Source: Pseudomonadota bacterium (GTDB taxonomy: Bacteria; Pseudomonadota; Alphaproteobacteria; Dongiales; Dongiaceae). From it: 64,000 bases of DNA. The translations under genes and the position numbers were made by a program. Shown in pieces: positions 1 through 64,000 of the stretch (position 1 is the stretch's first letter; each line of letters starts with the position of its first letter). The notes beneath the pieces were generated by a model. It did no database searches and was not told the DNA's origin. It was given only the letters and a program-made list of their open reading frames with translations. The DNA lies in assembly GCA_016183985.1 (NCBI GenBank), contig JACPDN010000005.1:186001-250000 (forward strand), read 5' to 3'.

Positions 1-508
1 CGGAAAAGAGCACGCGGCTCCCCGTCGGTGCCACGCGTTCGATGGCGAGACGGAGCTGCAGAATGGCCTGAGATGAGCCGATAAGCTCACCCTCTGCGCC
101 GGCGCGGTGTTTCAGTTCCTCGACCTCACGGCGCAGGCGCGCCGCTTCGAGCGCACGCTCGATCGTCAGCAGCAGGCGGTCGGACTTGAACGGCTTTTCG
201 ATGAAGTCATAGGCGCCATTTTTAATGGCTGTCACGGCCGTCTCGATATTGCCGTGGCCGCTGATCATGATGACGGGAATGTCTGAAAACTCGACCTTCA
301 GGATCTCGAGCAGTCCCATGCCATCGAGAGCGGAATTGTTCAGCCAGATATCGAGGACGATGAGATTTGGCCGCCGGGTGCGCAATTGCGCCAGGGCCGC
401 ATCGCTGTCCCCTGCCTCGCGTGTCTGGAAGCCTTCATCGCCGAGAATGCCGCTGATGAGCAAGCGGATGTCCGCCTCGTCATCGACGATGAGAATGTCC
501 CGCGCCAT
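1..508 (-). CDS. ntrX: Nitrogen-regulation response regulator NtrX (5' part; cut by window start)
   Basis: Not in the ORF track because it runs off the window. The minus strand from the ATG at 508 reads MARDILIVDDEADIR, a receiver domain with acidic pair D9/D10, phospho-acceptor D53 (VLDIW) and K105 (IEKPF). A linker helix follows and then the start of an AAA+ sigma54-interaction domain (ELIGSSQAI). About 169 residues are visible of the roughly 450 usual for NtrX. It lies 30 nt downstream of ntrY, its cognate kinase gene, in the same direction. NtrYX systems in this class are tied to nitrogen and redox control and envelope functions. The ATPase core and the Fis-type DNA-binding end lie outside the window. 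Confidence 0.95.
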   Translation of the reverse strand, partial: MARDILIVDDEADIRLLISGILGDEGFQTREAGDSDAALAQLRTRRPNLIVLDIWLNNSALDGMGLLEILKVEFSDIPVIMISGHGNIETAVTAIKNGAYDFIEKPFKSDRLLLTIERALEAARLRREVEELKHRAGAEGELIGSSQAILQLRLAIERVAPTGSRVLFS

Positions 509-538
509 ACGTCACTGCCCCATTCTGTCTTCTGGTGA

Positions 539-2839
539 CTATCTGCTGGCAATCTGCAGGCCGGGGGCCGTATCGGCACTGTCCGGCGACCGCATTTGCG
601 GTGCATCGAGTGGAAAACTCAACGTCACCACCGCCCCGCCACCCGGACGGTCTGCCAACGACAAACGACCACCATGGTCCTCCATGATCTTCTTGACGAT
701 AGCTAGCCCCAGACCGGTTCCCTTGCTGCGCGTCGTCACATAGGGTTCAGTCAGGCGCTCGCGGCCTTCCTTCGGCAAACCTTTGCCGTTGTCGGCAACA
801 CTGAGAAGCAATGCATCGCTCTCGCGTCTTATCCATAAATGGATATGCCCCGGCGTCAAGAGGCCATCCCGGCCAGTCGCGTCCCCCTCTTCCATGCGAC
901 CTTCGATCGCATCGGCGCCGTTCTGGAGCAGGTTTGTCAGTGCGCGATTGAACTGGCTCGAATCGCATTGGATCATGACCGGAATCTCGGGCAGGTCGAG
1001 CGAGTATTCGATTCCGGGATGCGCACTCTGCTGCAGGAAGACCAATTCCTTTGCCAGGGCGACAGGGCTTTCCGGATTGAGCACCGGCGCCGGCATGCGA
1101 GCGAAGGCGGAGAATTCATCGACCATCCGCCCGATGTCGCCAACTTGCCGGATGATGGTGTCGGTGCAGACCGTGAAGGTCTCGGGATCCTCGGTAATCT
1201 GCTTCAGGTATTTCCGTTTCAACCGCTCGGCTGACAGCTGAATTGGGGTTAACGGATTCTTGATCTCGTGGGCAATGCGCCGGGCGATATCGGACCAGGC
1301 CGCCTTGCGCTGCGCCGACAGCAGCTCCGTAACGTCATCGAAGGTGATGACCAGGCGCATGTGACCGTCCTCGCTCCGTTCGGACACCACGCGGACATGG
1401 AAGGTGCTGGTGGCACCATTCCGGTTCAAAGAAATCTGGCCATCGGCGACGCCTGAACTGCGATGCTGTGCTTGTCCCAACAACTCAGCCATTTCAGGAA
1501 CCAAGGCCGCAATAGGCTGTCCGATGCCCTGCTCCAGATCCTGACCGACAAGCGTCGACGCCGAGCGGTTGGCAAAGTCGACAATGCCGTTTTCGGTAAC
1601 ACCGATCACGCCCGCAGAAACGCCGGACAAAATGAGACCGGTGAGGCGGCTGCGGTCGTTGAGATCGCGGTTGGCCGCGATGAGGGCCGCCTGCTGGCTT
1701 TGCAATTGCGACGCCATGACATTGAATGTCCGACTGAGCGCCGCAAATTCGTCATTGCGCGACCCTACCCTAACACGGGCCGACATGTCGCCGTCGCCGA
1801 TCTTCTGGGCTGCCGAGGCCAAGCGCGAAACCGGTTTCACCAGCTTGCTCGCCGAGATGATGGCGTACCAGACTGCACCGAGCAACATCAACAGCGCCAA
1901 GACGGCATAGATGACGCCAGACGTGATCTGCAATGAGGAGCGATCTCGTTCCAGTTTATGATACAGCCGGGCTGCATCTTCCGTGCCCCGAACGGCGCTC
2001 AGCACGCGGTCGTCGATCAATCGGCCAGTATAGAGATAAAGTCCGACGACTGGATCCAATGCGACCAATGCCCGAACGCGGTCGCGGGTGGGTGAGACGA
2101 TGATCGCCGTTTCACCGCGGTCGGCCTGATCGAAAGACTCTTCCGGAATGTCGAGATCAAACTCCATCAAAACACTGAAGCTGGAGCGCGCCACAATCTG
2201 CATGCGCCGGTCTATAATGATTCCTTCAGACAAGTTCCGGAGATTGAGCTGGCGATCGAAGCTCGATTGGAACTGGTCCGGGTCGTTGATATCGATGAGC
2301 CCATTTGCACGCAATTCGGCCCCAATGGCGACGGTATCCGCCCCGATACGTTGCTGAGATTCCGCAAGATAGGAATTGGCAACATTAAGAGACGATTCGA
2401 CAGCGTTACTGATCCGTGTCGAGAACCAGTCGTTGAGACCAAAATTGAGGAATGCGACGGAAAAGATTGAAACGACAATGGTCGGCAGGACGGCGATAAG
2501 GCCGAACATCACGACCATTCGGGCGTGGAGCTGGGCGCCGGCCAAACCGCGGCGGCGGCCCATCCATAGCAGCACTGCCCGCCTCGCGATGATCGTCGCC
2601 AAGGCCAGAGCAACGACAAGATCACCCGTCAGCAGCCAGGTGATAGTGCGTGCCGGTTCGTCCGTATCCCAGACATCGGTCAGCGCCAAATAGGTGAGAA
2701 GTCCAAGACCCGCACCCAGTAACATCAGCGCAATGGCAAACAACCGTTCGAAGCCGATATCCACAGCCCAACGCTTGAGTGCACGACTGCGCGAGACCCG
2801 ACGCGGCCTTTCTACCAAATCGGGATGGGTCTCGGTCAC
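539..2839 (-). CDS. ntrY: Membrane sensor histidine kinase NtrY
   Basis: This 766-residue transmembrane sensor kinase is the partner of NtrX. Three N-terminal hydrophobic segments (about residues 30-53, 66-92, 107-134) precede a periplasmic stretch of about 170 residues. A further membrane segment lies near 305-330, followed by HAMP, a PAS domain (about 400-490), the phospho-acceptor H-box (RRIAHEIKNPLTP, H524) and a HATPase domain with an N-box (NLLQNGADAI) and G-boxes (DNGKGLP, GTGLGLAI). This is the full NtrY architecture at normal length. The start is GTG at 2839, 3 nt after the ntrC stop, with GGGAG about 11 nt upstream. It is the fourth gene of the dusB-ntrBC-ntrYX unit, so it is probably translated from the same transcript. 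Confidence 0.95.
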   Translation of the reverse strand: MTETHPDLVERPRRVSRSRALKRWAVDIGFERLFAIALMLLGAGLGLLTYLALTDVWDTDEPARTITWLLTGDLVVALALATIIARRAVLLWMGRRRGLAGAQLHARMVVMFGLIAVLPTIVVSIFSVAFLNFGLNDWFSTRISNAVESSLNVANSYLAESQQRIGADTVAIGAELRANGLIDINDPDQFQSSFDRQLNLRNLSEGIIIDRRMQIVARSSFSVLMEFDLDIPEESFDQADRGETAIIVSPTRDRVRALVALDPVVGLYLYTGRLIDDRVLSAVRGTEDAARLYHKLERDRSSLQITSGVIYAVLALLMLLGAVWYAIISASKLVKPVSRLASAAQKIGDGDMSARVRVGSRNDEFAALSRTFNVMASQLQSQQAALIAANRDLNDRSRLTGLILSGVSAGVIGVTENGIVDFANRSASTLVGQDLEQGIGQPIAALVPEMAELLGQAQHRSSGVADGQISLNRNGATSTFHVRVVSERSEDGHMRLVITFDDVTELLSAQRKAAWSDIARRIAHEIKNPLTPIQLSAERLKRKYLKQITEDPETFTVCTDTIIRQVGDIGRMVDEFSAFARMPAPVLNPESPVALAKELVFLQQSAHPGIEYSLDLPEIPVMIQCDSSQFNRALTNLLQNGADAIEGRMEEGDATGRDGLLTPGHIHLWIRRESDALLLSVADNGKGLPKEGRERLTEPYVTTRSKGTGLGLAIVKKIMEDHGGRLSLADRPGGGAVVTLSFPLDAPQMRSPDSADTAPGLQIASR

Positions 2840-2842
2840 GGC

Positions 2843-4288
2843 CTAGCGGCTCCCGCGTGTCGGCTGCAGTTCAAGTTCCTTCAGCTTCTTGCGCAGGGTA
2901 TTGCGGTTGAGGCCGAGGAGATCGGCGGCCCGGATCTGATTACCACGCGTCGCTTCCATGGAAATGGAGAGCAACGGCCGTTCAATCTCGTGAAGGATTC
3001 GATCATAAAGACCGCGCGCGGGCAAGGCTCCCTCATGGGCATCGAAATAGGCCCGCAGGTGCTTTTCAACGGACTGGCCGAGCGTTTCGTCCGTGGCCTT
3101 GGCGCCCACATTGGCCGCCTGCTCCTGCGCCTTCAACTGCTCCGTTACAATCCGGGCGTCAATCGCGGGCTCGCTATAAAGGACCGCGATACGCCGCATC
3201 AGGTTCTCGAGCTCTCGCACATTGCCGGGCCAACGATGCCGTTTCAGCAAGGTCTGGGCATCCGGATCGAGGGTCTTGAGCGGCAGGCCCTCCGTAGCGA
3301 TGAGTTCAAGGAAATGCCGGGCGAGGTCGGGGATGTCTTCGACGCGGTCGCGCAGCGGCGGCAGCGTAATCGGCACGACGTTGAGGCGGTAATAGAGGTC
3401 TTCGCGGAAGCGGCCTTGCTGGATGAGCTGGCGCAGGTCGCGATGCGTCGCCGCCACGATCCGCACGTCGGCCCGAATCGGCGTCCGGCCGCCAACGGGC
3501 GTGAATTCGCCTGATTGCAGCACACGCAGAAGCCGGGTCTGCGCCTCAAGCGGCATATCGCCGATTTCGTCGAGGAAAAGCGTGCCGCCGGTCGCCGCCT
3601 CGAACTTGCCAATGCCGCGTTGAATGGCTCCGGTGAAGGCGCCTTTCTCGTGACCGAAGAGTTCGCTTTCAATCAGCTCGCGCGGGATAGCGGCCATGTT
3701 GACGGCGACGAAGGGTCGATCGCGACGGCGCCCGAAATCATGGAGCGCCCGCGCCACCAACTCCTTGCCGGTGCCGGATTCACCATGAATGAGTGCCGTC
3801 ATATCCGTGCCAACCAGCCGGGCGACCACGCGGTAGATTTCCTGCATGGCGGCGGAACGGCCGATGATTGGCAGCTTGTCTTCCTTGACCGACGTGTTCG
3901 TCGCGGTGGCAACGCTGTCATTGCGCGGACGCGTCAAGGCACGATCGACCGCTGCCGTCAGCGCCCCAAGATCGAACGGCTTGGGCAGATATTCAAAGGC
4001 GCCCCGCTCCGTCGCCTTGATGGCGGTGAGGATCGTGTTCTGGGCGCTCATGACGATGATGGGAATGTCGGGACGTTCGGCCTTGATGCGCGGGACGAGG
4101 TCGAGGCCATCACCGTCCGGCATCATCACATCGGTGATGATGACATCACCCTCCCCGCCTTTCACCCACTGCCATAAGGTTGCGGCGTTAGCGGCAGTCT
4201 TGACCTGATGGCCACGTTCGGCGAGCGCCTGGCTCAACACCATTCGGATGGCACGGTCATCATCTGCGATGAGAACGGTCTTGCTCAT
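2843..4288 (-). CDS. ntrC: Nitrogen regulation response regulator NtrC
   Basis: Sigma54-dependent activator: an N-terminal receiver (acidic cluster near residue 10, phospho-acceptor D53 in ITDVMMPD), an AAA+ domain with Walker A GESGTGKE, the sigma54-contact loop GAFTGA and Walker [10 protein letters not shown], and a C-terminal Fis-type helix-turn-helix ([20 protein letters not shown]). The track begins at 4312. I prefer the internal ATG at 4288 ([11 protein letters not shown]) because that is where the conserved domain starts and it leaves a 4-nt gap to the ntrB stop rather than a 20-nt overlap. It is phosphorylated by NtrB and drives nitrogen-assimilation promoters in this family. Confidence 0.95.
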
Positions 4289-4292
4289 TGGA

Positions 4293-5438
4293 TCATGCGT
4301 CTCCACGGCCATCGGCGATTGGTAGAATCACGGAAAAGATGGTTCGACCCGGCTGGCTATCGCAATCGATCAGCCCGCCATGGTCAGTCACAATCTTGGC
4401 GACAAGAGCAAGACCCAGCCCCTTGCCTCCTGCCTTGCCACTGACAAAGGGTTCGAACAGCTGTGCCTTCAACGCCTCAGGCACGCCACCGCCATTATCC
4501 TGCACGGTGATGACAAGACCGAGGCGACGGCGAGACGCCGTGCCGGGCTCGCTGACCGAAAGGCCGGGCCTGTAACGCGTGCTGAGAACGATAGCGCCGC
4601 CGGTTTCCGGGACTGCCTCGGCCGCATTCTTGAAAAGATTGAGAAAGACCTGGATCAGTTGATCGCGATTGCCGAGCACGGGTGGCAGCGACGGGTCGTA
4701 TTCCTCACGGAACGCCACATTCCTGCCGAAACCAGCCTGGGCCAAGCGCCGCACATGCTCCAGAACTTCGTGGATATTGACCGGCTGCATCGGGGCGGGC
4801 CGCGAGTCCGTAAAGACCTCCAGCCCGTTGACCATGCCGACGATGCGGTCGGTTTCCTCGCAGATCAGCTGAGTGAGCTGGCGATCACCCGGCGTGATCT
4901 TTGATTCCAGCAATTGGGCCGCGCCACGGATACCGGAGAGCGGATTCTTGACCTCATGCGCCAGCATGGCCGCAATGGCCTTTGCCGAACGCGCTGCGTC
5001 GCGACTGACCGCTTGCTGCGCCAGACGCCATTCCAGTCCACGATCCTGCAAGAGCACGGCGACATGACCGGCGGGTTGACTCAGCATCGCGACATCAACA
5101 GCCGCATGCTCGATCGTCAAACGGGGGCCAGACAATGACATATCGGCCTCGCCCACGGCACTGGCCCCCGCCCGCGCTGCGTCAATGAGGGCGAAGAGCG
5201 GGGAATCAGCGGCTATATGTTCGTTGAGTGGTTTCGAGATCAGCTGAGCGCGGCTCAACCCCAGCAAGGCTTCGGCCGCCGCATTGACGCTTGAGACACG
5301 GTTATTTGCATCGAGGGCGATGATGGCGAGCGGCAGCGCTTCCAGCAGTGCCAATGCGTCGGGCAGCAATGGGAGATTGCGGATCCCGGGTGCCAGGGCC
5401 AGCTTGGGGATTGCAGAAGCTGGCGCGGCACTGCTCAT
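4293..5438 (-). CDS. ntrB: Nitrogen regulation sensor kinase NtrB
   Basis: Soluble PAS-containing histidine kinase of 381 residues, partner of NtrC and in this family controlled by PII proteins. No membrane segment is seen. The PAS region covers about residues 25-130 ([14 protein letters not shown]). The H-box is [13 protein letters not shown] with H161, the HATPase N-box [10 protein letters not shown] and the G-boxes DNGGGVP and GKGLGLALV. The start codon overlaps the dusB stop by 4 nt (ATGA), a typical translational-coupling arrangement. The order dusB(nifR3)-ntrB-ntrC is the classic alphaproteobacterial one. Confidence 0.95.
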
Positions 5439-6424
5439 GCGGCTGCCTGCTGATCCAACTGCGGTTCATAGAATTCGCGGATGGCGGCCATGGCAGCCTC
5501 CGGTGTTTCCAGCGTGTTGATGCGCACGCGAAATTCTGCCGAGCCGGTGAGGCCTTTCGAATACCAGGCAACATGCTTGCGCGCGATTTTGAGGCCGGTA
5601 TCGCGTCCGTAATGCTCGATCATGGCTTCGTAATGGGCCATGAGCAGCTGGTATTGGCGCCACAATGGTGGGTCTTGCAAGCGCTCTCCGTCCTTCAGGA
5701 AGCGGATCACCTGATTGGGGAACCATGGACGGCCATAAGCGCCACGACCGATCATGACGCCATCGGCGCCGCTGAGATCGCGCGCCTCACGCGCCTTATC
5801 GACTGTCGTGATATCGCCGTTGACGACAACCGGAATTGAAACAGCCTCCTTGACCTTGCGCACAAAGCCCCAATCCGCCTCACCGGTATAAAGCTGCGCG
5901 CGCGTACGGCCATGGATGGTGATCATCTTGATGCCGCTCGCCTCGGCAATGCGGGCGAGGCTCGGTGCATTGAGGTTTGTGGAATCCCAACCCATGCGCA
6001 TCTTAAGCGTCACCGGCAGCTTCACGGCCTGCGCGGTCGCCTCGAGAATCTTGCCGGCATGGACTTCATCGCGCATCAGCGCCGAGCCGGCCTGGCCGTT
6101 CACGACCTTCTTCACCGGGCAGCCGAAATTGATATCGATGATGGCCGCACCGCGATCTTCGTTGAGTTTGGCTGCCTCGCCCATCACGCGCGGGTCGCAG
6201 CCGGCGAGCTGCACCGACATCGGCGCCTCTTCAGCGCAGTTGGTGATCATCTTCATCGTCTGGCGGGCCTGGCGGATCATCGCCTCGCTGGCGATCATCT
6301 CGGACACGACGAGGCCGGCACCTTCCTGCTTCACCAGGCGGCGGAACGGCATATCGGTGACGCCGGACATCGGAGCGAGGATGACCGGATCGTCGATCTT
6401 AATGGGACCAATCTGAATGCTCAT
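5435..6424 (-). CDS. dusB: tRNA-dihydrouridine synthase DusB (NifR3)
   Basis: FMN-dependent reductase that makes dihydrouridine in tRNA. It is 329 residues long, the normal size. The N-terminal [14 protein letters not shown] motif and the catalytic-cysteine segment [10 protein letters not shown] are present, as are FMN-phosphate-binding elements PVVVNGDI and [11 protein letters not shown]. It is the first gene of the dusB-ntrB-ntrC-ntrY-ntrX unit, and in alphaproteobacteria it was first named nifR3 for this position. A 15-bp palindrome lies 23 nt upstream of its start and may control the whole unit (listed separately). Confidence 0.96.
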
Positions 6425-6446
6425 TTTTCAGGCAACCGATTTCAAT

Positions 6447-6461
6447 GCCTAATTCTTAGGC
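6447..6461. promoter_or_regulatory. Perfect palindrome GCCTAA-ttc-TTAGGC in the dusB-ntrBC promoter region
   Basis: A perfect 6+3+6 inverted repeat in the 92-nt gap between dusB (start 6424) and the CcsA-like gene upstream. It lies about 23 nt before the dusB ATG. On the minus strand a possible TTGCAA / TAGAAA promoter with 16-bp spacing lies just upstream. The palindrome does not match the usual NtrC site (TGC-N11-GCA). It could be an operator, or an mRNA hairpin masking the leader. I cannot name a regulator. Confidence 0.45.
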
Positions 6462-6516
6462 GATTTCTAACCGGTTCTCTCGCAATTGCAACAAAAAAGC
6501 TGTGGGGCGTCGAAAA

Positions 6517-7323
6517 TCAGCCGAGCAGCACATCCTTGACGAATTTGACGCCCGGATAGCCCAGGGTAAGGAGCAAATAGCCCGCCAGAACCCATCTGGC
6601 GGCGCGCCGGCCGCGGATTCCGGTCATGCGATGGGTAACAAGCAGCACGACCAGAACCAGGAACGCGAGAACCGAAAGCAGCACCTTATGGCTGAGTTCC
6701 GGCCAGGATCCGCTTTCCATGAAAGTGTTGGCAAAGCCGCTGGCAAGAGCCGCCGCCATGAAAATGGCCGCCCAGGTCAACAATTTGATTTGCAATCCTT
6801 CCGCCTCCAGAAGCGGCGGCAAGGCGCGTTCGGCCCAGCCCGATTGGCGCCTTTTAAGGGCTCGCTCCTGAACCAGTACGGCCAGCCCGGCAATCGCCCC
6901 TAGCGTCAGGACGCCATAGCTTGCCACAGCCAGGACCACATGGGCACGGAACCAAGCCGCCGATGCAATGGCAGGCGTCGGCTCGCTGAATGAGGCAAAG
7001 AGCAGCGCCAAAAGTGCAAAAAGGACCAGATAAGGCAGCAAGAGTGCTGCCAGGCGAAAGGCTTCCCCATTCACCGCGCTGAGGGCCGCAAAGGCGAGCA
7101 GCGAGACGGCACAGCTCGCCCATAAATTGGCGGAAAGCCCGGCTTCCCAGCCATGGGCCATCGATTGCGCGAAGACGCCGCCGCTGCCGGCAATGGCAGC
7201 GGCCAGGAACAGCCAGAACTGGAAATTGCGCTGCAGCTTGGCGGTGATGGCGAGGACAGCTAGCGGCAAAAGAGTCAGCAGGCCGGCGATTTGCAGATTC
7301 AGGGGGCTCGACATGGCGCGCAT
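6517..7323 (-). CDS. CcsA/YpjD (CorE)-like cytochrome c assembly family membrane protein
   Basis: About 268 residues, with eight or so hydrophobic segments spread over the full length. The C-terminal part carries the pattern of the CcsA/YpjD family (FRAHVVLAVASYGVLTLGAIAG, then ELSHKVLLSVLAF), with family-typical histidines in H-x-x-L and SHK contexts. Relatives bind or move heme or serve as divalent-metal efflux components, and which applies here cannot be told. Start is uncertain: the track begins at a TTG (7350), while ATGs at 7323 and 7314 both precede the first helix and none has a convincing ribosome site. It is divergent from ispDF. Confidence 0.75.
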   Translation of the reverse strand: MRAMSSPLNLQIAGLLTLLPLAVLAITAKLQRNFQFWLFLAAAIAGSGGVFAQSMAHGWEAGLSANLWASCAVSLLAFAALSAVNGEAFRLAALLLPYLVLFALLALLFASFSEPTPAIASAAWFRAHVVLAVASYGVLTLGAIAGLAVLVQERALKRRQSGWAERALPPLLEAEGLQIKLLTWAAIFMAAALASGFANTFMESGSWPELSHKVLLSVLAFLVLVVLLVTHRMTGIRGRRAARWVLAGYLLLTLGYPGVKFVKDVLLG

Positions 7324-7378
7324 TATGGTGAGGCGCCGCCCCCTTGGCAAACCAGATCGGATGCCCTAGAGAGCCATC

Positions 7379-8575
7379 ATGTCACAGGCTCAGAATCCCC
7401 AAAAACCCAAGGTCTTTGCCCTTATCGTCGCAGCCGGCAGCGGCAGCCGCATGGGCACGGACATGCCCAAGCAATACTTGCCTTTGGGCGGCAAGACCGT
7501 GCTTCGCCATAGTCTCGAAACCTTCCTTGCCCATCCACACATTAGCGGCGTGCGGGTCGTCATCAACGATGCCCTGCGCGATCTCTATGATGCTGCAACA
7601 GCGGGACTCGATCTGATGCCCCCGGTTGCCGGTGGCGGGCGCCGTCAGGATTCGGTCCGGCTTGGGCTCGAAAGCCTCGCCGGCGAAACGCCCGATCTGG
7701 TGCTAATCCATGATGCGGCGCGGCCGTTCATCGATGCCGGCACGATCGACCGGACGATCGATACCCTTGCCACCCATGACGGTGCCTTGGTCGCCGTGCC
7801 GGTGGTCGACACGCTGAAGCGTGGCGCCGCGGATGGCGATACCACTTTCAGCGGCGCCACGGTCGACCGCAACGGATTATGGCGGGCGCAGACCCCGCAA
7901 GGCTTCCGCTTCGCCCCGCTGCTGGACGCGCATCGGCGGTTGGCCGCCGGACCGGAAATGACCGACGACGCCGCCGTTGCCGAAGCAGCCGGCATGAAGG
8001 TTGCGCTCGTCCTGGGACACGAGAACAATTTCAAGATCACGGCTCCGGCCGACCTCGAACGCGCGGAGCGCCTGATGAGCGAGCAGATGGAATACAGAAC
8101 CGGCAATGGCTTCGACGTGCATCGCCTGATACCTGGCGATGGCGTCATTATGTGCGGTGTGACGATACCCCATCATCAGAAGCTCGAAGGCCATTCCGAC
8201 GCTGATGTCGGCATGCATGCGCTGACCGATGCGATCCTGGGTGCCATAGGTGCCGGCGATATCGGCCAGCATTTCCCGCCTTCGGACCCGCAATGGCGCG
8301 GCGCCGCGTCATGGAAGTTCCTGGCCCATGCAGCGAAGTTGGTGGCCGACAAGGGCGGGCGCATCGCGCATTGCGACATCACCATCATCTGCGAGAAGCC
8401 AAAGGTCGGGCCGCACCGCGCCGCCATGCAGGCCAAGCTTGCGGAAATCCTGGGAGTCGCGCTCGACCGCGTGAGCGTGAAGGCGACGACCACCGAGCAA
8501 TTGGGCTTTACCGGCCGCGGCGAAGGCATCGCCGCCCAGGCGACGGCAACCGTCGCCCTGCCCATCACAGCCTGA
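7379..8575 (+). CDS. ispDF: Bifunctional IspD/IspF (MEP isoprenoid pathway)
   Basis: Fusion of 2-C-methyl-D-erythritol 4-phosphate cytidylyltransferase (IspD) and 2-C-methyl-D-erythritol 2,4-cyclodiphosphate synthase (IspF), which act at non-consecutive MEP pathway steps. The IspD half shows the nucleotide-binding AAGSGSRMG (residues 18-26) with K31, and HDAARPF. The IspF half begins near residue 236 and has the metal-binding D246-x-H248 (GFDVHRL), LEGHSDADV and TTTEQLGFTGRGEGI at the end. The fusion (398 aa) is common in alphaproteobacteria. pncC follows after 10 nt, so an operon is likely. Confidence 0.97.
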   Translation: MSQAQNPQKPKVFALIVAAGSGSRMGTDMPKQYLPLGGKTVLRHSLETFLAHPHISGVRVVINDALRDLYDAATAGLDLMPPVAGGGRRQDSVRLGLESLAGETPDLVLIHDAARPFIDAGTIDRTIDTLATHDGALVAVPVVDTLKRGAADGDTTFSGATVDRNGLWRAQTPQGFRFAPLLDAHRRLAAGPEMTDDAAVAEAAGMKVALVLGHENNFKITAPADLERAERLMSEQMEYRTGNGFDVHRLIPGDGVIMCGVTIPHHQKLEGHSDADVGMHALTDAILGAIGAGDIGQHFPPSDPQWRGAASWKFLAHAAKLVADKGGRIAHCDITIICEKPKVGPHRAAMQAKLAEILGVALDRVSVKATTTEQLGFTGRGEGIAAQATATVALPITA

Positions 8576-8585
8576 GGATCTCGCC

Positions 8586-9059
8586 ATGGACGTCGCCGGC
8601 CTTCTCGATCTCTACCGGCAGAGCGGCCTTAAGATCGCGACGGCCGAGAGCTGCACCGGCGGACTGGTAGCGGCCAGTCTCACAGCCATTGCCGGGTCAT
8701 CCGATGTCTTCGAGCGCGGCTGGGTGACTTATTCCAATGAGGCCAAGAGCGAAAGCCTTGGTGTGCCGGCAGAACTTATCATCGAAAAAGGCGCTGTCAG
8801 CTCGGAAGTGGCGGAGCAGATGGCACGCGGGGCTTTGCGCCGCTCAGGCGCCGATGTTGCTGTCTCAATCACCGGCATCGCCGGGCCAGGCGGCGGATCC
8901 GAGGAGAAGCCTGTCGGCCTGGTCTATATCGGCCTTGCCCGCACGGACGGATGGTCGCAGGTCGAGCGCTGTGTTTTCCCAGGCAATCGCGACGCGGTGC
9001 GCGCTCATTCGGTGGCCCGTGCCCTTGCTCATCTGGCAACGGCGCTGACCGCCCAGTAA
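8586..9059 (+). CDS. pncC: CinA-family nicotinamide-nucleotide amidohydrolase
   Basis: This 157-residue stand-alone CinA C-terminal domain (PncC) deamidates nicotinamide mononucleotide in NAD salvage. Conserved family blocks are visible: ATAESCTGGLVAA (nucleophile-region serine/cysteine near residue 20), GWVTYSNEAKSESLGV and SITGIAGPGGGS. The competence-damage N-terminal domain of long CinA proteins is absent, as is normal for the short type. It follows ispDF in the same direction with a 10-nt gap and precedes the DUF429 gene by 9 nt. Confidence 0.9.
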   Translation: MDVAGLLDLYRQSGLKIATAESCTGGLVAASLTAIAGSSDVFERGWVTYSNEAKSESLGVPAELIIEKGAVSSEVAEQMARGALRRSGADVAVSITGIAGPGGGSEEKPVGLVYIGLARTDGWSQVERCVFPGNRDAVRAHSVARALAHLATALTAQ

Positions 9060-9068
9060 GGCATTTAG

Positions 9069-9869
9069 GTGACGCGGATCCTCGGTATCGATTTCTCTGG
9101 CGCCCAGGATGCCGGCCGCAAGATCTGGATCGCTGAGGCTCGACGCACCGACGGGCCGATCGAGATCGATGACTGTCGCCCGGCAATCGATCTGCATGGC
9201 GGCAGCCGGCTGCCCGAGATCGCGATTGCCGCATTGGCCCGGCACATCGTCGCGGAGCCCGACACCATTGCCGGCTGCGACTTTCCCTTCAGCCTGCCGA
9301 TCGATCTGGTCTCGGCCAAGGACTGGTGCAGTTTTGCGCTCAATTTCCGGCGGCGCTTCGTCGACCCGTTGAGCTTCCACGATCTCTGCCATCAGGCGAC
9401 GGGCGGGCTCGAAATCAAGCGCCGCACGGATCGCGAAGATAGGACGCCGTTCAATTCCTTCAACCTGCGTCTCTATCGCCAAACCTGGTGGGGGATCGGC
9501 CATCTATTGGCGCCACTCGTTGCAGGAGATGCAGTAAGGGTCTGGCCGCAGATGACGCGCACCGCCGGCAGGCCGACGATTGTCGAAGTCTGTGCCGCAT
9601 GCAGCTTGATCCGTCTCGATTGCTACCCTTCATACAAGGGCCGGACAAAGAAGCATCGAGACGCCCGCAAGCGCATTCTCGATCTGTTGATAGCCCGCGA
9701 TTTTCTGGTACCTCCGAAACGGGCGATGCGCAACATGCTGCTGGATAACCAAGGCGGCGATGCGCTTGATGCAGTGATCGGTGCCATTGCCGTCAATCGC
9801 TCGAGCCTGGGCGCCAAGCGCGATCGCTTCGACCGAATGGAAGGACGCGTCTTCTTCGATCTGGGCTAG
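9069..9869 (+). CDS. DUF429 family protein (predicted RNase H-like fold)
   Basis: A 266-residue protein with the DUF429 opening ILGIDFSGAQDAGRKIWIAE (acidic residue in a G-x-D-x-S/G-G strand) and a conserved C-terminal GGDALDAVIGAIAV helix. Family members are predicted to have an RNase H-like nuclease fold, with no firm biochemical role. Start is GTG at 9069, 9 nt after pncC, consistent with a three-gene operon ispDF-pncC-DUF429. The TAG stop sits in a CTAG that is also the stop of the convergent RidA gene, a 4-bp overlap. Confidence 0.75.
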   Translation: MTRILGIDFSGAQDAGRKIWIAEARRTDGPIEIDDCRPAIDLHGGSRLPEIAIAALARHIVAEPDTIAGCDFPFSLPIDLVSAKDWCSFALNFRRRFVDPLSFHDLCHQATGGLEIKRRTDREDRTPFNSFNLRLYRQTWWGIGHLLAPLVAGDAVRVWPQMTRTAGRPTIVEVCAACSLIRLDCYPSYKGRTKKHRDARKRILDLLIARDFLVPPKRAMRNMLLDNQGGDALDAVIGAIAVNRSSLGAKRDRFDRMEGRVFFDLG

Positions 9870-10249
9870 AGTATCGCCACGCAATCGATTTCAATGCGGG
9901 CGCCCAGGGCGAGGCCAGCAACGGCAATCCCGGAACGCGCCGGTTGGTGATCGCCGAAGAATTCGCCGTAGATCTTGTTGAAGGCGAAGAAGTCGCCCAT
10001 GTCGGCGAAATAGACCGTGCATTTGACAACGCGGTCGAGACTGGCACCGGCGGCGGCAAGCGCTTCCTTCATATAGGTCAGAGCTTGGCGTGCCTCGGAC
10101 TCCAACCCACCCGGCACAAGTTTGAGTTCGCCCGGCAAATGTCCGATGACGCCGGAAACATGGATCGTGTCGCCGGCACGAACTGCTGAGCAGAACGGCA
10201 GCACCTGAGGCAACGAGTCCAGGCGATAAGTTTGCAATTTCGTGACCAT
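9866..10249 (-). CDS. RidA family protein (YjgF/YER057c/UK114)
   Basis: 127 residues, the usual length. RidA proteins hydrolyse reactive enamine/imine intermediates made by PLP enzymes. The family signatures FCSAVRAGDTIHVSGVIG, the central LDRVVKCTVYFADMGDF and the C-terminal RIEIDCVAI, with the conserved substrate-binding arginine, are all present. It is convergent with the DUF429 gene and shares its CTAG stop. The adjacent gene upstream, on the other strand, is Gfa-like. Whether it is true RidA or a paralogue such as Rid4-7 cannot be decided by eye. Confidence 0.88.
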   Translation of the reverse strand: MVTKLQTYRLDSLPQVLPFCSAVRAGDTIHVSGVIGHLPGELKLVPGGLESEARQALTYMKEALAAAGASLDRVVKCTVYFADMGDFFAFNKIYGEFFGDHQPARSGIAVAGLALGARIEIDCVAIL

Positions 10250-10414
10250 CGACGTCTCCCCGTATTGGCAAGCTCGGCGCGATCTTTTCGCAGGCGCGGT
10301 AGAAAGCGCAAACGAAATATTCTGACCCTACCTTCTCCTCGACCCTGCGCGCAAAACGGGCTTAGGATCACGACGTCGTTCTGGAATGCATAAGATTTCT
10401 GGGAGGAAGAAAGA

Positions 10415-10984
10415 ATGGCTGTTTCAATTCATCCGGCCGTCGACAAGGGGTTCAAGCCGGCAAAGCCGGTTTTCGCCGGCGGCACTCTCCACTGCAAATG
10501 CGCCAAAGACCAGGTCGAAGTAAAGGTCGGCGGACAGACGGCGCACAACCATGTTTGTGGCTGCACGAAGTGCTGGAAGCCGGCGGGGGCACTTTTCAGC
10601 CAGATCGCCGTCGTATCGCGTGACAAGCTCAGTGTCACAAAGCATGCCGAGAAGTTGAAGGTCGTCGATACCAACGCGCCCCTGCAGCGCTACGCTTGCA
10701 CCGGCTGCGGCACGCATATGTATGCGCGCATCGAGAACAAGAACCATCCCCTCTATGGCCTCGACTTCGTTCATACCGAACTTTCAGATGAGGAAGGCTG
10801 GTCGCCGCCTGAATTCGCGGCCTTCGTGTCGTCGATCATCGAGAGCGGCGCAGATCCGGCCAATATGGGCGTGGTGCGCGGGCGGCTGCGGGAGCTAAAA
10901 CTGGAGCCCTATGATTGCCTGTCGCCGCCAATCATGGATCTCATTGCCACCCATACAGCAAAGCAGAAGGGCGTGTTGAAGTAG
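10415..10984 (+). CDS. gfa: Gfa-like glutathione-dependent formaldehyde-activating enzyme
   Basis: A 189-residue zinc protein of the GFA/CENP-V family, annotated as S-(hydroxymethyl)glutathione synthase. The zinc-binding cysteines are visible as C-x-C (LHCKCAK), CGCTKC and the later CTGCGTH. The length and the C-terminal segment ([20 protein letters not shown]) match Gfa rather than the shorter generic members. A strong ribosome site (GGGAGGAAGAAAG) precedes the ATG. No formaldehyde dehydrogenase gene is adjacent, so the link to formaldehyde detoxification rests on family resemblance. Confidence 0.88.
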
Positions 10985-10991
10985 CACCGCG

Positions 10992-11795
10992 TCAGACCAC
11001 ACTGACGTAATCAGGCACCTCGACGGCGAGCCCGTCAAAAGCGGGCTCGACGTTGGCGGGGCACTTTGCCTTGATCACATCGTAATCCACCATATGGTTC
11101 ATGTGGGTGAGGATGGTGTGCTTTGGTTTCAGCATCTCCACCCAAGCCAACGCCTTGTCGAAATGAGCATGCGTTATGTGCGGCTCGAAGCGCAGGCAAT
11201 CGACAATGAAGAGGTCGAGCCCTTCGAGCTTATCCAGGCTCTTGTCGGGCAGCTCTACGCAATCGGTTGAATAGGCTACATTGCCAATTCGATAGCCGGT
11301 CGACTTGCTCTCGAAACCGTGATCCTGCTCATACGGCGTGATGTCGATGCCGTTTACGCGAAACGATTGCTCGTTCACGAGATAGGATTGCAGGAACGGC
11401 TTGTAGAGATGGCCCGAGCCTTTGCTGTTCTGGGCAAAGGCATATTCAAAACGATGTCGTAGCGTGGACAACGTCTCCGTCGAGCCATAGACGGGGATGC
11501 GATTGTCGATCGATTTATCCTTGCTGCGCACGAAGCGCAGGTCGTCGATACCCTGGGTATGATCGGCATGATCATGCGTATAGAGCACGGCGTCGAGATG
11601 ATGGATGCCGGCATCGAGCGCCTGATCCCGGAAATCCGGGCTGCTGTCACAGATGATGTTGGTGTGATGCTGCTGCACCAGGATCGACACTCGTCGGCGA
11701 CGGTTTTTCGGATTGTCCGGATTGCACTGCCCCCAGCCCGGGCCGATCAGCGGCACGCCACCGGAGCCGCCACAACCGAGGACCGTGACCTTCAT
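10992..11795 (-). CDS. PhnP-like metallo-beta-lactamase fold hydrolase
   Basis: 267 residues. The metal-binding motif THDHADHTQGIDDLR gives the H-x-H-x-D-H signature of the MBL fold, and the start [17 protein letters not shown] with GQCNPDNPKNRRRR is typical of the PhnP/YcbJ-like branch (phosphodiesterases). Distal histidines appear in ILTHMNHMVDYD. No phn genes are nearby, so a role in phosphonate use is not supported. The start overlaps the tatD stop by 4 nt (ATGA). The pairing with tatD, metG and holB is common in alphaproteobacteria. Confidence 0.88.
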   Translation of the reverse strand: MKVTVLGCGGSGGVPLIGPGWGQCNPDNPKNRRRRVSILVQQHHTNIICDSSPDFRDQALDAGIHHLDAVLYTHDHADHTQGIDDLRFVRSKDKSIDNRIPVYGSTETLSTLRHRFEYAFAQNSKGSGHLYKPFLQSYLVNEQSFRVNGIDITPYEQDHGFESKSTGYRIGNVAYSTDCVELPDKSLDKLEGLDLFIVDCLRFEPHITHAHFDKALAWVEMLKPKHTILTHMNHMVDYDVIKAKCPANVEPAFDGLAVEVPDYVSVV

Positions 11796-12577
11796 GTCGC
11801 CGCCTTGGTGAATAGGCGATCGAAATTGGCAGTCGTCTTTGCGGCGAGATCCGGCAGCGACAGGCCGAGGAAATCGGCAACAAAGCTTGCCGTATGCTTC
11901 ACGAAAGCCGGTTCATTGCGCTTGCCGCGCATCGGGATCGGCGCCAGATAGGGTGAATCCGTCTCGACCAGCAAGCGGTCGTGCGGAATCGTCTTGGCAA
12001 CCTCGCGTAGTGCCGCGGCGCTCTTGAACGTCACGATGCCGGACAGCGAGATATAGAAGCCCATTTCCAGCGCCGCGTCGGCCAGATATTGGGTCGAGGT
12101 GAAGCAATGAATGACGCCGGTGAGGCCGCCCTTCTTGGCACCTTCCTGCAGCAGACGAACCGTATCTTCATCCGCATCGCGGCTATGCACCACGATCGGT
12201 AGCCCGGTCGCGCGCGACGCCTCAATATGGGTCGCAAAGACTTCCTGTTGCCGCTCGCGCGGGCTCTTGTCATAGAAGTAGTCGAGGCCAGCCTCACCGA
12301 TACCAACGACTTTGGGATGCTTGGCGAGTTCCACAAGCCGCGCCACATCGACATTCGGCTCATTCTCAGCCTCATGCGGGTGAATACCGACGGTGCAGCG
12401 GATGTTCTCACCCGCCTCGGCAACTTTCAGCACCTGCTCGAATTTGGTGACGCGCGTGCAGATCGTCAGCATGCGCTCGACGCCGTTCTCCTTGGCACGC
12501 GCCAGGACGGCGTCGAAATCTTCGCCGAAATCTTCAAAATCGAGATGGCAGTGGCTGTCGACGAGATTAAGGCTCAC
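11792..12577 (-). CDS. tatD: TatD family metal-dependent hydrolase (DNase)
   Basis: The track extends this frame to 12790 into metG, but the conserved protein begins with [14 protein letters not shown] place the start at the GTG at 12577, which overlaps the metG stop as GTGA and has AGAGG about 9 nt upstream, giving 261 residues. Metal ligands of the TIM-barrel amidohydrolase fold are visible: HCH, the GEAGLDYF glutamate, VHSRD, IHCFTS and ETDSPYLAP. The family has 3'-5' exonuclease/DNase activity linked to DNA repair and turnover. It is coupled to metG upstream and the MBL gene downstream. Confidence 0.93.
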
Positions 12578-14127
12578 GACTTGGCCTCTTCCGCCTCGAC
12601 AAAGCGTGGGAAGATCGCTGTCGGCGCCGGTAAGGTCGTGCCGCCCTTGATCCGTGTCTTGCCGCCAAGATGCGCGAAGGTGCGTTCGCCTGCTGGAATG
12701 CCAAGGATATCGAGCAGCTTTGCAGTCGCCTCCGGCATGACCGGCTGACTGAGGATCGCCACCTGGCGCAGAACTTCGGCCGTCACCCATAGGACCGTGC
12801 CGAAGCGCTCCGGATTGCTCTTGCGCAGAGCCCAGGGTTCATTGCCGGCGAAATAGCGATTGGCCTCGGCCACCACGGCCCAGGTCGAGGTCAGTATCTG
12901 ATGAAGCGCAAAATCGCCCATGCTCTCACGCGCCTTGGCGATGAGAGCGTCAACTTGTCCCAGCATTGCCTTGTCATCGTCGTTGAGTGCGCCGGGTTCC
13001 GGCAACTTCCCGTCGAGGTTCTTGGCAATCATCGACAGCGAACGCTGCGCCAGATTGCCAAGGTCGTTGGCAAGATCGGCATTCATACGCTGCACGATCG
13101 CTTCCGGGCTGTAACTGCCATCCTGGCCGAACGGCACCTCGCGCAGGAAGAAATAGCGCATCGCGTCGATGCCATAAACCTTGGCGAGATTGAACGGGTC
13201 GATCACGTTGCCGACCGATTTCGACATCTTCTCGCCCTTGTTGAACAAGAAGCCGTGGCAGAAAACGCGCTTAGGCAGTGGCAGGCCGGCCGACATCAGG
13301 AAAGCCGGCCAATAGACGGTGTGGAAGCGCACGATATCCTTGCCGATGATATGCACATCAGCCGGCCAGAACTTGGCGCGTTGGCCGGTTGTCTCCGGCC
13401 AACCTGTCGCGGTCACGTAATTGGTGAGCGCGTCGACCCAGACATACATGATGTGCTTCGGATTGCCCGGCACCGGGATGCCCCAATCAAAGGTCGTGCG
13501 GCTGATGGAAAGATCCTTCAAACCACCTTTGACAAAGCTCATCACCTCATTGCGGCGGGCATCTGGGCCGATAAAATTCGGGATACGCTCATAAAGATCC
13601 ACCAGCTTCTGCTGGTAGTTGGAAAGGCGGAAGAAATAGCTCTCCTCTTCCACCCACTCGACCGGTGTGCCGGTGGGCGCAAAGCGCTTGCCGTCGGCGT
13701 TGAGGGTCAGCTCGCTTTCGTCGTAATAGGCTTCGTCGCGCACCGAATACCAGCCGGCATATTTGTCGAGATAGATGTCGCCGGCCGCTTCCATCTTCTG
13801 CCAGAGCGCGGCGCAGGTCTTGTAGTGGCGCTCTTCCGACGTGCGAATGTAGTCGTCATTCGACGAGTTGAGCGCAGGGCCCATATCGCGAAAGCGCGCG
13901 GTGTTGCGATCGGCAAGTTCCTTGGCGCTGATGCCTTCGCGTTCAGCGGTCTGCTGCATCTTCTGGCCGTGTTCGTCGGAGCCGGTCAAAAAGAAGACGT
14001 CGCGGCCATCCAGACGCATGAAACGTGCGATCGCGTCCGTGGCGATCAGCTCGTAGCCATGGCCGATATGCGGCGCACCGTTCGGGTACGCGATGGCGGT
14101 GGTGATATAGAACGTCTCTTTCGACAT
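12574..14127 (-). CDS. metG: Methionyl-tRNA synthetase
   Basis: Class I aminoacyl-tRNA synthetase of about 517 residues. It has the HIGH motif (PHIGHGYE), the KMSKS loop ([11 protein letters not shown]) and the connective-peptide region. It is the short form without the C-terminal tRNA-binding (EMAP) extension. The track starts at 14148, but the ATG at 14127 ([10 protein letters not shown]) fits family N-termini and is preceded by TTGGAACAA. It sits between holB and tatD in one co-directional run. The gap to holB carries a REP-like repeat. Confidence 0.97.
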
Positions 14128-14156
14128 GATTTGTTCCAACGTAGTCATATTTTGCT

Positions 14157-14222
14157 GTCATCCCCCGCGAAGACGGGGGATCCACGAGTTGCTTTTCTTC
14201 TGAGGCGAAAAACTCGTGGATG
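14157..14222. repeat. REP-like double hairpin between holB and metG
   Basis: Two inverted repeats side by side: CCCCCG-cgaaga-CGGGGG (6-bp stem) and, right after it, TCCACGAGTT ... AACTCGTGGA (10-bp stem, about 20-nt loop). The sequence GTCATCCCCCGCGAAGACGG resembles the dispersed extragenic palindromes seen in many alphaproteobacteria. No gene is predicted across it, and it fills most of the 135-nt gap. It could also act as an mRNA processing or attenuation hairpin for metG. I did not find a second copy in this window by eye. Confidence 0.6.
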
Positions 14223-14262
14223 GTCAACCACAGCGGACGGCCAACCATGACGATAAAGTGGG

Positions 14263-15396
14263 CTACCGCCCCGGCGATGCCAGAACAAGCCACGCTGTGA
14301 CCCAGGCCTGCTTTCGGTCCAGATTGGCGCTGGCGACCCTGGCGAACAGCCGAGTGACCTTTTCCCATGATTGCAGCCAGTGATCAAGGCTGGCCGCCCC
14401 CATCAAGCGCCGCATCAGCCCGCTTTCGCCGGGAAAAACCTCAGGCATTTGAGGATCTTGCACCGCAGACCAGCGGATGAAACGGGTCAGCCACCAGTCG
14501 AGGAGCGAAACCGCGATCTCGAATTGTCCCTCGCCGCCCTTCCCGGCCAGCTTGTCGCCCAAGCGATGCAGGATGTTCGGGTCATAATTCGGCCAAGTCG
14601 ACAGCAGCTGCGCCATGGATTGGAAAAGATCGAGCCCGCTGCTGTCGCTGCCGAACTCGATCGCCCGCCCAACTGACCCCTCGGCAAGGGCCGTGCACAA
14701 GGCCAATTCAGTGCTGCCCAGATCAACCCCATGCCGCTTCAATTCGGCGATGACCGCCTCGGTCGGCAAAGGCTCCAGGGCCAATTTGCGACAGCGCGAG
14801 CGGATCGTCGGCAGCAGCCGGCCCGGCGCATGGGAAGTCAGCAGGATGACGGTACGCGGCCGCGGCTCCTCCAGGATCTTCAGAAGGGCATTGGCGGCAT
14901 TTCGGTTGAGTTCGTCGGCGCTATCCACGACCAGGACGCGCCAATGGGACTCCCCGGGCGTCATGTGGAGGAAGTCGATCGCTCCACGAACTTCGTCGAT
15001 CGTGATTTCTGCGCGAAGCTTGCCCGTTTTTTCGTTCACCGTGCGGCGCAGCACCCTGAGATCGGAGTGCGAAAGCTCCCTGACGCGTCGGAAAATGGGA
15101 TGATCTACCGGAATGTCCAGATCGGCTAATTCGGGGGCGGCGGCCGGCGCCGGTTCATCCCCAAAAAGGCCCGCCCCGGCCGGTTCCGCCGTCGGTGCCA
15201 TGAGCCCATGGCTAAGCAGGAAACGCGTCATCCGGAAGGCGAGTGTTGCCTTGCCGATACCGCGCGGGCCTGTAATCAACCAGGCATGGGGCATTCGGCC
15301 CGACTGATAAGCGCGCAGGAAGGAATCCTCGGCCCCATGATGACCGACAAGATAGGGAGTGGCTTCCGGCCCCGGAACAGCGGTTTCTTCGCTCAT
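14263..15396 (-). CDS. holB: DNA polymerase III delta' subunit
   Basis: This 377-residue clamp-loader subunit has a P-loop GPRGIGKATLAFRM, a sensor region LLKILEEPRPRTVILLTSHAPG and the SRCRKL motif. As is typical for delta', it is followed by a helical clamp-loader collar region. Tmk lies immediately upstream (gap 3 nt), as in many bacteria where tmk-holB are adjacent. The protein ends before the REP-like repeat. Confidence 0.92.
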   Translation of the reverse strand: MSEETAVPGPEATPYLVGHHGAEDSFLRAYQSGRMPHAWLITGPRGIGKATLAFRMTRFLLSHGLMAPTAEPAGAGLFGDEPAPAAAPELADLDIPVDHPIFRRVRELSHSDLRVLRRTVNEKTGKLRAEITIDEVRGAIDFLHMTPGESHWRVLVVDSADELNRNAANALLKILEEPRPRTVILLTSHAPGRLLPTIRSRCRKLALEPLPTEAVIAELKRHGVDLGSTELALCTALAEGSVGRAIEFGSDSSGLDLFQSMAQLLSTWPNYDPNILHRLGDKLAGKGGEGQFEIAVSLLDWWLTRFIRWSAVQDPQMPEVFPGESGLMRRLMGAASLDHWLQSWEKVTRLFARVASANLDRKQAWVTAWLVLASPGR

Positions 15397-15399
15397 GGC

Positions 15400-16029
15400 C
15401 TAGAGGCTGATGCCGAAACGCTGATGGATCAAGCCCACAATGTCGGCGGCGATTACGGCCCGCTCTCGCGCCGCATCGACTATTCGGCAGCGCTCTGGAT
15501 CTGCGGCAGCCAATTGCCGGAAACCGTCGCCTAAGCGGCGGTGGAAGTCGATGCCCATCCGCTCGTAGCGTTGCTGGGTCTCCGCCCTCGCCAATCCCTT
15601 CTCGACGGCCAAGTCCATTACGACGGTGAGGCCCGGCTCCGTCGCGCCCACAATGTGCCGTCGCAGGGCCCATAGCCAGTCGAGATCGAGACCCTGCCCG
15701 TAGCCCTGATAGGCCAGCGTGCTGTCGGCGAAGCGATCGCAAAGAACCCATTTACCAGCTGCCAGAGCAGGCCGAATGATGCGCGCCAGATGTTCGGCAC
15801 GGGCAGCAAAATGCAGGAGGGCTTCCGTCTCGGCCTGCCAGCGACCGGCCCCGCCTTCGACCAGTAGCTTGCGGATCTGTTCAGCACCTTCGGTGCCGCC
15901 GGGCTCGCGCGTGACCTCGACCGCGTGGCCGGCGGCCAGCAGGGTGTCCGCCAGCAATCGGATCTGGGTCGACTTGCCAGCGCCCTCGCCGCCTTCGAAC
16001 GTAATGAAGTGCAGCGGCCCTGCCGGCAT
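15400..16029 (-). CDS. tmk: Thymidylate kinase
   Basis: dTMP to dTDP kinase, 209 residues from the ATG at 16029 (MPAGPLHFITFEGGEG). The track's longer start at 16119 lies inside the upstream carboxypeptidase gene and adds a non-conserved leader, so I reject it. The P-loop FEGGEGAGKSTQ, the DR(F/Y) motif CDRFADSTLAYQGYG and the lid region are all present. It begins 7 nt after the stop of the D-Ala-D-Ala carboxypeptidase gene and is followed closely by holB. Confidence 0.95.
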   Translation of the reverse strand: MPAGPLHFITFEGGEGAGKSTQIRLLADTLLAAGHAVEVTREPGGTEGAEQIRKLLVEGGAGRWQAETEALLHFAARAEHLARIIRPALAAGKWVLCDRFADSTLAYQGYGQGLDLDWLWALRRHIVGATEPGLTVVMDLAVEKGLARAETQQRYERMGIDFHRRLGDGFRQLAAADPERCRIVDAARERAVIAADIVGLIHQRFGISL

Positions 16030-16036
16030 CAGCAGA

Positions 16037-17179
16037 TCAATTCGAGCCGAAGACGAAGTGCTGCATAGCGGCGGCAACACGACCGCCGAAGCCAAGATCC
16101 GCCACATCTTTGGCGGCAACCAGCTTGGCCTTTGCCTGCGGCATACCGGGGATGTCGATCAACAGTTCACCAATCTCCTGACCCTTGGCAATGGGCGCGG
16201 CGACTGGGCCTTGATAAACCGCCTTGGCGACGATCTTCTCACGCTCGGAACGTGGCAGGGTGACGAGGAGATCGCTCTCAACCGTGAGCGGTACGGTCTT
16301 TTCGGCCCCCATCCAAACCTCAGCCTCGCCCAGAACTGTGCCCGGTGTGGCAATGGTGTAGTTGCCATATTCACGAAAAGCCCAATCGAGCAGCCCACCA
16401 GCCTCGTCGGCGCGCTCCTGCATGCCGTTGAGACCATGGACCACCATGATGATGCGGCGCCCGTCGCGGACGGCCGAAGCCGTAAGGCCGAACCCCGCCT
16501 CCTCGGTATGACCGGTCTTCAGGCCGTCGACCCCCGAGCCCTGCCGGTACAGCAATGGGTTGCGGTTGCCCTGCTTGATGCCGTGCCAGGTGAATTCATG
16601 CTCGGAGAAGAACTTGTAGTATTCAGGGAAATCATCGATGAGGTGACGCGCCAAGATCGCCAAATCCTTAGCCGTCATCAGATGATTGGGATCCGGCAGG
16701 CCAGAGGCATTGACGAAGTTGCTGTCGGTCAGGCCGATCTCCTTGGCCTTCTTGTTCATGCGATCGGCGAAGGCTTCCTCCGACCCAGCCAGCCCCTCGG
16801 CAACGACGACGCAGGCATCGTTACCCGACTGGATAATGATGCCGCGGATGAGATCCTCAATCGCGATCGAAGAATTGATCTCGACGAACATCTTCGAGCC
16901 TTGGGTGGACCAGGCTTTCTCGCTGACATGGAACGTGTCGGTCAACTTGACGTCGCCGCGCTTCAGCGCATCGAAGAGCATGTAGATAGTCATCAGCTTG
17001 CTCATCGACGCCGGGTGAAGGCGTTCGGTCGCGAGCTTGTCGAAAAGGACGGCACCGGTCGTGTAATCAACGATGTAGGCGTGCTGTGCGTTGGTGACGA
17101 GCGGTTCAGCATCCGCACGAGGGGCGATGCCCAGCACCAGACCCGTCGCGACGATACCCGCCAGCAATGACTTCAGCAT
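16037..17179 (-). CDS. dacC: D-alanyl-D-alanine carboxypeptidase (PBP5/6 type)
   Basis: This 380-residue periplasmic DD-carboxypeptidase trims peptidoglycan pentapeptides. It has a signal peptide (hydrophobic residues 5-19, likely cleavage after RADA). The active-site triad of the penicillin-binding fold is complete: S58-M-S-K61, S118-G-N120 and K221-T-G223. A PBP5-type beta-rich C-terminal domain follows (about residues 280-370). It is the first gene of the run dacC-tmk-holB-metG-tatD, with rlpA upstream in the same direction across a 103-nt gap. A paralogue of different architecture lies at 36.7 kb. Confidence 0.93.
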   Translation of the reverse strand: MLKSLLAGIVATGLVLGIAPRADAEPLVTNAQHAYIVDYTTGAVLFDKLATERLHPASMSKLMTIYMLFDALKRGDVKLTDTFHVSEKAWSTQGSKMFVEINSSIAIEDLIRGIIIQSGNDACVVVAEGLAGSEEAFADRMNKKAKEIGLTDSNFVNASGLPDPNHLMTAKDLAILARHLIDDFPEYYKFFSEHEFTWHGIKQGNRNPLLYRQGSGVDGLKTGHTEEAGFGLTASAVRDGRRIIMVVHGLNGMQERADEAGGLLDWAFREYGNYTIATPGTVLGEAEVWMGAEKTVPLTVESDLLVTLPRSEREKIVAKAVYQGPVAAPIAKGQEIGELLIDIPGMPQAKAKLVAAKDVADLGFGGRVAAAMQHFVFGSN

Positions 17180-17282
17180 ATTTCCGACCTCAGAAACCCA
17201 AATAGACTCGCGCCCCGACGGCGCTTTAGCGCGGCAAATTGACCCTCGGCCTCAGCGACGTCAAGCAACATCCGGCGCCCGC

Positions 17283-18236
17283 TCAATTGACGGCGATCCG
17301 TGCGTCAGGATGGCCGGTGTCGATCAGCTTTTGGAGCAAGGCGTCGGCCTCCTCGACAGATCCGATTGGCCCCAATTGCACACGGTAGAAACGCTGCTGG
17401 TTGAGCAGGAACTGCGTAATACGCGTCTGATGGCCAAGATTGGTCAACTTCATCTGCAGCTGCTGTGCGTTCTGCTGCCGTAGAAAGGCACCCGCCTGGA
17501 TGAAGATATTGCTTGGCTTAACCGGCACCACGGAGACCTGGCCCGTCGGCTTCGGTACCTGAACGTTGCCAACGGCCGACGTCTTAACCGTTTGGGACGG
17601 CTGGACAGGTGCCGGTACGGCGCCCCCACCGGCAGGCGGCAGGGCCTGGGCCGTCACCGTACCAGCCGGTGCTGCCTGCGGGGCCGGGCTGAATGAATCA
17701 CCGCCGCCTTGAGAGGATGCCTTTGCAGCCAGCATCATGCTCTCGTCCTTCATGACCTGGACCCGGACCTTGGCGGTCCCGTTCTGCTCGAAGCCAAGCA
17801 GCTGGGCGCCGCGGCGCGACATATCGATGATGCGGTTGTTGACGAAGGGGCCGCGATCATTGATGCGCACGACGATGGAGTGGCCGTTCTCAAGATTGGT
17901 AACGCGTACCAGCGATGGCATGGGCAGCGTCTTATGTGCCGCCGTCAGATCATTTTCGTCATAGGTTTCGCCGTTGGCCGTCGCCTTGCTGTGGAAACCA
18001 GGCCCGTACCAGGAAGCGATGCCCGTTTCATCATAGCCGTAATCAGGCTGCGGATAGTACCAGACGCCCCCCACCTGATAGGGCTTGCCGACCTTGTAAG
18101 GCCCGGTGACCTCGGGTTCCTGGCGCGTAACGACCTTCGTGGTCTCGACGGCGAGATTGGTCTCGGCACAAGCTGCCATCAAGCCCAGCAGCGCCATCGC
18201 CACCAGAACACGTTGAAAACCTCGAAACCCCCGCAT
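17283..18236 (-). CDS. rlpA: RlpA-like septal lytic transglycosylase lipoprotein
   Basis: A 317-residue outer-membrane lipoprotein. It has a lipobox LMAAC at residues 19-23, a double-psi beta-barrel domain (GIASWYGPGFHSKATANGE, then RVNDRGPFV with the catalytic aspartate) and a Pro/Ala-rich linker. The C-terminal SPOR domain (IFIQAGAFLRQQNAQQL ... FYRVQLGPI) binds denuded septal glycan. In the characterised Pseudomonas protein it cleaves denuded glycan strands during division. Its position beside dacC is usual. Confidence 0.94.
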   Translation of the reverse strand: MRGFRGFQRVLVAMALLGLMAACAETNLAVETTKVVTRQEPEVTGPYKVGKPYQVGGVWYYPQPDYGYDETGIASWYGPGFHSKATANGETYDENDLTAAHKTLPMPSLVRVTNLENGHSIVVRINDRGPFVNNRIIDMSRRGAQLLGFEQNGTAKVRVQVMKDESMMLAAKASSQGGGDSFSPAPQAAPAGTVTAQALPPAGGGAVPAPVQPSQTVKTSAVGNVQVPKPTGQVSVVPVKPSNIFIQAGAFLRQQNAQQLQMKLTNLGHQTRITQFLLNQQRFYRVQLGPIGSVEEADALLQKLIDTGHPDARIAVN

Positions 18237-18542
18237 GTGGACCGCCCGGACCCCAGAATCATCAAGATATAGTGGAAATATGAGGACTTAACCTATCCGT
18301 CCAAGCGCCAATAGGCAAGATCACAAGTCCGATATCGCAGCCGTTCCGGGGACTTAGTATTGGCTCTGATTGTGCCTAATACGCGCATATAAAATGCCGA
18401 TTAACCTCTATTCGTAATGCCTAAGTGGCAGTGCGTCGTGATGCTGAACGATTTACCCCGAGCCGTCGCTGGCGCCAGGCCCATTCGGCCGGCGCCGCCC
18501 TTGATTTGCACCGCCGGGGCCGCTAAGCACCTCCCGGCATGC
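18237..18542. other. 306-nt gap between rlpA and tRNA-Ser
   Basis: No open frame with coding character is visible. The rlpA side should hold the rlpA promoter (minus strand). The tRNA side is GC-rich and contains the promoter-like pair listed next. The stretch at 18320-18420 is comparatively AT-rich (GCATATAAAATGCC) and may hold a second promoter. Otherwise I see nothing in it. Confidence 0.5.
18501..18529 (+). promoter_or_regulatory. Putative sigma70-type promoter of tRNA-Ser
   Basis: TTGATT (18501-18506) and TAAGCA (18524-18529) are separated by exactly 17 bp. The predicted transcription start lies about 7 nt before the tRNA 5' end, which fits a short tRNA leader. The -10 box is a weak match, so this is a proposal only. 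Confidence 0.4.
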
Positions 18543-18632
18543 GGAAGGGTGGCCGAGTGGTTTAAGGCAGCGGTCTTGAAAACCGCCGTGGGTGCAAGCT
18601 CACCGTGGGTTCGAATCCCACCCCTTCCGCCA
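18543..18632 (+). tRNA. tRNA-Ser (anticodon UGA)
   Basis: Cloverleaf read directly. The acceptor arm GGAAGGG (18543-18549) pairs with CCCTTCC (18622-18628), with discriminator G and an encoded CCA (18630-18632). The anticodon stem GCGGT/ACCGC encloses loop CTTGAAA with anticodon TGA at 18577-18579. A long variable arm (GTGGGTGCAAGCTCAC) marks class II serine tRNA, and the T-arm GTGGG TTCGAAT CCCAC is present. Length is 90 nt with CCA. It reads UCA and other UCN codons. Confidence 0.97.
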
Positions 18633-18649
18633 CGTTCCGCCGAATGTGG

Positions 18650-19045
18650 CTACGAGAGACAATCCAACATCCATTGGACGCCGAACCGGTCGGTGAGTTT
18701 GCCGTAATAACTTCCCCATGGCTGTACCGCGAGCGGCGTCGTTACCTTGCCGCCATTGGCGAGCTTCGCGAACAGTCTGTCGGTCGCCGAACGATCATCC
18801 ATGATGAGAATGTGAGAAGATCCCCGCATCGGTTCTGCATCGTGATTGTCCGATGCGAAGAACAGGAGTCCTGGCCCCTCGAAGCGGGCGTGCATCACTT
18901 TGCCTTTCATTGCCTCGCTGGCGATCGGGATGCCGTGGTCACCATGGCGCATGAGCGCCGTAATGCGGCCAAGCCCACACTCCGTGTAGAAGGCAAGGGC
19001 CGCCTCGCATTGAGTGGTAAAGAAGAGATAGTTCGCGAGCTGCAT
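18650..19045 (-). CDS. VOC family (PhnB/glyoxalase-like) protein
   Basis: A 131-residue single-domain protein with the vicinal-oxygen-chelate fold pattern of the PhnB-like group. It opens with ANYLFFTTQCEAALAFYTECGLG, has a central HARFEGPGLLFFASDN and ends with PWGSYYGKLTDRFGVQWML. Members of this group mostly lack a known substrate, and several are lactoylglutathione-lyase or antibiotic-resistance relatives without catalytic proof. It lies 3' to tRNA-Ser on the opposite strand. There is no clear operon partner. Confidence 0.8.
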   Translation of the reverse strand: MQLANYLFFTTQCEAALAFYTECGLGRITALMRHGDHGIPIASEAMKGKVMHARFEGPGLLFFASDNHDAEPMRGSSHILIMDDRSATDRLFAKLANGGKVTTPLAVQPWGSYYGKLTDRFGVQWMLDCLS

Positions 19046-19131
19046 GCATGATCTCCACGCGGTGCCGGGCCGCGCCAGACAAATGCTGTGCGCGGCCCGG
19101 TATCATCAAATGTTGCCAGGTCCGGGAAGCG

Positions 19132-19554
19132 TTATGCCGCGGCGCTTTCGATAGCTTTGACGAGATCGGAATTACCGTAGCTACGTCCCGCTATCCCCCA
19201 AGCGCCCTCGGGAGCGTAGACGATGTTCGACCAGATATTTTCTCTCTTCAGCCGTCCGGCGCCGATCTTCTCGACGACATCGGCCGCCTTCTCGATAAAG
19301 GCCTTTTTCGCGGCAGATGTGGCCAACGCGATTTCCGGGAGCTTGAGTTCGACGAAAACGGCCGCGACTGGTTTAGCGCCGGCAAGCACCTGCTCCTTCG
19401 GCAGCACGTTGATCGAGCCGATGATGTTCGCCTTCATAAAGGCATTTCCGGTCAAGCCAGCAACTTCCAAGACCGCTTCGGTGAGCCCGGCAAAGGCCTC
19501 GGCCTGCTCTTCTGGCGACAGCAGGCCTTCCGGCAGGGTGAGTGTAATGGGCAT
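19132..19554 (-). CDS. Tautomerase-like protein with N-terminal proline
   Basis: 140 residues. I take the ATG at 19554 (MPITLTLPEG) rather than the track start at 19584: AGGAG lies just upstream, and a start there leaves Pro as residue 1 after Met removal, the catalytic base of the 4-oxalocrotonate tautomerase superfamily. The body has the repeated beta-alpha-beta pattern expected (helix SPEEQAEAFAGLTEAVLEV, then AKPVAAVFVELKLPEIAL). The substrate is unknown. It is divergent from a TetR regulator with a palindrome between them, so it is probably the regulator's target. Confidence 0.65.
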   Translation of the reverse strand: MPITLTLPEGLLSPEEQAEAFAGLTEAVLEVAGLTGNAFMKANIIGSINVLPKEQVLAGAKPVAAVFVELKLPEIALATSAAKKAFIEKAADVVEKIGAGRLKRENIWSNIVYAPEGAWGIAGRSYGNSDLVKAIESAAA

Positions 19555-19582
19555 AGACTTTTCTCCTTTTGAACACGCCGGC

Positions 19583-19600
19583 ATTTGATATATACCAAAT
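19583..19600. promoter_or_regulatory. 18-bp near-perfect palindrome between tautomerase and TetR genes
   Basis: ATTTGATATATACCAAAT is symmetric at 16 of 18 positions. It lies in the 118-nt divergent promoter region, about 29 nt upstream of the tautomerase ATG. Two CTCTCTAT-containing direct repeats follow (near 19601 and 19628). This is the layout expected for a TetR-family operator controlling the divergent gene and the regulator itself. Confidence 0.55.
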
Positions 19601-19672
19601 GCTCTCTATCTATACATACTGATTACTCTCTATACAAGACATAAAGAGAAATCGCTCTTAAAGAGGCCACGC

Positions 19673-20305
19673 ATGCGCTATAGTGCTGAACATAAGCGAG
19701 AAACCAAGGCTAAGGTGATCGCGGCAGCGGGTCGGGTTTTTCGGGAAGCGGGCTATGGAGGCGCCGGCATCGACGCCCTGACGAAGGCCGCAGGCGTGAC
19801 CAATGGCGCCTTCTATGGCCACTTCAAATCCAAGAGCGAGGCCTTTCGTACGGCCGTGCTTTTTGGCCTGGGCGAGCTGCGGCAGGCAATTGGGGCGTTG
19901 AAAGCCAGCGAGCCGAGGGGTTGGATGACGACCTTCGTAGGCTTCTACCTGGGCTACAAGCGGACATGCGATCTCGGCGAGAGCTGTGCCTTACCCAGCC
20001 TATCTCCCGACGTCATGCGCGCGGACGAAGAAACACGCAATGCCTATACGGCCGAACTGAAGCGCCTGGTCGAAGAAGTGGCCACGGGACTGACCGGAAA
20101 CAGTCATGCAGAAGCACATGGCACCTCCCGAGAGGATCGGGCGATCGTGTTGCTCGCTATGCTCAGCGGCGGCGTCACTTTGGCCCGCGCCGTCTCTGAT
20201 CCGGTACTATCCGAGCGCATCGCCCAGCTTGTCGCACAGGCGGCGCTACGCTGGACCGGCGAAGGAGCAGCAGACGACCCGCACTCAACTTCGGCCGGCC
20301 GATAA
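19673..20305 (+). CDS. TetR/AcrR family transcriptional regulator
   Basis: 210 residues. The N-terminal helix-turn-helix is clear: TKAKVIAAAGRVFREAGYGG, then IDALTKAAGVTNGAFYGHFKSKSEAF. The C-terminal ligand domain resembles that of TetR repressors with ESCALPSLSPDVMR segments. It is divergent from the tautomerase gene and faces a palindrome in the shared promoter region, so autoregulation plus repression of the tautomerase is likely (inference). The ligand is unknown. Confidence 0.92.
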   Translation: MRYSAEHKRETKAKVIAAAGRVFREAGYGGAGIDALTKAAGVTNGAFYGHFKSKSEAFRTAVLFGLGELRQAIGALKASEPRGWMTTFVGFYLGYKRTCDLGESCALPSLSPDVMRADEETRNAYTAELKRLVEEVATGLTGNSHAEAHGTSREDRAIVLLAMLSGGVTLARAVSDPVLSERIAQLVAQAALRWTGEGAADDPHSTSAGR

Positions 20306-20356
20306 GGACGTGCTGATTTAAAGGACGATAGCGCAGAAGTGAATTTTGCGTCGTCC

Positions 20357-21259
20357 TTACCGCGCTTCAGGCTCGCTGGCCCATTCCGCAAGAACCCAGT
20401 TCCGTAACGCAGCGACAGGCGCACGCGTCTCCCCGCCAACGGGGTAGACGAGATCGTAACGCAGGCCGTCAAGCACCGGACCAAAGGGCTGAACGAGCGC
20501 ACCGCTCGCGAGCTCATCGGCAACCAGGGCAAGGCTGAGAAGTGCGACACCTTGGCCGGCAATCGCCGCCTGGATCGCGCTGTTCTCGTCATTGAAGGTG
20601 ATACCCGCTTCGGCATCGAGCGTGCGCATGCGGGCCCGCTCCTTCCAGGTGCGCCAAGCCGGCACGCTGATCTTGGTCGCCATCGGCCCCCATTCGAAAT
20701 GAATGAGAGTTGCGCGCGGTAAATCGCCGGCGCGCTTCAGGCCCAAATGCGGACTGCAAATTGGTGCAAAGTGATCTGTAAGCAACGGCACGGAAGTGAG
20801 TCCGGGATAGTGGCCAAGGCCGTACCGGATCGCCGCATCAGCCTCGCCCGCTGCGAGATCGACCGCATCGTCAGATGCGTGCAGCCGCAGATCCCAGCCC
20901 GGGCTGAGTGTCCGGAAACGTCCGGCCTTCGGCACCAGGATCTTAGCCGTGAAGGCCACCGTCGCCGATAAGGTCGCAACGCGACGCTGCGTCCGTCGCT
21001 TAACGGCGCCAACTGCTTCAGCCATGCTGTCGAGCGATTGACGTATCGCTGGATAAAGATCGCGCCCTTCTGCGGTCAGCACGACCTTGCGCGTTTGGCG
21101 CAGGAATAAAGCGACACCCAAGCTCTCTTCCAGTTGACGAATTTGGTGGCTCACGGCGGTCGGTGTGACCGCGAGTTCGACAGCAGCGCGCTTAAAGCTC
21201 TCTTGCCGCGCAGCTGCCTCAAAGGCCCGCAAGGCGCCGAGTGGCGGCAGATCGCGCAT
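20357..21259 (-). CDS. LysR family transcriptional regulator (GcvA-like)
   Basis: 300 residues. N-terminal winged HTH: LGALRAFEAAARQESFKRAAVELAVTPTAVSHQIRQLEESLG, followed by FLRQTRKVVLTAEGRDLYP. The substrate-binding domain with ADAAIRYGLGHYPGL is typical of the GcvA/AmpR-like branch. A good ribosome site (AGAGGAATGGAGAG) precedes the ATG. It is divergent from a small SMR transporter gene, which is its likely target. Confidence 0.93.
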   Translation of the reverse strand: MRDLPPLGALRAFEAAARQESFKRAAVELAVTPTAVSHQIRQLEESLGVALFLRQTRKVVLTAEGRDLYPAIRQSLDSMAEAVGAVKRRTQRRVATLSATVAFTAKILVPKAGRFRTLSPGWDLRLHASDDAVDLAAGEADAAIRYGLGHYPGLTSVPLLTDHFAPICSPHLGLKRAGDLPRATLIHFEWGPMATKISVPAWRTWKERARMRTLDAEAGITFNDENSAIQAAIAGQGVALLSLALVADELASGALVQPFGPVLDGLRYDLVYPVGGETRAPVAALRNWVLAEWASEPEAR

Positions 21260-21275
21260 CTCTCCATTCCTCTAA

Positions 21276-21385
21276 TAGATAATCTGCATTCATCTATAGC
21301 CTGAGAAATTCGCGTTTGTCGATCCGCCTTTGGCGCCAATATGAAGGGGCGACATCTCAAATAGATGAGATGCATTTATGTATAG
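21276..21385. promoter_or_regulatory. LysR/SMR divergent promoter region with paired inverted repeats
   Basis: Two dyads are seen in the 135-nt gap: TAGAT-N11-ATCTA (21276-21296) and CATCTCA-aataga-TGAGATG (21353-21372). A similar 15-mer occurs twice, TGCATTCATCTATAG at 21285 and TGCATTTATGTATAG at 21371, next to each dyad. T-N11-A type dyads are the usual LysR recognition pattern. The repeated element near both start codons fits control of both genes. Confidence 0.5.
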
Positions 21386-21394
21386 GAGCAGTGC

Positions 21395-21712
21395 ATGCCT
21401 TGGATCTATTTGGCCGCCGCGGCGATTTTTGAGGTGACCTTTGCGCTCAGCATGAAATATGCGGACGGCTTCACAAGGCTGGGGCCGACCGTCGTCACAA
21501 TCGTGTCGGTCATTTGTGGCATAGGTTTCCTGACACTGGCGCTAAAGACGATCCCCGTCAGCGTGGCCTATCCCATCTGGACCGCCATTGGGACACTCGG
21601 CACAGTCCTGTTTGGCTTTGCCTTGCTTGGTGAAGCTTTGACTGTGGCCAAGGTTCTGTGTGCATTGGCCATTGTAGGGGGCGTCGCCGGCTTGAAGATG
21701 ACGGCTGCTTAG
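21395..21712 (+). CDS. Small multidrug resistance (SMR) family transporter
   Basis: 105 residues forming four hydrophobic helices, the SMR size. It has the conserved glutamate in helix 1 (AAAAIFEVTFALSMKYADGFTRL, E13), the SVAYPIWTAIGTLGT segment and a C-terminal GGVAGLKMTAA. The N-terminal MPWIYLAAAAIFEV resembles SugE/Gdx-type guanidinium exporters as well as EmrE-type pumps, and sequence reading alone does not separate them. It stands alone, so a homodimer is expected. Divergent LysR regulator upstream. Confidence 0.9.
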   Translation: MPWIYLAAAAIFEVTFALSMKYADGFTRLGPTVVTIVSVICGIGFLTLALKTIPVSVAYPIWTAIGTLGTVLFGFALLGEALTVAKVLCALAIVGGVAGLKMTAA

Positions 21713-21873
21713 CTAGCGAGCGAATGGAATCAGTTTGGCAATTGGGGCCTGCGGCTTTTCCCCTCGCTCCTCGAAGCGGGGATCGACAAGCTCGATGACG
21801 TGCAGACGCATCACCGAATTTTACAAGGTCGGCTTTGCGTCGACGCGACCTCATCGCGGTTGATTACCCTGGG

Positions 21874-22422
21874 CTAGACCGGCCCCTTCAGGATGGTATC
21901 GACAGATATTTCCACATGCATGTCGGCAAACACGTCCCAAAACGGGTCGGGATCGGTCGAGGAATAGATGGCACCGAATACGCCCGTTGCCGCCAGTCCA
22001 TCTTCGGAAATCGGCATGTTGAGCCGGGCGTAGCACATGAAGTCCTTGGTATAGGAGGTCATGTGATCATGGGTATAGGCGACGATACGCTGACTCACGA
22101 TGCGCTGTGTTTCAGCGCTTGTTCGATCAAATTCACTGCGGCGCTCCGGACGGACGTGCTCGGCCCGAATGTCGGCGCGCGTTCGCCGGCTGGGGTCAAA
22201 TCCGAAGGCTTCGACGATACGCGTGCCGGCCAATCGATAGCGCAAATCGTCGGGCATAGCCCCGGCATCCAGAAGATAGAGATGCGGCAGAAAGGGACGC
22301 ATGGCGATGGGATCTAGGTCGCGCCGTAGTGGCAATGCCCCATCCCGCGACAGGCTCCGCCAGTAGCGAAACAGGCCGCGCAGCGTGGGGTGCATAATAA
22401 TGGCTTCGTCGAATGCTCTCAC
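21874..22422 (-). CDS. PAS_5-type domain protein
   Basis: 182 residues, start GTG at 22422 with AGGA six nt before. The conserved block for this alphaproteobacterial PAS-like family is visible: LRGLFRYWRSL, LDPIAMRPFLPHLYLLDA and LRYRLAGTRIVEAFG. No output domain is fused, so it may act through another protein or as a bound-ligand sensor. A second member lies at 34.6 kb (LDPLSFRDVLPYLSVIE, LRYRLIGTEVARFSG). Function unknown. Confidence 0.7.
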   Translation of the reverse strand: MRAFDEAIIMHPTLRGLFRYWRSLSRDGALPLRRDLDPIAMRPFLPHLYLLDAGAMPDDLRYRLAGTRIVEAFGFDPSRRTRADIRAEHVRPERRSEFDRTSAETQRIVSQRIVAYTHDHMTSYTKDFMCYARLNMPISEDGLAATGVFGAIYSSTDPDPFWDVFADMHVEISVDTILKGPV

Positions 22423-22489
22423 ATGCTGTCCTGTCCAGACCCCTGCCCAAAGCTAGCACAGCACTGCACCAACAAAAGCCCGAAATGTG

Positions 22490-23407
22490 TCAGGCAGCCA
22501 CCGGGGCCTGTTCCCTCGCCACTCGTTGACGGCTCCAATAACGATCCGCGGCCCATTTGAGAGGAACGAACGCTGCTGTCGCCAAAAGCACCCACCACGC
22601 CGGGCGCACATGCCTGAAATCGAAGGTCGCGGCCAGTATGCGCTCGCCGCCAATGCCGGTTGCCAATTGATACCACAGCGCTTCACCCGCCAAGGTGAGC
22701 AACGCGCTTCCAACCGCCAACGCCCCCAATTGCAATAGTGATAGTCCCTGATCACCATTCCAGCGATAGGCCACGCGGTACAGCATCAGCCAAATGAAAA
22801 GCCCACTCATCAAGACTGGCTCGCTGACGTTGATCTTCGATTGCATGAAGAAATGCGCCAGTCCCAGCACGGTAAGTGGATAGACCAGATAGTGGAGACG
22901 CTGCCACTTTCTGCCACCGAGCCGCCGCATCGCGCGGTCGGTCGATGTGATGGCGAGGATCAACAGGCCGACAAATGCAACGAAGCCGATGGTAAGATAG
23001 ATGCGCAGCACAACCTCGCTGGCGACAAAGCTCAGGCGGAAGTTCTGCTGTACGATGTAGAGGGTGAGATGAATGGCGACATAGAAAAAAGCGCTCACGC
23101 CCAGCATCCGGCGCAGTGTAATCGCCTTGGGCCAGGCCCCGATCCGGCGCAGTGGCGTAATGGCAAGCGTGATCAATAGGAACCGCACCGACCACTGGCC
23201 GATCAGAAGAAGGGCTGCGGTTACCGGCATGGCGCTGGTTGCCAATGCACCCGGAGCCGGGGGGGTACCGTTCGCCCAAATGAAGGCAGCCCATAGGCCC
23301 GGCAGCAAGATACCGATGAAAATACTAAGCTTCAGCCATGAAACTTGGCCGGACCGATCGAGCCAGGGATACAAGACGGGCACTCCTTTCGCCTGATAGT
23401 GATCCAT
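22490..23407 (-). CDS. msrQ: MsrQ-like heme b membrane protein (YedZ family)
   Basis: A 305-residue integral membrane protein with the ferric-reductase-like domain of MsrQ. It has about eight hydrophobic segments, candidate heme-ligand histidines in VAIHLTLYI and in LHYLVYPLTVLGLAHFF, and family phrases LRRMLGVSAFFYVAIH and GRKWQRLHYLVYPL. MsrQ feeds electrons to the periplasmic methionine sulfoxide reductase MsrP, but no msrP gene is next to it here. There is an unusually long C-terminal pair of helices (about residues 225-290). Confidence 0.85.
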   Translation of the reverse strand: MDHYQAKGVPVLYPWLDRSGQVSWLKLSIFIGILLPGLWAAFIWANGTPPAPGALATSAMPVTAALLLIGQWSVRFLLITLAITPLRRIGAWPKAITLRRMLGVSAFFYVAIHLTLYIVQQNFRLSFVASEVVLRIYLTIGFVAFVGLLILAITSTDRAMRRLGGRKWQRLHYLVYPLTVLGLAHFFMQSKINVSEPVLMSGLFIWLMLYRVAYRWNGDQGLSLLQLGALAVGSALLTLAGEALWYQLATGIGGERILAATFDFRHVRPAWWVLLATAAFVPLKWAADRYWSRQRVAREQAPVAA

Positions 23408-23525
23408 TCGGTTGCTGCTGTCGCGGTGTTACAGCAGGGCAATTTTTGGCGCTATAACAGTGGGTTGACAAAGATCACTTGGGCGGCGCACAAGTTTTCC
23501 GCCGCCTTCTTCTACGAGCGTTCGC

Positions 23526-24674
23526 ATGAATCCGATCTTTGCCCAGACCTCTACCAGCATTTTCGAGACGATGTCGCGCCTCGCCCGGCAACATGACGCG
23601 GTCAATCTGGGCCAGGGCTTTCCCGACGATCCAGGGCCCATCGACGTGCGCGAGCATGCCGCCAACGCCGTGGTCGATGGCTGGAACCAGTACCCGCCGA
23701 TGATGGGCATTCCCGAACTCCGTCAGGCCATAGCCCGCCATTACAAACGCTTTCATGGGCTCGATCTGGACTGGGAAGGCGAAGTGATGGTGACTTCGGG
23801 AGCGACCGAGGCGCTGGCGGGATCGCTGCTAGCCCTTATCGAACCAGGCGACGAGGTTGTGCTCTTCCAACCGATGTATGATGCCTATCTGCCATTGGTG
23901 AAGCGGGCCGGTGGCGTGCCGCGTTTCGTCTCGCTACGGCCGCCGCATTGGGGTCTCGACGAAGCTCAGCTCAAAGCTGTCTTCAATAGCCGCACGCGGG
24001 TTGTCCTGCTCAACCATCCGCTTAATCCGACCGGCTCAGTCTTTTCGCGGGCCGATCTCGATCTGCTCGCCAAATATATCGTCGAACACGACTGCATCCT
24101 GATCTGCGACGAAGTCTGGGAGCATGTGCTCTTCTACAACGTTGCCTACAATCCCACATTGACCCTGCCTGAGCTTCGCCGCAGGACGCTCAAGATTGGG
24201 TCGGCAGGAAAGATCTTCTCCCTCACCGGCTGGAAGGTCGGCTTCGTCTGCGCCGCTCCGGATATCCTCAAAGTGGTTGCAAAGGCGCATCAGTACATCA
24301 CCTTCACGACCCCGCCCAATCTGCAGGCCGCTGTCGCCTATGGCCTCGATAAGGCGGACAACTATTTCACCGGCATGCGGCGGGATTTCCAGGCGGCACA
24401 GGATCGCTTCGCCGTGGGTCTCGCTAAGCTGGGTTTCGAAGTCATCCCCTCCCAGGCCACCTACTTCCTCAACATCGACCTCTCTAAGGGGCGGTTCGCC
24501 GGCATGGATGACGTAACCTTCGCCATGCGGCTGGTCGAAGAGGCACGTGTCGCCTCGATCCCGGTCAGTGCGTTCTATGCCGAGAATCCGGTGACCAGCG
24601 TCGTGCGCTTTTGCTTTGCCAAGCGCGTCGAGACGCTTGATGAGGCGCTGCGCCGAATCAGCGGGTTCTGCTAG
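23526..24674 (+). CDS. PLP-dependent class I/II aminotransferase (methionine/kynurenine aminotransferase type)
   Basis: 382 residues, fold type I. The PLP lysine is K229 (GSAGKIFSLTGWKVGF). Other family blocks are NLGQGFPDDPGP, the TSGATEAL segment, LNHPLNPTGSVF and CDEVWEHVLF. The closest named relatives by motif are YbdL/kynurenine-oxoglutarate transaminases that accept methionine and aromatic amino acids. It is followed after 11 nt by the DMFase-like small subunit, so co-transcription with that pair is probable. The link between the two activities is not known to me. Confidence 0.9.
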   Translation: MNPIFAQTSTSIFETMSRLARQHDAVNLGQGFPDDPGPIDVREHAANAVVDGWNQYPPMMGIPELRQAIARHYKRFHGLDLDWEGEVMVTSGATEALAGSLLALIEPGDEVVLFQPMYDAYLPLVKRAGGVPRFVSLRPPHWGLDEAQLKAVFNSRTRVVLLNHPLNPTGSVFSRADLDLLAKYIVEHDCILICDEVWEHVLFYNVAYNPTLTLPELRRRTLKIGSAGKIFSLTGWKVGFVCAAPDILKVVAKAHQYITFTTPPNLQAAVAYGLDKADNYFTGMRRDFQAAQDRFAVGLAKLGFEVIPSQATYFLNIDLSKGRFAGMDDVTFAMRLVEEARVASIPVSAFYAENPVTSVVRFCFAKRVETLDEALRRISGFC

Positions 24675-24685
24675 GGTCGCGTCCC

Positions 24686-24988
24686 ATGTATGAGATCGAC
24701 CCCAGCCGCATCGACTTGGCGCAGGAATTCAAGCGCAAGCCCTTCGGGCGCCACAGTGCTGAATTGCAGCGCGTTCTCAATCGCATGCGGTCAGAGCCTT
24801 TCGAGGGCCATTACGTCCTGCTGCGCGACGGACGCTTCGGCCCCTGGAGGCTTGCCCAGTTGGGTCGCCGGCCGCAGGATTCGATGGCGCTCACCGGCCA
24901 CGTGTTCCAAGACCGCGTCGATGCCGAATGGCAGGTTTTCAAGCTCCGCTGGCAGCGGCTGACCGGCCAAGATCTTCCTTTGGATTGA
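24686..24988 (+). CDS. N,N-dimethylformamidase small (alpha) subunit-like protein
   Basis: 100 residues. By eye it aligns with what I recall of the DMFase alpha subunit: PFGRHSAELQRVLNRMRSEP, then GHYVLL and a C-terminal helix ending in FKLRWQRL. The known subunit has the same order (PFG..., LQRV.N..R..P, G.YY.., ...FLRRI), though at about 130 residues it is longer at the N-terminus. It lies 6 nt before the large-subunit gene, as in dmfA1A2. Taken alone it would be called hypothetical; context makes the assignment. Not confirmed by any search. Confidence 0.65.
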   Translation: MYEIDPSRIDLAQEFKRKPFGRHSAELQRVLNRMRSEPFEGHYVLLRDGRFGPWRLAQLGRRPQDSMALTGHVFQDRVDAEWQVFKLRWQRLTGQDLPLD

Positions 24989-24994
24989 AAAATC

Positions 24995-27214
24995 ATGCTC
25001 AAGATCGTCGGCTATACGGATCGCCCTTCGGCACGCCCCGGCGAACGTCTGGACTTCAAGATTTCCTGTGAGGAAGGCGCCCGCGCTTTCGATGCGCGCA
25101 TTGTGCGGCTCATCTGCGGTGATGACGGCCCGACCAGCCCCGGCTACAAAGTTCTCCCGATTGAAGCCAAGGTGAATGGCAGCTATTCGGGCCGCAAACA
25201 ATCGATCGATGTCGGCTCCTATATGTTGGGAAAGCAGCCGGCTGCCCTCCGCGCTTCGGCAGGTTTCACACTGGCTGCCATCGTGCAAGCGCACTGGGTC
25301 GACAAGGAAACTCCGCAGACGATTATCGCCTGTCACGATCTGGCGCATGCCGGCTCTATGCGCGGTGTCTCTCTCAGCCTCGATCGCAGCGGTGCCGGCG
25401 CAGCGACGGTCGGCGACGGTCGTGGGCAAATCACTTTAGGGACCGGCCGGCCGTTGATGCCCAAGCGCTGGTATTTGATCGCTGCCAGCTACGATGCCAC
25501 CGACCGCCGTTTGATCGTGACGCAACGTCCGCTTGAAAGGCAGTTTGGTGAGCCGGAACATAGCGACGGTTCCGCCGTGATACCCTTCGCTCTGCCCGAC
25601 ATGACCGATGCGACGCTCACTGTCGGTGCAACCTTGATGCCGGGCATAACAGACCGTCGGCAATCGCAGCTGCATTTTGACGGCAAGATCGAGGCGCCGG
25701 CGCTTTATGCCGGCTATCTCGATCCGCTGCGGATCAGCCACCCCAGTTGGGCTGCACAGCCCTGCATCGCCCGATGGGACTTCAGCCGCGACATGGCAGC
25801 CAGGACCGTCCGGGATCAAAGCGGTAATGGCTTCGATGGCGAGCTGGTCAACCTGCCGACGCGTGCCGTCACGGGATCGAATTGGCATGGCGAGACCACG
25901 AATTGGCGCGAGCGCCCGGATCTCTATGGAGCTATCCATTTCCATTGCGACGATCTCTACGACATGGGCTGGGCCACGGACTTCACATGGGAGTTGCCGG
26001 GCGACGTCGCGAGCGGAATTTACGCCTGCGAGTTGACCACGCCTGATGGTGGCGAGGACGTCGTGCCCTTTTTCATCCTGCCGCCGAAGGGTAAAGTCAC
26101 GGCCTCGGTCGCCTTGCTCGCCTCGACTTATACCTACCTCGCTTATGCCAATTCGCATCATGGCTATGAGGATTCGCTTTCGGAAGTCTGCTATGGCGCG
26201 CTGCTGGAATTGGGGCCGGCCGAGCAGTTCCTGAAAGAGCGGCGCGATTTCGGCGTTTCGCTCTATGACCGGCATCGCGACGGTTCCGGCTCCAGCTATT
26301 CTTCCTGGCTGCGGCCGATCCTCAATACCCGGCCGAAACGCGCGATCTGGAATTTCAACGCCGACCTCCATATCACCGATTGGCTACAGGCCATCGGCCA
26401 GCCCTACGACGTCATCACCGACGACCGGATCCACGCTGAGGGCGTTGACCTACTCAAAGGCTATCGCTGCGTCATCGCCGGTACGCATCCCGAATATCAC
26501 ACGACCCAGATGCTGGACGCTTTCGAGCGCTACCAGAAGGACGGCGGTCGCCTGATGTATCTCGGCGGCAACGGCTTCTATTGGCGCATTGCCACTAACC
26601 CGGAATGGCCCGCCGCGATCGAGGTCCGTCGCGGTGAGACCGGCACCCGCTGTTACGAATTGCCGCCGGGCGAGCGCTATCATGCCTTCACCGGTGAGTT
26701 CGGCGGATTGTGGCGCAGCCAAGGACGTGCCCCGCAGAAAATGTTCGGTGTCGGCTTTGTCACCGAAGGCTTTGATGCCAGTTCCTATTACACGCGCCTG
26801 GCCGACAGTTTCGATCCCCGCGCTGCGTTCATTTTCGACGGCGTCGGGCCGGAAGAGCGGATCGGCGATTTCGGCATCCTAGGGGGCGCTGCCGGACTTG
26901 AGCTCGATGCATCGGATCCGGAACTTGGCACGCCAGCTCACGCCCTGATCCTTGCCAAATCGGTTGAACATTCGAACACTTTTCTCCTAACGCCAGAGGA
27001 ATTGCTGGCGGGCTTTCCCGGGCTGGATGCGATTGAAAGCGACCGTTGCCGCGCGGAACTGGTCTTCTTCGAAACGGCAAGCGGCGGCGCCGTTTTCTCG
27101 ACCGGGTCGATCGGTTGGGCCAGCTCCCTCAGCCACAATAAATATGACAACAATGTTTCCAGGATTACACTGAACGTCCTTCGCCGGTTCCTGGACCCCA
27201 AGGCATTCGCTTAG
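24995..27214 (+). CDS. N,N-dimethylformamidase large (beta) subunit-like protein
   Basis: 739 residues, the size of DmfA2 (about 760). DMFase hydrolyses dimethylformamide to dimethylamine and formate at a mononuclear iron site. The N-terminal part (about 1-330) includes a concanavalin/LamG-like beta-sandwich, and the rest is the DMFase C-terminal domain. The reported iron ligands are two tyrosines and a glutamate. Candidates here are the Tyr-rich STYTYLAYANSHHGYED (Y379/Y381/Y384), SLYDRH (Y424) and GTHPEY (H498, E500). That mapping is from memory. Many relatives have unknown amide substrates, so DMF itself is not assured. Confidence 0.72.
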   Translation: MLKIVGYTDRPSARPGERLDFKISCEEGARAFDARIVRLICGDDGPTSPGYKVLPIEAKVNGSYSGRKQSIDVGSYMLGKQPAALRASAGFTLAAIVQAHWVDKETPQTIIACHDLAHAGSMRGVSLSLDRSGAGAATVGDGRGQITLGTGRPLMPKRWYLIAASYDATDRRLIVTQRPLERQFGEPEHSDGSAVIPFALPDMTDATLTVGATLMPGITDRRQSQLHFDGKIEAPALYAGYLDPLRISHPSWAAQPCIARWDFSRDMAARTVRDQSGNGFDGELVNLPTRAVTGSNWHGETTNWRERPDLYGAIHFHCDDLYDMGWATDFTWELPGDVASGIYACELTTPDGGEDVVPFFILPPKGKVTASVALLASTYTYLAYANSHHGYEDSLSEVCYGALLELGPAEQFLKERRDFGVSLYDRHRDGSGSSYSSWLRPILNTRPKRAIWNFNADLHITDWLQAIGQPYDVITDDRIHAEGVDLLKGYRCVIAGTHPEYHTTQMLDAFERYQKDGGRLMYLGGNGFYWRIATNPEWPAAIEVRRGETGTRCYELPPGERYHAFTGEFGGLWRSQGRAPQKMFGVGFVTEGFDASSYYTRLADSFDPRAAFIFDGVGPEERIGDFGILGGAAGLELDASDPELGTPAHALILAKSVEHSNTFLLTPEELLAGFPGLDAIESDRCRAELVFFETASGGAVFSTGSIGWASSLSHNKYDNNVSRITLNVLRRFLDPKAFA

Positions 27215-27260
27215 CATAACTTCCCTTGCCAGATCGGCGGGCCGCACCCACAATAACCTG

Positions 27261-27908
27261 ATGCTGCTGGAGATTTTCGCCGATACCGTTTGCCCCTGGT
27301 GCTACATTGGAAAGCGCCGGCTGATGCGTGCACTTGCCAATCGGCCGCAGCCGGATCTTGTTATCCGCTGGCGCGCCTTCCAGCTGAATCCCGGAATGCC
27401 CATGGCCGGCATCGATCGCGCCCAATATATGACCGCGAAATTCGGCTCCCTTGAGCGAGCGCAGCGGGTTTTTGACAGTGTCGCTCGCGTCGGCCGCAAT
27501 GAGGGCATCGATTTTCAGTTCGACCGGATCAAGCGCACGCCGAACACCCTGCGCTCGCATCGTCTGCTGCAGGTGGCCGCGCGCCTCGGGCGGGAAGCTG
27601 CCCTCCTCGACCGTCTCTATACTGCATATTTCCTCGAAGGCATCGATATCGGTGATCCAGACCGTCTGGTGAGCCTTGCTGAAGAAATGGGCCTGCCGGC
27701 CGATACGGCCCATGCTGCAGTCGAAGGCATCCCGGAAATCGACCTGGCGCTGGCCGAGGATTTCCAGTCGCGACGGCTCGGTATCACCGGCGTCCCCTAT
27801 CTCATCTTCAACGGCCGCTTCGGCCTCTCGGGCGCGCAGGAGCCGGAAGTGCTCTATTCCATGTTCGACCTCGCCCGCGAAGACGACAAGGAAAAGTTGG
27901 CCTCCTGA
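27261..27908 (+). CDS. DsbA family oxidoreductase (FrnE-like)
   Basis: 215 residues of thioredoxin fold with a helical insertion. The active-site motif is C11-P-W-C14 (DTVCPWCYIGKRR), and the cis-proline loop is ITGVPYLIFNGRF. No signal peptide is present, so this is a cytoplasmic FrnE/2-hydroxychromene-isomerase-like member rather than periplasmic DsbA. It follows the DMFase-like genes in the same direction across 46 nt. Its stop is 4 nt from the convergent mfd stop. Confidence 0.9.
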   Translation: MLLEIFADTVCPWCYIGKRRLMRALANRPQPDLVIRWRAFQLNPGMPMAGIDRAQYMTAKFGSLERAQRVFDSVARVGRNEGIDFQFDRIKRTPNTLRSHRLLQVAARLGREAALLDRLYTAYFLEGIDIGDPDRLVSLAEEMGLPADTAHAAVEGIPEIDLALAEDFQSRRLGITGVPYLIFNGRFGLSGAQEPEVLYSMFDLAREDDKEKLAS

Positions 27909-27912
27909 GCTT

Positions 27913-30900
27913 CTACGCCGCCATGTCGGCGAGCCGGTCCATCAGCTTGCGCACACCTTGGACACGGGTATCGGCGTCGAGCCAGTCCTGGCGATAGACC
28001 AGCTTTTGATCCGGACGGACCGACATGATGTCTGAGCGCTTCGAGATGAAATCGATGAGCCGATCGGGCTTGGCGAAGCGGTTGTTGCGGAACGACAGCA
28101 CGGCACCTTTCGGGCCGGCTTCGATGCGCTCGATCCCCGCAGCCCGGCAGAGCCGCTTGACTGCAACAATGCGCAAGAGGTTTTCGACCTCGTTCGGCAA
28201 GGCGCCGAAACGATCAATCATCTCCGCGGCGAAGGCTTCCGCTTCCTGGTCGTTCTCCAAGCCGGCGATGCGGCGATAGAGGCCAAGGCGGATGGAGAGA
28301 TCGGTGACGTAGGCCTCCGGGATAAGAACCGACGTGCCGAGATTGATCTGCGGTGCCCATTCCTGCTTCTGCTGTGCCCGAAGATCGCCACGCGCCTCCG
28401 CGACGGCTTCCTCAAGCAGTTGCTGATAGAGCTCGACGCCGACCTCACGCACCTGTCCCGATTGCTCTTCGCCCAGCAGATTTCCAGCACCGCGAATATC
28501 GAGATCGTGGCTCGCCAGCGTGAAGCCGGCGCCCAGCTGATCAAGCGTCTGCATGACCTCGAGCCGCTTCTGCGCCGCCTCGGTGAGGTTCTTATTGGGG
28601 ACGGTCGTGAGATAGCAATAACCGCGCAGCTTGGAGCGGCCGATACGACCGCGCAACTGATAGAGCTGAGCGAGGCCCAGAATATCGGCGCGGTGAATGA
28701 TCATCGTATTCGCGGTCGGAATATCGAGGCCGGATTCAATGATATTGGTTGCCAGCAGCATGTCGTAGGAACGGTCATAAAAGGCCGTCATCGCCTTTTC
28801 GAGCGCCGTCGCCGACATTTGGCCGTGCGCCGTGACGATCTTCACCTCCGGCACGAGCTTGCGAATACGCTCGGCGACCGTTTCCAGATCCTCGATCCGC
28901 GGACAGACATAAAAAATCTGCCCACCACGGAATTGCTCGCGCAGGATCGCTTCGCGGGTGATGACCGGATCGAAAGGCAGCACGAAAGTGCGCACCGCCA
29001 ACCGGTCGACCGGCGGCGTGGTGATGAGACTCATCTCGCGGATGCCGGTCAGTGCCAGCTGCAAGGTGCGCGGGATCGGCGTCGCCGTCAGGGTCAGCAC
29101 ATGGATATCGCCGCGCAGCTCCTTCAGCCGTTCCTTCTGGCCGACGCCAAAATGCTGCTCCTCGTCGACGATAAGAAGACCGAGATCCGCAAACTCGATC
29201 GATTTCGCCAGCAGCGCATGAGTGCCGATGACAATATCAATCTTGCCTTCCTTGATCGCTTCCTTGGTTTCCTTGGTTTCTTTGCTGCCCACCAGACGTG
29301 AGAGCTGGCGCACCTGGATCGGAAAGCCACGGAAGCGTTCACTGAAGGTCTTAAAGTGCTGGCGGCAGAGCAAGGTTGTCGGCGTCACCACGGCGACCTG
29401 CTTGCCGCTCATGGCCGCGACGAAAGCTGCGCGCAGCGCCACTTCGGTCTTACCAAAGCCCACATCGCCGCAAACCAATCGATCCATGGGCTTGCCGGCA
29501 GCAAGATCGGTCAGAACATCGTCAATGGCCCGCTGCTGATCTTCGGTCTCGGCAAAGGCGAAACGGGCACAGAATTCATCGAAGAGACCTGAAGGTGCCT
29601 GCAAGGGATCGCTTTCCCGAATGGCACGCTGTGCTGCCACCTTCAACAGATGGTTGGCGATATCCTTGATGCGCTGCTTGACGCGTGCTTTCCGCGCCTG
29701 CCAGGCGGCGCCGCCAAGCTTGTCGAGCTCAACGATCGCCTCCTCCCCGCCATAGCGGGTGAGGACGTCGATGTTTTCGACCGGCACATAAAGCTTGTCA
29801 TTTCCGGCATAAATCAGCCGCAAGCAGTCATGCGGCGCGCCGCCGACATCAAGCGTCTCCAACCCTTCGTAGCGGCCGACGCCATGATCGACATGGACGA
29901 TGAAATCGCCTGCAGCGAAATTCGCGAGTTCCGCCAGGAAAGTCTCGGTCTTGCGCTTGCGCGCGACTGTGCGCGTGAGGCGGTCGCCGAGAATATCCTG
30001 CTCGGTCACGACCAACAGGTCATCGGCCTTGTATCCCTGCTCAAGGCCCAGAACCGCCCTGCCCAGGGTGTCCCGCGGCCAGGCCATGAATTCAGCCAAG
30101 CTGCCGACAGAAACCTGCTTTACCAGCCCATGTTCGCTCAGCAGGTGCCCGATACGTTCGACTGCACCCTGGCTGACGGCCGTCAACAGCACGCGCCTGC
30201 CAGTCAGCTGTTCGGCTTTGATGGCTTTCGCCGCGGCCTCGTAAACATTGATGTCAGGGTTGATCCGCGCCTCGGCGAAATTGAGACCGGGTGCACCCAT
30301 CGCCCGCAGATTAGTTTCACTGCCGGTGCCGAAATGATGAAAAGCGAAGACCGTGTGACGTCTGGCAAAGTTGCGCCAATCGGAATCGGCCAAATAGAGA
30401 AGTTCGGGCGGCAGTGGTTTATAGGCGGCGGCACCAGACTCCCTGTCCGCCCGCTGCAGATCGCGCCGGGCCGAATAGAAATCGGCAATCGTATCGAGCC
30501 GCGCGCGTTTGGCCTCGTCCGCCTGATGGTCGAGTGTGATCACGCATTGCGGCAGATAGGAATCGAGGCTGACCAACGGCGTGCCGAATAGCGGCAGCCA
30601 GTGCTCCATGCCGGGATAATGACGCCCAGCACTGATCGCCTCGTAAAGCGGATCGTCCGCGCCACTTGAGCCGAAGGTCTGCCGATACCCTGTGCGAAAG
30701 GCTTCGATCGCAGCAGGGGTCAAGGTCACTTCATTGACCGGCTTGATTTCAAACCGATCCAGCTTTTCCTGGCTTCGCTGCGTCAGCGGATCGAACAGCC
30801 GAATGTCTTCGATCTCGTCGCCGAAGAAGTCGATCCGCAACGGTGCCGGCGTTCCCGGGGGATAGAGATCGGCTATCCCGCCACGCAAGGCGAACTCGCC

Positions 30901-31392
30901 CGGCTCGGACACGGTCGCATTGCGCAAATACCCGTTGCCGAGCAGATAGGTCATCAACTCGTCCTGCGACAGGGTCTTGCCCTTCGCAAGATCCAGTCCG
31001 GCATTCCGGAAAGCAGCGGCGCCCGGCACCTTCTGCAGCAATGCGCCGACGGTGGTGACGACGATCGGCAGCGGTTTGCCGGCGGCGGCAGTGGCCGCCA
31101 GGGCGCTCAAAGTCTGGATACGTGTCGCCAGAATGTCCCGATGCGGCGACGAACGGTCGTAGGGGAGACAATCCCAGGCCGGGAAAGAAAGGACTTCCAG
31201 ATCCGGTGCGACGAATTTCAGCGTCTCGACCATGCGCGTCATGCGCAGATCGTCGCGGGCGACATGCAGCACGCCGTTCAGCGTCCGTGCGCGTGCAATC
31301 CCGGCGACCAATTGCGCATCGTGACCGTCGGGGACGCCGGCAACGTCGTGGCGGCCGGCCTCCGGTACATCAAACGGCAGCTTCTCGCGCAT
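27913..31392 (-). CDS. mfd: Transcription-repair coupling factor Mfd
   Basis: This 1159-residue DNA translocase removes stalled RNA polymerase and recruits UvrA. In order: a UvrB-like N-terminal region (to about 340), an RNA-polymerase-interacting CarD-like domain (FIVHVDHGVGRYEGLE, near residue 500), RecG-type helicase motors with Walker A GDVGFGKTE (K648) and DEEQ box LLIVDEEQHFGV, the TRG motif region (GRIGRSKLRGYCYL) and the C-terminal UvrA-binding D7 domain. The start overlaps the sdhE stop (ATGA). Confidence 0.97.
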   Translation of the reverse strand: MREKLPFDVPEAGRHDVAGVPDGHDAQLVAGIARARTLNGVLHVARDDLRMTRMVETLKFVAPDLEVLSFPAWDCLPYDRSSPHRDILATRIQTLSALAATAAAGKPLPIVVTTVGALLQKVPGAAAFRNAGLDLAKGKTLSQDELMTYLLGNGYLRNATVSEPGEFALRGGIADLYPPGTPAPLRIDFFGDEIEDIRLFDPLTQRSQEKLDRFEIKPVNEVTLTPAAIEAFRTGYRQTFGSSGADDPLYEAISAGRHYPGMEHWLPLFGTPLVSLDSYLPQCVITLDHQADEAKRARLDTIADFYSARRDLQRADRESGAAAYKPLPPELLYLADSDWRNFARRHTVFAFHHFGTGSETNLRAMGAPGLNFAEARINPDINVYEAAAKAIKAEQLTGRRVLLTAVSQGAVERIGHLLSEHGLVKQVSVGSLAEFMAWPRDTLGRAVLGLEQGYKADDLLVVTEQDILGDRLTRTVARKRKTETFLAELANFAAGDFIVHVDHGVGRYEGLETLDVGGAPHDCLRLIYAGNDKLYVPVENIDVLTRYGGEEAIVELDKLGGAAWQARKARVKQRIKDIANHLLKVAAQRAIRESDPLQAPSGLFDEFCARFAFAETEDQQRAIDDVLTDLAAGKPMDRLVCGDVGFGKTEVALRAAFVAAMSGKQVAVVTPTTLLCRQHFKTFSERFRGFPIQVRQLSRLVGSKETKETKEAIKEGKIDIVIGTHALLAKSIEFADLGLLIVDEEQHFGVGQKERLKELRGDIHVLTLTATPIPRTLQLALTGIREMSLITTPPVDRLAVRTFVLPFDPVITREAILREQFRGGQIFYVCPRIEDLETVAERIRKLVPEVKIVTAHGQMSATALEKAMTAFYDRSYDMLLATNIIESGLDIPTANTMIIHRADILGLAQLYQLRGRIGRSKLRGYCYLTTVPNKNLTEAAQKRLEVMQTLDQLGAGFTLASHDLDIRGAGNLLGEEQSGQVREVGVELYQQLLEEAVAEARGDLRAQQKQEWAPQINLGTSVLIPEAYVTDLSIRLGLYRRIAGLENDQEAEAFAAEMIDRFGALPNEVENLLRIVAVKRLCRAAGIERIEAGPKGAVLSFRNNRFAKPDRLIDFISKRSDIMSVRPDQKLVYRQDWLDADTRVQGVRKLMDRLADMAA

Positions 31393-31670
31393 CAGGCGCC
31401 CTCGCCCGACAAACGCAGCCGGCCGAAGGCGACCAGGCGCTCGGTCATCGCGCTTTGCAGCCGCGTCGGCAATGGTTCGCGGCCGGAAAGCCAGTCATAG
31501 ATATCTGGGTCGATTTCGCTCAGAAAAGCAGTCAAAACGCGTAACTCGTCGGCATTGAGGTCGGCCAGATGAGCATCGGCAAAAGGCCCCAGGACCAGAT
31601 CAAGTTCCTTGGTGCCACGGTGATGGCATTGGAACATCAGCTTTTTGCGCTGCCGCTCCAATTCCTCCAT
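31392..31670 (-). CDS. sdhE: FAD assembly factor SdhE
   Basis: The track start at 31757 lies upstream of the conserved region. I use the ATG at 31670 (MEELERQRKKLMFQ), which follows AGAGGAAAGGG and gives 92 residues, the usual SdhE length. The flavinylation motif region is present (KKLMFQCHHRGTKELDLVLG; the usual RGxxE appears as RGTKE). SdhE promotes covalent FAD attachment to succinate dehydrogenase. It is the upstream partner of mfd and divergent from recG, an arrangement widespread in alphaproteobacteria. Confidence 0.9.
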   Translation of the reverse strand: MEELERQRKKLMFQCHHRGTKELDLVLGPFADAHLADLNADELRVLTAFLSEIDPDIYDWLSGREPLPTRLQSAMTERLVAFGRLRLSGEGA

Positions 31671-31745
31671 GTCGATGCCCTTTCCTCTTTTACGTTTGGC
31701 GCATAGAATCGCGCCGTTTTCAGCCTCAGCCGAACCCGGATTCCC

Positions 31746-33827
31746 TTGCGCCCGCAAATCCTTTACCCGCTCTTTGCGTCGGTGACCAGCCTGCCCGGCA
31801 TCGGGCCGAGGCTCGGGAAGCTATTTGAGAAATTGACCGGCCCCAGCGTGGTCGGTTTGCTTTGGCATCTCCCCACGGGACTGGTGGAGCGCCAGCAAGA
31901 ACCGGATATTCCGGATGTCGCCGATGGCGCAACCGTCACGCTCAAGGTCCAGGTGACGATCCATCTGGCACCACAGCGCCCGCGCCAGCCCTACCGAGTG
32001 TCCTGCGTCAATGATACCGGCGCCGTCGATCTGGTCTTTTTCAACCCCCGGGTCGATTATCTCAAGAACCTGTTACCGCCAGGAGAATGGCGGGTCGTTT
32101 CCGGGCGGGTCGAGCGCTATGCCGGCACCCTCAATATGGTCCATCCGGATTACATCCTGCCGCCGGAACGCGCGGGCGAGATCAAGAAGCTTGAGCCCAC
32201 CTATGGCCTGACTGCGGGGCTCACCCCCCGCATCGTGCTGAAAGCCGTGGCCGCCGCCATCGAACGCGCGCCCGAGCCACCCGAATGGATCGATGCGCAT
32301 GTGATGAAGCGCCATCAATGGCCGAAATGGAAGGCGGCTATCGAAACGATCCATCGCCCGGGAGGCGCCGCCGATCTAGGGCCGGATACCCTCGCCCGGC
32401 AGCGCTTGGCCTATGACGAGGTGCTGGCGAGCCAAGTGGCATTGGCTTTGGTGCGCCAGCATAACCGGCGCCTGGCGGGCCGACCTTGTGTTGCAACCGG
32501 GGCACTGACGTCCCGTGTCAAAGCAAAGCTGCCTTACGATTTGACGCCCTCGCAGCGCCAGGCGATCGAGGAGATTGCAGCGGACATGGCCTCGCCTCAG
32601 CGCATGCTGCGCCTGCTGCAGGGTGACGTCGGCAGCGGCAAGACCGTGGTTGCGCTCTTTGCCATGCTGATCGCTGCCGAAGCCGGCGGTCAGGCCGCCC
32701 TCCTCGCGCCGACCGATATCCTGGCGCGACAGCACTTTGCGACCCTCGAGCCGCTCCTTCGGGCCGCAGGCCTGCGCCTGGAACTGCTGACCGGCCGCGA
32801 CAAGGGCAAAGCACGTGAACGCATTCTGGAAGGGCTTGCTTCCGGCGATGTCCCTCTGGTCGTGGGCACACACGCCCTGGTTCAGGAGAGCATTACCTTT
32901 AACGATCTGCGCTTGGCGGTGGTCGACGAGCAGCACCGATTTGGCGTGCAGCAGCGCGTCGCGTTGTCGGAGAAGGGCAAAGGCGTCGACCTCCTCGTCA
33001 TGACGGCGACGCCTATTCCGCGCACCTTGATGCTGACCGCCTATGGCGACATCGATGTTTCGCGCCTCACCGAGAAACCGCCAGGACGACAGCCGATTGA
33101 TACGCGGACCATTCCGATCGATCGCCTGGACGAGGTTGCCGGCGGGCTCAAGCGCGCCATTGCACATAGCTCCCGCATCTATTGGGTTTGCCCGCTGGTA
33201 GACGAATCCGAGGTGATCGATCTGGCAGCTGCCAGCGAACGCTATGAGATGCTCAAGAACATCTTTGGCCTGCGCGCTGGCTTGGTCCATGGCCAGATGA
33301 AGGCTGCCGATCGCGATAAGACCATGGCACAATTCCAGGCTGGAGAAATCGACATCTTGGTGGCGACAACCGTGATCGAGGTCGGCGTCAACGTGCCTGA
33401 AGCGACCGTCATGGTGATCGAACATGCCGAGCGCTTTGGCCTGGCGCAGCTCCATCAACTGCGCGGCCGCGTCGGGCGCGGCACCGGAAAGTCGAGCTGC
33501 ATTCTCCTTTACCAAACACCTCTAAGCGAAACGGCAAAGTCGCGCCTTGCGATCATGCGGGACACCGAGGACGGTTTCCGTATCGCAGAAGAGGATCTAA
33601 AGCTGCGCGGTGCAGGCGAGCTTCTGGGAACGCGCCAGAGCGGCCTGCAAGAATTCCACATCGCAGATCTGACAGCCCATGCCGATCTCATCCAGATCGC
33701 CCGCGATGATGCGCGCCTGGTCCTGGAGATGGATCCGGAACTGGTCAGTGAGCGCGGGCTGGCATTGCGCGTCCTGCTCTATCTCTTTGAGAAGGACGCC
33801 GTGGTGAAGACAATCCGGTCAGGCTGA
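31746..33827 (+). CDS. recG: ATP-dependent DNA helicase RecG
   Basis: 693 residues. The start is TTG at 31746, supported by the conserved N-terminus RPQILYPLFASVTSLPGIGPRLGK. The wedge/OB domain (about 30-170) is followed by SF2 motors with Walker A GDVGSGKTVV (K299) and DEQH box VVDEQHRFGVQQR, then the TRG-type GRVGRGTGKSSC segment. RecG remodels stalled forks and Holliday junctions. Its 3' end overlaps the convergent DUF502 gene by 9 nt. Confidence 0.96.
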   Translation: MRPQILYPLFASVTSLPGIGPRLGKLFEKLTGPSVVGLLWHLPTGLVERQQEPDIPDVADGATVTLKVQVTIHLAPQRPRQPYRVSCVNDTGAVDLVFFNPRVDYLKNLLPPGEWRVVSGRVERYAGTLNMVHPDYILPPERAGEIKKLEPTYGLTAGLTPRIVLKAVAAAIERAPEPPEWIDAHVMKRHQWPKWKAAIETIHRPGGAADLGPDTLARQRLAYDEVLASQVALALVRQHNRRLAGRPCVATGALTSRVKAKLPYDLTPSQRQAIEEIAADMASPQRMLRLLQGDVGSGKTVVALFAMLIAAEAGGQAALLAPTDILARQHFATLEPLLRAAGLRLELLTGRDKGKARERILEGLASGDVPLVVGTHALVQESITFNDLRLAVVDEQHRFGVQQRVALSEKGKGVDLLVMTATPIPRTLMLTAYGDIDVSRLTEKPPGRQPIDTRTIPIDRLDEVAGGLKRAIAHSSRIYWVCPLVDESEVIDLAAASERYEMLKNIFGLRAGLVHGQMKAADRDKTMAQFQAGEIDILVATTVIEVGVNVPEATVMVIEHAERFGLAQLHQLRGRVGRGTGKSSCILLYQTPLSETAKSRLAIMRDTEDGFRIAEEDLKLRGAGELLGTRQSGLQEFHIADLTAHADLIQIARDDARLVLEMDPELVSERGLALRVLLYLFEKDAVVKTIRSG

Positions 33828-34529
33828 AGCCTTCTTCTTCGGCACCGCTTTGCCGGGTGCCACGATACCGCCTGACACGACCAGCTTGATCCCGTCCTCG
33901 ACCGACATGTCGAGGTATTTTACATCCTTTTTCGGCACGAAGATGAGGTAACCCGAGGTCGGATTGGGCGTAGTCGGCACGAAGATGGTCACTGGATCCT
34001 CTCCAACCGATTCTTTGACCTCCGCCGGCGTGCTGCCAGTCACGAAACCCAAGGTCCAGGCGCCCGGACGGGGAAACTCCACCAAGACGCAATCGCGAAA
34101 GGCGGCCGATTGATTGGCAAGCACCGTCTCGACGATCTGCTTGATGGCACTGTAGATCGAGCGAATGATCGGCAGGCGGTTGAGAATGCTCTCCATCAAT
34201 TGCCGCGTCAGGCGACCGAAAAGGCCCGCTGTGATGGCGCCTATCAAGGTGAGCACGATAAGAACGATGATCAGCCCAATCCCGGGGATGGAGAAAGGCA
34301 GATAGTTCTCGGGGTTGTACTCGGGTGGCACCAGCGGCAGGACTGTCTGATCGACCCAGTTGATGAACAGCCAAGCGATATAGATGGTCAGGCTGACGGG
34401 CGCGGTGATGAGGATGCCCGCCAGGAAATAGTTGCGCAGCCGCGCGCCCAACCCCAGGCCATGCTTCTTCGGCGTCAGATCTTCCGGTCCCTCCGGCGCG
34501 GCGTTCGGCGGGTTTTCGATCTCACTCAT
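33819..34529 (-). CDS. DUF502 family membrane protein
   Basis: 236 residues, with two strong membrane helices (about residues 34-56 and 80-105) after a polar N-terminus. It carries the DUF502 pattern: YFLAGILITAPVSLTIYIAW, PGIGLIIVLIVLTLIGAITAG, RLPIIRSIYSAIKQIVETV and FPRPGAWTLGFVTGST. Function is unknown; a plant relative, COV1, affects vascular patterning. The last nine bases overlap recG on the other strand. Confidence 0.88.
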   Translation of the reverse strand: MSEIENPPNAAPEGPEDLTPKKHGLGLGARLRNYFLAGILITAPVSLTIYIAWLFINWVDQTVLPLVPPEYNPENYLPFSIPGIGLIIVLIVLTLIGAITAGLFGRLTRQLMESILNRLPIIRSIYSAIKQIVETVLANQSAAFRDCVLVEFPRPGAWTLGFVTGSTPAEVKESVGEDPVTIFVPTTPNPTSGYLIFVPKKDVKYLDMSVEDGIKLVVSGGIVAPGKAVPKKKASA

Positions 34530-34638
34530 GATGCGCGGTTACCCTTCCAGTGTTGGTTGCCTCTATCAAATAGAACTGGCCGGGTTGACGCAACTAGGGC
34601 AGAATCTGCGACATTTAGTGGATGAACGGCGCCGGTAT

Positions 34639-35175
34639 ATGGCGGAACTGGATTGGATTGAGGGGCTGATCTGTTTCTGCCCGCGGGAGCAAATTGCTTC
34701 CGAGGTGATCGATCGTGCCGAAACTGTCTGGTCCGGTTTGTGCCATGGGCGGCCGTATCCCGGCCGTGCCGAGCTCGACCCATTGAGCTTCCGTGACGTG
34801 CTTCCCTATCTGTCGGTCATTGAGTTTCATGAAAACCCCTTCCGCCTCCGCTATCGACTGATCGGGACGGAAGTCGCACGCTTTTCCGGCGAGGACTTTT
34901 CCGGAAAGTGGCTTGATGAAACAGGTTGGAGCCCACTCCATCAGCGGCTCAATCTCTTGCTCTACGTGCGGGCGTATGAAACGCAACAACCCGTCTTTGG
35001 CCTATCGCAAGTCGACTGGCGCGATCGAACTGATCATTTCTTTCAGTGGGCGCTCTATCCGTTGGGTGATGCCGGGCGCGTGACCCACTGCCTAAGTGTT
35101 GACGATTTCACCCATATCGCGAAGCCCAGCGGCCTGCTGCGCGAAAACTCGCCAAAGGACGAACCGACGACATGA
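34639..35175 (+). CDS. PAS_5-type domain protein (second copy)
   Basis: The track begins at 34432, inside the convergent-strand DUF502 gene. The plausible starts are ATG at 34639 or GTG at 34618, and neither has a strong ribosome site. About 178 residues. The family block is LDPLSFRDVLPYLSVIEF ... LRYRLIGTEVARFSGEDFSG, related to the protein at 21.9-22.4 kb. Its stop overlaps the start of the Sel1 gene by 4 nt (ATGA), so the two are probably translated together. Signal and output unknown. Confidence 0.7.
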   Translation: MAELDWIEGLICFCPREQIASEVIDRAETVWSGLCHGRPYPGRAELDPLSFRDVLPYLSVIEFHENPFRLRYRLIGTEVARFSGEDFSGKWLDETGWSPLHQRLNLLLYVRAYETQQPVFGLSQVDWRDRTDHFFQWALYPLGDAGRVTHCLSVDDFTHIAKPSGLLRENSPKDEPTT

Positions 35176-36032
35176 AAAAAGCACATTGGCTGCCGGTCCT
35201 GTGCTTCACCATTTCAGCGATGCTGGCCGAGCCCAGTTGGGCACAGAGCGCGATCGATCCGGGCTCCGCCGCTTTCATGCATGGCGATTATGCGACGGCC
35301 ATGCAGGAATGGTGGAAGAAGGCACAAGCAGGTGACGCCGAAGCCATCAACAATATCGGCGTCCTTTACAACAAGGGCCTTGGCGTGGAGAAAGACCCCG
35401 GCAAAGCAGCTCAATGGTATCAGCGTTCGGCCGAATTCGGCTATCCGAACGCACAGTTCAACCTGGCCAACCTCTATTACTCCGGCGACGGCGTGGAAAA
35501 GAATCCAAAGCAGGCCGCCTATTGGTATCAGCAGGCTGCTGAACGCGGACATCTCGGAGCCCAATATTATCTTGGGCTGATGTATGAGGATGGCGAGGGC
35601 GTCCCGCAGGACCAGATGATGGCCTTGAAGTGGATCGTTAAAGCGGCCGATGCCGGCAATGCGGCCGCGCAATATGAAGTCGGCCGTATGCTGGTCAGCG
35701 GCAACGGTTTGCAACCGGATGCCAAAAAGGGTGCCGAATACGCCCTGAAAGCAGCCCAGGCCGGCAATGCCAAAGCATCCCTGCTCATGGCGCAACTCTA
35801 TGAAGCCGGCAACGGCGCCGAGAAGAACGATCTCGAAGCCTATGTTTGGGCGCGGATCGCCCTCGATCGAATGAAGCCAGGGCAAGACTCAAAGAAGGCG
35901 TCTGCTCTGGTGGACGAGTTGGAGGGGCGGCTTGAACCCGGCGCCATAAAGGCCGCGGAACGAGTCATAGCGATCCGCAATCCAAAACCGAATGGTGAAG
36001 ACCAGAATCAGGCGGCCCAGCCGCCGCAATAG
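35172..36032 (+). CDS. Secreted Sel1-repeat (TPR-like) protein
   Basis: 286 residues with a signal peptide (residues 3-24, cleavage after SWA). Five or so Sel1-like repeats of 36 residues run from about 30 to 220, each with the AA-x-WY/A-x-x-G-x-x-x-A-Q pattern (AAQWYQRSAEFGYPNAQFNL, AAYWYQQAAERGHLGAQYYL). A charged helical tail follows. Sel1 proteins act as periplasmic scaffolds in envelope stress or assembly. Its partner is not known. It is coupled to the PAS gene before it. Confidence 0.88.
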   Translation: MKKAHWLPVLCFTISAMLAEPSWAQSAIDPGSAAFMHGDYATAMQEWWKKAQAGDAEAINNIGVLYNKGLGVEKDPGKAAQWYQRSAEFGYPNAQFNLANLYYSGDGVEKNPKQAAYWYQQAAERGHLGAQYYLGLMYEDGEGVPQDQMMALKWIVKAADAGNAAAQYEVGRMLVSGNGLQPDAKKGAEYALKAAQAGNAKASLLMAQLYEAGNGAEKNDLEAYVWARIALDRMKPGQDSKKASALVDELEGRLEPGAIKAAERVIAIRNPKPNGEDQNQAAQPPQ

Positions 36033-36035
36033 ACC

Positions 36036-36638
36036 TCAAGGGTAGGTAGCACCGGCATAGATCTTTTCGAGCTTGGCGATCGTCTCCGCCGTATCAAGCG
36101 ACTGATCGCCGGCGACGGGTTTCGCCACAAGATCCACGGTCAGAATGGACACCGCCTTGCCGGACGCCCAGCGACGCTCGGAGCATGGGTAGCCGTAATA
36201 GGGCCAGCCGCCGTAACCATAGGCGTGTCTGTGGCCATAGAAGCCATAACCGGGATAGCCCCAAAAGGGTGCTGCCGAGCAGTGCGGGTAGGATTGCACG
36301 TCGATATCGCTATCCGTCTTCTCTGACACAACACGAAAGGCGGATATGCTGCGCTCCTGCGCGATCCGGGCCGCACGCAACAAAGCCAGATCGTGCACCT
36401 TGTCTTTCTCCGACGCGATTTTCGCGTCGCCGCGCGGATTGCTGGCCGAGAGTCTCACCTCAGCGCCCCGATATGTGATCTCGACGGTGTCGCTATCGAC
36501 ATCCCGGTCACTAAAACCAAAATCGCCCGCTACCGAAAGCGGCTGCATCGCCGGCCGAGGTGGCGCTGGCGTAGCGCAGGCCGCCAAAGCGAGCGATCCA
36601 AGGAATAGAAATGCGGGAATGAGGCGAGGCATCGTCAT
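36036..36638 (-). CDS. Lipoprotein with Gly/Tyr-rich segment
   Basis: 200 residues. The lipobox LALAAC places the acylated cysteine at 21. A soluble domain (about 40-120) with VEITYRGAEVRLSASNP and a helix DLALLRAARIAQERSISAFRVV is followed by a Gly/Tyr/Pro-rich stretch (GYPGYGFYGHRHAYGYGGW) and a short C-terminal domain. It may belong to the Caulobacter CC0125/CC1285 lipoprotein group, but I am unsure. It is convergent with the Sel1 gene, with a 3-nt gap. Function unknown. Confidence 0.75.
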   Translation of the reverse strand: MTMPRLIPAFLFLGSLALAACATPAPPRPAMQPLSVAGDFGFSDRDVDSDTVEITYRGAEVRLSASNPRGDAKIASEKDKVHDLALLRAARIAQERSISAFRVVSEKTDSDIDVQSYPHCSAAPFWGYPGYGFYGHRHAYGYGGWPYYGYPCSERRWASGKAVSILTVDLVAKPVAGDQSLDTAETIAKLEKIYAGATYP

Positions 36639-36714
36639 GGCCCCACTTTAACATTTTTTGGCGGCAGCGGGCTCCACCACCGCCACTCTGCTCAAACAAA
36701 TGTGATCAAACGGC

Positions 36715-37950
36715 TCAGCGCCATTCGGCGTCCGGGTTGGAGAGCACGGCAGGGCTGAGGGCGAGGCAATAACCCTTTTCCGCCCAAACCTGCTTGCAAG
36801 CCTTGCCGGCATCGGCCTGATCCAGCCCAACCAGTAGCGCCGAGTAGCGGGTCATACCTTCCCAGGTGCGCTGAATAATCGCCGGACGGCCCTTCTTGAT
36901 CGTCCCTTTCAGCTTCGCCTTCATCGTCGCAATCGTGCTTTCGGCCTGATTTTTTTTAGGGAACGCACCGAAGACGACGCCCCAGCCAGAAATGCGGGCG
37001 GTCGAGGTGATGGTTGAGTTGCCTTCTTCCGCCACGCGCTGATCGCAATCGCCGCCCTTCAGGATGATCGGCGGCGCACCCTGCTCATCGGCCGACACCT
37101 TGACCGCCATGTCGCGCAGTTTTGCTTGGCCAGCCTCGCCGACCTTGAAACCTGTATTGAGCAACTGGGTCATCAAGGCAGCTCTTTCGCCCCGACTGCC
37201 GGCGCCAAGTACCACGCCGATCAACCGGCGACCGTCGCGCTTGGCCGACGCCACCAGATTGTAGCCCGAGCCGCAGGTGAAGCCTGTCTTCATCCCATCG
37301 GCCCCCTGATAGGACGACAGAATGCCGTTGACCGATGGCTGTGTCCGCCCGCCGATCGTGACGCTGCGCTTGCCGAAGAAATGATAGTGCTCAGGATAAT
37401 TCTCGAAGATGCGCAGGGCGAGCTGCGCCATATCGCGCGCGGTCGTAACCTGGCCTGCATTCGGCAGGCCCGAAGCGTTCTTGAATTCACTGCGGGTCAT
37501 GCCGATCCGATGCGCCGTATGGGTCATCATCAAGGCGAAATTCTCTTCGCTGCCGCCGATAGCTTCCGCCAGCGCCACGGCAGCATCGTTCCCCGAGACC
37601 ACGATCATGGCCGTAAGAGCCTGTTCTACCGTAATCTTTTGCCCGACTTTAAAACCAAACTTGGTCGGCGACTGGCCGGCCGCATTGGCCGAAACCGTAA
37701 TCTTGTCGCTGAGTTGGATTTTTCCAGTCTTTGCCGCCTCGAAGACCATGAAGGCGGTCATCATTTTGGTCAGCGATGCGGGATACCAGAGCGCGTTGGC
37801 ACCGTCGGCGCGCAAGACGGCACCGCTGGTCACATCGACCAGCACATTCACGCTGCGCGCATCGGCAGCGGGCGCTGCAATGCCTATGCTCAGAGCCAGA
37901 AAAATGGCCCAAATCGGCCAAGTCAACGACTTCCACCCCTCGCGCAACAT
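36715..37950 (-). CDS. D-alanyl-D-alanine carboxypeptidase with C-terminal SPOR-like domain
   Basis: The track start at 38070 lies in the divergent promoter region. The ATG at 37950 (MLREGWKSL) begins a good signal peptide and gives 411 residues. The active-site motifs are S59-L-T-K62, S119-G-N121 and MKTGFTCGSG. The C-terminal part (about 310-400, GWGVVFGAFPKKNQAESTI) resembles a SPOR domain instead of the PBP5-type domain of the first copy at 16 kb. This suggests septal targeting (inference). It is divergent from the large Sel1 protein gene. Confidence 0.9.
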   Translation of the reverse strand: MLREGWKSLTWPIWAIFLALSIGIAAPAADARSVNVLVDVTSGAVLRADGANALWYPASLTKMMTAFMVFEAAKTGKIQLSDKITVSANAAGQSPTKFGFKVGQKITVEQALTAMIVVSGNDAAVALAEAIGGSEENFALMMTHTAHRIGMTRSEFKNASGLPNAGQVTTARDMAQLALRIFENYPEHYHFFGKRSVTIGGRTQPSVNGILSSYQGADGMKTGFTCGSGYNLVASAKRDGRRLIGVVLGAGSRGERAALMTQLLNTGFKVGEAGQAKLRDMAVKVSADEQGAPPIILKGGDCDQRVAEEGNSTITSTARISGWGVVFGAFPKKNQAESTIATMKAKLKGTIKKGRPAIIQRTWEGMTRYSALLVGLDQADAGKACKQVWAEKGYCLALSPAVLSNPDAEWR

Positions 37951-38082
37951 GCTTCCCTCGGCTCCGAAAATCGGGTTGGATGTTAAGACATGAGTCTGCG
38001 ACGGGTGACAAGCCGTTTTAAGGATTGTTCCCCCATTCTGCGGCGCTATGGTGAGGAAATTCGAAGGCATTTGGGGGTATCT

Positions 38083-39882
38083 GTGATCCGAATCGCGCGC
38101 AATCTCATGGTCGGTGGCTGTTTGCGCCTTGCCATATCGGTCGGAGCGGTCGCTATGGCCGCCCTTCCCGCCTGGGCCGACTATCAGAGCGGGGTGGACG
38201 CCTATTACAAAGGTGATTTCAAGGCAGCCTATGACGCTTGGCTACCTCTGGCCGAAGCGGGTGATGCCGTCGCTCAGAACAGCCTTGGCGCCCTCTATGA
38301 CCACGGCCTCGGCGTTCCCGAGGACAATGCCGAAGCGGCCCGCTGGTACGAAATGGCGGCCCAGCAGGGCATGCCCCTGGCGATGCGCAATCTTGGAAAC
38401 CAATATGCTACCGGGCATGGTGTGCCCTACGACATCAATCTGGCGCAGCAATGGTATGAGAAGGCTGCTGCCCTCGGCGATCAGCAATCAGCCGCACTTC
38501 TTGCCCACCTCCGGCCAGCAACGACACCCCCGGTTGATACGGCCGTCGTAACGCCCCAGCAGACTTTTGGTGCGCCGACGACAACTGGCAATCTGGCTGA
38601 ACCGGTGGACGATGGCTCGCAATCGGCCACGCTCTCCGGCTCTGCCGCAACCGATGACTCACTCGTCATTCCCGATGCCCCGGCACCAGCCCCTGTCGCA
38701 GCCGCACCGAGCAGCGATGCACCCATTGCACTCGATCTCGGAAACAATAAGGTGACGATGCCGGCGACATCCGAGGCGACCGCACCTGCACAAACGGAAG
38801 CCACTCCTCCCGCCCCAACCCCGGCAGCGGTCCAGCAGGCCGCCGTCACACCAGCTCAGCCACCGGCGGCTCGCGCTGACGGCAATTGGCTGATCGGTCA
38901 ATGGCAAGGTCCGTCGCTCGGTTGTCCGAAAGGCGGCGGCATTGAATTCACCGAAGGCGAGACCTTGTCCTGGTTCGATGGCCAAGTCGCCGTACGCCTC
39001 ACCGCCACTTATCAGGTGTCCGGTGACAACATCGTCGTCAACGCGGCCGGTAGCGACGGTGCGCCGCAGCAATATACCTATCAGCGCAGCGGCCCAGATA
39101 AGATGATCATTGTCAGCATTCCGCAGGCCATGCCGAAATCGCTGCTGGGCATCGCCTATCGCCGCTGCGGCGCGGCACCGAACATGACACCGTCAGTTTC
39201 GGCTGAACCGGCGGCGCCAGCAGCACCCGCCACAATACCGATTATCGGTGGCGGCACCGGCGAGGCCCCCGTCCTTCCCGCCAGCACGCAGCCGGCCACC
39301 GCAACCCAGCCTGCGGTCGCTGCCGCAGCTCCCGCCCCTACCACCCCTGCCCCTGCCCCTGCCGCAGCGCCGACGCAGGCAGCACCCGCGACTGGTGCTG
39401 CCTCGCAATACTCTTTGAGCCAGCAGGCGAATTTGGGCCGTGACGCAGCCGCCAACAACGACAAAGTTGCTTCCGGCTGGGCGGCTTTCGAGCAAGGCAA
39501 CTATCAGGAGGCCCTGACGACCTTCAAATCCCAGGCCGATGCGGGCAACACCAACATGCAGGTGCTGGTCGGCAACATGTACGATTACGGCCAGGGCGTG
39601 CCCCAGGACGACGTCCAGGCGCTGCAATGGTATCTGATGGCGGCGTCGAAAGGCGACATCAAGGGGCAGTACCAGGCGGCCAATCTTTATTTCAGCAGCC
39701 CCACCGTTCCGAAGAACAACGTCGAGGCCTATCGCTGGGCGAGCCTGGCCGCAAAAGGGCCGGCGGGGGACCGTACCAGCATCTGGGCGCAGCAATTGCT
39801 CTCCGTGCTCACGGCAAACATGACTGAGGACGAAATCGACGACGCCAAGTCGCTTGCCAAGAAGCCGCTGAACGCAAACTGA
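38083..39882 (+). CDS. Large secreted Sel1-repeat protein with central beta domain
   Basis: Start GTG at 38083 with GGGGG five nt before; the track start at 37990 lacks support. 599 residues. A signal peptide (cleavage after PAWA, about residue 33) is followed by about three Sel1 repeats (34-135), a Pro/Ala/Thr-rich linker (136-265), a beta-rich domain of about 100 residues (LIGQWQGPSLGCPKGGG ... IAYRRCG) with two cysteines, a second linker, and two or three Sel1 repeats (about 450-590). The domain order is unusual. Divergent from the SPOR-type carboxypeptidase, which suggests a cell-wall role (inference). Confidence 0.82.
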   Translation: MIRIARNLMVGGCLRLAISVGAVAMAALPAWADYQSGVDAYYKGDFKAAYDAWLPLAEAGDAVAQNSLGALYDHGLGVPEDNAEAARWYEMAAQQGMPLAMRNLGNQYATGHGVPYDINLAQQWYEKAAALGDQQSAALLAHLRPATTPPVDTAVVTPQQTFGAPTTTGNLAEPVDDGSQSATLSGSAATDDSLVIPDAPAPAPVAAAPSSDAPIALDLGNNKVTMPATSEATAPAQTEATPPAPTPAAVQQAAVTPAQPPAARADGNWLIGQWQGPSLGCPKGGGIEFTEGETLSWFDGQVAVRLTATYQVSGDNIVVNAAGSDGAPQQYTYQRSGPDKMIIVSIPQAMPKSLLGIAYRRCGAAPNMTPSVSAEPAAPAAPATIPIIGGGTGEAPVLPASTQPATATQPAVAAAAPAPTTPAPAPAAAPTQAAPATGAASQYSLSQQANLGRDAAANNDKVASGWAAFEQGNYQEALTTFKSQADAGNTNMQVLVGNMYDYGQGVPQDDVQALQWYLMAASKGDIKGQYQAANLYFSSPTVPKNNVEAYRWASLAAKGPAGDRTSIWAQQLLSVLTANMTEDEIDDAKSLAKKPLNAN

Positions 39883-39905
39883 CCGCCATTCTGGAGTCAC
39901 TCCCC

Positions 39906-41303
39906 ATGCTGCCCAATGTCGCCTTCGATGCGGCCGACCTTGCCGCCAAGGATCGTGCGCATCTCATTCACCCGTGGGTCGATTTGGGACTGACCAAGGA
40001 CGCGGATCCGCTGATCGTCTCGGCGGCCGAAGGCGCCTACGTCTACAACGTTCATGGCCAGAAGATGCTGGACGGCATCGGTGGCATGTGGTGCGTCAAT
40101 GCTGGCTATGGCCGCGGCGAGATCGCGGATGCGATGGCCGAGCAGGCCCGCCGAATGGCCTATTTTTCGCCCTTCGGCATGATCGGCAACCCGCCGGCGA
40201 TCGAGTTCGCAGCGCGCCTGACACAATACACGCCGGGCGATCTGAAGCATGTGTTCTTCACGACCGGCGGATCAACGGCCGTTGATTCGGCGCTACGTTT
40301 CGTCCACTTCTTCAACAATTTCCATGGCCGGAAGCAGAAGAAGCAGATCATCACCCGCGAATATGCCTATCACGGCTCCACCTATCTGACGGCTTCGGTG
40401 TCCGGGAAGCCCGCCGATCGCGGCAATATGGATCTCGAGACCGGCTTCATTCATCATCTGCCGGCACCGAACCCCTATCGCCGGCCGGATGGCATGTCCC
40501 TGGAGGCTTTCTGTGATGCCAAGGTGAAGGATCTGGAAGACAAGATCCTGGAGCTTGGCCCGGACAAAGTTGCGGCCTTTATTGCAGAACCCCTGCTGGC
40601 TTCGGGCGGTGTTATCGTGCCGCCACCCGGCTATCAGAAGCGCACCTGGGAAATCTGCCGCAAATACGATGTCCTCTATATCTCGGACGAGGTGGTGACT
40701 GGCTTTGGTCGCCTCGGTCATATTTTCGCATCGAAGGAAGTGTTCGGCATCGAGCCGGACATCATCACCTGCGCCAAAGGCCTGACCTCAGGCTATGTGC
40801 CGCTGGGCGCCATGATCGTTTCTGATCGGCTCTACTCGACATTGACTGATAATGCGGGGCGCGGCCAGGTCTTCGCCAACGGCTATACTTATTCGGCGCA
40901 CCCAGTTTCATGCGCCGCGGGCATGGCCAATCTCGATATATTCGAACGCGAAGATATTTGCGGCCACGTCCGTCAGACCGGCCCCTATTTCCATGAGCGT
41001 CTCAGCGAACTGACCGCTATCGACATGGTGGGTGACGTGCGCGGCAGCCATTTCATGGTCTGTGTCGAATGCACGTCGGACAAGAAGAACAAGGCCGTGC
41101 CACCGGCAGAATGGAATGTCGGCAAGCGCATCTTCGAGAAATGCCAAGAAAAAGGCCTGCTGGCCCGGCCCATGGGCCATCTAGTCGTGATGTCGCCACC
41201 GCTTATCATCAATCGCGCGCAGATCGACGCGGCAGTCGACATTTTGCGGCAAGGCATCGTTGAGGTGATGGACGACCTGAAGCGTGAGGGCCTGTGGCAT
41301 TGA
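39906..41303 (+). CDS. Class III PLP-dependent aminotransferase (omega-amino acid:pyruvate type)
   Basis: 465 residues, fold type I class III. The PLP lysine is K291 (CAKGLTSGYVPLGA). Other landmarks are TTGGSTAVDSALRF, YHGSTYLTASVSG, AFIAEPLLASGGV and YISDEVVTGFGRLG. Relatives use beta-alanine, putrescine, taurine or similar amines with pyruvate; the precise substrate is not readable here. It follows the Sel1 gene by 23 nt in the same direction, but without evident functional link. Confidence 0.9.
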   Translation: MLPNVAFDAADLAAKDRAHLIHPWVDLGLTKDADPLIVSAAEGAYVYNVHGQKMLDGIGGMWCVNAGYGRGEIADAMAEQARRMAYFSPFGMIGNPPAIEFAARLTQYTPGDLKHVFFTTGGSTAVDSALRFVHFFNNFHGRKQKKQIITREYAYHGSTYLTASVSGKPADRGNMDLETGFIHHLPAPNPYRRPDGMSLEAFCDAKVKDLEDKILELGPDKVAAFIAEPLLASGGVIVPPPGYQKRTWEICRKYDVLYISDEVVTGFGRLGHIFASKEVFGIEPDIITCAKGLTSGYVPLGAMIVSDRLYSTLTDNAGRGQVFANGYTYSAHPVSCAAGMANLDIFEREDICGHVRQTGPYFHERLSELTAIDMVGDVRGSHFMVCVECTSDKKNKAVPPAEWNVGKRIFEKCQEKGLLARPMGHLVVMSPPLIINRAQIDAAVDILRQGIVEVMDDLKREGLWH

Positions 41304-41378
41304 GGTCGTTAATCATCATTAATCGATGATCGCGATCTTTTTCGCGCGCAATCCTGCTCACGCCTCTAAAAAAACCCG

Positions 41379-41397
41379 TCTTATGGCCTACATAAGA
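41379..41397. promoter_or_regulatory. Palindrome TCTTATG-gccta-CATAAGA upstream of universal stress protein gene
   Basis: A perfect 7+5+7 inverted repeat, flanked by CCC and GTGGG that partly extend the symmetry. It lies 43 nt before the usp start, in the 136-nt gap after the aminotransferase gene. It may be an operator for usp or part of a leader hairpin. FNR/CRP sites (TTGAT-N4-ATCAA) do not match. Confidence 0.45.
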
Positions 41398-41439
41398 AGT
41401 GGGCTTGCTCGCCCTTGATGAGCATGATGGAGGTGCGTC

Positions 41440-41871
41440 ATGACGCAGCACATCTTATGTCCGACCGACGGATCCTACCAGGCGCAACACGCCGCCGATT
41501 GTGCGGTCGACTTGGCGAAATCCACCGGAGCTACCGTGACCTTTCTCACCGTCGACATGCGCCCGCAGGACCGTGTTCGTCGGCGTTCCTTCTGGCGTTC
41601 GGATATCGGCGCGTCGGCCGATGCGCAGGTTGCCGCCCAGCTCAATGTGGCAGCGGAGATCGCTAAAGACCGCGCGTTTAACCAGTTCGAATGTGTCGTC
41701 GCGGCCGGCAGCAACGCCGCCGACGCCATCGTCGCCTTTGCTGATGCGCATCAGTGCGATCATATCGTGATGGGCACCGGTATCACGAGCGAGTTCCAGC
41801 GTCTCATTCTGGGATCGGTCGCGGCGGACGTCGTGTCGCATGCACATTGCCCGGTGACCGTCGTCCACTAG
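41440..41871 (+). CDS. Universal stress protein (UspA family)
   Basis: 143 residues, single UspA domain. It starts HILCPTDGSYQAQHAADCAVDLAKSTGA. The C-terminal nucleotide-binding loop is IVMGTGITSEFQRLILGSVAADVVSHAHCPVTVV, matching the G-x2-G-x9-G-S pattern of ATP-binding members. A strong ribosome site (GGAGG) precedes the ATG. It appears monocistronic, with a palindrome in its leader. Confidence 0.93.
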   Translation: MTQHILCPTDGSYQAQHAADCAVDLAKSTGATVTFLTVDMRPQDRVRRRSFWRSDIGASADAQVAAQLNVAAEIAKDRAFNQFECVVAAGSNAADAIVAFADAHQCDHIVMGTGITSEFQRLILGSVAADVVSHAHCPVTVVH

Positions 41872-41890
41872 CAGAACGGCGACCGATCGG

Positions 41891-43987
41891 CTATTTGAGC
41901 CAGACTTCTGCGCTGGCGGTGCGACCGCCAGCGTCGATGACGGTGACGCGCTGTGCGCCCTTCCCATCCGGATCCCATTGCGCCTGCCGCAGATAGGGTG
42001 GTGAGGCCACCGGCCTGCCATTGACGAGCCAGCGCAGCGGCAGGCTTCCGCCCTCGGCCTTGAGGACAAGCGGCACGGGCGTCTCGCTTTCAGGTACGGG
42101 TACGGTCGAACCATCGAGCGGAAACGCGATCCGCAACCGGTTCTGCGGTCGATCGAGCGCGCTCAGTGCTGGCCCGATGTCATAGCGCCGCAAATTGGCC
42201 GGCAAACCGGTATTGCCGACCAGCAAAGCCCCATCGGGCGGTATGCCCGGCAAGGCACTATCGCTCGGCGGCAATTGATCGAAAGCTTCGAACAGCAATG
42301 GCGCCGCAGCATCTCGGCCCATGCGGCCACCGGAAAATGAGCCGTCCGGCCGCCCCACCCACACGCCAATCGTGTAATCGCGCGCGTAACCGATCGCCCA
42401 AGCGTCGCGATAACCATAAGACGTGCCGGTCTTATAGGCGATGCGGCTGGCCTGTCGTCGGTTGGCGCTGGCAAGCCAGCTTGCCGGCGGCGGCGTGTCT
42501 TCAAGAATTCGGGTGACGTAATAGCTCCCCAACGGTCCAATCAACTGTGTCGCCGCAGCGAGTGGCTGGTCCTTGATGAAGCGCAGCGCGCGGACCGTTC
42601 CTTGCTCGGAGAACGCCGCATAGAGTGAGACCATCTCCTCAAGCGACACACCGACACCTCCCAAGGCGATCGGGAGACCAGGCCGCCCCGCTTCCTTGGG
42701 CAGATGCAACGGATAGCCGGCATTGGCAAGCTTTTGCGCGAAGGGCGGCGCGCCGATGGCATCCATCAAAGTGACCGCCGGCAGGTTGAGCGACAGCTGC
42801 AATGCCTCGCGTGCCGAAATCTCGCCTCGAAAAAGGTGGTCAAAATTCTCCGGCGCCCACTCACCGAAGCGCATCGGCTGGTCGACCATGATCGTTTCGG
42901 GGTGGACCACCAATTCGTCGAAAGCCATTCCATAAATGAACGGCTTCAGAGCCGAACCCGGTGAACGAATGGCGCTTACCATATCGATCGGTCCGAATTG
43001 GCGCCGGTCGAAATAGTTGGCCGACCCAAGATAGGCCAGAACCCGGCGATCCTTATTGCCCACGACCAGTGCGGCGATGGTCGCACCGGCCTCAAGACCT
43101 GTCGACCTCCGCGCCAGCAAGCGCTGCAGGTTGCGCTGCAGATCGTGGTCGATGGTCGTATGGATCACAGCCTCATGCGGCAATTCCTGGCGCAGCCGCT
43201 CGGCAAGATGAGGTGCATCGCTCAGGGCCGGCAGCCGACGCGATGGAATGGCCTCGGCAATAGCGGCACGATAGGTTTGCTCGTCGAGATCGCCTTCGGC
43301 AAGCAGCCGCGCCAGTACCTTATCCCGCGCGCGCTTGGCAGCCTCCGGGAAACGATCCGGCCGCAAGCGCTCCGGGCTTTGCGGCAGGACGACCAGAAGC
43401 GCTGCCTCCGCCTCGGTGAGATGGCGTGGTTCCTTCCCAAAATAGCCCAAACTGGCGGCCCTTATGCCTTCCAGATTGCCGCCATAGGGCGCCAGGGTGA
43501 GATAGATCTTGAGCACTCCTTCCCCACCCAGTCGCCAGGTCAGCTGCAATGCGCGGAGAGCTTCGATCGCTTTGGCGCGCAGGCCGCGCGACCGCGGTTC
43601 CAGAAGGCGGGCTGTCTGCATTGTCAGTGTCGATGCGCCGGAGACAATCTCTCCCGCCGCCAACGCCTGATAGCCCGCCCGGACAATCGCCAGCGGATCG
43701 ACGCCAGGGTGCCATCCAAAGCGGCCATCTTCGAATGTCTTCAGGTAGCGCAGGAATTTCGGATCGACCGTGTCGGACTCGGCTGGAAAGCGCCACGCCC
43801 CGTCTGCCGTTGCGAAGGCGCGCAGCACACTGTCGTCCGAAGCCAGAACCAGCGTCGAATGATCCCGTAATCGTCCCATATAGGGTGGATAAAGTGCATC
43901 GGCGAGAAGTCCACCCGTCATTGCCAGCAGGAGCAACCCGCTGGCAATGACGGTGAAGAGCTTCAGTCGATGTGGCCGGACCGACAT
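41891..43987 (-). CDS. pbpC: Penicillin-binding protein 1C
   Basis: 698-residue bifunctional peptidoglycan synthase. It has an N-terminal membrane anchor (about 10-29), a GT51 glycosyltransferase domain with catalytic E86 (KTFEDGRFGWHPG) and GASTLTMQTARLL, and a transpeptidase domain with S345-A-L-K348, SLNLP and KTGTSYGYRDAW. The C-terminal BiPBP_C domain (about 610-698) is specific to PBP1C. It lies 10 nt after the alpha-2-macroglobulin gene, the partner normally linked to pbpC. Confidence 0.95.
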   Translation of the reverse strand: MSVRPHRLKLFTVIASGLLLLAMTGGLLADALYPPYMGRLRDHSTLVLASDDSVLRAFATADGAWRFPAESDTVDPKFLRYLKTFEDGRFGWHPGVDPLAIVRAGYQALAAGEIVSGASTLTMQTARLLEPRSRGLRAKAIEALRALQLTWRLGGEGVLKIYLTLAPYGGNLEGIRAASLGYFGKEPRHLTEAEAALLVVLPQSPERLRPDRFPEAAKRARDKVLARLLAEGDLDEQTYRAAIAEAIPSRRLPALSDAPHLAERLRQELPHEAVIHTTIDHDLQRNLQRLLARRSTGLEAGATIAALVVGNKDRRVLAYLGSANYFDRRQFGPIDMVSAIRSPGSALKPFIYGMAFDELVVHPETIMVDQPMRFGEWAPENFDHLFRGEISAREALQLSLNLPAVTLMDAIGAPPFAQKLANAGYPLHLPKEAGRPGLPIALGGVGVSLEEMVSLYAAFSEQGTVRALRFIKDQPLAAATQLIGPLGSYYVTRILEDTPPPASWLASANRRQASRIAYKTGTSYGYRDAWAIGYARDYTIGVWVGRPDGSFSGGRMGRDAAAPLLFEAFDQLPPSDSALPGIPPDGALLVGNTGLPANLRRYDIGPALSALDRPQNRLRIAFPLDGSTVPVPESETPVPLVLKAEGGSLPLRWLVNGRPVASPPYLRQAQWDPDGKGAQRVTVIDAGGRTASAEVWLK

Positions 43988-43997
43988 GGCTGCAAGA

Positions 43998-46900
43998 TCA
44001 ATACGGCGCCACGGTCAGGGCGTCACGGCCACCGCGCGCCCGCGCTTCCGGTGCATACATATCCTCGACCTGCACCGCCGGCACCGTATAGGTGCCGGGG
44101 GTTACCGCACGCACCATATAGGCGACGTTGAAATTGCCGGTCTCGTTGGCAGAGTCGACGTCGAGAGCACCGATGTATCGATCATCCAGAAACTCGCTGT
44201 AGTTAAGTGCGGCCAGGGTTGGCAGCCACGACAGATCGCCAGTCCGCCGCGTGTCGGTCAGCCGTTCGTTCTCGATCTCAAACCCGGCGGGCAATAAATC
44301 CACCACCATCGCGCGGCGCTGATCTGCCGCCCTTACCTTGCCGCTGATCACCGCCACCAGCACATCGTTCTGACGGACATTCTTCAGGTCGACCGGCTCG
44401 CCGGTCAGGGTGTAGTAGACCCGGTTGATCTCGAAGCCCGTCTGCTCCGGCGGCAGGTCGGCAATCGGAACGCCGGCGACTGTTGCCTTGGCATAGACCG
44501 GCTCCTTGCCCGTGTTAGTAAACACGGAGCCTGCCCCCAGTTCATCCGAGGCCATGTGCAGGTAATAGGGTTTCGTCTGCTTCACGACCGCCTGCGCATC
44601 CCGATCGATGCTGACTTCCGGCTGCAAGGAAGACGTCGTCGCCTTTGCCGCCATCAGGATCCAGACTTCCTCCTGGGTGCTAAGGTAGCCGCGCGCGGCC
44701 TGCAAGCCTGCCAGGGTGTCGAGATAGGTCGTCGGATCCCGCCCCGGCAGCTTCGCTTCGCTCAGCAGCGTGACGATGGCGGCGATATCGCGCAGATCGG
44801 AGCCGTAATCCATCAGATGCCGCCGTGCTCGGTTCGCCGCGAGTAGTGCCGCGTCGAAGGCCGCATTGGCCCGGGCAACGTCACCATTGAGTGCAAGTGC
44901 GGTACCCAATTGTGCGAGGGCAAGGCCGGTCGGCATGCGATCCAGGTAATTGTCAGCGAGGTAACGCAGCTCACTGAGCTTCGCCTCCTTTGCCTTGGCC
45001 AGCACGTAGACGGCATAGGCCCTGGCGGCGAGATTGTCGGCGCTGTCGTTATTGTAATCGGTCGCTACATACCGCAGGCCATCTAGGCCGTGACTATAGG
45101 CGATGTCCGATACGTCATAGCCACGTGCCCGTGCCTGCGTCAGGAAGTCCATGGCAAAGGCCGAGAGCCAGTTTTCCGGCGGACTGAAGCTGGTCCATAA
45201 ACCAAAAAGGCCGTCGGCCCGTTGCCGCTCGAGAATGCGACCGATAGCGATCTGCACTTCCTTCGGGTCGCTCTTGGCATATTTGTTCTCAAGACTCCAG
45301 ATCTCCGCTACCTCGTTGGTGAAGAGCAGCGGGAAAGCAACACTCGTTGTCTGCTCCAAGCAGCCATAGGGGTAGTGGTAGAGGTTGGCCAACACGCTCT
45401 GCACATCGAGATTGGGATGCGGGCTGAACGACAGGCGAAGGTCGGCCGTTTCAGGGAGGAAATCAGCCATGGCATTGGCCGAGATCTTCAACGGTGCGCC
45501 CGGCAGCAGGCGCTGCGTCAACGTCTGGCTGACGGCCGCCTGACCCGGCCGTACTGGCAGATTGATCTCCCGCGTCAGCGCAAAACCATCGGGCCCCTTC
45601 ATGGCCATCGTGATGTGGCCTTCACCGACGGCCAATCCCAGGACGCCAGTCCGCCAGTCATGACTGCCTCCCTTCGTGAGTTCAAGTTCAAGATGGGTTT
45701 CACCTGTGAGGCGCAGGTTGTCGGTGGCACTCAGGTCGATTTGATAAGTGCCAGCCGCACCTTCCACATTCTGAATGGACAGAGAAAGGTTGCTGTTGTC
45801 GCCAGGTGCAAGGAAACGGGCGGCCGAGGCGAGTGCCACGACCGGATCGCGAACGATCAGTGGCGCTTCGGCCGCACCAACATTCTGGTCATCCCAGGCA
45901 ACGGCCATCAGGCGCAGGCGGCCATTGTAATCGGGTACATCGAATTTGACCGTCGCTTTGCCCTCGGCATCGAGCTTAACGATGCCAGAGAACAGCGCCA
46001 CCAGCTTGATCTCCTTCGGCGCACCGCGCTTGGCGAGACCTTCACCGTCACCACCGCTGCGGATGGTGCCGCGCTTGCCTTCCTTCCCGTCGATCAACTG
46101 GCCGTAGAGATCGCGGATCTCGACGCCGAGACGACGCTTGCCAAAGTAGTGGTCGATCGGGTCTGGCGTTTCGAAATCGGTGAGTTGCAGGATGCCTTCG
46201 TCGACAGCGGCAATCGTGAGATAGGCCGCCTTGCCGGCGAGATTGGCAACCGTTACCGGCACGTCGATTGATTGGCGTGGCTTCATCGTTTCGGGCACGG
46301 TCATGGACACTTCGAGCGTGCGCGGCTTCGGATCGATGGCGAGCCAAGTGAGGCCGATCGCCCGGCCAGGGCCGTGCTCATTGCCTTTACCGGCGCGATA
46401 GGCATTGACCAGGACGTAGGCGCCAGCACCCCATTTCTTGTCGACCGGAACATTGATCGTCTTGCCGTCCTTGGGCACCGAGACGCTGAAGCTGTCGAGG
46501 ACATGGTCGGTCGCAATGGTGACCTGGGCTTCGCCCGCAAACGGCGCGCTGAGCCTCAATTCAGCCTTGTCACCGGCCTGATAGAGTTCCTTATCGGCCA
46601 CAACCTGCATCTTGTCGGGCGTGCCGCCGGTTCCCGGCGCCGACCACCAGCCGGCGTAGAAGCGGACGGAGCTCGCCGCACCGCTCGACGGATCGAACAC
46701 TTCCAGACGATAGCGTCCCCAATTGACGCCGAGGCTGAGCTTGCCGGGTTGATCGGCCGCCACATCCAGCGTGCCGGTCGATGCTTCCGCGTCACGCACG
46801 ATGTAGTCATAGTCCCAACGATTGTCGCGGTAGAACCAGACATAATCCCAGTCCTCGCGCACCAGTCGATAGGACAGATTGGGCTGTGCCTTGATCTTGC

Positions 46901-49205
46901 CGTCACGACCGAGCGCCAGCACCTCGAACTCCGCTTGCGATCCTTCCTGCGTCTGATCGTCGGCGAAAAGCGGCTTGATACCCAGATAGAGATCCTTGTC
47001 GCGGATCGGCTTGGTAAGGATTTCAATGACCGGCCGTCCGCCGAATTCGTAGACCTCGACACGCAAAGTCGCTGCCAGCGGAACCTGAGCCTCCGGCACA
47101 GTATCGAATGACATATCGAGTTCGAGATGACCCTGGTCGTCCGTCGTCGTGTCGTCATAGGTCAGCCGCTCAGCCTCGACCTTTTCGTCCGCCAAGCCAA
47201 AGCGATATCCCGGCTGGCCCGGGAAAGGCGTTGGGTCGGCGGCGATAACCACTTCGCTCTTCACCAGCAGATTGGCCGCCGGTGCACCATAGAGATACTT
47301 CGCATCAATCTGCACCGGCAGCGGCGTCGGCGGCGTCAGAACATCCGTGGCGGCCGTCAGCTTTGCCTCAATGCGCGCTGGCACGACATCTTCGACCAGG
47401 AACTGCGTGCTGCTCAGCGGATCCCCTTCGGGATCAAGATAGGCCTCCAGCGTCCATGGACCCGTGCGGGCAGACGACGGAAGGTCCACATCGACGTTGT
47501 AGCCACCTCCCGTATCGGCGACATCCACAAACCGCTTGGCTTCAATGCCATCCGGCCGCAACAGGCGGAAAGTTAGCTTCTGGTCTTTGCGCGCAGTGGC
47601 GGAAGGATCACGCGAAAGCGCCATGACATGCGCCGTTTCACCGGGCCGGTAAACGCCGCGATCGGTGTAGAAGAAGATATCGATATCCTGCGGCATCGTG
47701 CGGCCGCCGACCCCACGGTCCGAGAGGTCGAAGGCTGGGCCACTGATGTCGAGAAAGCTGAAGTCGCCGTCGCGGCGGAACGCCATGACAGCCGTCGCCG
47801 TCCGGCCACCCGCTCCACGCAGCAGGCCTGGGTCGAAATGCGCCATCCCGGCAGTGTCGGTCAGAACCTTGCCGAGAATCTCATTGTTGCGGGCGATCAG
47901 GCGCAGTTCCAGCCGATGCACCGGGCGGCCGGTCTCAAGCGAGCGCGCCTGGACATTCAGCCCGTCCGCTCCACTGAAAGCCGTCAGGCCGACATCCGAA
48001 ACGATGAGCCATTGTGTCGCCTGCGGCTGCCAGCGCCAGGAATAATCATCCTGGCTTTCTTCATCGGCAGCATTGTGAGCCATCAGGATATAGATACCGG
48101 GCTTGGTATCCGGCACGACCTCGTCAATCGGGAAGGCCGTCACGACGCGCTTGTTGCGGTCGTTGGCAACGTCCATCTCACCTGTCCAAATTTCTTCGCC
48201 AGATTTATCGGCGATGCGCTCGCTGTCGTATTCTTCCAGATTATTGAGAAAACGGCCGTCATAGAGCTCGTTGATCAAATTCCGATCATTGATGCGCATC
48301 AGGCGCAGCTTGGCCTTGTCGACATTGACCGTGATCAGCGGAACGCCCGTGCTGCCGATCTTGGGCAGAACATAGGCTTGATTGCGAAATCCAACACTCG
48401 GAGCTCGGTCGCCGACCGAGAAGGCCCATTCCTCATTTTCAGTCAGCTTCTGCTCGTCAAGTGCCGGTAGCCCCTTCAGTACCGTGATCTTATAGGATTG
48501 GCCGAAGGCCAGATTGCCGACACAGAGCTGTGCGCCCGAAACGCGATAGGTCGCCTTAACCTCCGGCTCGATGCGAACATAATCTTCGTATTTCACCACG
48601 TCCGGCGTCGCAAGGTCACCTCTGAACTCCAGGCAAGCCTCCGGCGTTTCGCCTTCCGTGCTGATTTTGGTCGTCGTCAGGGAAAAGGCCAGCATTTGCC
48701 GGATCTGCTCCGCCCGGCTTGCGGCCTGTTCATCGTAATTGTAGCGCTGCGCCTGTTCGTAGGCCGCTAGCGCCAGTCGCTTTTCATCGAGGTTGTCGAA
48801 TTGCTTGGCGACCATGTTCATGGAGTTGGCCTGCAATTCATACTGATCCGTCTCGACGAAGGCGCGGTAGGCTGCCAGCGCCGCCTTGCGCTTTTCGCCA
48901 GCACCATCAAGCAGGTTGGCGAGCGTGATCCAGCTATCGTAGCTCTCGTCGCCCAGCCCTATAGCGCGTGCGCGCAATGCCGCTGCCTCCTGGAACCGAT
49001 GCGCATCGGCTTCCGATTTGGATTGCTGGATCAGCACGTCGATGCGGCGCGGATCTTCGCCCTTTGCCGCCGCGATGATCTCGGCACGGTAGGCTGCCGC
49101 CTCTCGCGCAATATCGGTGAGGTCGAGGGCTTTGGCGGATTGTGGAATGAGAAACTGAAGGACGAGGAGGAGAAGGAAGCCGAGCCGGCTGATGGGCGCA
49201 CGCAT
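43998..49205 (-). CDS. Bacterial alpha-2-macroglobulin with intact thioester motif
   Basis: Periplasmic protease trap of the YfhM/ECAM type, 1735 residues from the ATG at 49205 (MRAPISRLGFLL); the track start at 49298 adds a non-signal leader. A signal peptide with cleavage after AKA is followed by many macroglobulin beta domains. The internal thioester motif C-L-E-Q is intact (YPYGCLEQTTS, C1282 to Q1285), followed by the helical thioester domain and a C-terminal receptor-like domain. In the known model it protects the periplasm after envelope breach while PBP1C repairs the wall. The lipobox found in some members is absent. Confidence 0.93.
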   Translation of the reverse strand: MRAPISRLGFLLLLVLQFLIPQSAKALDLTDIAREAAAYRAEIIAAAKGEDPRRIDVLIQQSKSEADAHRFQEAAALRARAIGLGDESYDSWITLANLLDGAGEKRKAALAAYRAFVETDQYELQANSMNMVAKQFDNLDEKRLALAAYEQAQRYNYDEQAASRAEQIRQMLAFSLTTTKISTEGETPEACLEFRGDLATPDVVKYEDYVRIEPEVKATYRVSGAQLCVGNLAFGQSYKITVLKGLPALDEQKLTENEEWAFSVGDRAPSVGFRNQAYVLPKIGSTGVPLITVNVDKAKLRLMRINDRNLINELYDGRFLNNLEEYDSERIADKSGEEIWTGEMDVANDRNKRVVTAFPIDEVVPDTKPGIYILMAHNAADEESQDDYSWRWQPQATQWLIVSDVGLTAFSGADGLNVQARSLETGRPVHRLELRLIARNNEILGKVLTDTAGMAHFDPGLLRGAGGRTATAVMAFRRDGDFSFLDISGPAFDLSDRGVGGRTMPQDIDIFFYTDRGVYRPGETAHVMALSRDPSATARKDQKLTFRLLRPDGIEAKRFVDVADTGGGYNVDVDLPSSARTGPWTLEAYLDPEGDPLSSTQFLVEDVVPARIEAKLTAATDVLTPPTPLPVQIDAKYLYGAPAANLLVKSEVVIAADPTPFPGQPGYRFGLADEKVEAERLTYDDTTTDDQGHLELDMSFDTVPEAQVPLAATLRVEVYEFGGRPVIEILTKPIRDKDLYLGIKPLFADDQTQEGSQAEFEVLALGRDGKIKAQPNLSYRLVREDWDYVWFYRDNRWDYDYIVRDAEASTGTLDVAADQPGKLSLGVNWGRYRLEVFDPSSGAASSVRFYAGWWSAPGTGGTPDKMQVVADKELYQAGDKAELRLSAPFAGEAQVTIATDHVLDSFSVSVPKDGKTINVPVDKKWGAGAYVLVNAYRAGKGNEHGPGRAIGLTWLAIDPKPRTLEVSMTVPETMKPRQSIDVPVTVANLAGKAAYLTIAAVDEGILQLTDFETPDPIDHYFGKRRLGVEIRDLYGQLIDGKEGKRGTIRSGGDGEGLAKRGAPKEIKLVALFSGIVKLDAEGKATVKFDVPDYNGRLRLMAVAWDDQNVGAAEAPLIVRDPVVALASAARFLAPGDNSNLSLSIQNVEGAAGTYQIDLSATDNLRLTGETHLELELTKGGSHDWRTGVLGLAVGEGHITMAMKGPDGFALTREINLPVRPGQAAVSQTLTQRLLPGAPLKISANAMADFLPETADLRLSFSPHPNLDVQSVLANLYHYPYGCLEQTTSVAFPLLFTNEVAEIWSLENKYAKSDPKEVQIAIGRILERQRADGLFGLWTSFSPPENWLSAFAMDFLTQARARGYDVSDIAYSHGLDGLRYVATDYNNDSADNLAARAYAVYVLAKAKEAKLSELRYLADNYLDRMPTGLALAQLGTALALNGDVARANAAFDAALLAANRARRHLMDYGSDLRDIAAIVTLLSEAKLPGRDPTTYLDTLAGLQAARGYLSTQEEVWILMAAKATTSSLQPEVSIDRDAQAVVKQTKPYYLHMASDELGAGSVFTNTGKEPVYAKATVAGVPIADLPPEQTGFEINRVYYTLTGEPVDLKNVRQNDVLVAVISGKVRAADQRRAMVVDLLPAGFEIENERLTDTRRTGDLSWLPTLAALNYSEFLDDRYIGALDVDSANETGNFNVAYMVRAVTPGTYTVPAVQVEDMYAPEARARGGRDALTVAPY

Positions 49206-49432
49206 GTCAATGTTCCCGCATGAACGAGTGTGGCTGTTGACCCTAGTCGAAGTCAGATGATCGAGGTCTGAATCGATTTGCCCGTCCCGCAAATCCATGA
49301 CGACCGATTATAGCGTCGACGAAGTGATTTGATACATGATGATTGCGACAGCATTTGGGCGCTAAAGCGCGTCCCGGTAGAAATTTCGGCCTGCTTGGCT
49401 CTGTTCGATTCGATTGCTAAGGTCCGTCGGCT

Positions 49433-50599
49433 ATGAACGATACCATCCCACTCCCGCCCCCCAACACTTGGTTGATCCTTGGCGAACGGGCCGGCGACAA
49501 TGCCCAGGTTCTGGCCCTCGGGCACGCGCTCGGTTGGCCGACTGAAGCCAAGCAGATCGGTTATGACGATAGCTGCCCCATCGACTTTAAGGATCGTGGC
49601 GCCACGCTGACCGGCGTCAACCTGGAGCGGACCGACAAACTGTCGCCGCCCTGGCCGGACGCGATTATCGCCATCGGTCGACGTTCGGTACCGGTTACGC
49701 GCTGGATTCGGGCGCAGGCCGGCAAGCGCATTCTTCATATACATCTCGGGCGCCCTCGGACTGATCTCAGCCTGTTCGACCTCGTGGTTACGACCCCTCA
49801 ATACAACCTGCCCGAGGCCGGGAATGTGATTGAAATCACCCTGCCCCTGGTTTCCGTTGACGCCGAGGCGCTGGGCCGGGCCGCCGCCGCTTGGCACGAC
49901 CGCTTCGCCGTTCTGCCCCGTCCTTGGACCGCCGTTATGGTTGGCGGCCCCACGCCGCAACTCGCCCTTGGTGTCGAGGAGGGCCAACGCATGGTCCGGG
50001 AACTTGGCAGCTATGCCGCTGGCGGAGGAAGCCTCATCGTCACCACTTCGCCCCGGACCCCGGCGGAAGTAGCGGCGACCCTACAGGCTGGCCTGCAGGA
50101 GGCACTTCCAGGGCGATGCCTCTTCCTTCCGTTCACGCCGCAAGGCGAGAACCCCTATCCGGCCATGCTGGCGTTGGCCGATAGCTTCGTTATTTCGATC
50201 GATAGCGCCTCCATGGTGGCTGAGGCAGCAACGCGCCAGAAACCGCTCTATCTTTTCCATCTCGCGAAGATTGCGCCAAAGGTGAAGCCGGGGCTGAAAT
50301 CTGCGTTTTCGCGCAGTTGGCGGCTCAGGCGCAAGACGCGCCAGGATGCCGATCTGCCCGCCGACCCCTTGGACAAGCTCTATGATTTCTGGACCAGGCG
50401 CGGGAATGCCCGGCCGCGCCGGGACATCGATCAGGTCGAAACACGCCTGCTGAGCCTCGGCATTGCGCGGCCCTTGGGCGATGCAAATACGTCCACGGCA
50501 GGTGATCTCGGCAGGGCCTTCGACACGTTGTGCGATGAGCGCGAAAACGTTCTAGAGCGGGCACGAGCCCTTTGGCAGCGCATCGCACAAGGCAATTAG
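49433..50599 (+). CDS. ELM1/GtrOC1 family protein (DUF1022), putative glycosyltransferase
   Basis: 388 residues. The family signature is WLILGERAGDNAQVLALGHALGWP, then PDAIIAIGRRSVPVTRWIR, ILHIHLGRPR, LFDLVVTTPQYNLP and the C-terminal SFVISIDSASMVAEAATRQKPLYLF. The fold resembles GT-B enzymes, and GtrOC1 members occur in LPS/O-antigen loci. The plant namesake ELM1 acts in mitochondrial fission. It heads the plus-strand pair with the CDP-alcohol phosphotransferase gene. Confidence 0.85.
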   Translation: MNDTIPLPPPNTWLILGERAGDNAQVLALGHALGWPTEAKQIGYDDSCPIDFKDRGATLTGVNLERTDKLSPPWPDAIIAIGRRSVPVTRWIRAQAGKRILHIHLGRPRTDLSLFDLVVTTPQYNLPEAGNVIEITLPLVSVDAEALGRAAAAWHDRFAVLPRPWTAVMVGGPTPQLALGVEEGQRMVRELGSYAAGGGSLIVTTSPRTPAEVAATLQAGLQEALPGRCLFLPFTPQGENPYPAMLALADSFVISIDSASMVAEAATRQKPLYLFHLAKIAPKVKPGLKSAFSRSWRLRRKTRQDADLPADPLDKLYDFWTRRGNARPRRDIDQVETRLLSLGIARPLGDANTSTAGDLGRAFDTLCDERENVLERARALWQRIAQGN

Positions 50600-50694
50600 G
50601 TATATTAGCCTATTTTTGCAAGAGCTGAAGCTTGAGGCCGGCACAAGCCGCGTGATATGACGCCGCCATGAAATTTCCTTGGGAATTCTAGTAA

Positions 50695-51990
50695 ATGCTG
50701 GTTTGGATCGATGCCGTCCAATGTGGACGGGTGCCGAAAATTTTTGGCCTGACGCTGGTGGAGCGCCACCTGCAAGCGCTCAAGCGCTCCCTGCCCCGAC
50801 CGGCTAGGATCGTCGTTGATCTGGGCGCCGAAGGACAAAAGCCGCGGATCGACCCCAGCCTCGATGAGGCTTTTGCAATCGAGTGGCGCCAGACCCCTGG
50901 TGATTTTGTCGGACGCCTGCAGCACTTTCTGAATGAAGCGTCCGGCGAGGCCGTGCTTTTGCTCGATGGAGCGACACTTCCTGACGCCCGCCTCCATACG
51001 TCGCTGGCGGGCCTCGCTGATTCCGTTGCCGTCCTCGCTCCCAAAGAAGGTGAGCGGGCAGCCATGATCCGCCTTGAAGGGGACAGGCTGCCGGATGTCC
51101 GGATCGAAGGCGACGACATTCCCGCCTTGGCCGCCAAGCTCCTGGCTGCCGGTACGGTGCGCACTTACCAGCAAGACGAATTTAACGGGTTCATCCGGAA
51201 ACTGCGCCGTACCATTCCTTACTACATGTTCCGCGTCGAGGACGCGGACAAGGCGGCCAAGGTCGAGAAATTCATGTTCTGGTCGAACTATAAAGGCTCG
51301 ACCGACTTCTTTACCCGCTACGTCTACCCGCCATTCGTCTGGATTTCGGTAGGGCCGTTGGCGCGAGCCCGCGTCCATCCCAATTCGGTGACCATTTTCA
51401 GCATCATCCTGGCTCTGGGCGCCATTCCCATTTGGGCGATCGGTGAAACTTGGTCCTTCTGGACCGGCTTTGCCATGGCCTATGGTATGAGCGTTCTAGA
51501 TTCCGTCGACGGCAAGCTTGCGCGGCTCACCTTCACCGATTCACGCCTCGGCAATTTCCTGGATCATGGCCTCGACATGGTTCACCCGCCCTTCTGGTAT
51601 CTGTCCTGGGCCTATGGCCTGGGATTGGCGACATTGGGTTGGGGGTCGACCTTGGGGATCGCAACGATCCTGGTCATGGCCTTCTATGTCGTCGATCGTT
51701 TGATCTTGAAGGTCTATCCGACCTTCTTTCAGCGGGCGTTTCATACCCATTCAAAGCTCGATGGACGCATGCGGACCTTCATCGCGCGGCGCAACATCAC
51801 GCTGCCGATGTTTATCATCGGCTATGTGCTGGGTTATGCTGTCGAGGCTTTCTATCTGATTGTCGCTTGGCAGATTCTCACCGCCGCATATCACGGCGTG
51901 CGAACCTTCTGGATCCTGGTCATCGACCGGGCGCATCTCAAAAACCGGCGCCCGACCGATGTCGCAGCCGCTCTCAACCACGTCGACTAA
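50695..51990 (+). CDS. CDP-alcohol phosphotransferase with degenerate N-terminal nucleotidyltransferase-like domain
   Basis: 431 residues. The C-terminal half (about 190-420) is a membrane CDP-alcohol phosphotransferase with the full catalytic motif D-x2-D-G-x2-A-R ... G-x3-D-x3-D (DSVDGKLARL ... GNFLDHGLDMVH). The N-terminal half (about 1-185) has the outline of a sugar-nucleotide transferase (IFGLTLVERHLQALKRSL, EAVLLLDGATLPD) but lacks the GG-x-GTR loop. The layout recalls bifunctional IPCT/DIPPS enzymes of inositol-phosphate chemistry. The linker KGSTDFFTRYVYPPF matches the junction in such fusions. Product unknown, likely a phosphodiester lipid or polyol. Confidence 0.82.
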   Translation: MLVWIDAVQCGRVPKIFGLTLVERHLQALKRSLPRPARIVVDLGAEGQKPRIDPSLDEAFAIEWRQTPGDFVGRLQHFLNEASGEAVLLLDGATLPDARLHTSLAGLADSVAVLAPKEGERAAMIRLEGDRLPDVRIEGDDIPALAAKLLAAGTVRTYQQDEFNGFIRKLRRTIPYYMFRVEDADKAAKVEKFMFWSNYKGSTDFFTRYVYPPFVWISVGPLARARVHPNSVTIFSIILALGAIPIWAIGETWSFWTGFAMAYGMSVLDSVDGKLARLTFTDSRLGNFLDHGLDMVHPPFWYLSWAYGLGLATLGWGSTLGIATILVMAFYVVDRLILKVYPTFFQRAFHTHSKLDGRMRTFIARRNITLPMFIIGYVLGYAVEAFYLIVAWQILTAAYHGVRTFWILVIDRAHLKNRRPTDVAAALNHVD

Positions 51991-51997
51991 AAACAAA

Positions 51998-52021
51998 AGC
52001 GCCGCCCAAATGGGCGGCGCT
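51998..52021 (-). terminator. Rho-independent terminator of the 2OG-oxygenase gene
   Basis: A perfect 10-bp stem AGCGCCGCCC / GGGCGGCGCT with a 4-nt loop. On the minus strand it is followed by TTTTGTTTTT, a good T-tract, and it starts 24 nt after the oxygenase stop. On the plus strand it also follows the CDP-alcohol phosphotransferase gene by 7 nt but lacks a T-tract in that direction, so termination there is likely weaker. It is the strongest terminator I see in the window. Confidence 0.88.
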
Positions 52022-52044
52022 GTCGTTCTCGCGGGTTGAATCGA

Positions 52045-52914
52045 TCAGTACTTGTCGTCCTGGACGGCAGCACTGATTTCCTTCGAGTACCAGATCTGCT
52101 GCAAGCGACTGAGCTGCTTCGGCTCGAAGGCCTTGAAGGGCAATTCCGCAATGAAATTGATGTAGCGGCGCGGAATATCGGTGATGCCGCGCGGGCTGAC
52201 GCCGTGGATCGCCAGCGGCGAGTTCACGAAGCAGGCATAAGAGTTGGGAGCGTAGGTCACCGTCTTCACGAGCTCGACGTCACGATCCAGCGAGCGATGC
52301 TTAACGAAGCGTGGCTCACGCCGCCAGCGATAGATATCGAAGTCACCGCCGCTCACCTGGTCGCGGGCGTCCCGGAAATAGAACAGCGCCGAGAAAATCT
52401 TGTCGCAGAGATCGACATGCGGCGTCTTCACACTAGTGACTTGGCGCACCGGCGTGTTCATCACGAATTGGCAGTCGAGACGGATATCCGCCTCGCCGGC
52501 AAAGCCGCGCGGCACGACACGCCAATCCTCAAAACGACGGCCGATCTTCTCTTCAAGATCGGGAAATTCAGTGCGGAGATGCTTGCCAAAGAGCCGCGTT
52601 ACATTTCGCCAATAGTCACCGGAGGTGTGATATTCGAAGAACTCCCGCCACAGCGGTGAAAACCGGCGATCTCCGAGCACCTGCTTGACGGTGAGGCGGA
52701 CGGCGACATTGCTGCCTGGTTCGGTCCGGCCATTGAGGATTGTGTCAAGGCCAGGGAACTCGGCTTCCAACTGCTCGTAGATATTGGTGGGCACGACATT
52801 CTGGCGTGCGTAATGCGCATATGGCTCGCTCACCACATCTTCGGGTCGGACACCTTCCAGCATATGCGGCGCGCGTTGCTCGACCGTGGCTGCCAACATC
52901 GATTTCATCTCCAC
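52045..52914 (-). CDS. 2-oxoglutarate/Fe(II)-dependent oxygenase family protein
   Basis: 289 residues. The iron-binding facial triad is readable: H166-x-D168 (KTPHVDLCDKIFSALFYF) and the distal H237 (LAIHGVSPRG), with an arginine about 12 residues later (R249/R250) suited to bind 2-oxoglutarate. No signal peptide, so it is cytoplasmic. Such enzymes hydroxylate sugars, lipids or proteins in envelope gene clusters. Its upstream neighbour on the same strand is a glycosyltransferase-like gene. It ends at a strong terminator. Confidence 0.78.
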   Translation of the reverse strand: MEMKSMLAATVEQRAPHMLEGVRPEDVVSEPYAHYARQNVVPTNIYEQLEAEFPGLDTILNGRTEPGSNVAVRLTVKQVLGDRRFSPLWREFFEYHTSGDYWRNVTRLFGKHLRTEFPDLEEKIGRRFEDWRVVPRGFAGEADIRLDCQFVMNTPVRQVTSVKTPHVDLCDKIFSALFYFRDARDQVSGGDFDIYRWRREPRFVKHRSLDRDVELVKTVTYAPNSYACFVNSPLAIHGVSPRGITDIPRRYINFIAELPFKAFEPKQLSRLQQIWYSKEISAAVQDDKY

Positions 52915-53012
52915 TCCTGCCCGACAGCGGCACTGCCGGCTATCTGGGAAAATTTCATCGGAACGGTTGCATTATCGTCCGACCTGCCACTACCCACAAT
53001 TCGACAACCCGC

Positions 53013-53038
53013 CGCAGCGACGTTCGGTCGCCGCTGCG
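53013..53038 (-). terminator. Possible weak terminator after the glycosyltransferase-like gene
   Basis: A 7-bp stem CGCAGCG ... CGCTGCG with a 12-nt loop lies directly after the stop at 53039 on the minus strand. No run of T follows, so it may only attenuate read-through into the oxygenase gene 124 nt on. Confidence 0.35.
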
Positions 53039-53941
53039 TCAAGCGGCCAGTTTGCGGCACAGATCGAGGGCATCATGGCGCACATGGTTCAGCGCCATTT
53101 CGCGTTCAACCATCGCGATATCGACGACGCCCTTCTCCAGCATCTCCGTCAGCAGGCTGAAGAACAGTCGCTCCTGATTGGGATCGGGATGCGGCTGATA
53201 GAAACCGTCTTTCACCGCCCGCGGCCGCGACGCGCCGATTCCCCGCTTGATCGCCTTCACGATGTTGCCCGTAAAGGACTTCTTCGGCTTCTCGCGAATC
53301 GAAAAATCAATCGGCAGGCCCGTTTTCCAGGGCTGCGTGCGGCGATAGGTCGTGTGCAAAATCTTGGTCGCCGGCGTCAAATGGTCAAAATCGTTCCATT
53401 CCGGTTCGAGGATGCCCACGTTGGAATCGGCCTCATATTCAAGCTTGATCCACTTCAGGTAATCCTTTTTGAACTCGAAGAGTTCATTGAAGGTCTGCTC
53501 GGCGTCCCAGTGCGTAAGTTTGGCATTATCGAGCAGCATCACACTCGATGCGCGATAGGGCGGCATCTCCTTGAGGGCCGGCCGCATGCAGCACATCAGC
53601 CCCGCGCCCTTCGTGTCGCGGGTGAACAGCTCCATGATATCGCCAACGGCGAAGCAATCCGGATCGATGACGATGGCCCGGCCCTGATACCCCATGGCCT
53701 TGGGCGGCGTGAAGCGCACCGGCGTGAAGGATTGCAGATCGGCATCCGTCCAGACTCGGTGCTCCAAGCCACGCAGAAACTTCTGCCCGACGCGATTGTG
53801 GAGCCAGGGATAGTCCTTGAAGTGCATGATCTGCACATCAAAATCATTGGGCCGCTTGCTGTTTCGCTTGGCGGCATATCCGGCCACCAAAGCGCCCAAA
53901 TATTGTTCGTCGTTGGACTGGATAAAGAGCTTGTACTGCAC
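53039..53941 (-). CDS. Glycosyltransferase-like (GT-A fold) protein
   Basis: 300 residues. It opens YKLFIQSNDEQYLGALVAGY and has a D-x-D-type metal site at D93-P-D95 (RAIVIDPDCFAVGDIMELF), with a later WNDFDHLTPATKILHTTY resembling the GT8-type histidine near the C-terminus. This suggests a nucleotide-sugar transferase, but the family is not one I can name with certainty. It is divergent from the first ABC exporter gene and upstream of the 2OG oxygenase on the same strand. Confidence 0.6.
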   Translation of the reverse strand: MQYKLFIQSNDEQYLGALVAGYAAKRNSKRPNDFDVQIMHFKDYPWLHNRVGQKFLRGLEHRVWTDADLQSFTPVRFTPPKAMGYQGRAIVIDPDCFAVGDIMELFTRDTKGAGLMCCMRPALKEMPPYRASSVMLLDNAKLTHWDAEQTFNELFEFKKDYLKWIKLEYEADSNVGILEPEWNDFDHLTPATKILHTTYRRTQPWKTGLPIDFSIREKPKKSFTGNIVKAIKRGIGASRPRAVKDGFYQPHPDPNQERLFFSLLTEMLEKGVVDIAMVEREMALNHVRHDALDLCRKLAA

Positions 53942-54171
53942 CAGATACCCCCAAATGGCGGCCGTATGGGCCTGTCCTGCCCACGGCCCGGGATGATAGT
54001 CGTCCCCCTACCCTCGGGCAACCGAACCGCTTGATAATGCGCCGATTTGCCGCAAACTGCGCATGGTTATTCGCTTTAGTCGCACCCGGAGCAATTGACA
54101 CCTCCGGATGGATGTATCACAACCCAAAAAGCGGCCCCTGCGGCCAGTAAGTCATTCTAAAGGCACAGCCC

Positions 54172-56010
54172 TTGGCCGGTCCCGAACACCGCGAACGCAA
54201 AGATACCCTCGATTCAAAGCAGGCCCCCTCGGCCTTGACCAATGCTTTTCGAGTCATCCGCAAACATGGCCTGTGGCGCCAGGTTCCGGTCATGATCGGC
54301 GTCATGGCCGCCAGCCTTTTGGAAGGGCTGTCCGTGGCCAGCCTGTTCCCGATTCTGACCATCGTCTCAGGCGACCCCACGGAAAAGCCCAACAAGGCAG
54401 AGCGCTTTGTTCTCGCGGCTCTCGACGTGCTGCATGTTCCGCCCACCCTGGGAGCGCTCATTTTGTTGCTGGGGGCGATCGCCGTCCTGAAGGCAATCAT
54501 TTCGCTAAACGTCAGCCGCTATGTTGGCTTTCTCGTGGCGGAAATCGCCACCGAGATGCGCTCTCGCATGATCGACGCCATGCTGGCGGCCAGGTGGTCC
54601 TATTACACTGTCAACCCGATCGGGCGCTTTGCGAGCGCCATTACCAATGAGGCGAACTGGGGTTCAGCGATTTATCGCACTTCCCTGAACCTGATCATTG
54701 CGGCCATTCAGGCGTCTATCTTCGCCATCATCGTCTTTGTTGTCGACTGGCAAATTGCCCTCGTGGGTTCGTTCATGGCAATTATCGTCGGTGTAACGAT
54801 GCGCCTGCTTATCCGCCGTTCGCGCACATTCGCACGACGTATGTTGATGACCAGCCGGACGATTGTCACCGACCTCAACGACGTGGTCGTAAGCTTCAAG
54901 CCGATGAAGGCCATGCATCGACATGAAGCCCTCATTCAAGAGCTTCGCAACGAGACGAAGTCCCTGCGTGAATCGCTTCGCGAGCTGGTCCTGCTCGAAC
55001 AGCTCGCCGGACAGCTGCCGGACCTGCTGATCATCGTCATGTTGGCCGGCGTTGCCTACGCCGCTGTCGGCTTGCTGCATCTGGACTTGGCCAGCGTCCT
55101 TGTGTCGGGGCTTTTGATTCTCGGCCTCACACGTTCCGTCGCAAAAGTGCATCGCTCAGCCCGCGAATCGGCACATGCGGAAGTAGGCTACTGGTCGTTC
55201 ATGGATACGCTGCGCGAAACCGAGGCTGCTGCAGAATCTTTTAAGGGCAAGGGCACTCCCAGCCTGAAGGCTTCATGCCGCCTCGAAAACGTCACGTTTT
55301 CCTATGGTCGGGCGCCGGTCCTGCGTAATGTTTCGATCGAGCTCACTGCTGGCACGATAACGACCCTCGTCGGTGAATCCGGTTCTGGCAAGACAACCAT
55401 CGCCGACTTGATCCTTGGCTTGTTCGAGCCGGAGCAAGGCCATGTAACTCTCGACGGCGTCCCTATCCGAGAACTTGATATCGGTCGCTGGCGCAGTCAG
55501 GTCGGTTACGTTCCGCAAGAAATTCTCCTGTTCAATGACACCATCTTGGCCAATGTGACGCTTGGAGATCCGACCATCACCGAAGCCGATGCCATACGAG
55601 CACTTGAGATGGCTGGCGCCATGCGCTTCGTTGCCGAACTGGCAAACGGGCTTTTCACGACGGTGGGGGATCGCGGTGTGCTGCTGTCCGGCGGTCAGCG
55701 GCAGCGAATTGCACTAGCCCGCGCGCTGGTGACCGAGCCGGCCCTGCTCATTCTCGACGAAGCGACCAGCGCGCTTGATCCGGAGACGGAGGCCGAAATC
55801 TGCGCTGCAGTCGGCAGGCAGCGCGGCAAGCTAACCGTACTGGCCATTACACACCAACCTGCCTGGGTCGCACTGGCGGACCGGGTCTATCGTATCGATC
55901 AGGGAACCGTGTTCGAAGACAGTTCGGACGGGGTTACGAATGCAGCGGCCCAGATGCCTCAGGTGACGCCGGCTGGAGCTGTCGTGACCTTCCCGTCGCG
56001 GATCTCGTAA
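54172..56010 (+). CDS. ABC exporter half-transporter (permease-ATPase), copy 1
   Basis: 612 residues, start TTG at 54172 with AAAGG eight nt before; a later start near 54235 is possible, since its paralogue lacks the extra N-terminal 20 residues. A six-helix exporter domain (about 40-320) is followed by an ATPase with Walker A GESGSGKTT, signature LSGGQRQR, Walker B LLILDEATSALD and H-loop ITHQPAW. It resembles lipid/polysaccharide exporters (MsbA/PglK-like). The gene overlaps the convergent copy 2 by 52 bp, and the two proteins are clearly related along their length. Confidence 0.92.
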   Translation: MAGPEHRERKDTLDSKQAPSALTNAFRVIRKHGLWRQVPVMIGVMAASLLEGLSVASLFPILTIVSGDPTEKPNKAERFVLAALDVLHVPPTLGALILLLGAIAVLKAIISLNVSRYVGFLVAEIATEMRSRMIDAMLAARWSYYTVNPIGRFASAITNEANWGSAIYRTSLNLIIAAIQASIFAIIVFVVDWQIALVGSFMAIIVGVTMRLLIRRSRTFARRMLMTSRTIVTDLNDVVVSFKPMKAMHRHEALIQELRNETKSLRESLRELVLLEQLAGQLPDLLIIVMLAGVAYAAVGLLHLDLASVLVSGLLILGLTRSVAKVHRSARESAHAEVGYWSFMDTLRETEAAAESFKGKGTPSLKASCRLENVTFSYGRAPVLRNVSIELTAGTITTLVGESGSGKTTIADLILGLFEPEQGHVTLDGVPIRELDIGRWRSQVGYVPQEILLFNDTILANVTLGDPTITEADAIRALEMAGAMRFVAELANGLFTTVGDRGVLLSGGQRQRIALARALVTEPALLILDEATSALDPETEAEICAAVGRQRGKLTVLAITHQPAWVALADRVYRIDQGTVFEDSSDGVTNAAAQMPQVTPAGAVVTFPSRIS

Positions 56011-57662
56011 ACGCGGTCAGCCGCCCGCACCCACAGCGCCTGGTGCGTGATCGCCAGGATGGTTCTGCTACCCGTCAAAGCTCGTGCAGCACGGCTGATT
56101 TCTTTCGCCGTTTTCTTATCCAGCGCACTGGTCGCTTCATCGAGGATCAGGAACTTTGGATCGCCGATCAGCGCTCGGGCAATGGCCAACCGCTGACGCT
56201 GCCCGCCCGACAGCAAACTTCCACGCACGCCAATCGTAAAATCGATTTCGCCAGGAAGCTTTGAGACGAAGCCCCACGCGTCGGCCGCCTTCAATGCGGC
56301 CTCGACCTGCCCGCGGGATATTGCCGGATCGCCTAAGGTAATATTATTGATAATGGTGTCATTGAACAGAATGCTGTCCTGGGGGATGTAGCCCAGCTGA
56401 CGACGCCAGCCGGCCATGTCGACTTCCGCCAAAGGAAGCCCGCCGACCTTGACCGAGCCTTCGGTTGGTTGATGCAGGCCCGCTACGAGGTCGGCAATCG
56501 TTGTTTTTCCGGCCCCCGAAGGACCGATGATGGTTGTCAGTTCTCCTGCAGGAAGCACGGCGTTGGCATCGTGCATGACGCGCTTGCCCGGATAGGAGAA
56601 GCCGACATTATCAAGCTCAATCGTTGTCGGAAGACTGGGCAGCTTGCCCAAAGAGAGATGCTCCCTGTTCGCACGCACCTCGTTCAAGAGATGCTCGAGC
56701 TGCCAGAAAGACGGACGCTCAAGTACAATCCGCTGGTAGTTCGAACGAACGCTGCCGATAGAATCCGCAATGCGTTTCAGGAGCAATGTCGAGCCGAGCA
56801 TGACACGCAAATCCATGCCTAGCATCGAATGCCCGACAAAAAGACCGCCAAGAATCAGAATTGTGAACAGCGGCTCTTGAATTGCCCTGACGGCGCTGGT
56901 GCTGTACGTCTCGGCTTGCGTAGCGCGTCGAAGGCGCTCGACATGCACGGCAAAGGTATGGCCAATGAAACTGTGGCGATTCATCGCCTTCAGCGCCTTC
57001 ACATTGGTCAGCGCATCCGTCACCGCGTGCAACAGGGCAAGATTGTGCTTCGACTTACCGCGGCCGGCCTTCTTGGCCATCCGCATATATCGTCCCACGC
57101 CAAGCCATAGGACCGCGACAACGCCGATCGCACCAAGGAAAAATGGCCAAGATACGAAAAGCGCCATGCCCATCAGCACAATCGTTTGGATAAATCCCGC
57201 AAGACACAAGGCCGACGCCTTGAATGCCAGCGAGGCCCTATCGGCATCTGAATTGACTGCCGCCGTATAGCGCGCCATGGGCTGAGCGACGAAATAGCTC
57301 CATTTGGCGTGCACCAATGCGTCGATCAATTGCAAACGAACACTGATGCCAAAGTTGGCGACGCTGCGGCCGACAAAGACCGCGCCCGCCGTGCCGAAGA
57401 CAAACGACAAAGTCGCCGCGCTGACGATGATCAGCAGCAGGACTTCGATCGTCAGCGGCAGATTGAGTTCTGCAAGCCCCCACCGGACGTATTCGTCGAT
57501 CACATGGGACTTCATGTGGGTTTCGCCGCCGATGAGGCCGACGATCGGCCACAGCGTAGCAATACCCACGATCTCAACGACTCCGGAGACCAGCAAGGCG
57601 AAGAGGATCAGCAGCTGTTGGCGCCAGCCGGTATGAAAGAAAATCTTGAATACGTCTCGCAC
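55959..57662 (-). CDS. ABC exporter half-transporter (permease-ATPase), copy 2
   Basis: 567 residues. Exporter domain to about 310, then ATPase with Walker A GPSGAGKTT, signature LSGGQRQR, Walker B FLILDEATSALD and H-loop ITHQALW. It shares matched segments with copy 1 (LIDALVHAKWSYF vs MIDAMLAARWSYY; VKALKAMNRH vs FKPMKAMHRH). It is the third gene of a minus-strand run with the 665-aa and 225-aa proteins (gaps 6 and 3 nt). A heterodimer with copy 1 is possible but unproven. Confidence 0.92.
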   Translation of the reverse strand: MRDVFKIFFHTGWRQQLLILFALLVSGVVEIVGIATLWPIVGLIGGETHMKSHVIDEYVRWGLAELNLPLTIEVLLLIIVSAATLSFVFGTAGAVFVGRSVANFGISVRLQLIDALVHAKWSYFVAQPMARYTAAVNSDADRASLAFKASALCLAGFIQTIVLMGMALFVSWPFFLGAIGVVAVLWLGVGRYMRMAKKAGRGKSKHNLALLHAVTDALTNVKALKAMNRHSFIGHTFAVHVERLRRATQAETYSTSAVRAIQEPLFTILILGGLFVGHSMLGMDLRVMLGSTLLLKRIADSIGSVRSNYQRIVLERPSFWQLEHLLNEVRANREHLSLGKLPSLPTTIELDNVGFSYPGKRVMHDANAVLPAGELTTIIGPSGAGKTTIADLVAGLHQPTEGSVKVGGLPLAEVDMAGWRRQLGYIPQDSILFNDTIINNITLGDPAISRGQVEAALKAADAWGFVSKLPGEIDFTIGVRGSLLSGGQRQRLAIARALIGDPKFLILDEATSALDKKTAKEISRAARALTGSRTILAITHQALWVRAADRVYEIRDGKVTTAPAGVT

Positions 57663-57665
57663 GGA

Positions 57666-58343
57666 TTAGCTCGTTGCTGCCTTGATCGCCTCAGCCAGGA
57701 CTGTTGGGGCACGATTGCGGCCGTTCCCTACAAACCGCTTGGCCCAGGCTCGGTCCACATGGGTAATCCTTGCAGAAACACTTGGCAACTCAAGTATTTG
57801 CGCCGTCGCCATGCGATGCGTGCCGCGTCGAACATGAATAATTTCGCCGTCGGCGGCGATGCCAAGGCAAATATCGTCATCCCCGCTATAGCGATACCCG
57901 TCCCGCTTCATCGAATTGTAGAGGTCGAGATAGACTTGGCAGTATTCGGCAATTTCAGTTTCGGAATTGAAGATGCGCCCCCGCCCTTCGACCGGCCGGC
58001 CGGCCACCCAGCTTGCTTTAAGCCATTGATATAGGCGTGTTTTTGGAAAATCCTGACCGAAGCGGGCAATATCGGACATGTCCATGTAGGTATAGAGGCC
58101 ATCGATCGGAGCGGCGGGGAGTTCGCCCAGACCCGTGACCAAGAAACGCCCTTTGATCGGGCCAACCGCCTCTGCCGCCAATTTGCGGCGGACCTTCATC
58201 GGTGCCACGCGCACTTGAAGCGCCGACCCAAGTGCTTTGTCCGCAACCTGGGCCAGTTCCCACGCCTTGTTATCGATCGATGGCCAGACACGTAAGGAAA
58301 GCGACGCCAAGCCGCGCCGAATCCCTTCCCCCCATTTACCCAT
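57666..58343 (-). CDS. Uncharacterised protein with ParB/sulfiredoxin-like segment
   Basis: 225 residues that I do not recognise as a named family. The C-terminal third (about 155-205) has a G-x-H-R pattern, IIHVRRGTHRMATAQILELP followed by VSARITHVDR, which resembles the ParB/Srx nucleotide-binding motif. The N-terminal part is polar with no membrane helix. It is 3 nt upstream of ABC copy 2 and 6 nt downstream of the 665-aa gene, so it belongs to that operon. A nucleotide- or CTP-binding role is a guess. Confidence 0.55.
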   Translation of the reverse strand: MGKWGEGIRRGLASLSLRVWPSIDNKAWELAQVADKALGSALQVRVAPMKVRRKLAAEAVGPIKGRFLVTGLGELPAAPIDGLYTYMDMSDIARFGQDFPKTRLYQWLKASWVAGRPVEGRGRIFNSETEIAEYCQVYLDLYNSMKRDGYRYSGDDDICLGIAADGEIIHVRRGTHRMATAQILELPSVSARITHVDRAWAKRFVGNGRNRAPTVLAEAIKAATS

Positions 58344-58349
58344 GCCCGC

Positions 58350-60347
58350 TCAGTATCCCCAGAGATGCTGCAGGCCGACCGCGCCGTTCGGCGAGAGCCC
58401 GAGCACATGCGCCGTAAGATCTGCATCGGCCGATTTCACTTGCAGCGCCGCAATGCCACCCGCGCCGACATGTTGCCGAAGCGTCGGCAACACATCATCC
58501 ATCCACACGATCTCTGACGCAAAGGCTGGCAAGGTGACGAAGTAACTGAGCCTCTCGCCGGCATTGTTGATCGCGGCGATCTCCACCTTGGCGGGCATGT
58601 CGTATTTGAGGTTGCCACTGGCATTGGCGACATAGACGCCCGTGCGGAATCCGTCACGCGTGCGCACACGGCCAATCAAGTTGGTCCGCCCCATAATTCC
58701 GATCGACGGGTGAAGCCAATGCGGCAAGGTCGGAATGTCGGCGCCGACATTTCGCCAGGACGATTGGAACTCAGTGAAGTCCTGGTCGCCGGTCAGGCGG
58801 TGACGCACAGCCATATCCGATGTCGTGACCAGGCGCTGCGGCGCCAGGCCGATCTTGAGATGATCCGGACAGACAAGGGCAGTCACTACCTCGGATTTAC
58901 GCGGGTTCGACCATCCGGCCATCACGTCATCAAGATAGGCAGGCCCGACAAAATCCTTGTGATAGCGCATCTCACCGACAAGGCTGCCATTACGGTCATA
59001 GAAGCGCAGCCAGTAATCGTCGAAGGGCGGGTTCGAAGCGTCGAAATTGAAGCCGAACGATAAAGCGTCATTGATGCTCGTGACCGGCAGACAGCATGGA
59101 TGGATCATAAACCCGGCGTTGATTGCCGTTTCCACGATACGTTTTTCATCCGGCGTGAAAAGTATGTCGTTGCGGTTGTCGACACCCACACGGCAGAGGT
59201 GGTTTGCTGCAATGGAGCCGACCTTACCCGGTTGCTGCGAGAAGCCCTGATCCAGCGCGTACCAGAAAGAAGTTCCGTATCCCGCATAGGAAGCCGCAAA
59301 ATAATTGCGTTCCTTGGCGGCACCTGCAGCACGCTTGAAATGCACTTCTTCAACCGGTCGCACGCGGGAGCGCTTGATCGACGTCTTGTTTGCGCCGACG
59401 CCAATCTTCACTTCGTCATCGGCCCCCATGTCCAGATCGTAATTGGGCACCGTCATCACGACCTCACCGCTGCGTACGACGGAATCGATCAAGCGGAACG
59501 GCTGCACCTTGTTTGGATTTTTGAAGAACTGATGCGAGCCATGAATGATCGTGAAGCTGTCCTTCCAGAAAACATCGCCGCAGACGCGGAAGCGATAGTG
59601 CCGCCCGCGCGTCAGGAAAGGATGCGCCACAAAAACCTTCATGCAGACCGCACCCTTGCGATCCGGCATCAGGGATTTGAGATTGAGATTCACCGACTCG
59701 CTGGGGCCGAGCACCAGGTAGGAGCGGCGCGTCTCGCCCTCGGCAATAATTTCGAAACGAAATTGCAGCGGATCCTTGATGCCAAAGAATTCTTCGAAGT
59801 GATTGAAGGCCAGGGCGTCGACATCGTCGATTTCCAGGGGGACCGCGGCTGTGCCGGCGCAGAATTCCCAATTCTGGGCGACCCAATGAACGGGTGTCCT
59901 GGGCGCGTGGGCATGGGCCAGGCGCAAGCTATACCGGAACTTGGTCCCCACATCCGCCCCGCCTGCAACGATCGCATCGCAATCCCTGATTGTCGCGGCG
60001 TTCACCGGAAGCGCACCTTTGGGCTGGTCGCCAACGATATCGGTTGAAATCCAAAACGTCTCGATCCCACCCGCTTCGGCCTGGAATGCTTCGTAAAATG
60101 CCTGGTCGCTATGGACTGCAACGCGCCGCGCACCATCGGCACGCAACAAATCCAGCACAGCCGCAACGGACTGGCTGACCTTGGTCTTCGTATCTGGCGC
60201 TGCAACCGGAGGTGTGCCCGCCTTGAATTTCTTTTTCTTCGCCTTCGGCTTCGGCAAGAGCCAATCAAAAAGCGCACTGGCACCGGATTTTGGCTCGTTG
60301 CTGCCGGAACGCTGGCCCACCGACAGTTCAATATCCGAGGTCTTCAT
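58350..60347 (-). CDS. Uncharacterised 665-residue protein in the envelope island
   Basis: I do not recognise this protein. A Lys/Pro-rich N-terminal stretch (PKPKAKKKKFKAG, about residues 32-44) precedes a possible Rossmann-like part (ARRVAVHSDQAFYEAF ... CDAIVAGGADVG). A long region of beta character follows, with CMKVFVAHPFLTRGRHYRFR, FMIHPCCLPVTSIND and a last beta domain (RTGVYVANASGNLKYD). No signal peptide, no membrane helix. First gene of the minus-strand run ending in ABC copy 2, and divergent from the sphingolipid genes across 210 nt. Its role may be in preparing or presenting the exported molecule. Confidence 0.6.
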   Translation of the reverse strand: MKTSDIELSVGQRSGSNEPKSGASALFDWLLPKPKAKKKKFKAGTPPVAAPDTKTKVSQSVAAVLDLLRADGARRVAVHSDQAFYEAFQAEAGGIETFWISTDIVGDQPKGALPVNAATIRDCDAIVAGGADVGTKFRYSLRLAHAHAPRTPVHWVAQNWEFCAGTAAVPLEIDDVDALAFNHFEEFFGIKDPLQFRFEIIAEGETRRSYLVLGPSESVNLNLKSLMPDRKGAVCMKVFVAHPFLTRGRHYRFRVCGDVFWKDSFTIIHGSHQFFKNPNKVQPFRLIDSVVRSGEVVMTVPNYDLDMGADDEVKIGVGANKTSIKRSRVRPVEEVHFKRAAGAAKERNYFAASYAGYGTSFWYALDQGFSQQPGKVGSIAANHLCRVGVDNRNDILFTPDEKRIVETAINAGFMIHPCCLPVTSINDALSFGFNFDASNPPFDDYWLRFYDRNGSLVGEMRYHKDFVGPAYLDDVMAGWSNPRKSEVVTALVCPDHLKIGLAPQRLVTTSDMAVRHRLTGDQDFTEFQSSWRNVGADIPTLPHWLHPSIGIMGRTNLIGRVRTRDGFRTGVYVANASGNLKYDMPAKVEIAAINNAGERLSYFVTLPAFASEIVWMDDVLPTLRQHVGAGGIAALQVKSADADLTAHVLGLSPNGAVGLQHLWGY

Positions 60348-60557
60348 TAGGTAACTTCCCTAAAACGGACGCGCTCAATCTATGGTCCACTCCGCGCGTC
60401 CAATGCGCAATGCCTTGTCCGAGGTCCGGACTTTTGCTATGGACCGCGAAATCCTAGGGGTCGTAAGGCCATCGCGCAATTCGCCGAACTGCGACCTAAA
60501 GTCCCACGGTACCTAGATTATTCTAAGTTCGAGCCAGAAAAAAACAACTCAGACCAG
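60348..60557. promoter_or_regulatory. Divergent promoter region between the 665-aa gene and the acyl-AMP ligase gene
   Basis: 210 nt without a gene. Two dyads are visible: GGACGCG ... CGCGTCC (60367-60373/60395-60401) and GTCCG-aggtc-CGGAC (60417-60431). A TTGTCC / TATGGA pair with 17-bp spacing (near 60416-60444) could be a plus-strand promoter. The shared region means the sphingolipid-type genes and the 665-aa/ABC operon could be co-controlled. Confidence 0.4.
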
Positions 60558-62297
60558 ATGACTTTGCAACCGACACCGACCACGAATACCAGCCTTAAAC
60601 ACCGTCGCAGCAGTTTTGATACGCTGTGGGAAGCGCTGGACTATGCCGCGGGCGGCGCCACCGGTTTGAACTTCTACACGGCCAAGGGCGACCTTGCCAA
60701 TGTGCTGAGCTATGCCGAATTGCGCGACCGGGCACGGGATGTCGCACAACGACTCGCCGGCTTGGGCCTGGAGCGCGGTTCGCGCATCGTGTTGATTGCC
60801 GATACCGATCCCGATTTCGTGATCGCCTTCTTCGCCACGCAATATGCGGGATTGCTGCCGGTTCCGGTTGCGATTCCGACCAGCCTTGGCGGTCGCGAAG
60901 CCTATATCGCGCAGCTCCGCCAGCAATTGTCGGGATGTGAGGCCAGCGCGGCGCTCGGCCCAGCCTCCCTCATGGGTTTCCTCAGCGAGGCCGCGGCGGG
61001 TCTCTCGCACCTGCGCCATGTTGGCACTTTAGGCGATCTCGCTGCCATGCCGGCAAACAAGGGCATTGTGCGCCCCTTCGCTGCCGATGAACCCAGCTAT
61101 CTGCAATTTTCCTCCGGCTCGACGCGCTTTCCAAAGGGCATCGAGATTCATCAGCGCGTGCTGATGGCCAATGCCTATGCGATCACGCATCACGGGCTGG
61201 ATATTGTCGACACAGACCGATGCAGCTCTTGGCTCCCCTTCTATCATGACATGGGATTGGTGGGTTTCCTGCTGGTGCCGGCGACCGGCCAGGTCTCCGT
61301 CGACTACATCGCCACGCGCGACTTTGCCCGGCGCCCCCTCACCTGGCTCAAACTGATTTCGGAGAATGGAGGCACACTCGCCTATTCGCCGACTTTCGGC
61401 TACGAGTTGTGCGTGAAGCGCATGCGTGGCGACAGCGATTTTGCCGGTGACCTGTCGAGCTGGCGCGGCGCCGGCATCGGCGGCGATATGGTGCAAGACG
61501 CCATCCTTCATCGCTTCAGCGATACCTTTGCGCCGTTCGGTTTTCAGCATAAGGCCTTCGTGCCGAGCTACGGCATGGCGGAAACCACTCTGGCGATGAG
61601 TTTCGCGCGTCTGGATCAGGAGTACCGCGTCGACCACATCGATCGTGGCGGCCTTGAGAGCCAGCTTGCCAACCCTGTTGCGCCCGGTAAATCGGCCCGC
61701 AGCCTTGTCGCCTGTGGCCCGGCGCTGCCGCTTCACACTTTCGAGATCCGCGATGAAGCCGGAAATGCGCTGCCCGAGCGCCGTGTCGGTCGCATCTTCT
61801 TCAGCGGGCCGAGTGTCATGGCCGGCTATTTCCGCCAGCCGGAACTGACCGCCGAAGCGTTAAGCATCGACGGTTGGCTCGACACCGGCGATCTGGGTTA
61901 TCTGCTTGATGGTGAGATCGTCATCACCGGCCGCGCCAAGGATCTGATCATTATCAACGGCCGCAATATCTGGCCGCAGGATCTGGAATGGACGGCGGAA
62001 ACATTGCCGGATTTGCGTCGTGGCGATGCGGCCGCCTTCTCGGTGCTGGGCGAAGCAGATGAAGAGCAGGTCGTCGTGCTTGTCCAATGCCGGATAAGCG
62101 ATCTTGCCGCGCGAACCAAGCTGAAACAGGACATCGCCGGATTGCTGCAGCGATCGATGGGTGTGGAGGCACGCATCGAACTGGTACCGCCCAAGGGGCT
62201 GCCGCAAACCTCCTCCGGCAAGCTGTCGCGGGCCAAGGCCAAGGCCAATTACCTTCAGGGTCTGTACGCGGACGCCGATCTTGGCATCAGCGCCTAG
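60558..62297 (+). CDS. aasR: Fatty-acyl-AMP ligase / acyl-ACP synthetase (AasR-like)
   Basis: 579 residues, adenylate-forming enzyme of the FAAL type. The AMP-binding P-loop is FSSGSTRFPKG (184-194), in which the usual small residue after ST is an arginine. Other motifs are FYHDMGLVGFLLVP, SYGMAETTLA, WLDTGDLGYL and a C-terminal SGKLSRAKAKANY lysine region. The gene is followed by a CerR-like dehydrogenase, an ACP and Spt. In Caulobacter the corresponding AasR loads fatty acid onto the dedicated carrier AcpR for sphingolipid synthesis. That specific role is inferred from order. Confidence 0.85.
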   Translation: MTLQPTPTTNTSLKHRRSSFDTLWEALDYAAGGATGLNFYTAKGDLANVLSYAELRDRARDVAQRLAGLGLERGSRIVLIADTDPDFVIAFFATQYAGLLPVPVAIPTSLGGREAYIAQLRQQLSGCEASAALGPASLMGFLSEAAAGLSHLRHVGTLGDLAAMPANKGIVRPFAADEPSYLQFSSGSTRFPKGIEIHQRVLMANAYAITHHGLDIVDTDRCSSWLPFYHDMGLVGFLLVPATGQVSVDYIATRDFARRPLTWLKLISENGGTLAYSPTFGYELCVKRMRGDSDFAGDLSSWRGAGIGGDMVQDAILHRFSDTFAPFGFQHKAFVPSYGMAETTLAMSFARLDQEYRVDHIDRGGLESQLANPVAPGKSARSLVACGPALPLHTFEIRDEAGNALPERRVGRIFFSGPSVMAGYFRQPELTAEALSIDGWLDTGDLGYLLDGEIVITGRAKDLIIINGRNIWPQDLEWTAETLPDLRRGDAAAFSVLGEADEEQVVVLVQCRISDLAARTKLKQDIAGLLQRSMGVEARIELVPPKGLPQTSSGKLSRAKAKANYLQGLYADADLGISA

Positions 62298-62318
62298 CTT
62301 TCTTCCGGTTCCATCCAG

Positions 62319-63266
62319 ATGACCGGGCTGGTTGCCGTCACGGGTGCCACCGGTTTTGTCGGTGCGGCAGCAGTCCACCATTTGGCGCGCGCTGGCTGGC
62401 GCGTTCGCATTCTGACCCGGCGCATGCCCCTGGCGGCCCTGATGCCGGATCATGCAATCGAAGTCGTGCTCGGCGATATTGATGACCGCCTGGCGCTGGA
62501 ACGCTTGGTGGCCGGCGCCGATGCCATTGTCCATTGCGCGGGCCTTACCAAGGCACTAGCACCGCTCGAATTCTTCAAAGTGAACGAGAGCGGTACTGTG
62601 CGGCTGCTGGAAGCCGCTCAAAAGGCCGCCCCCCAGGCCCGTTTCATCCATATCTCCTCGCTGGCAGCACGTGAGCCGCAGCTGTCCCCCTACGCCGCGA
62701 GTAAGCGCGCCGGAGAAGACAAACTGCCCGTTCTGGCGGGCGCGCGGGATTGGATCGCCCTGCGTCCGCCTGTGGTTTACGGGCCAGGCGACCTGGCCTT
62801 GCTGCCGCTCTTCAAGGCTACAAAATTTGGCCTTTCCGCCTATCCGGCAACCCCTGGCACCAGGGTCTCGACCATCCATGTTTCGGATCTTGCGGCCGCC
62901 ATCGTGGTGTTGCTTGGAACCGGCAACTGGCCGCATCGGATCATCGAATTGGATGACGGCCATCCGGGCGGCTATGACTGGCCGGAAATTAACCATGTTC
63001 TTGGGCGATGCTTCGGACGCCAACCGTTGGCGCTCCGCCTGCCCCGTCCCTTGATGACCGGCGTTGCCGGCGCGGTGACCCTGGTCTCGCAGCTGACACG
63101 AACGCCCCGAGTTCTGTCACTCGACAAACTGGCCGAGCTCTATCACCCCGATTGGGTCGCTTCCGGCGCAAAATTGGCGGAAACCACATCCTGGCGGCCC
63201 AGCTTTGATCTTAACCGCGGCTTTGCCGACACCCTGACTTGGTATCGATCCGAAGCTTTGCTGTAA
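62319..63266 (+). CDS. cerR: NAD(P)-dependent epimerase/dehydratase family protein, ceramide-reductase-like (CerR)
   Basis: 315-residue extended short-chain dehydrogenase. The nucleotide-binding motif is GATGFVG (9-15), the catalytic Y-x3-K is in SPYAASKRAGE with an upstream serine pair (HISSLA), and PPVVYGPGD follows. In Caulobacter, CerR reduces the 3-keto group in ceramide synthesis and is an epimerase-like protein encoded beside spt. The neighbours here (acyl ligase before, ACP and Spt after) favour that role over a sugar epimerase. It begins 21 nt after the ligase gene. Confidence 0.8.
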   Translation: MTGLVAVTGATGFVGAAAVHHLARAGWRVRILTRRMPLAALMPDHAIEVVLGDIDDRLALERLVAGADAIVHCAGLTKALAPLEFFKVNESGTVRLLEAAQKAAPQARFIHISSLAAREPQLSPYAASKRAGEDKLPVLAGARDWIALRPPVVYGPGDLALLPLFKATKFGLSAYPATPGTRVSTIHVSDLAAAIVVLLGTGNWPHRIIELDDGHPGGYDWPEINHVLGRCFGRQPLALRLPRPLMTGVAGAVTLVSQLTRTPRVLSLDKLAELYHPDWVASGAKLAETTSWRPSFDLNRGFADTLTWYRSEALL

Positions 63267-63268
63267 GG

Positions 63269-63285
63269 TTAGGCTCGGGGCCTAA
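63269..63285. promoter_or_regulatory. Hairpin TTAGGC-tcggg-GCCTAA after cerR
   Basis: A 6-bp perfect stem with a 5-nt loop that begins right after the cerR stop, extendable as GGTTAGGC ... GCCTAATACC with one bulge. No T-run follows, so it is at best a weak terminator or RNA-processing site between cerR and acpR. Confidence 0.35.
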
Positions 63286-63303
63286 TACCCTGGAATCGCT
63301 CAC

Positions 63304-63322
63304 TTGTTACATTCGGTAACAA
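63304..63322. promoter_or_regulatory. Operator-like palindrome TTGTTAC-attcg-GTAACAA upstream of acpR-spt
   Basis: A perfect 7+5+7 inverted repeat in the 184-nt gap between cerR and the ACP gene. The gap is the longest within the sphingolipid genes, so acpR-spt probably have their own promoter here. AT-rich sequence (CATTTAACTTTAG) follows within 20 nt. I cannot name the regulator. Confidence 0.5.
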
Positions 63323-63450
63323 TTCGTCATTTAACTTTAGCCGCGAAATTTACGACAACCTCTGCAGGCAGGTTGGCTTGAGTCGCTTTCGTGCCTAAGG
63401 GGTTCCCGACGTTAACAGATTCGACAACAAGAAAAGATTGGTCCGGCATC

Positions 63451-63726
63451 GTGACGGCGAGCGCAGCGCAGGTTTCTAATTCCACTATCGAGAATGTCGT
63501 GGCGGAGATCGCCACCGCGCTGGTGCCGTTCAAGAAGTCCGATATCGAGATCACCGCGGCGACCGATATCGCCCGTGACCTCAACATGGACTCGCTGGCA
63601 GTCATGGATTTGCTGATGGAGCTCGAAGACAAGTTCGACGTCTCCATTCCGCTCAACATGGTGCCCGAGATTGCCACGGTCGGACAGCTTGCCCAGACCG
63701 TGATCGATTCAAAGAAGGGGGCGTAA
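63451..63726 (+). CDS. acpR: Acyl carrier protein of the sphingolipid locus (AcpR-like)
   Basis: About 91 residues if started at the GTG at 63451 (VTASAAQVSNSTIENVV); the track starts at 63391, also GTG, and neither has a strong ribosome site. It has an acidic ACP fold with the phosphopantetheine serine S48 in LNMDSLAVMDLLMELEDKF. It is separate from the housekeeping AcpP, which is usually found with fab genes. The spt start follows its TAA by one nt. The expected role is to carry the fatty acyl group loaded by the ligase to Spt. Confidence 0.88.
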   Translation: MTASAAQVSNSTIENVVAEIATALVPFKKSDIEITAATDIARDLNMDSLAVMDLLMELEDKFDVSIPLNMVPEIATVGQLAQTVIDSKKGA

Positions 63727-63727
63727 G

Positions 63728-64000
63728 ATGGGGTTGATGGATCGTTTCAAGGCGCAGCGCGAGCTGCATGCCGCCGTGAAGACCTGCGGCGCCGATCCGT
63801 TCGGTGTGAAGATGGATAAGATCGTTTCCTCGACCGAGGCGATGATCGAAGGCCGTCGCACCATTCTTTGCGGTTCCAACAACTATCTCGGCTTCACCTT
63901 CGATGCCGATTGCATCGAGGCCGCCAAGAAAGCGCTTGAGACGAGTGGCACCGGCACCACCGGCTCGCGCATCGCTAACGGTTCGTATAACGACCATAAG
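63728..64000 (+). CDS. spt: Serine palmitoyltransferase (N-terminal 91 residues; cut by window end)
   Basis: Not in the ORF track because it is open at the end. The ATG at 63728 follows AAGAAGGGGGCG. The translation MGLMDRFKAQRELHAAVKTC ... CGSNNYLGFTFD ... GTGTTGSRIANGSYNDHK is that of the alpha-oxoamine synthase family (KBL/BioF/HemA/Spt). The context of ACP, CerR-like and acyl ligase genes selects Spt, which condenses serine with an acyl thioester, the first step of sphingolipid synthesis. The PLP lysine and most of the enzyme lie beyond 64000. Confidence 0.85.
   Translation, partial: MGLMDRFKAQRELHAAVKTCGADPFGVKMDKIVSSTEAMIEGRRTILCGSNNYLGFTFDADCIEAAKKALETSGTGTTGSRIANGSYNDHK

Follow-up and report, generated by a model that had tools for sequence, protein, structure and literature searches.

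A Caulobacter-type sphingolipid locus holding the only LptF/LptG pair of a Dongiaceae bacterium that appears to have lost lipopolysaccharide

Gram-negative bacteria usually have lipopolysaccharide (LPS) as the lipid of their outer surface. The soil-type alphaproteobacterium examined here carries a full set of sphingolipid genes and, judged from its gene content, appears to have lost LPS. Its genome has neither LpxC nor LpxK, it holds a single LptF/LptG (LptFG) pair, located within the sphingolipid cluster, and the canonical lptF-lptG genes are missing from beside lptD. We regard it as probable that this locus makes ceramide, adds a phosphorylated headgroup and exports the product, which replaces LPS in the outer membrane (OM).

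The source of the DNA is a Dongia, or a near relative in the Dongiaceae; the closest named relatives by Spt comparison were Dongia, which the NCBI taxonomy places in Dongiaceae, Rhodospirillales. The genome is 4.65 Mb in 16 contigs, with an estimated completeness of 100%, and the window, the whole 64,000-base stretch of DNA that was analysed, covers bases 186001-250000 of contig C11 (G000:C11). In the counts below, genus and family are the groups assigned by the genome collection, and the class-wide sample comprised 387 genomes of Alphaproteobacteria, each at least 90% complete. The ceramide genes are as follows.

Window 60558-62297, + strand: aasR, fatty acyl-AMP ligase / acyl-ACP synthetase, 579 aa (NCBIfam NF006624)
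Window 62319-63266, + strand: cerR, ceramide reductase of the epimerase/dehydrogenase family, 315 aa (PF01370)
Window 63391-63726, + strand: acpR, stand-alone acyl carrier protein, 111 aa (PF00550 PP-binding, DSL motif)
Window 63728-64000, + strand: spt, serine palmitoyltransferase, the first 91 of 406 codons (NF047599)
G000:C11 260264-261400, + strand: bCerS, GNAT-like acyltransferase, with 41% identity to E. coli YghO across 377 aa

The first-pass annotation had taken the first four genes, running in one direction in the Caulobacter order, for a ceramide locus, and had supposed that the missing acyltransferase, bCerS, might lie past position 64000. All four start where it placed them, on the + strand, each with a confirming profile match, and the order of the cluster resembles that of CC_1165-CC_1152 in Caulobacter. 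When the sequence was extended past 64000, both bCerS, ~10 kb downstream of spt, and candidate headgroup genes were present. In E. coli B the ceramide acyltransferase is listed as the product of yghO (PMC9386255), and at 41% identity to YghO the GNAT-like protein completes the set of five ceramide genes. AasR scored 800 bits on NF006624 (cut-off 600) and shares 48% identity with the ligase encoded in the E. coli spt locus, CerR is 38% identical to the epimerase of that locus, and AcpR is 40% identical across 72 aa to its ACP. The complete spt gene, immediately preceded by acpR, occupies 249728-250948 of the contig (its end equivalent to window position 64948) and encodes 406 aa. Each of the 17 family genomes searched has Spt (61-100% identity), and most of the 66 related contigs, among them 30 of the 31 contigs above 20 kb, carry aasR, cerR, acpR and spt together; the association of the four genes is therefore far beyond chance.

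The rest of the cluster, a block conserved in the Dongiaceae and in other families, and one flanking gene are listed here.

G000:C11 251016-251633, - strand: DinB-like gene, after spt
G000:C11 251620-252531, - strand: 303-aa protein, Tam41-like by the predicted fold of its orthologue
G000:C11 252553-253509, - strand: DAGK-type lipid kinase, GGDG motif
G000:C11 253512-254630, - strand: first CDP-alcohol transferase
G000:C11 254814-255782, + strand: metallophosphoesterase
G000:C11 255826-257034, + strand: LptF
G000:C11 257031-258122, + strand: LptG
G000:C11 258126-259337, + strand: second CDP-alcohol transferase
G000:C11 from 259449, + strand: fatty-acid hydroxylase
G000:C11 261397-262206, + strand: MobA-like nucleotidyltransferase, after bCerS
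Window 54172-56010, + strand: ABC transporter with membrane and ATPase domains (PF00664, PF00005)

By analogy with relatives of tested function, AasR would charge AcpR with a fatty acid, Spt would condense the fatty acid with serine, bCerS would add the second chain and CerR would reduce the ketone. The lipid kinase would then yield ceramide-1-phosphate and the Tam41-like cytidylyltransferase CDP-ceramide. Headgroup attachment would fall to the CDP-alcohol transferases and the nucleotidyltransferase, and as in Caulobacter the headgroup is probably phosphoglycerate. Finally, on comparative evidence, the LptFG pair of the cluster (LptF2G2) could work with LptB, LptC, LptA and LptD of the LPS machine to carry the lipid to the OM.

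The activation step deserves comment. The 303-aa protein had no Pfam match, even at a lax threshold. However, when the fold of the orthologue in an uncultured Dongia was modelled with AlphaFold (mean pLDDT 85), its best matches were the Tam41 CDP-diacylglycerol synthases 7ecd, 6ig2 and 6ig4 (E 8e-8, TM-score ~0.5, 13-16% identity). Taken with the neighbouring lipid kinase, the Tam41-like fold suggests a route from ceramide through ceramide-1-phosphate and CDP-ceramide to headgroup transfer, in which this protein may activate ceramide to CDP-ceramide. Such a step has already been suspected for CC_1161, the gene in the same place in Caulobacter (PMC11324152). The kinase, the Tam41-like protein, the CDP-alcohol transferases and the nucleotidyltransferase all sit at places matching the Caulobacter cluster, in a comparison made by gene position.

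Other genes recur around the locus. The metallophosphoesterase was present in 28 of the 31 long contigs, short Reyranella clusters included, and its presence in nearly all clusters suggests that it is part of the core sphingolipid pathway. For Caulobacter, CC_1157 and one other gene in the cluster have been regarded as unrelated (PMC11324152). The ABC transporter has homologues directly beside aasR in the family member G008 (42% identical) and upstream of the Dongia deserti locus (48% identical); it may be a lipid flippase. Between it and aasR, window positions 57666-60347 encode two proteins of 225 and 665 aa that adjoin aasR and hold a conserved position in D. deserti (42% and 66% identity); neither had a Pfam match.

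The loss of LPS was judged from the two Lpx genes searched, LpxC and LpxK. LpxC was found neither in the source genome nor in any of the seven genomes of its genus, in a search where Caulobacter gave the positive control match; in the family it was present in G007, G008, G010 and G014. LpxK was likewise not found in the source genome or in any LpxC-less family member; it was present in G008, G010 and G014 and absent from G007 (94% complete), which has LpxC. Across the class, LpxC was identified in 341 of the 387 genomes and Spt, counted at E below 1e-90, in 56 from many families, 32 of which had no LpxC. The remaining classes were 24 genomes with both, 14 with neither and 317 with LpxC alone, so that Spt presence and LpxC absence are associated with a Fisher odds ratio of 30 (p 6e-21, kinship ignored).

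The source genome nevertheless has LptB, LptC, LptA, LptD, LptF and LptG. The lptC, lptA and lptB genes are adjacent (LptB and LptA were read from the sequence beside LptC), LptD is on another contig, and no second LptC was found in the genome. Beside lptC-lptA-lptB is a KdsD-like gene (G000:C2, L208 6668-7750), named from sequence as a putative arabinose-5-phosphate isomerase, a Kdo precursor enzyme, and kept despite the missing lipid A genes. In LPS genomes of several families the gene order is holC-pepA-lptF-lptG-lptD, with pepA or LptD not beside the pair in a few fetched stretches, and E. coli K-12 has holC-pepA-lptF-lptG. In 13 LpxC-less genomes from four families (f1, f13, f39, f87), lptF-lptG is absent between pepA and lptD. 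Loss of the canonical lptFG from this junction is the likelier direction of change, because the order that includes the pair is shared with E. coli. With LpxC, LpxK and canonical lptF-lptG all missing, this looks, from gene content, like an Lpt system with a different presumed cargo.

Copy numbers point the same way. In the family, each of the four LpxC genomes has two LptFG pairs and the LpxC-less genomes have one, the exceptions being G004, with an extra fragment below the cut-off, and G016 (68% complete), without LptFG. Class-wide, a second pair, defined as four or more LptFG matches in a genome, was present in 23 of the 24 genomes with Spt and LpxC, in 2 of the 317 with LpxC only, in 1 of the 32 with Spt only and in none of the 14 with neither; G089 and G311 contradict the rule. 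The Spt-bearing genomes without LpxC mostly hold a single LptFG pair, and LptD was retained in 28 of these 32. Among the 14 genomes with neither gene, six, all small, had no LptFG or LptD, and the other eight, which keep LptFG and LptD, may be drafts missing LpxC.

In LptF and LptG trees, all lptD-linked pairs fell in one clade (support 99/99 for LptF and 100/100 for LptG), and all pairs from LpxC-less genomes fell outside it, most of them among the spt-linked pairs, with the f13 LptG placement weakly supported. A second pair of trees was computed without the very long-branched rows G321, G371 and G072. Mapped on either tree, the LPS-less label changes five times; well-supported branches demand four of these changes for LptF and two for LptG. 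Since these are gene trees, they are only a guide to the number of LPS losses. Lysines 34, 40 and 41 of E. coli LptG were considered as a cargo signature and set aside as not discriminating, because canonical alphaproteobacterial LptG mostly lacks them. Together, the copy numbers and the grouping of the LpxC-less pairs with spt-linked pairs support LptF2G2 as a candidate sphingolipid export permease.

A different cargo for the bridge has to be weighed. The cell could be an LPS-less sphingolipid maker in which Lpt carries something else, for example another glycolipid, with LptF2G2 in the cluster for some other reason. Sphingolipid as the Lpt cargo is presumed, and in four Reyranella-type genomes with Spt (f64), none of LpxC, LptFG, LptD or LptC was found. 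These genomes are an exception, apparently with neither LPS nor an Lpt bridge, and indicate that Lpt is not required by every sphingolipid maker. In the Reyranella and Enhydrobacter contigs the cluster is short, made up of aasR, cerR, acpR, spt, metallophosphoesterase and bCerS (Reyranella-type loci L149, in G080, and L020, L036 and L047). However, LptF2G2 lies within the sphingolipid cluster in many families, the second pair occurs almost only with Spt (23 of 24 against 2 of 317), and LptFG and LptD are gone from 6 of the 14 genomes that have neither Spt nor LpxC. We therefore consider another cargo unlikely.

Alternatively, the cell could bear LPS in the normal way and have an ordinary Caulobacter-type ceramide locus, with assembly gaps or unrecognised divergent genes behind the apparent lack of LpxC, LpxK and canonical LptFG. 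The genome is in 16 contigs, the absence of a single gene can be an artefact, and LpxK is also missing from G007 in spite of its LpxC. Such an explanation is very unlikely, given the 100% completeness, the absence of LpxC from seven of seven genus members and the concurrent absence of LpxK. Moreover, the pepA-lptD junction of the source genome is intact and sequenced, with the two genes 308 bases apart and no lptFG between them, as in 12 further genomes.

A further alternative makes the spt product a different alpha-oxoamine synthase (BioF, KBL, ALAS or an autoinducer synthase) and the four genes a secondary-metabolite cassette, such loci also containing fatty acyl-AMP ligases and stand-alone ACPs; it is already contradicted and can be given almost no weight: full-length Spt scored 660 bits on the NCBIfam serine palmitoyltransferase model NF047599 (cut-off 500) and under the cut-offs of the BioF, KBL and ALAS models, KBL and ALAS have separate genes in the source genome, and bCerS and CerR are nearby. 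The first-pass annotation had named grouping with BioF or KBL as one outcome that would speak against its reading. In the tree, 25 Spt rows stood on one side of a branch with support 100/99, apart from BioF, KBL and ALAS, and the nearest solved structures were sphingomonad SPTs, among them the serine palmitoyltransferase 2x8u. The ceramide reading is thus upheld by profile, tree and the presence of bCerS.

We return to sphingolipid export in place of LPS. We lean towards the view that several alphaproteobacterial lineages beyond the sphingomonads lost LPS independently, on a background with a sphingolipid locus and its own LptFG, and that the Lpt cargo changed when the canonical LptFG was lost and the sphingolipid pair retained. 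If true, LptFG would be the part deciding which lipid the Lpt bridge exports. A 2020 survey treated sphingolipids as restricted, within the class, to Sphingomonadales (PMC7179689), and a literature search of limited scope found no survey of LPS loss together with sphingolipids in Alphaproteobacteria. The route of bacterial sphingolipids to the OM has been stated as not known, and LptC2F2G2 was proposed in 2024 as the sphingolipid transporter of Caulobacter, without a test there (PMC11324152). The persistence of the same pair once LPS is gone is comparative evidence for sphingolipid LptFG as that permease, and the new part is that the Lpt bridge was apparently kept for sphingolipids after LPS loss in a non-sphingomonad lineage. 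Culturable Dongia and Reyranella are candidates for the study of LPS-free OMs.

Among known systems, the E. coli spt locus (yghO, acyl-AMP ligase, epimerase, ACP, spt, lptG, lptF) shares the five ceramide genes and the adjacent LptFG, but E. coli keeps LPS and no Dongia-type headgroup genes were seen within the stretch viewed. In a quick tree with long branches, the E. coli spt-linked LptFG grouped with canonical LptFG and hence with a different lineage from the alphaproteobacterial spt-linked pairs, which suggests a separate recruitment. The stretch from acyl-AMP ligase to spt was matched in 4115 of 5426 complete E. coli genomes, about three quarters; the genome viewed, NZ_CP104613.1, has yghO and a second lptF/lptG beside it. 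A Klebsiella michiganensis conjugative plasmid (NZ_CP106839.1) carries acyltransferase, aasR, cerR, acpR, spt, lptF and lptG together, by its predicted genes a mobile cassette that combines sphingolipid synthesis with an Lpt permease of its own; megablast gave no match between this locus and that of E. coli, and a more sensitive search did. A Roseomonas marmotae plasmid has acpR, spt, headgroup genes and two LptF/LptG permeases.

Sphingomonads have glycosphingolipids instead of LPS. The source genome resembles them in the apparent absence of LPS and the presence of sphingolipid genes, and LptD is also kept, with no canonical lptFG, in five genomes of f13 in which Spt matches the alphaproteobacterial (sphingomonad-type) model. 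However, sphingomonads belong to another order, the headgroup genes found here suggest a phosphosphingolipid and not a sugar headgroup, and the sphingolipid genes are clustered, whereas in S. wittichii and Zymomonas they are scattered (PMC11324152).

The closest comparison is with the phosphosphingolipid cluster CC_1168-CC_1152 of Caulobacter crescentus, which makes the ceramide phosphoglycerates CPG and CPG2 (PMC11324152). Both have the five ceramide genes, genes for a lipid kinase and for a CDP-alcohol transferase next to spt, and LptF and LptG followed by the acyltransferase and the nucleotidyltransferase, in similar order. Compared by gene content and order, the source cluster differs in an extra CDP-alcohol transferase, a fatty-acid hydroxylase and no second LptC found. 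In Caulobacter the LPS genes are present and the cluster LptFG is a second set, whereas in the source genome, with no LpxC, it is the sole set. The source locus belongs to the Caulobacter-type sphingolipid family.
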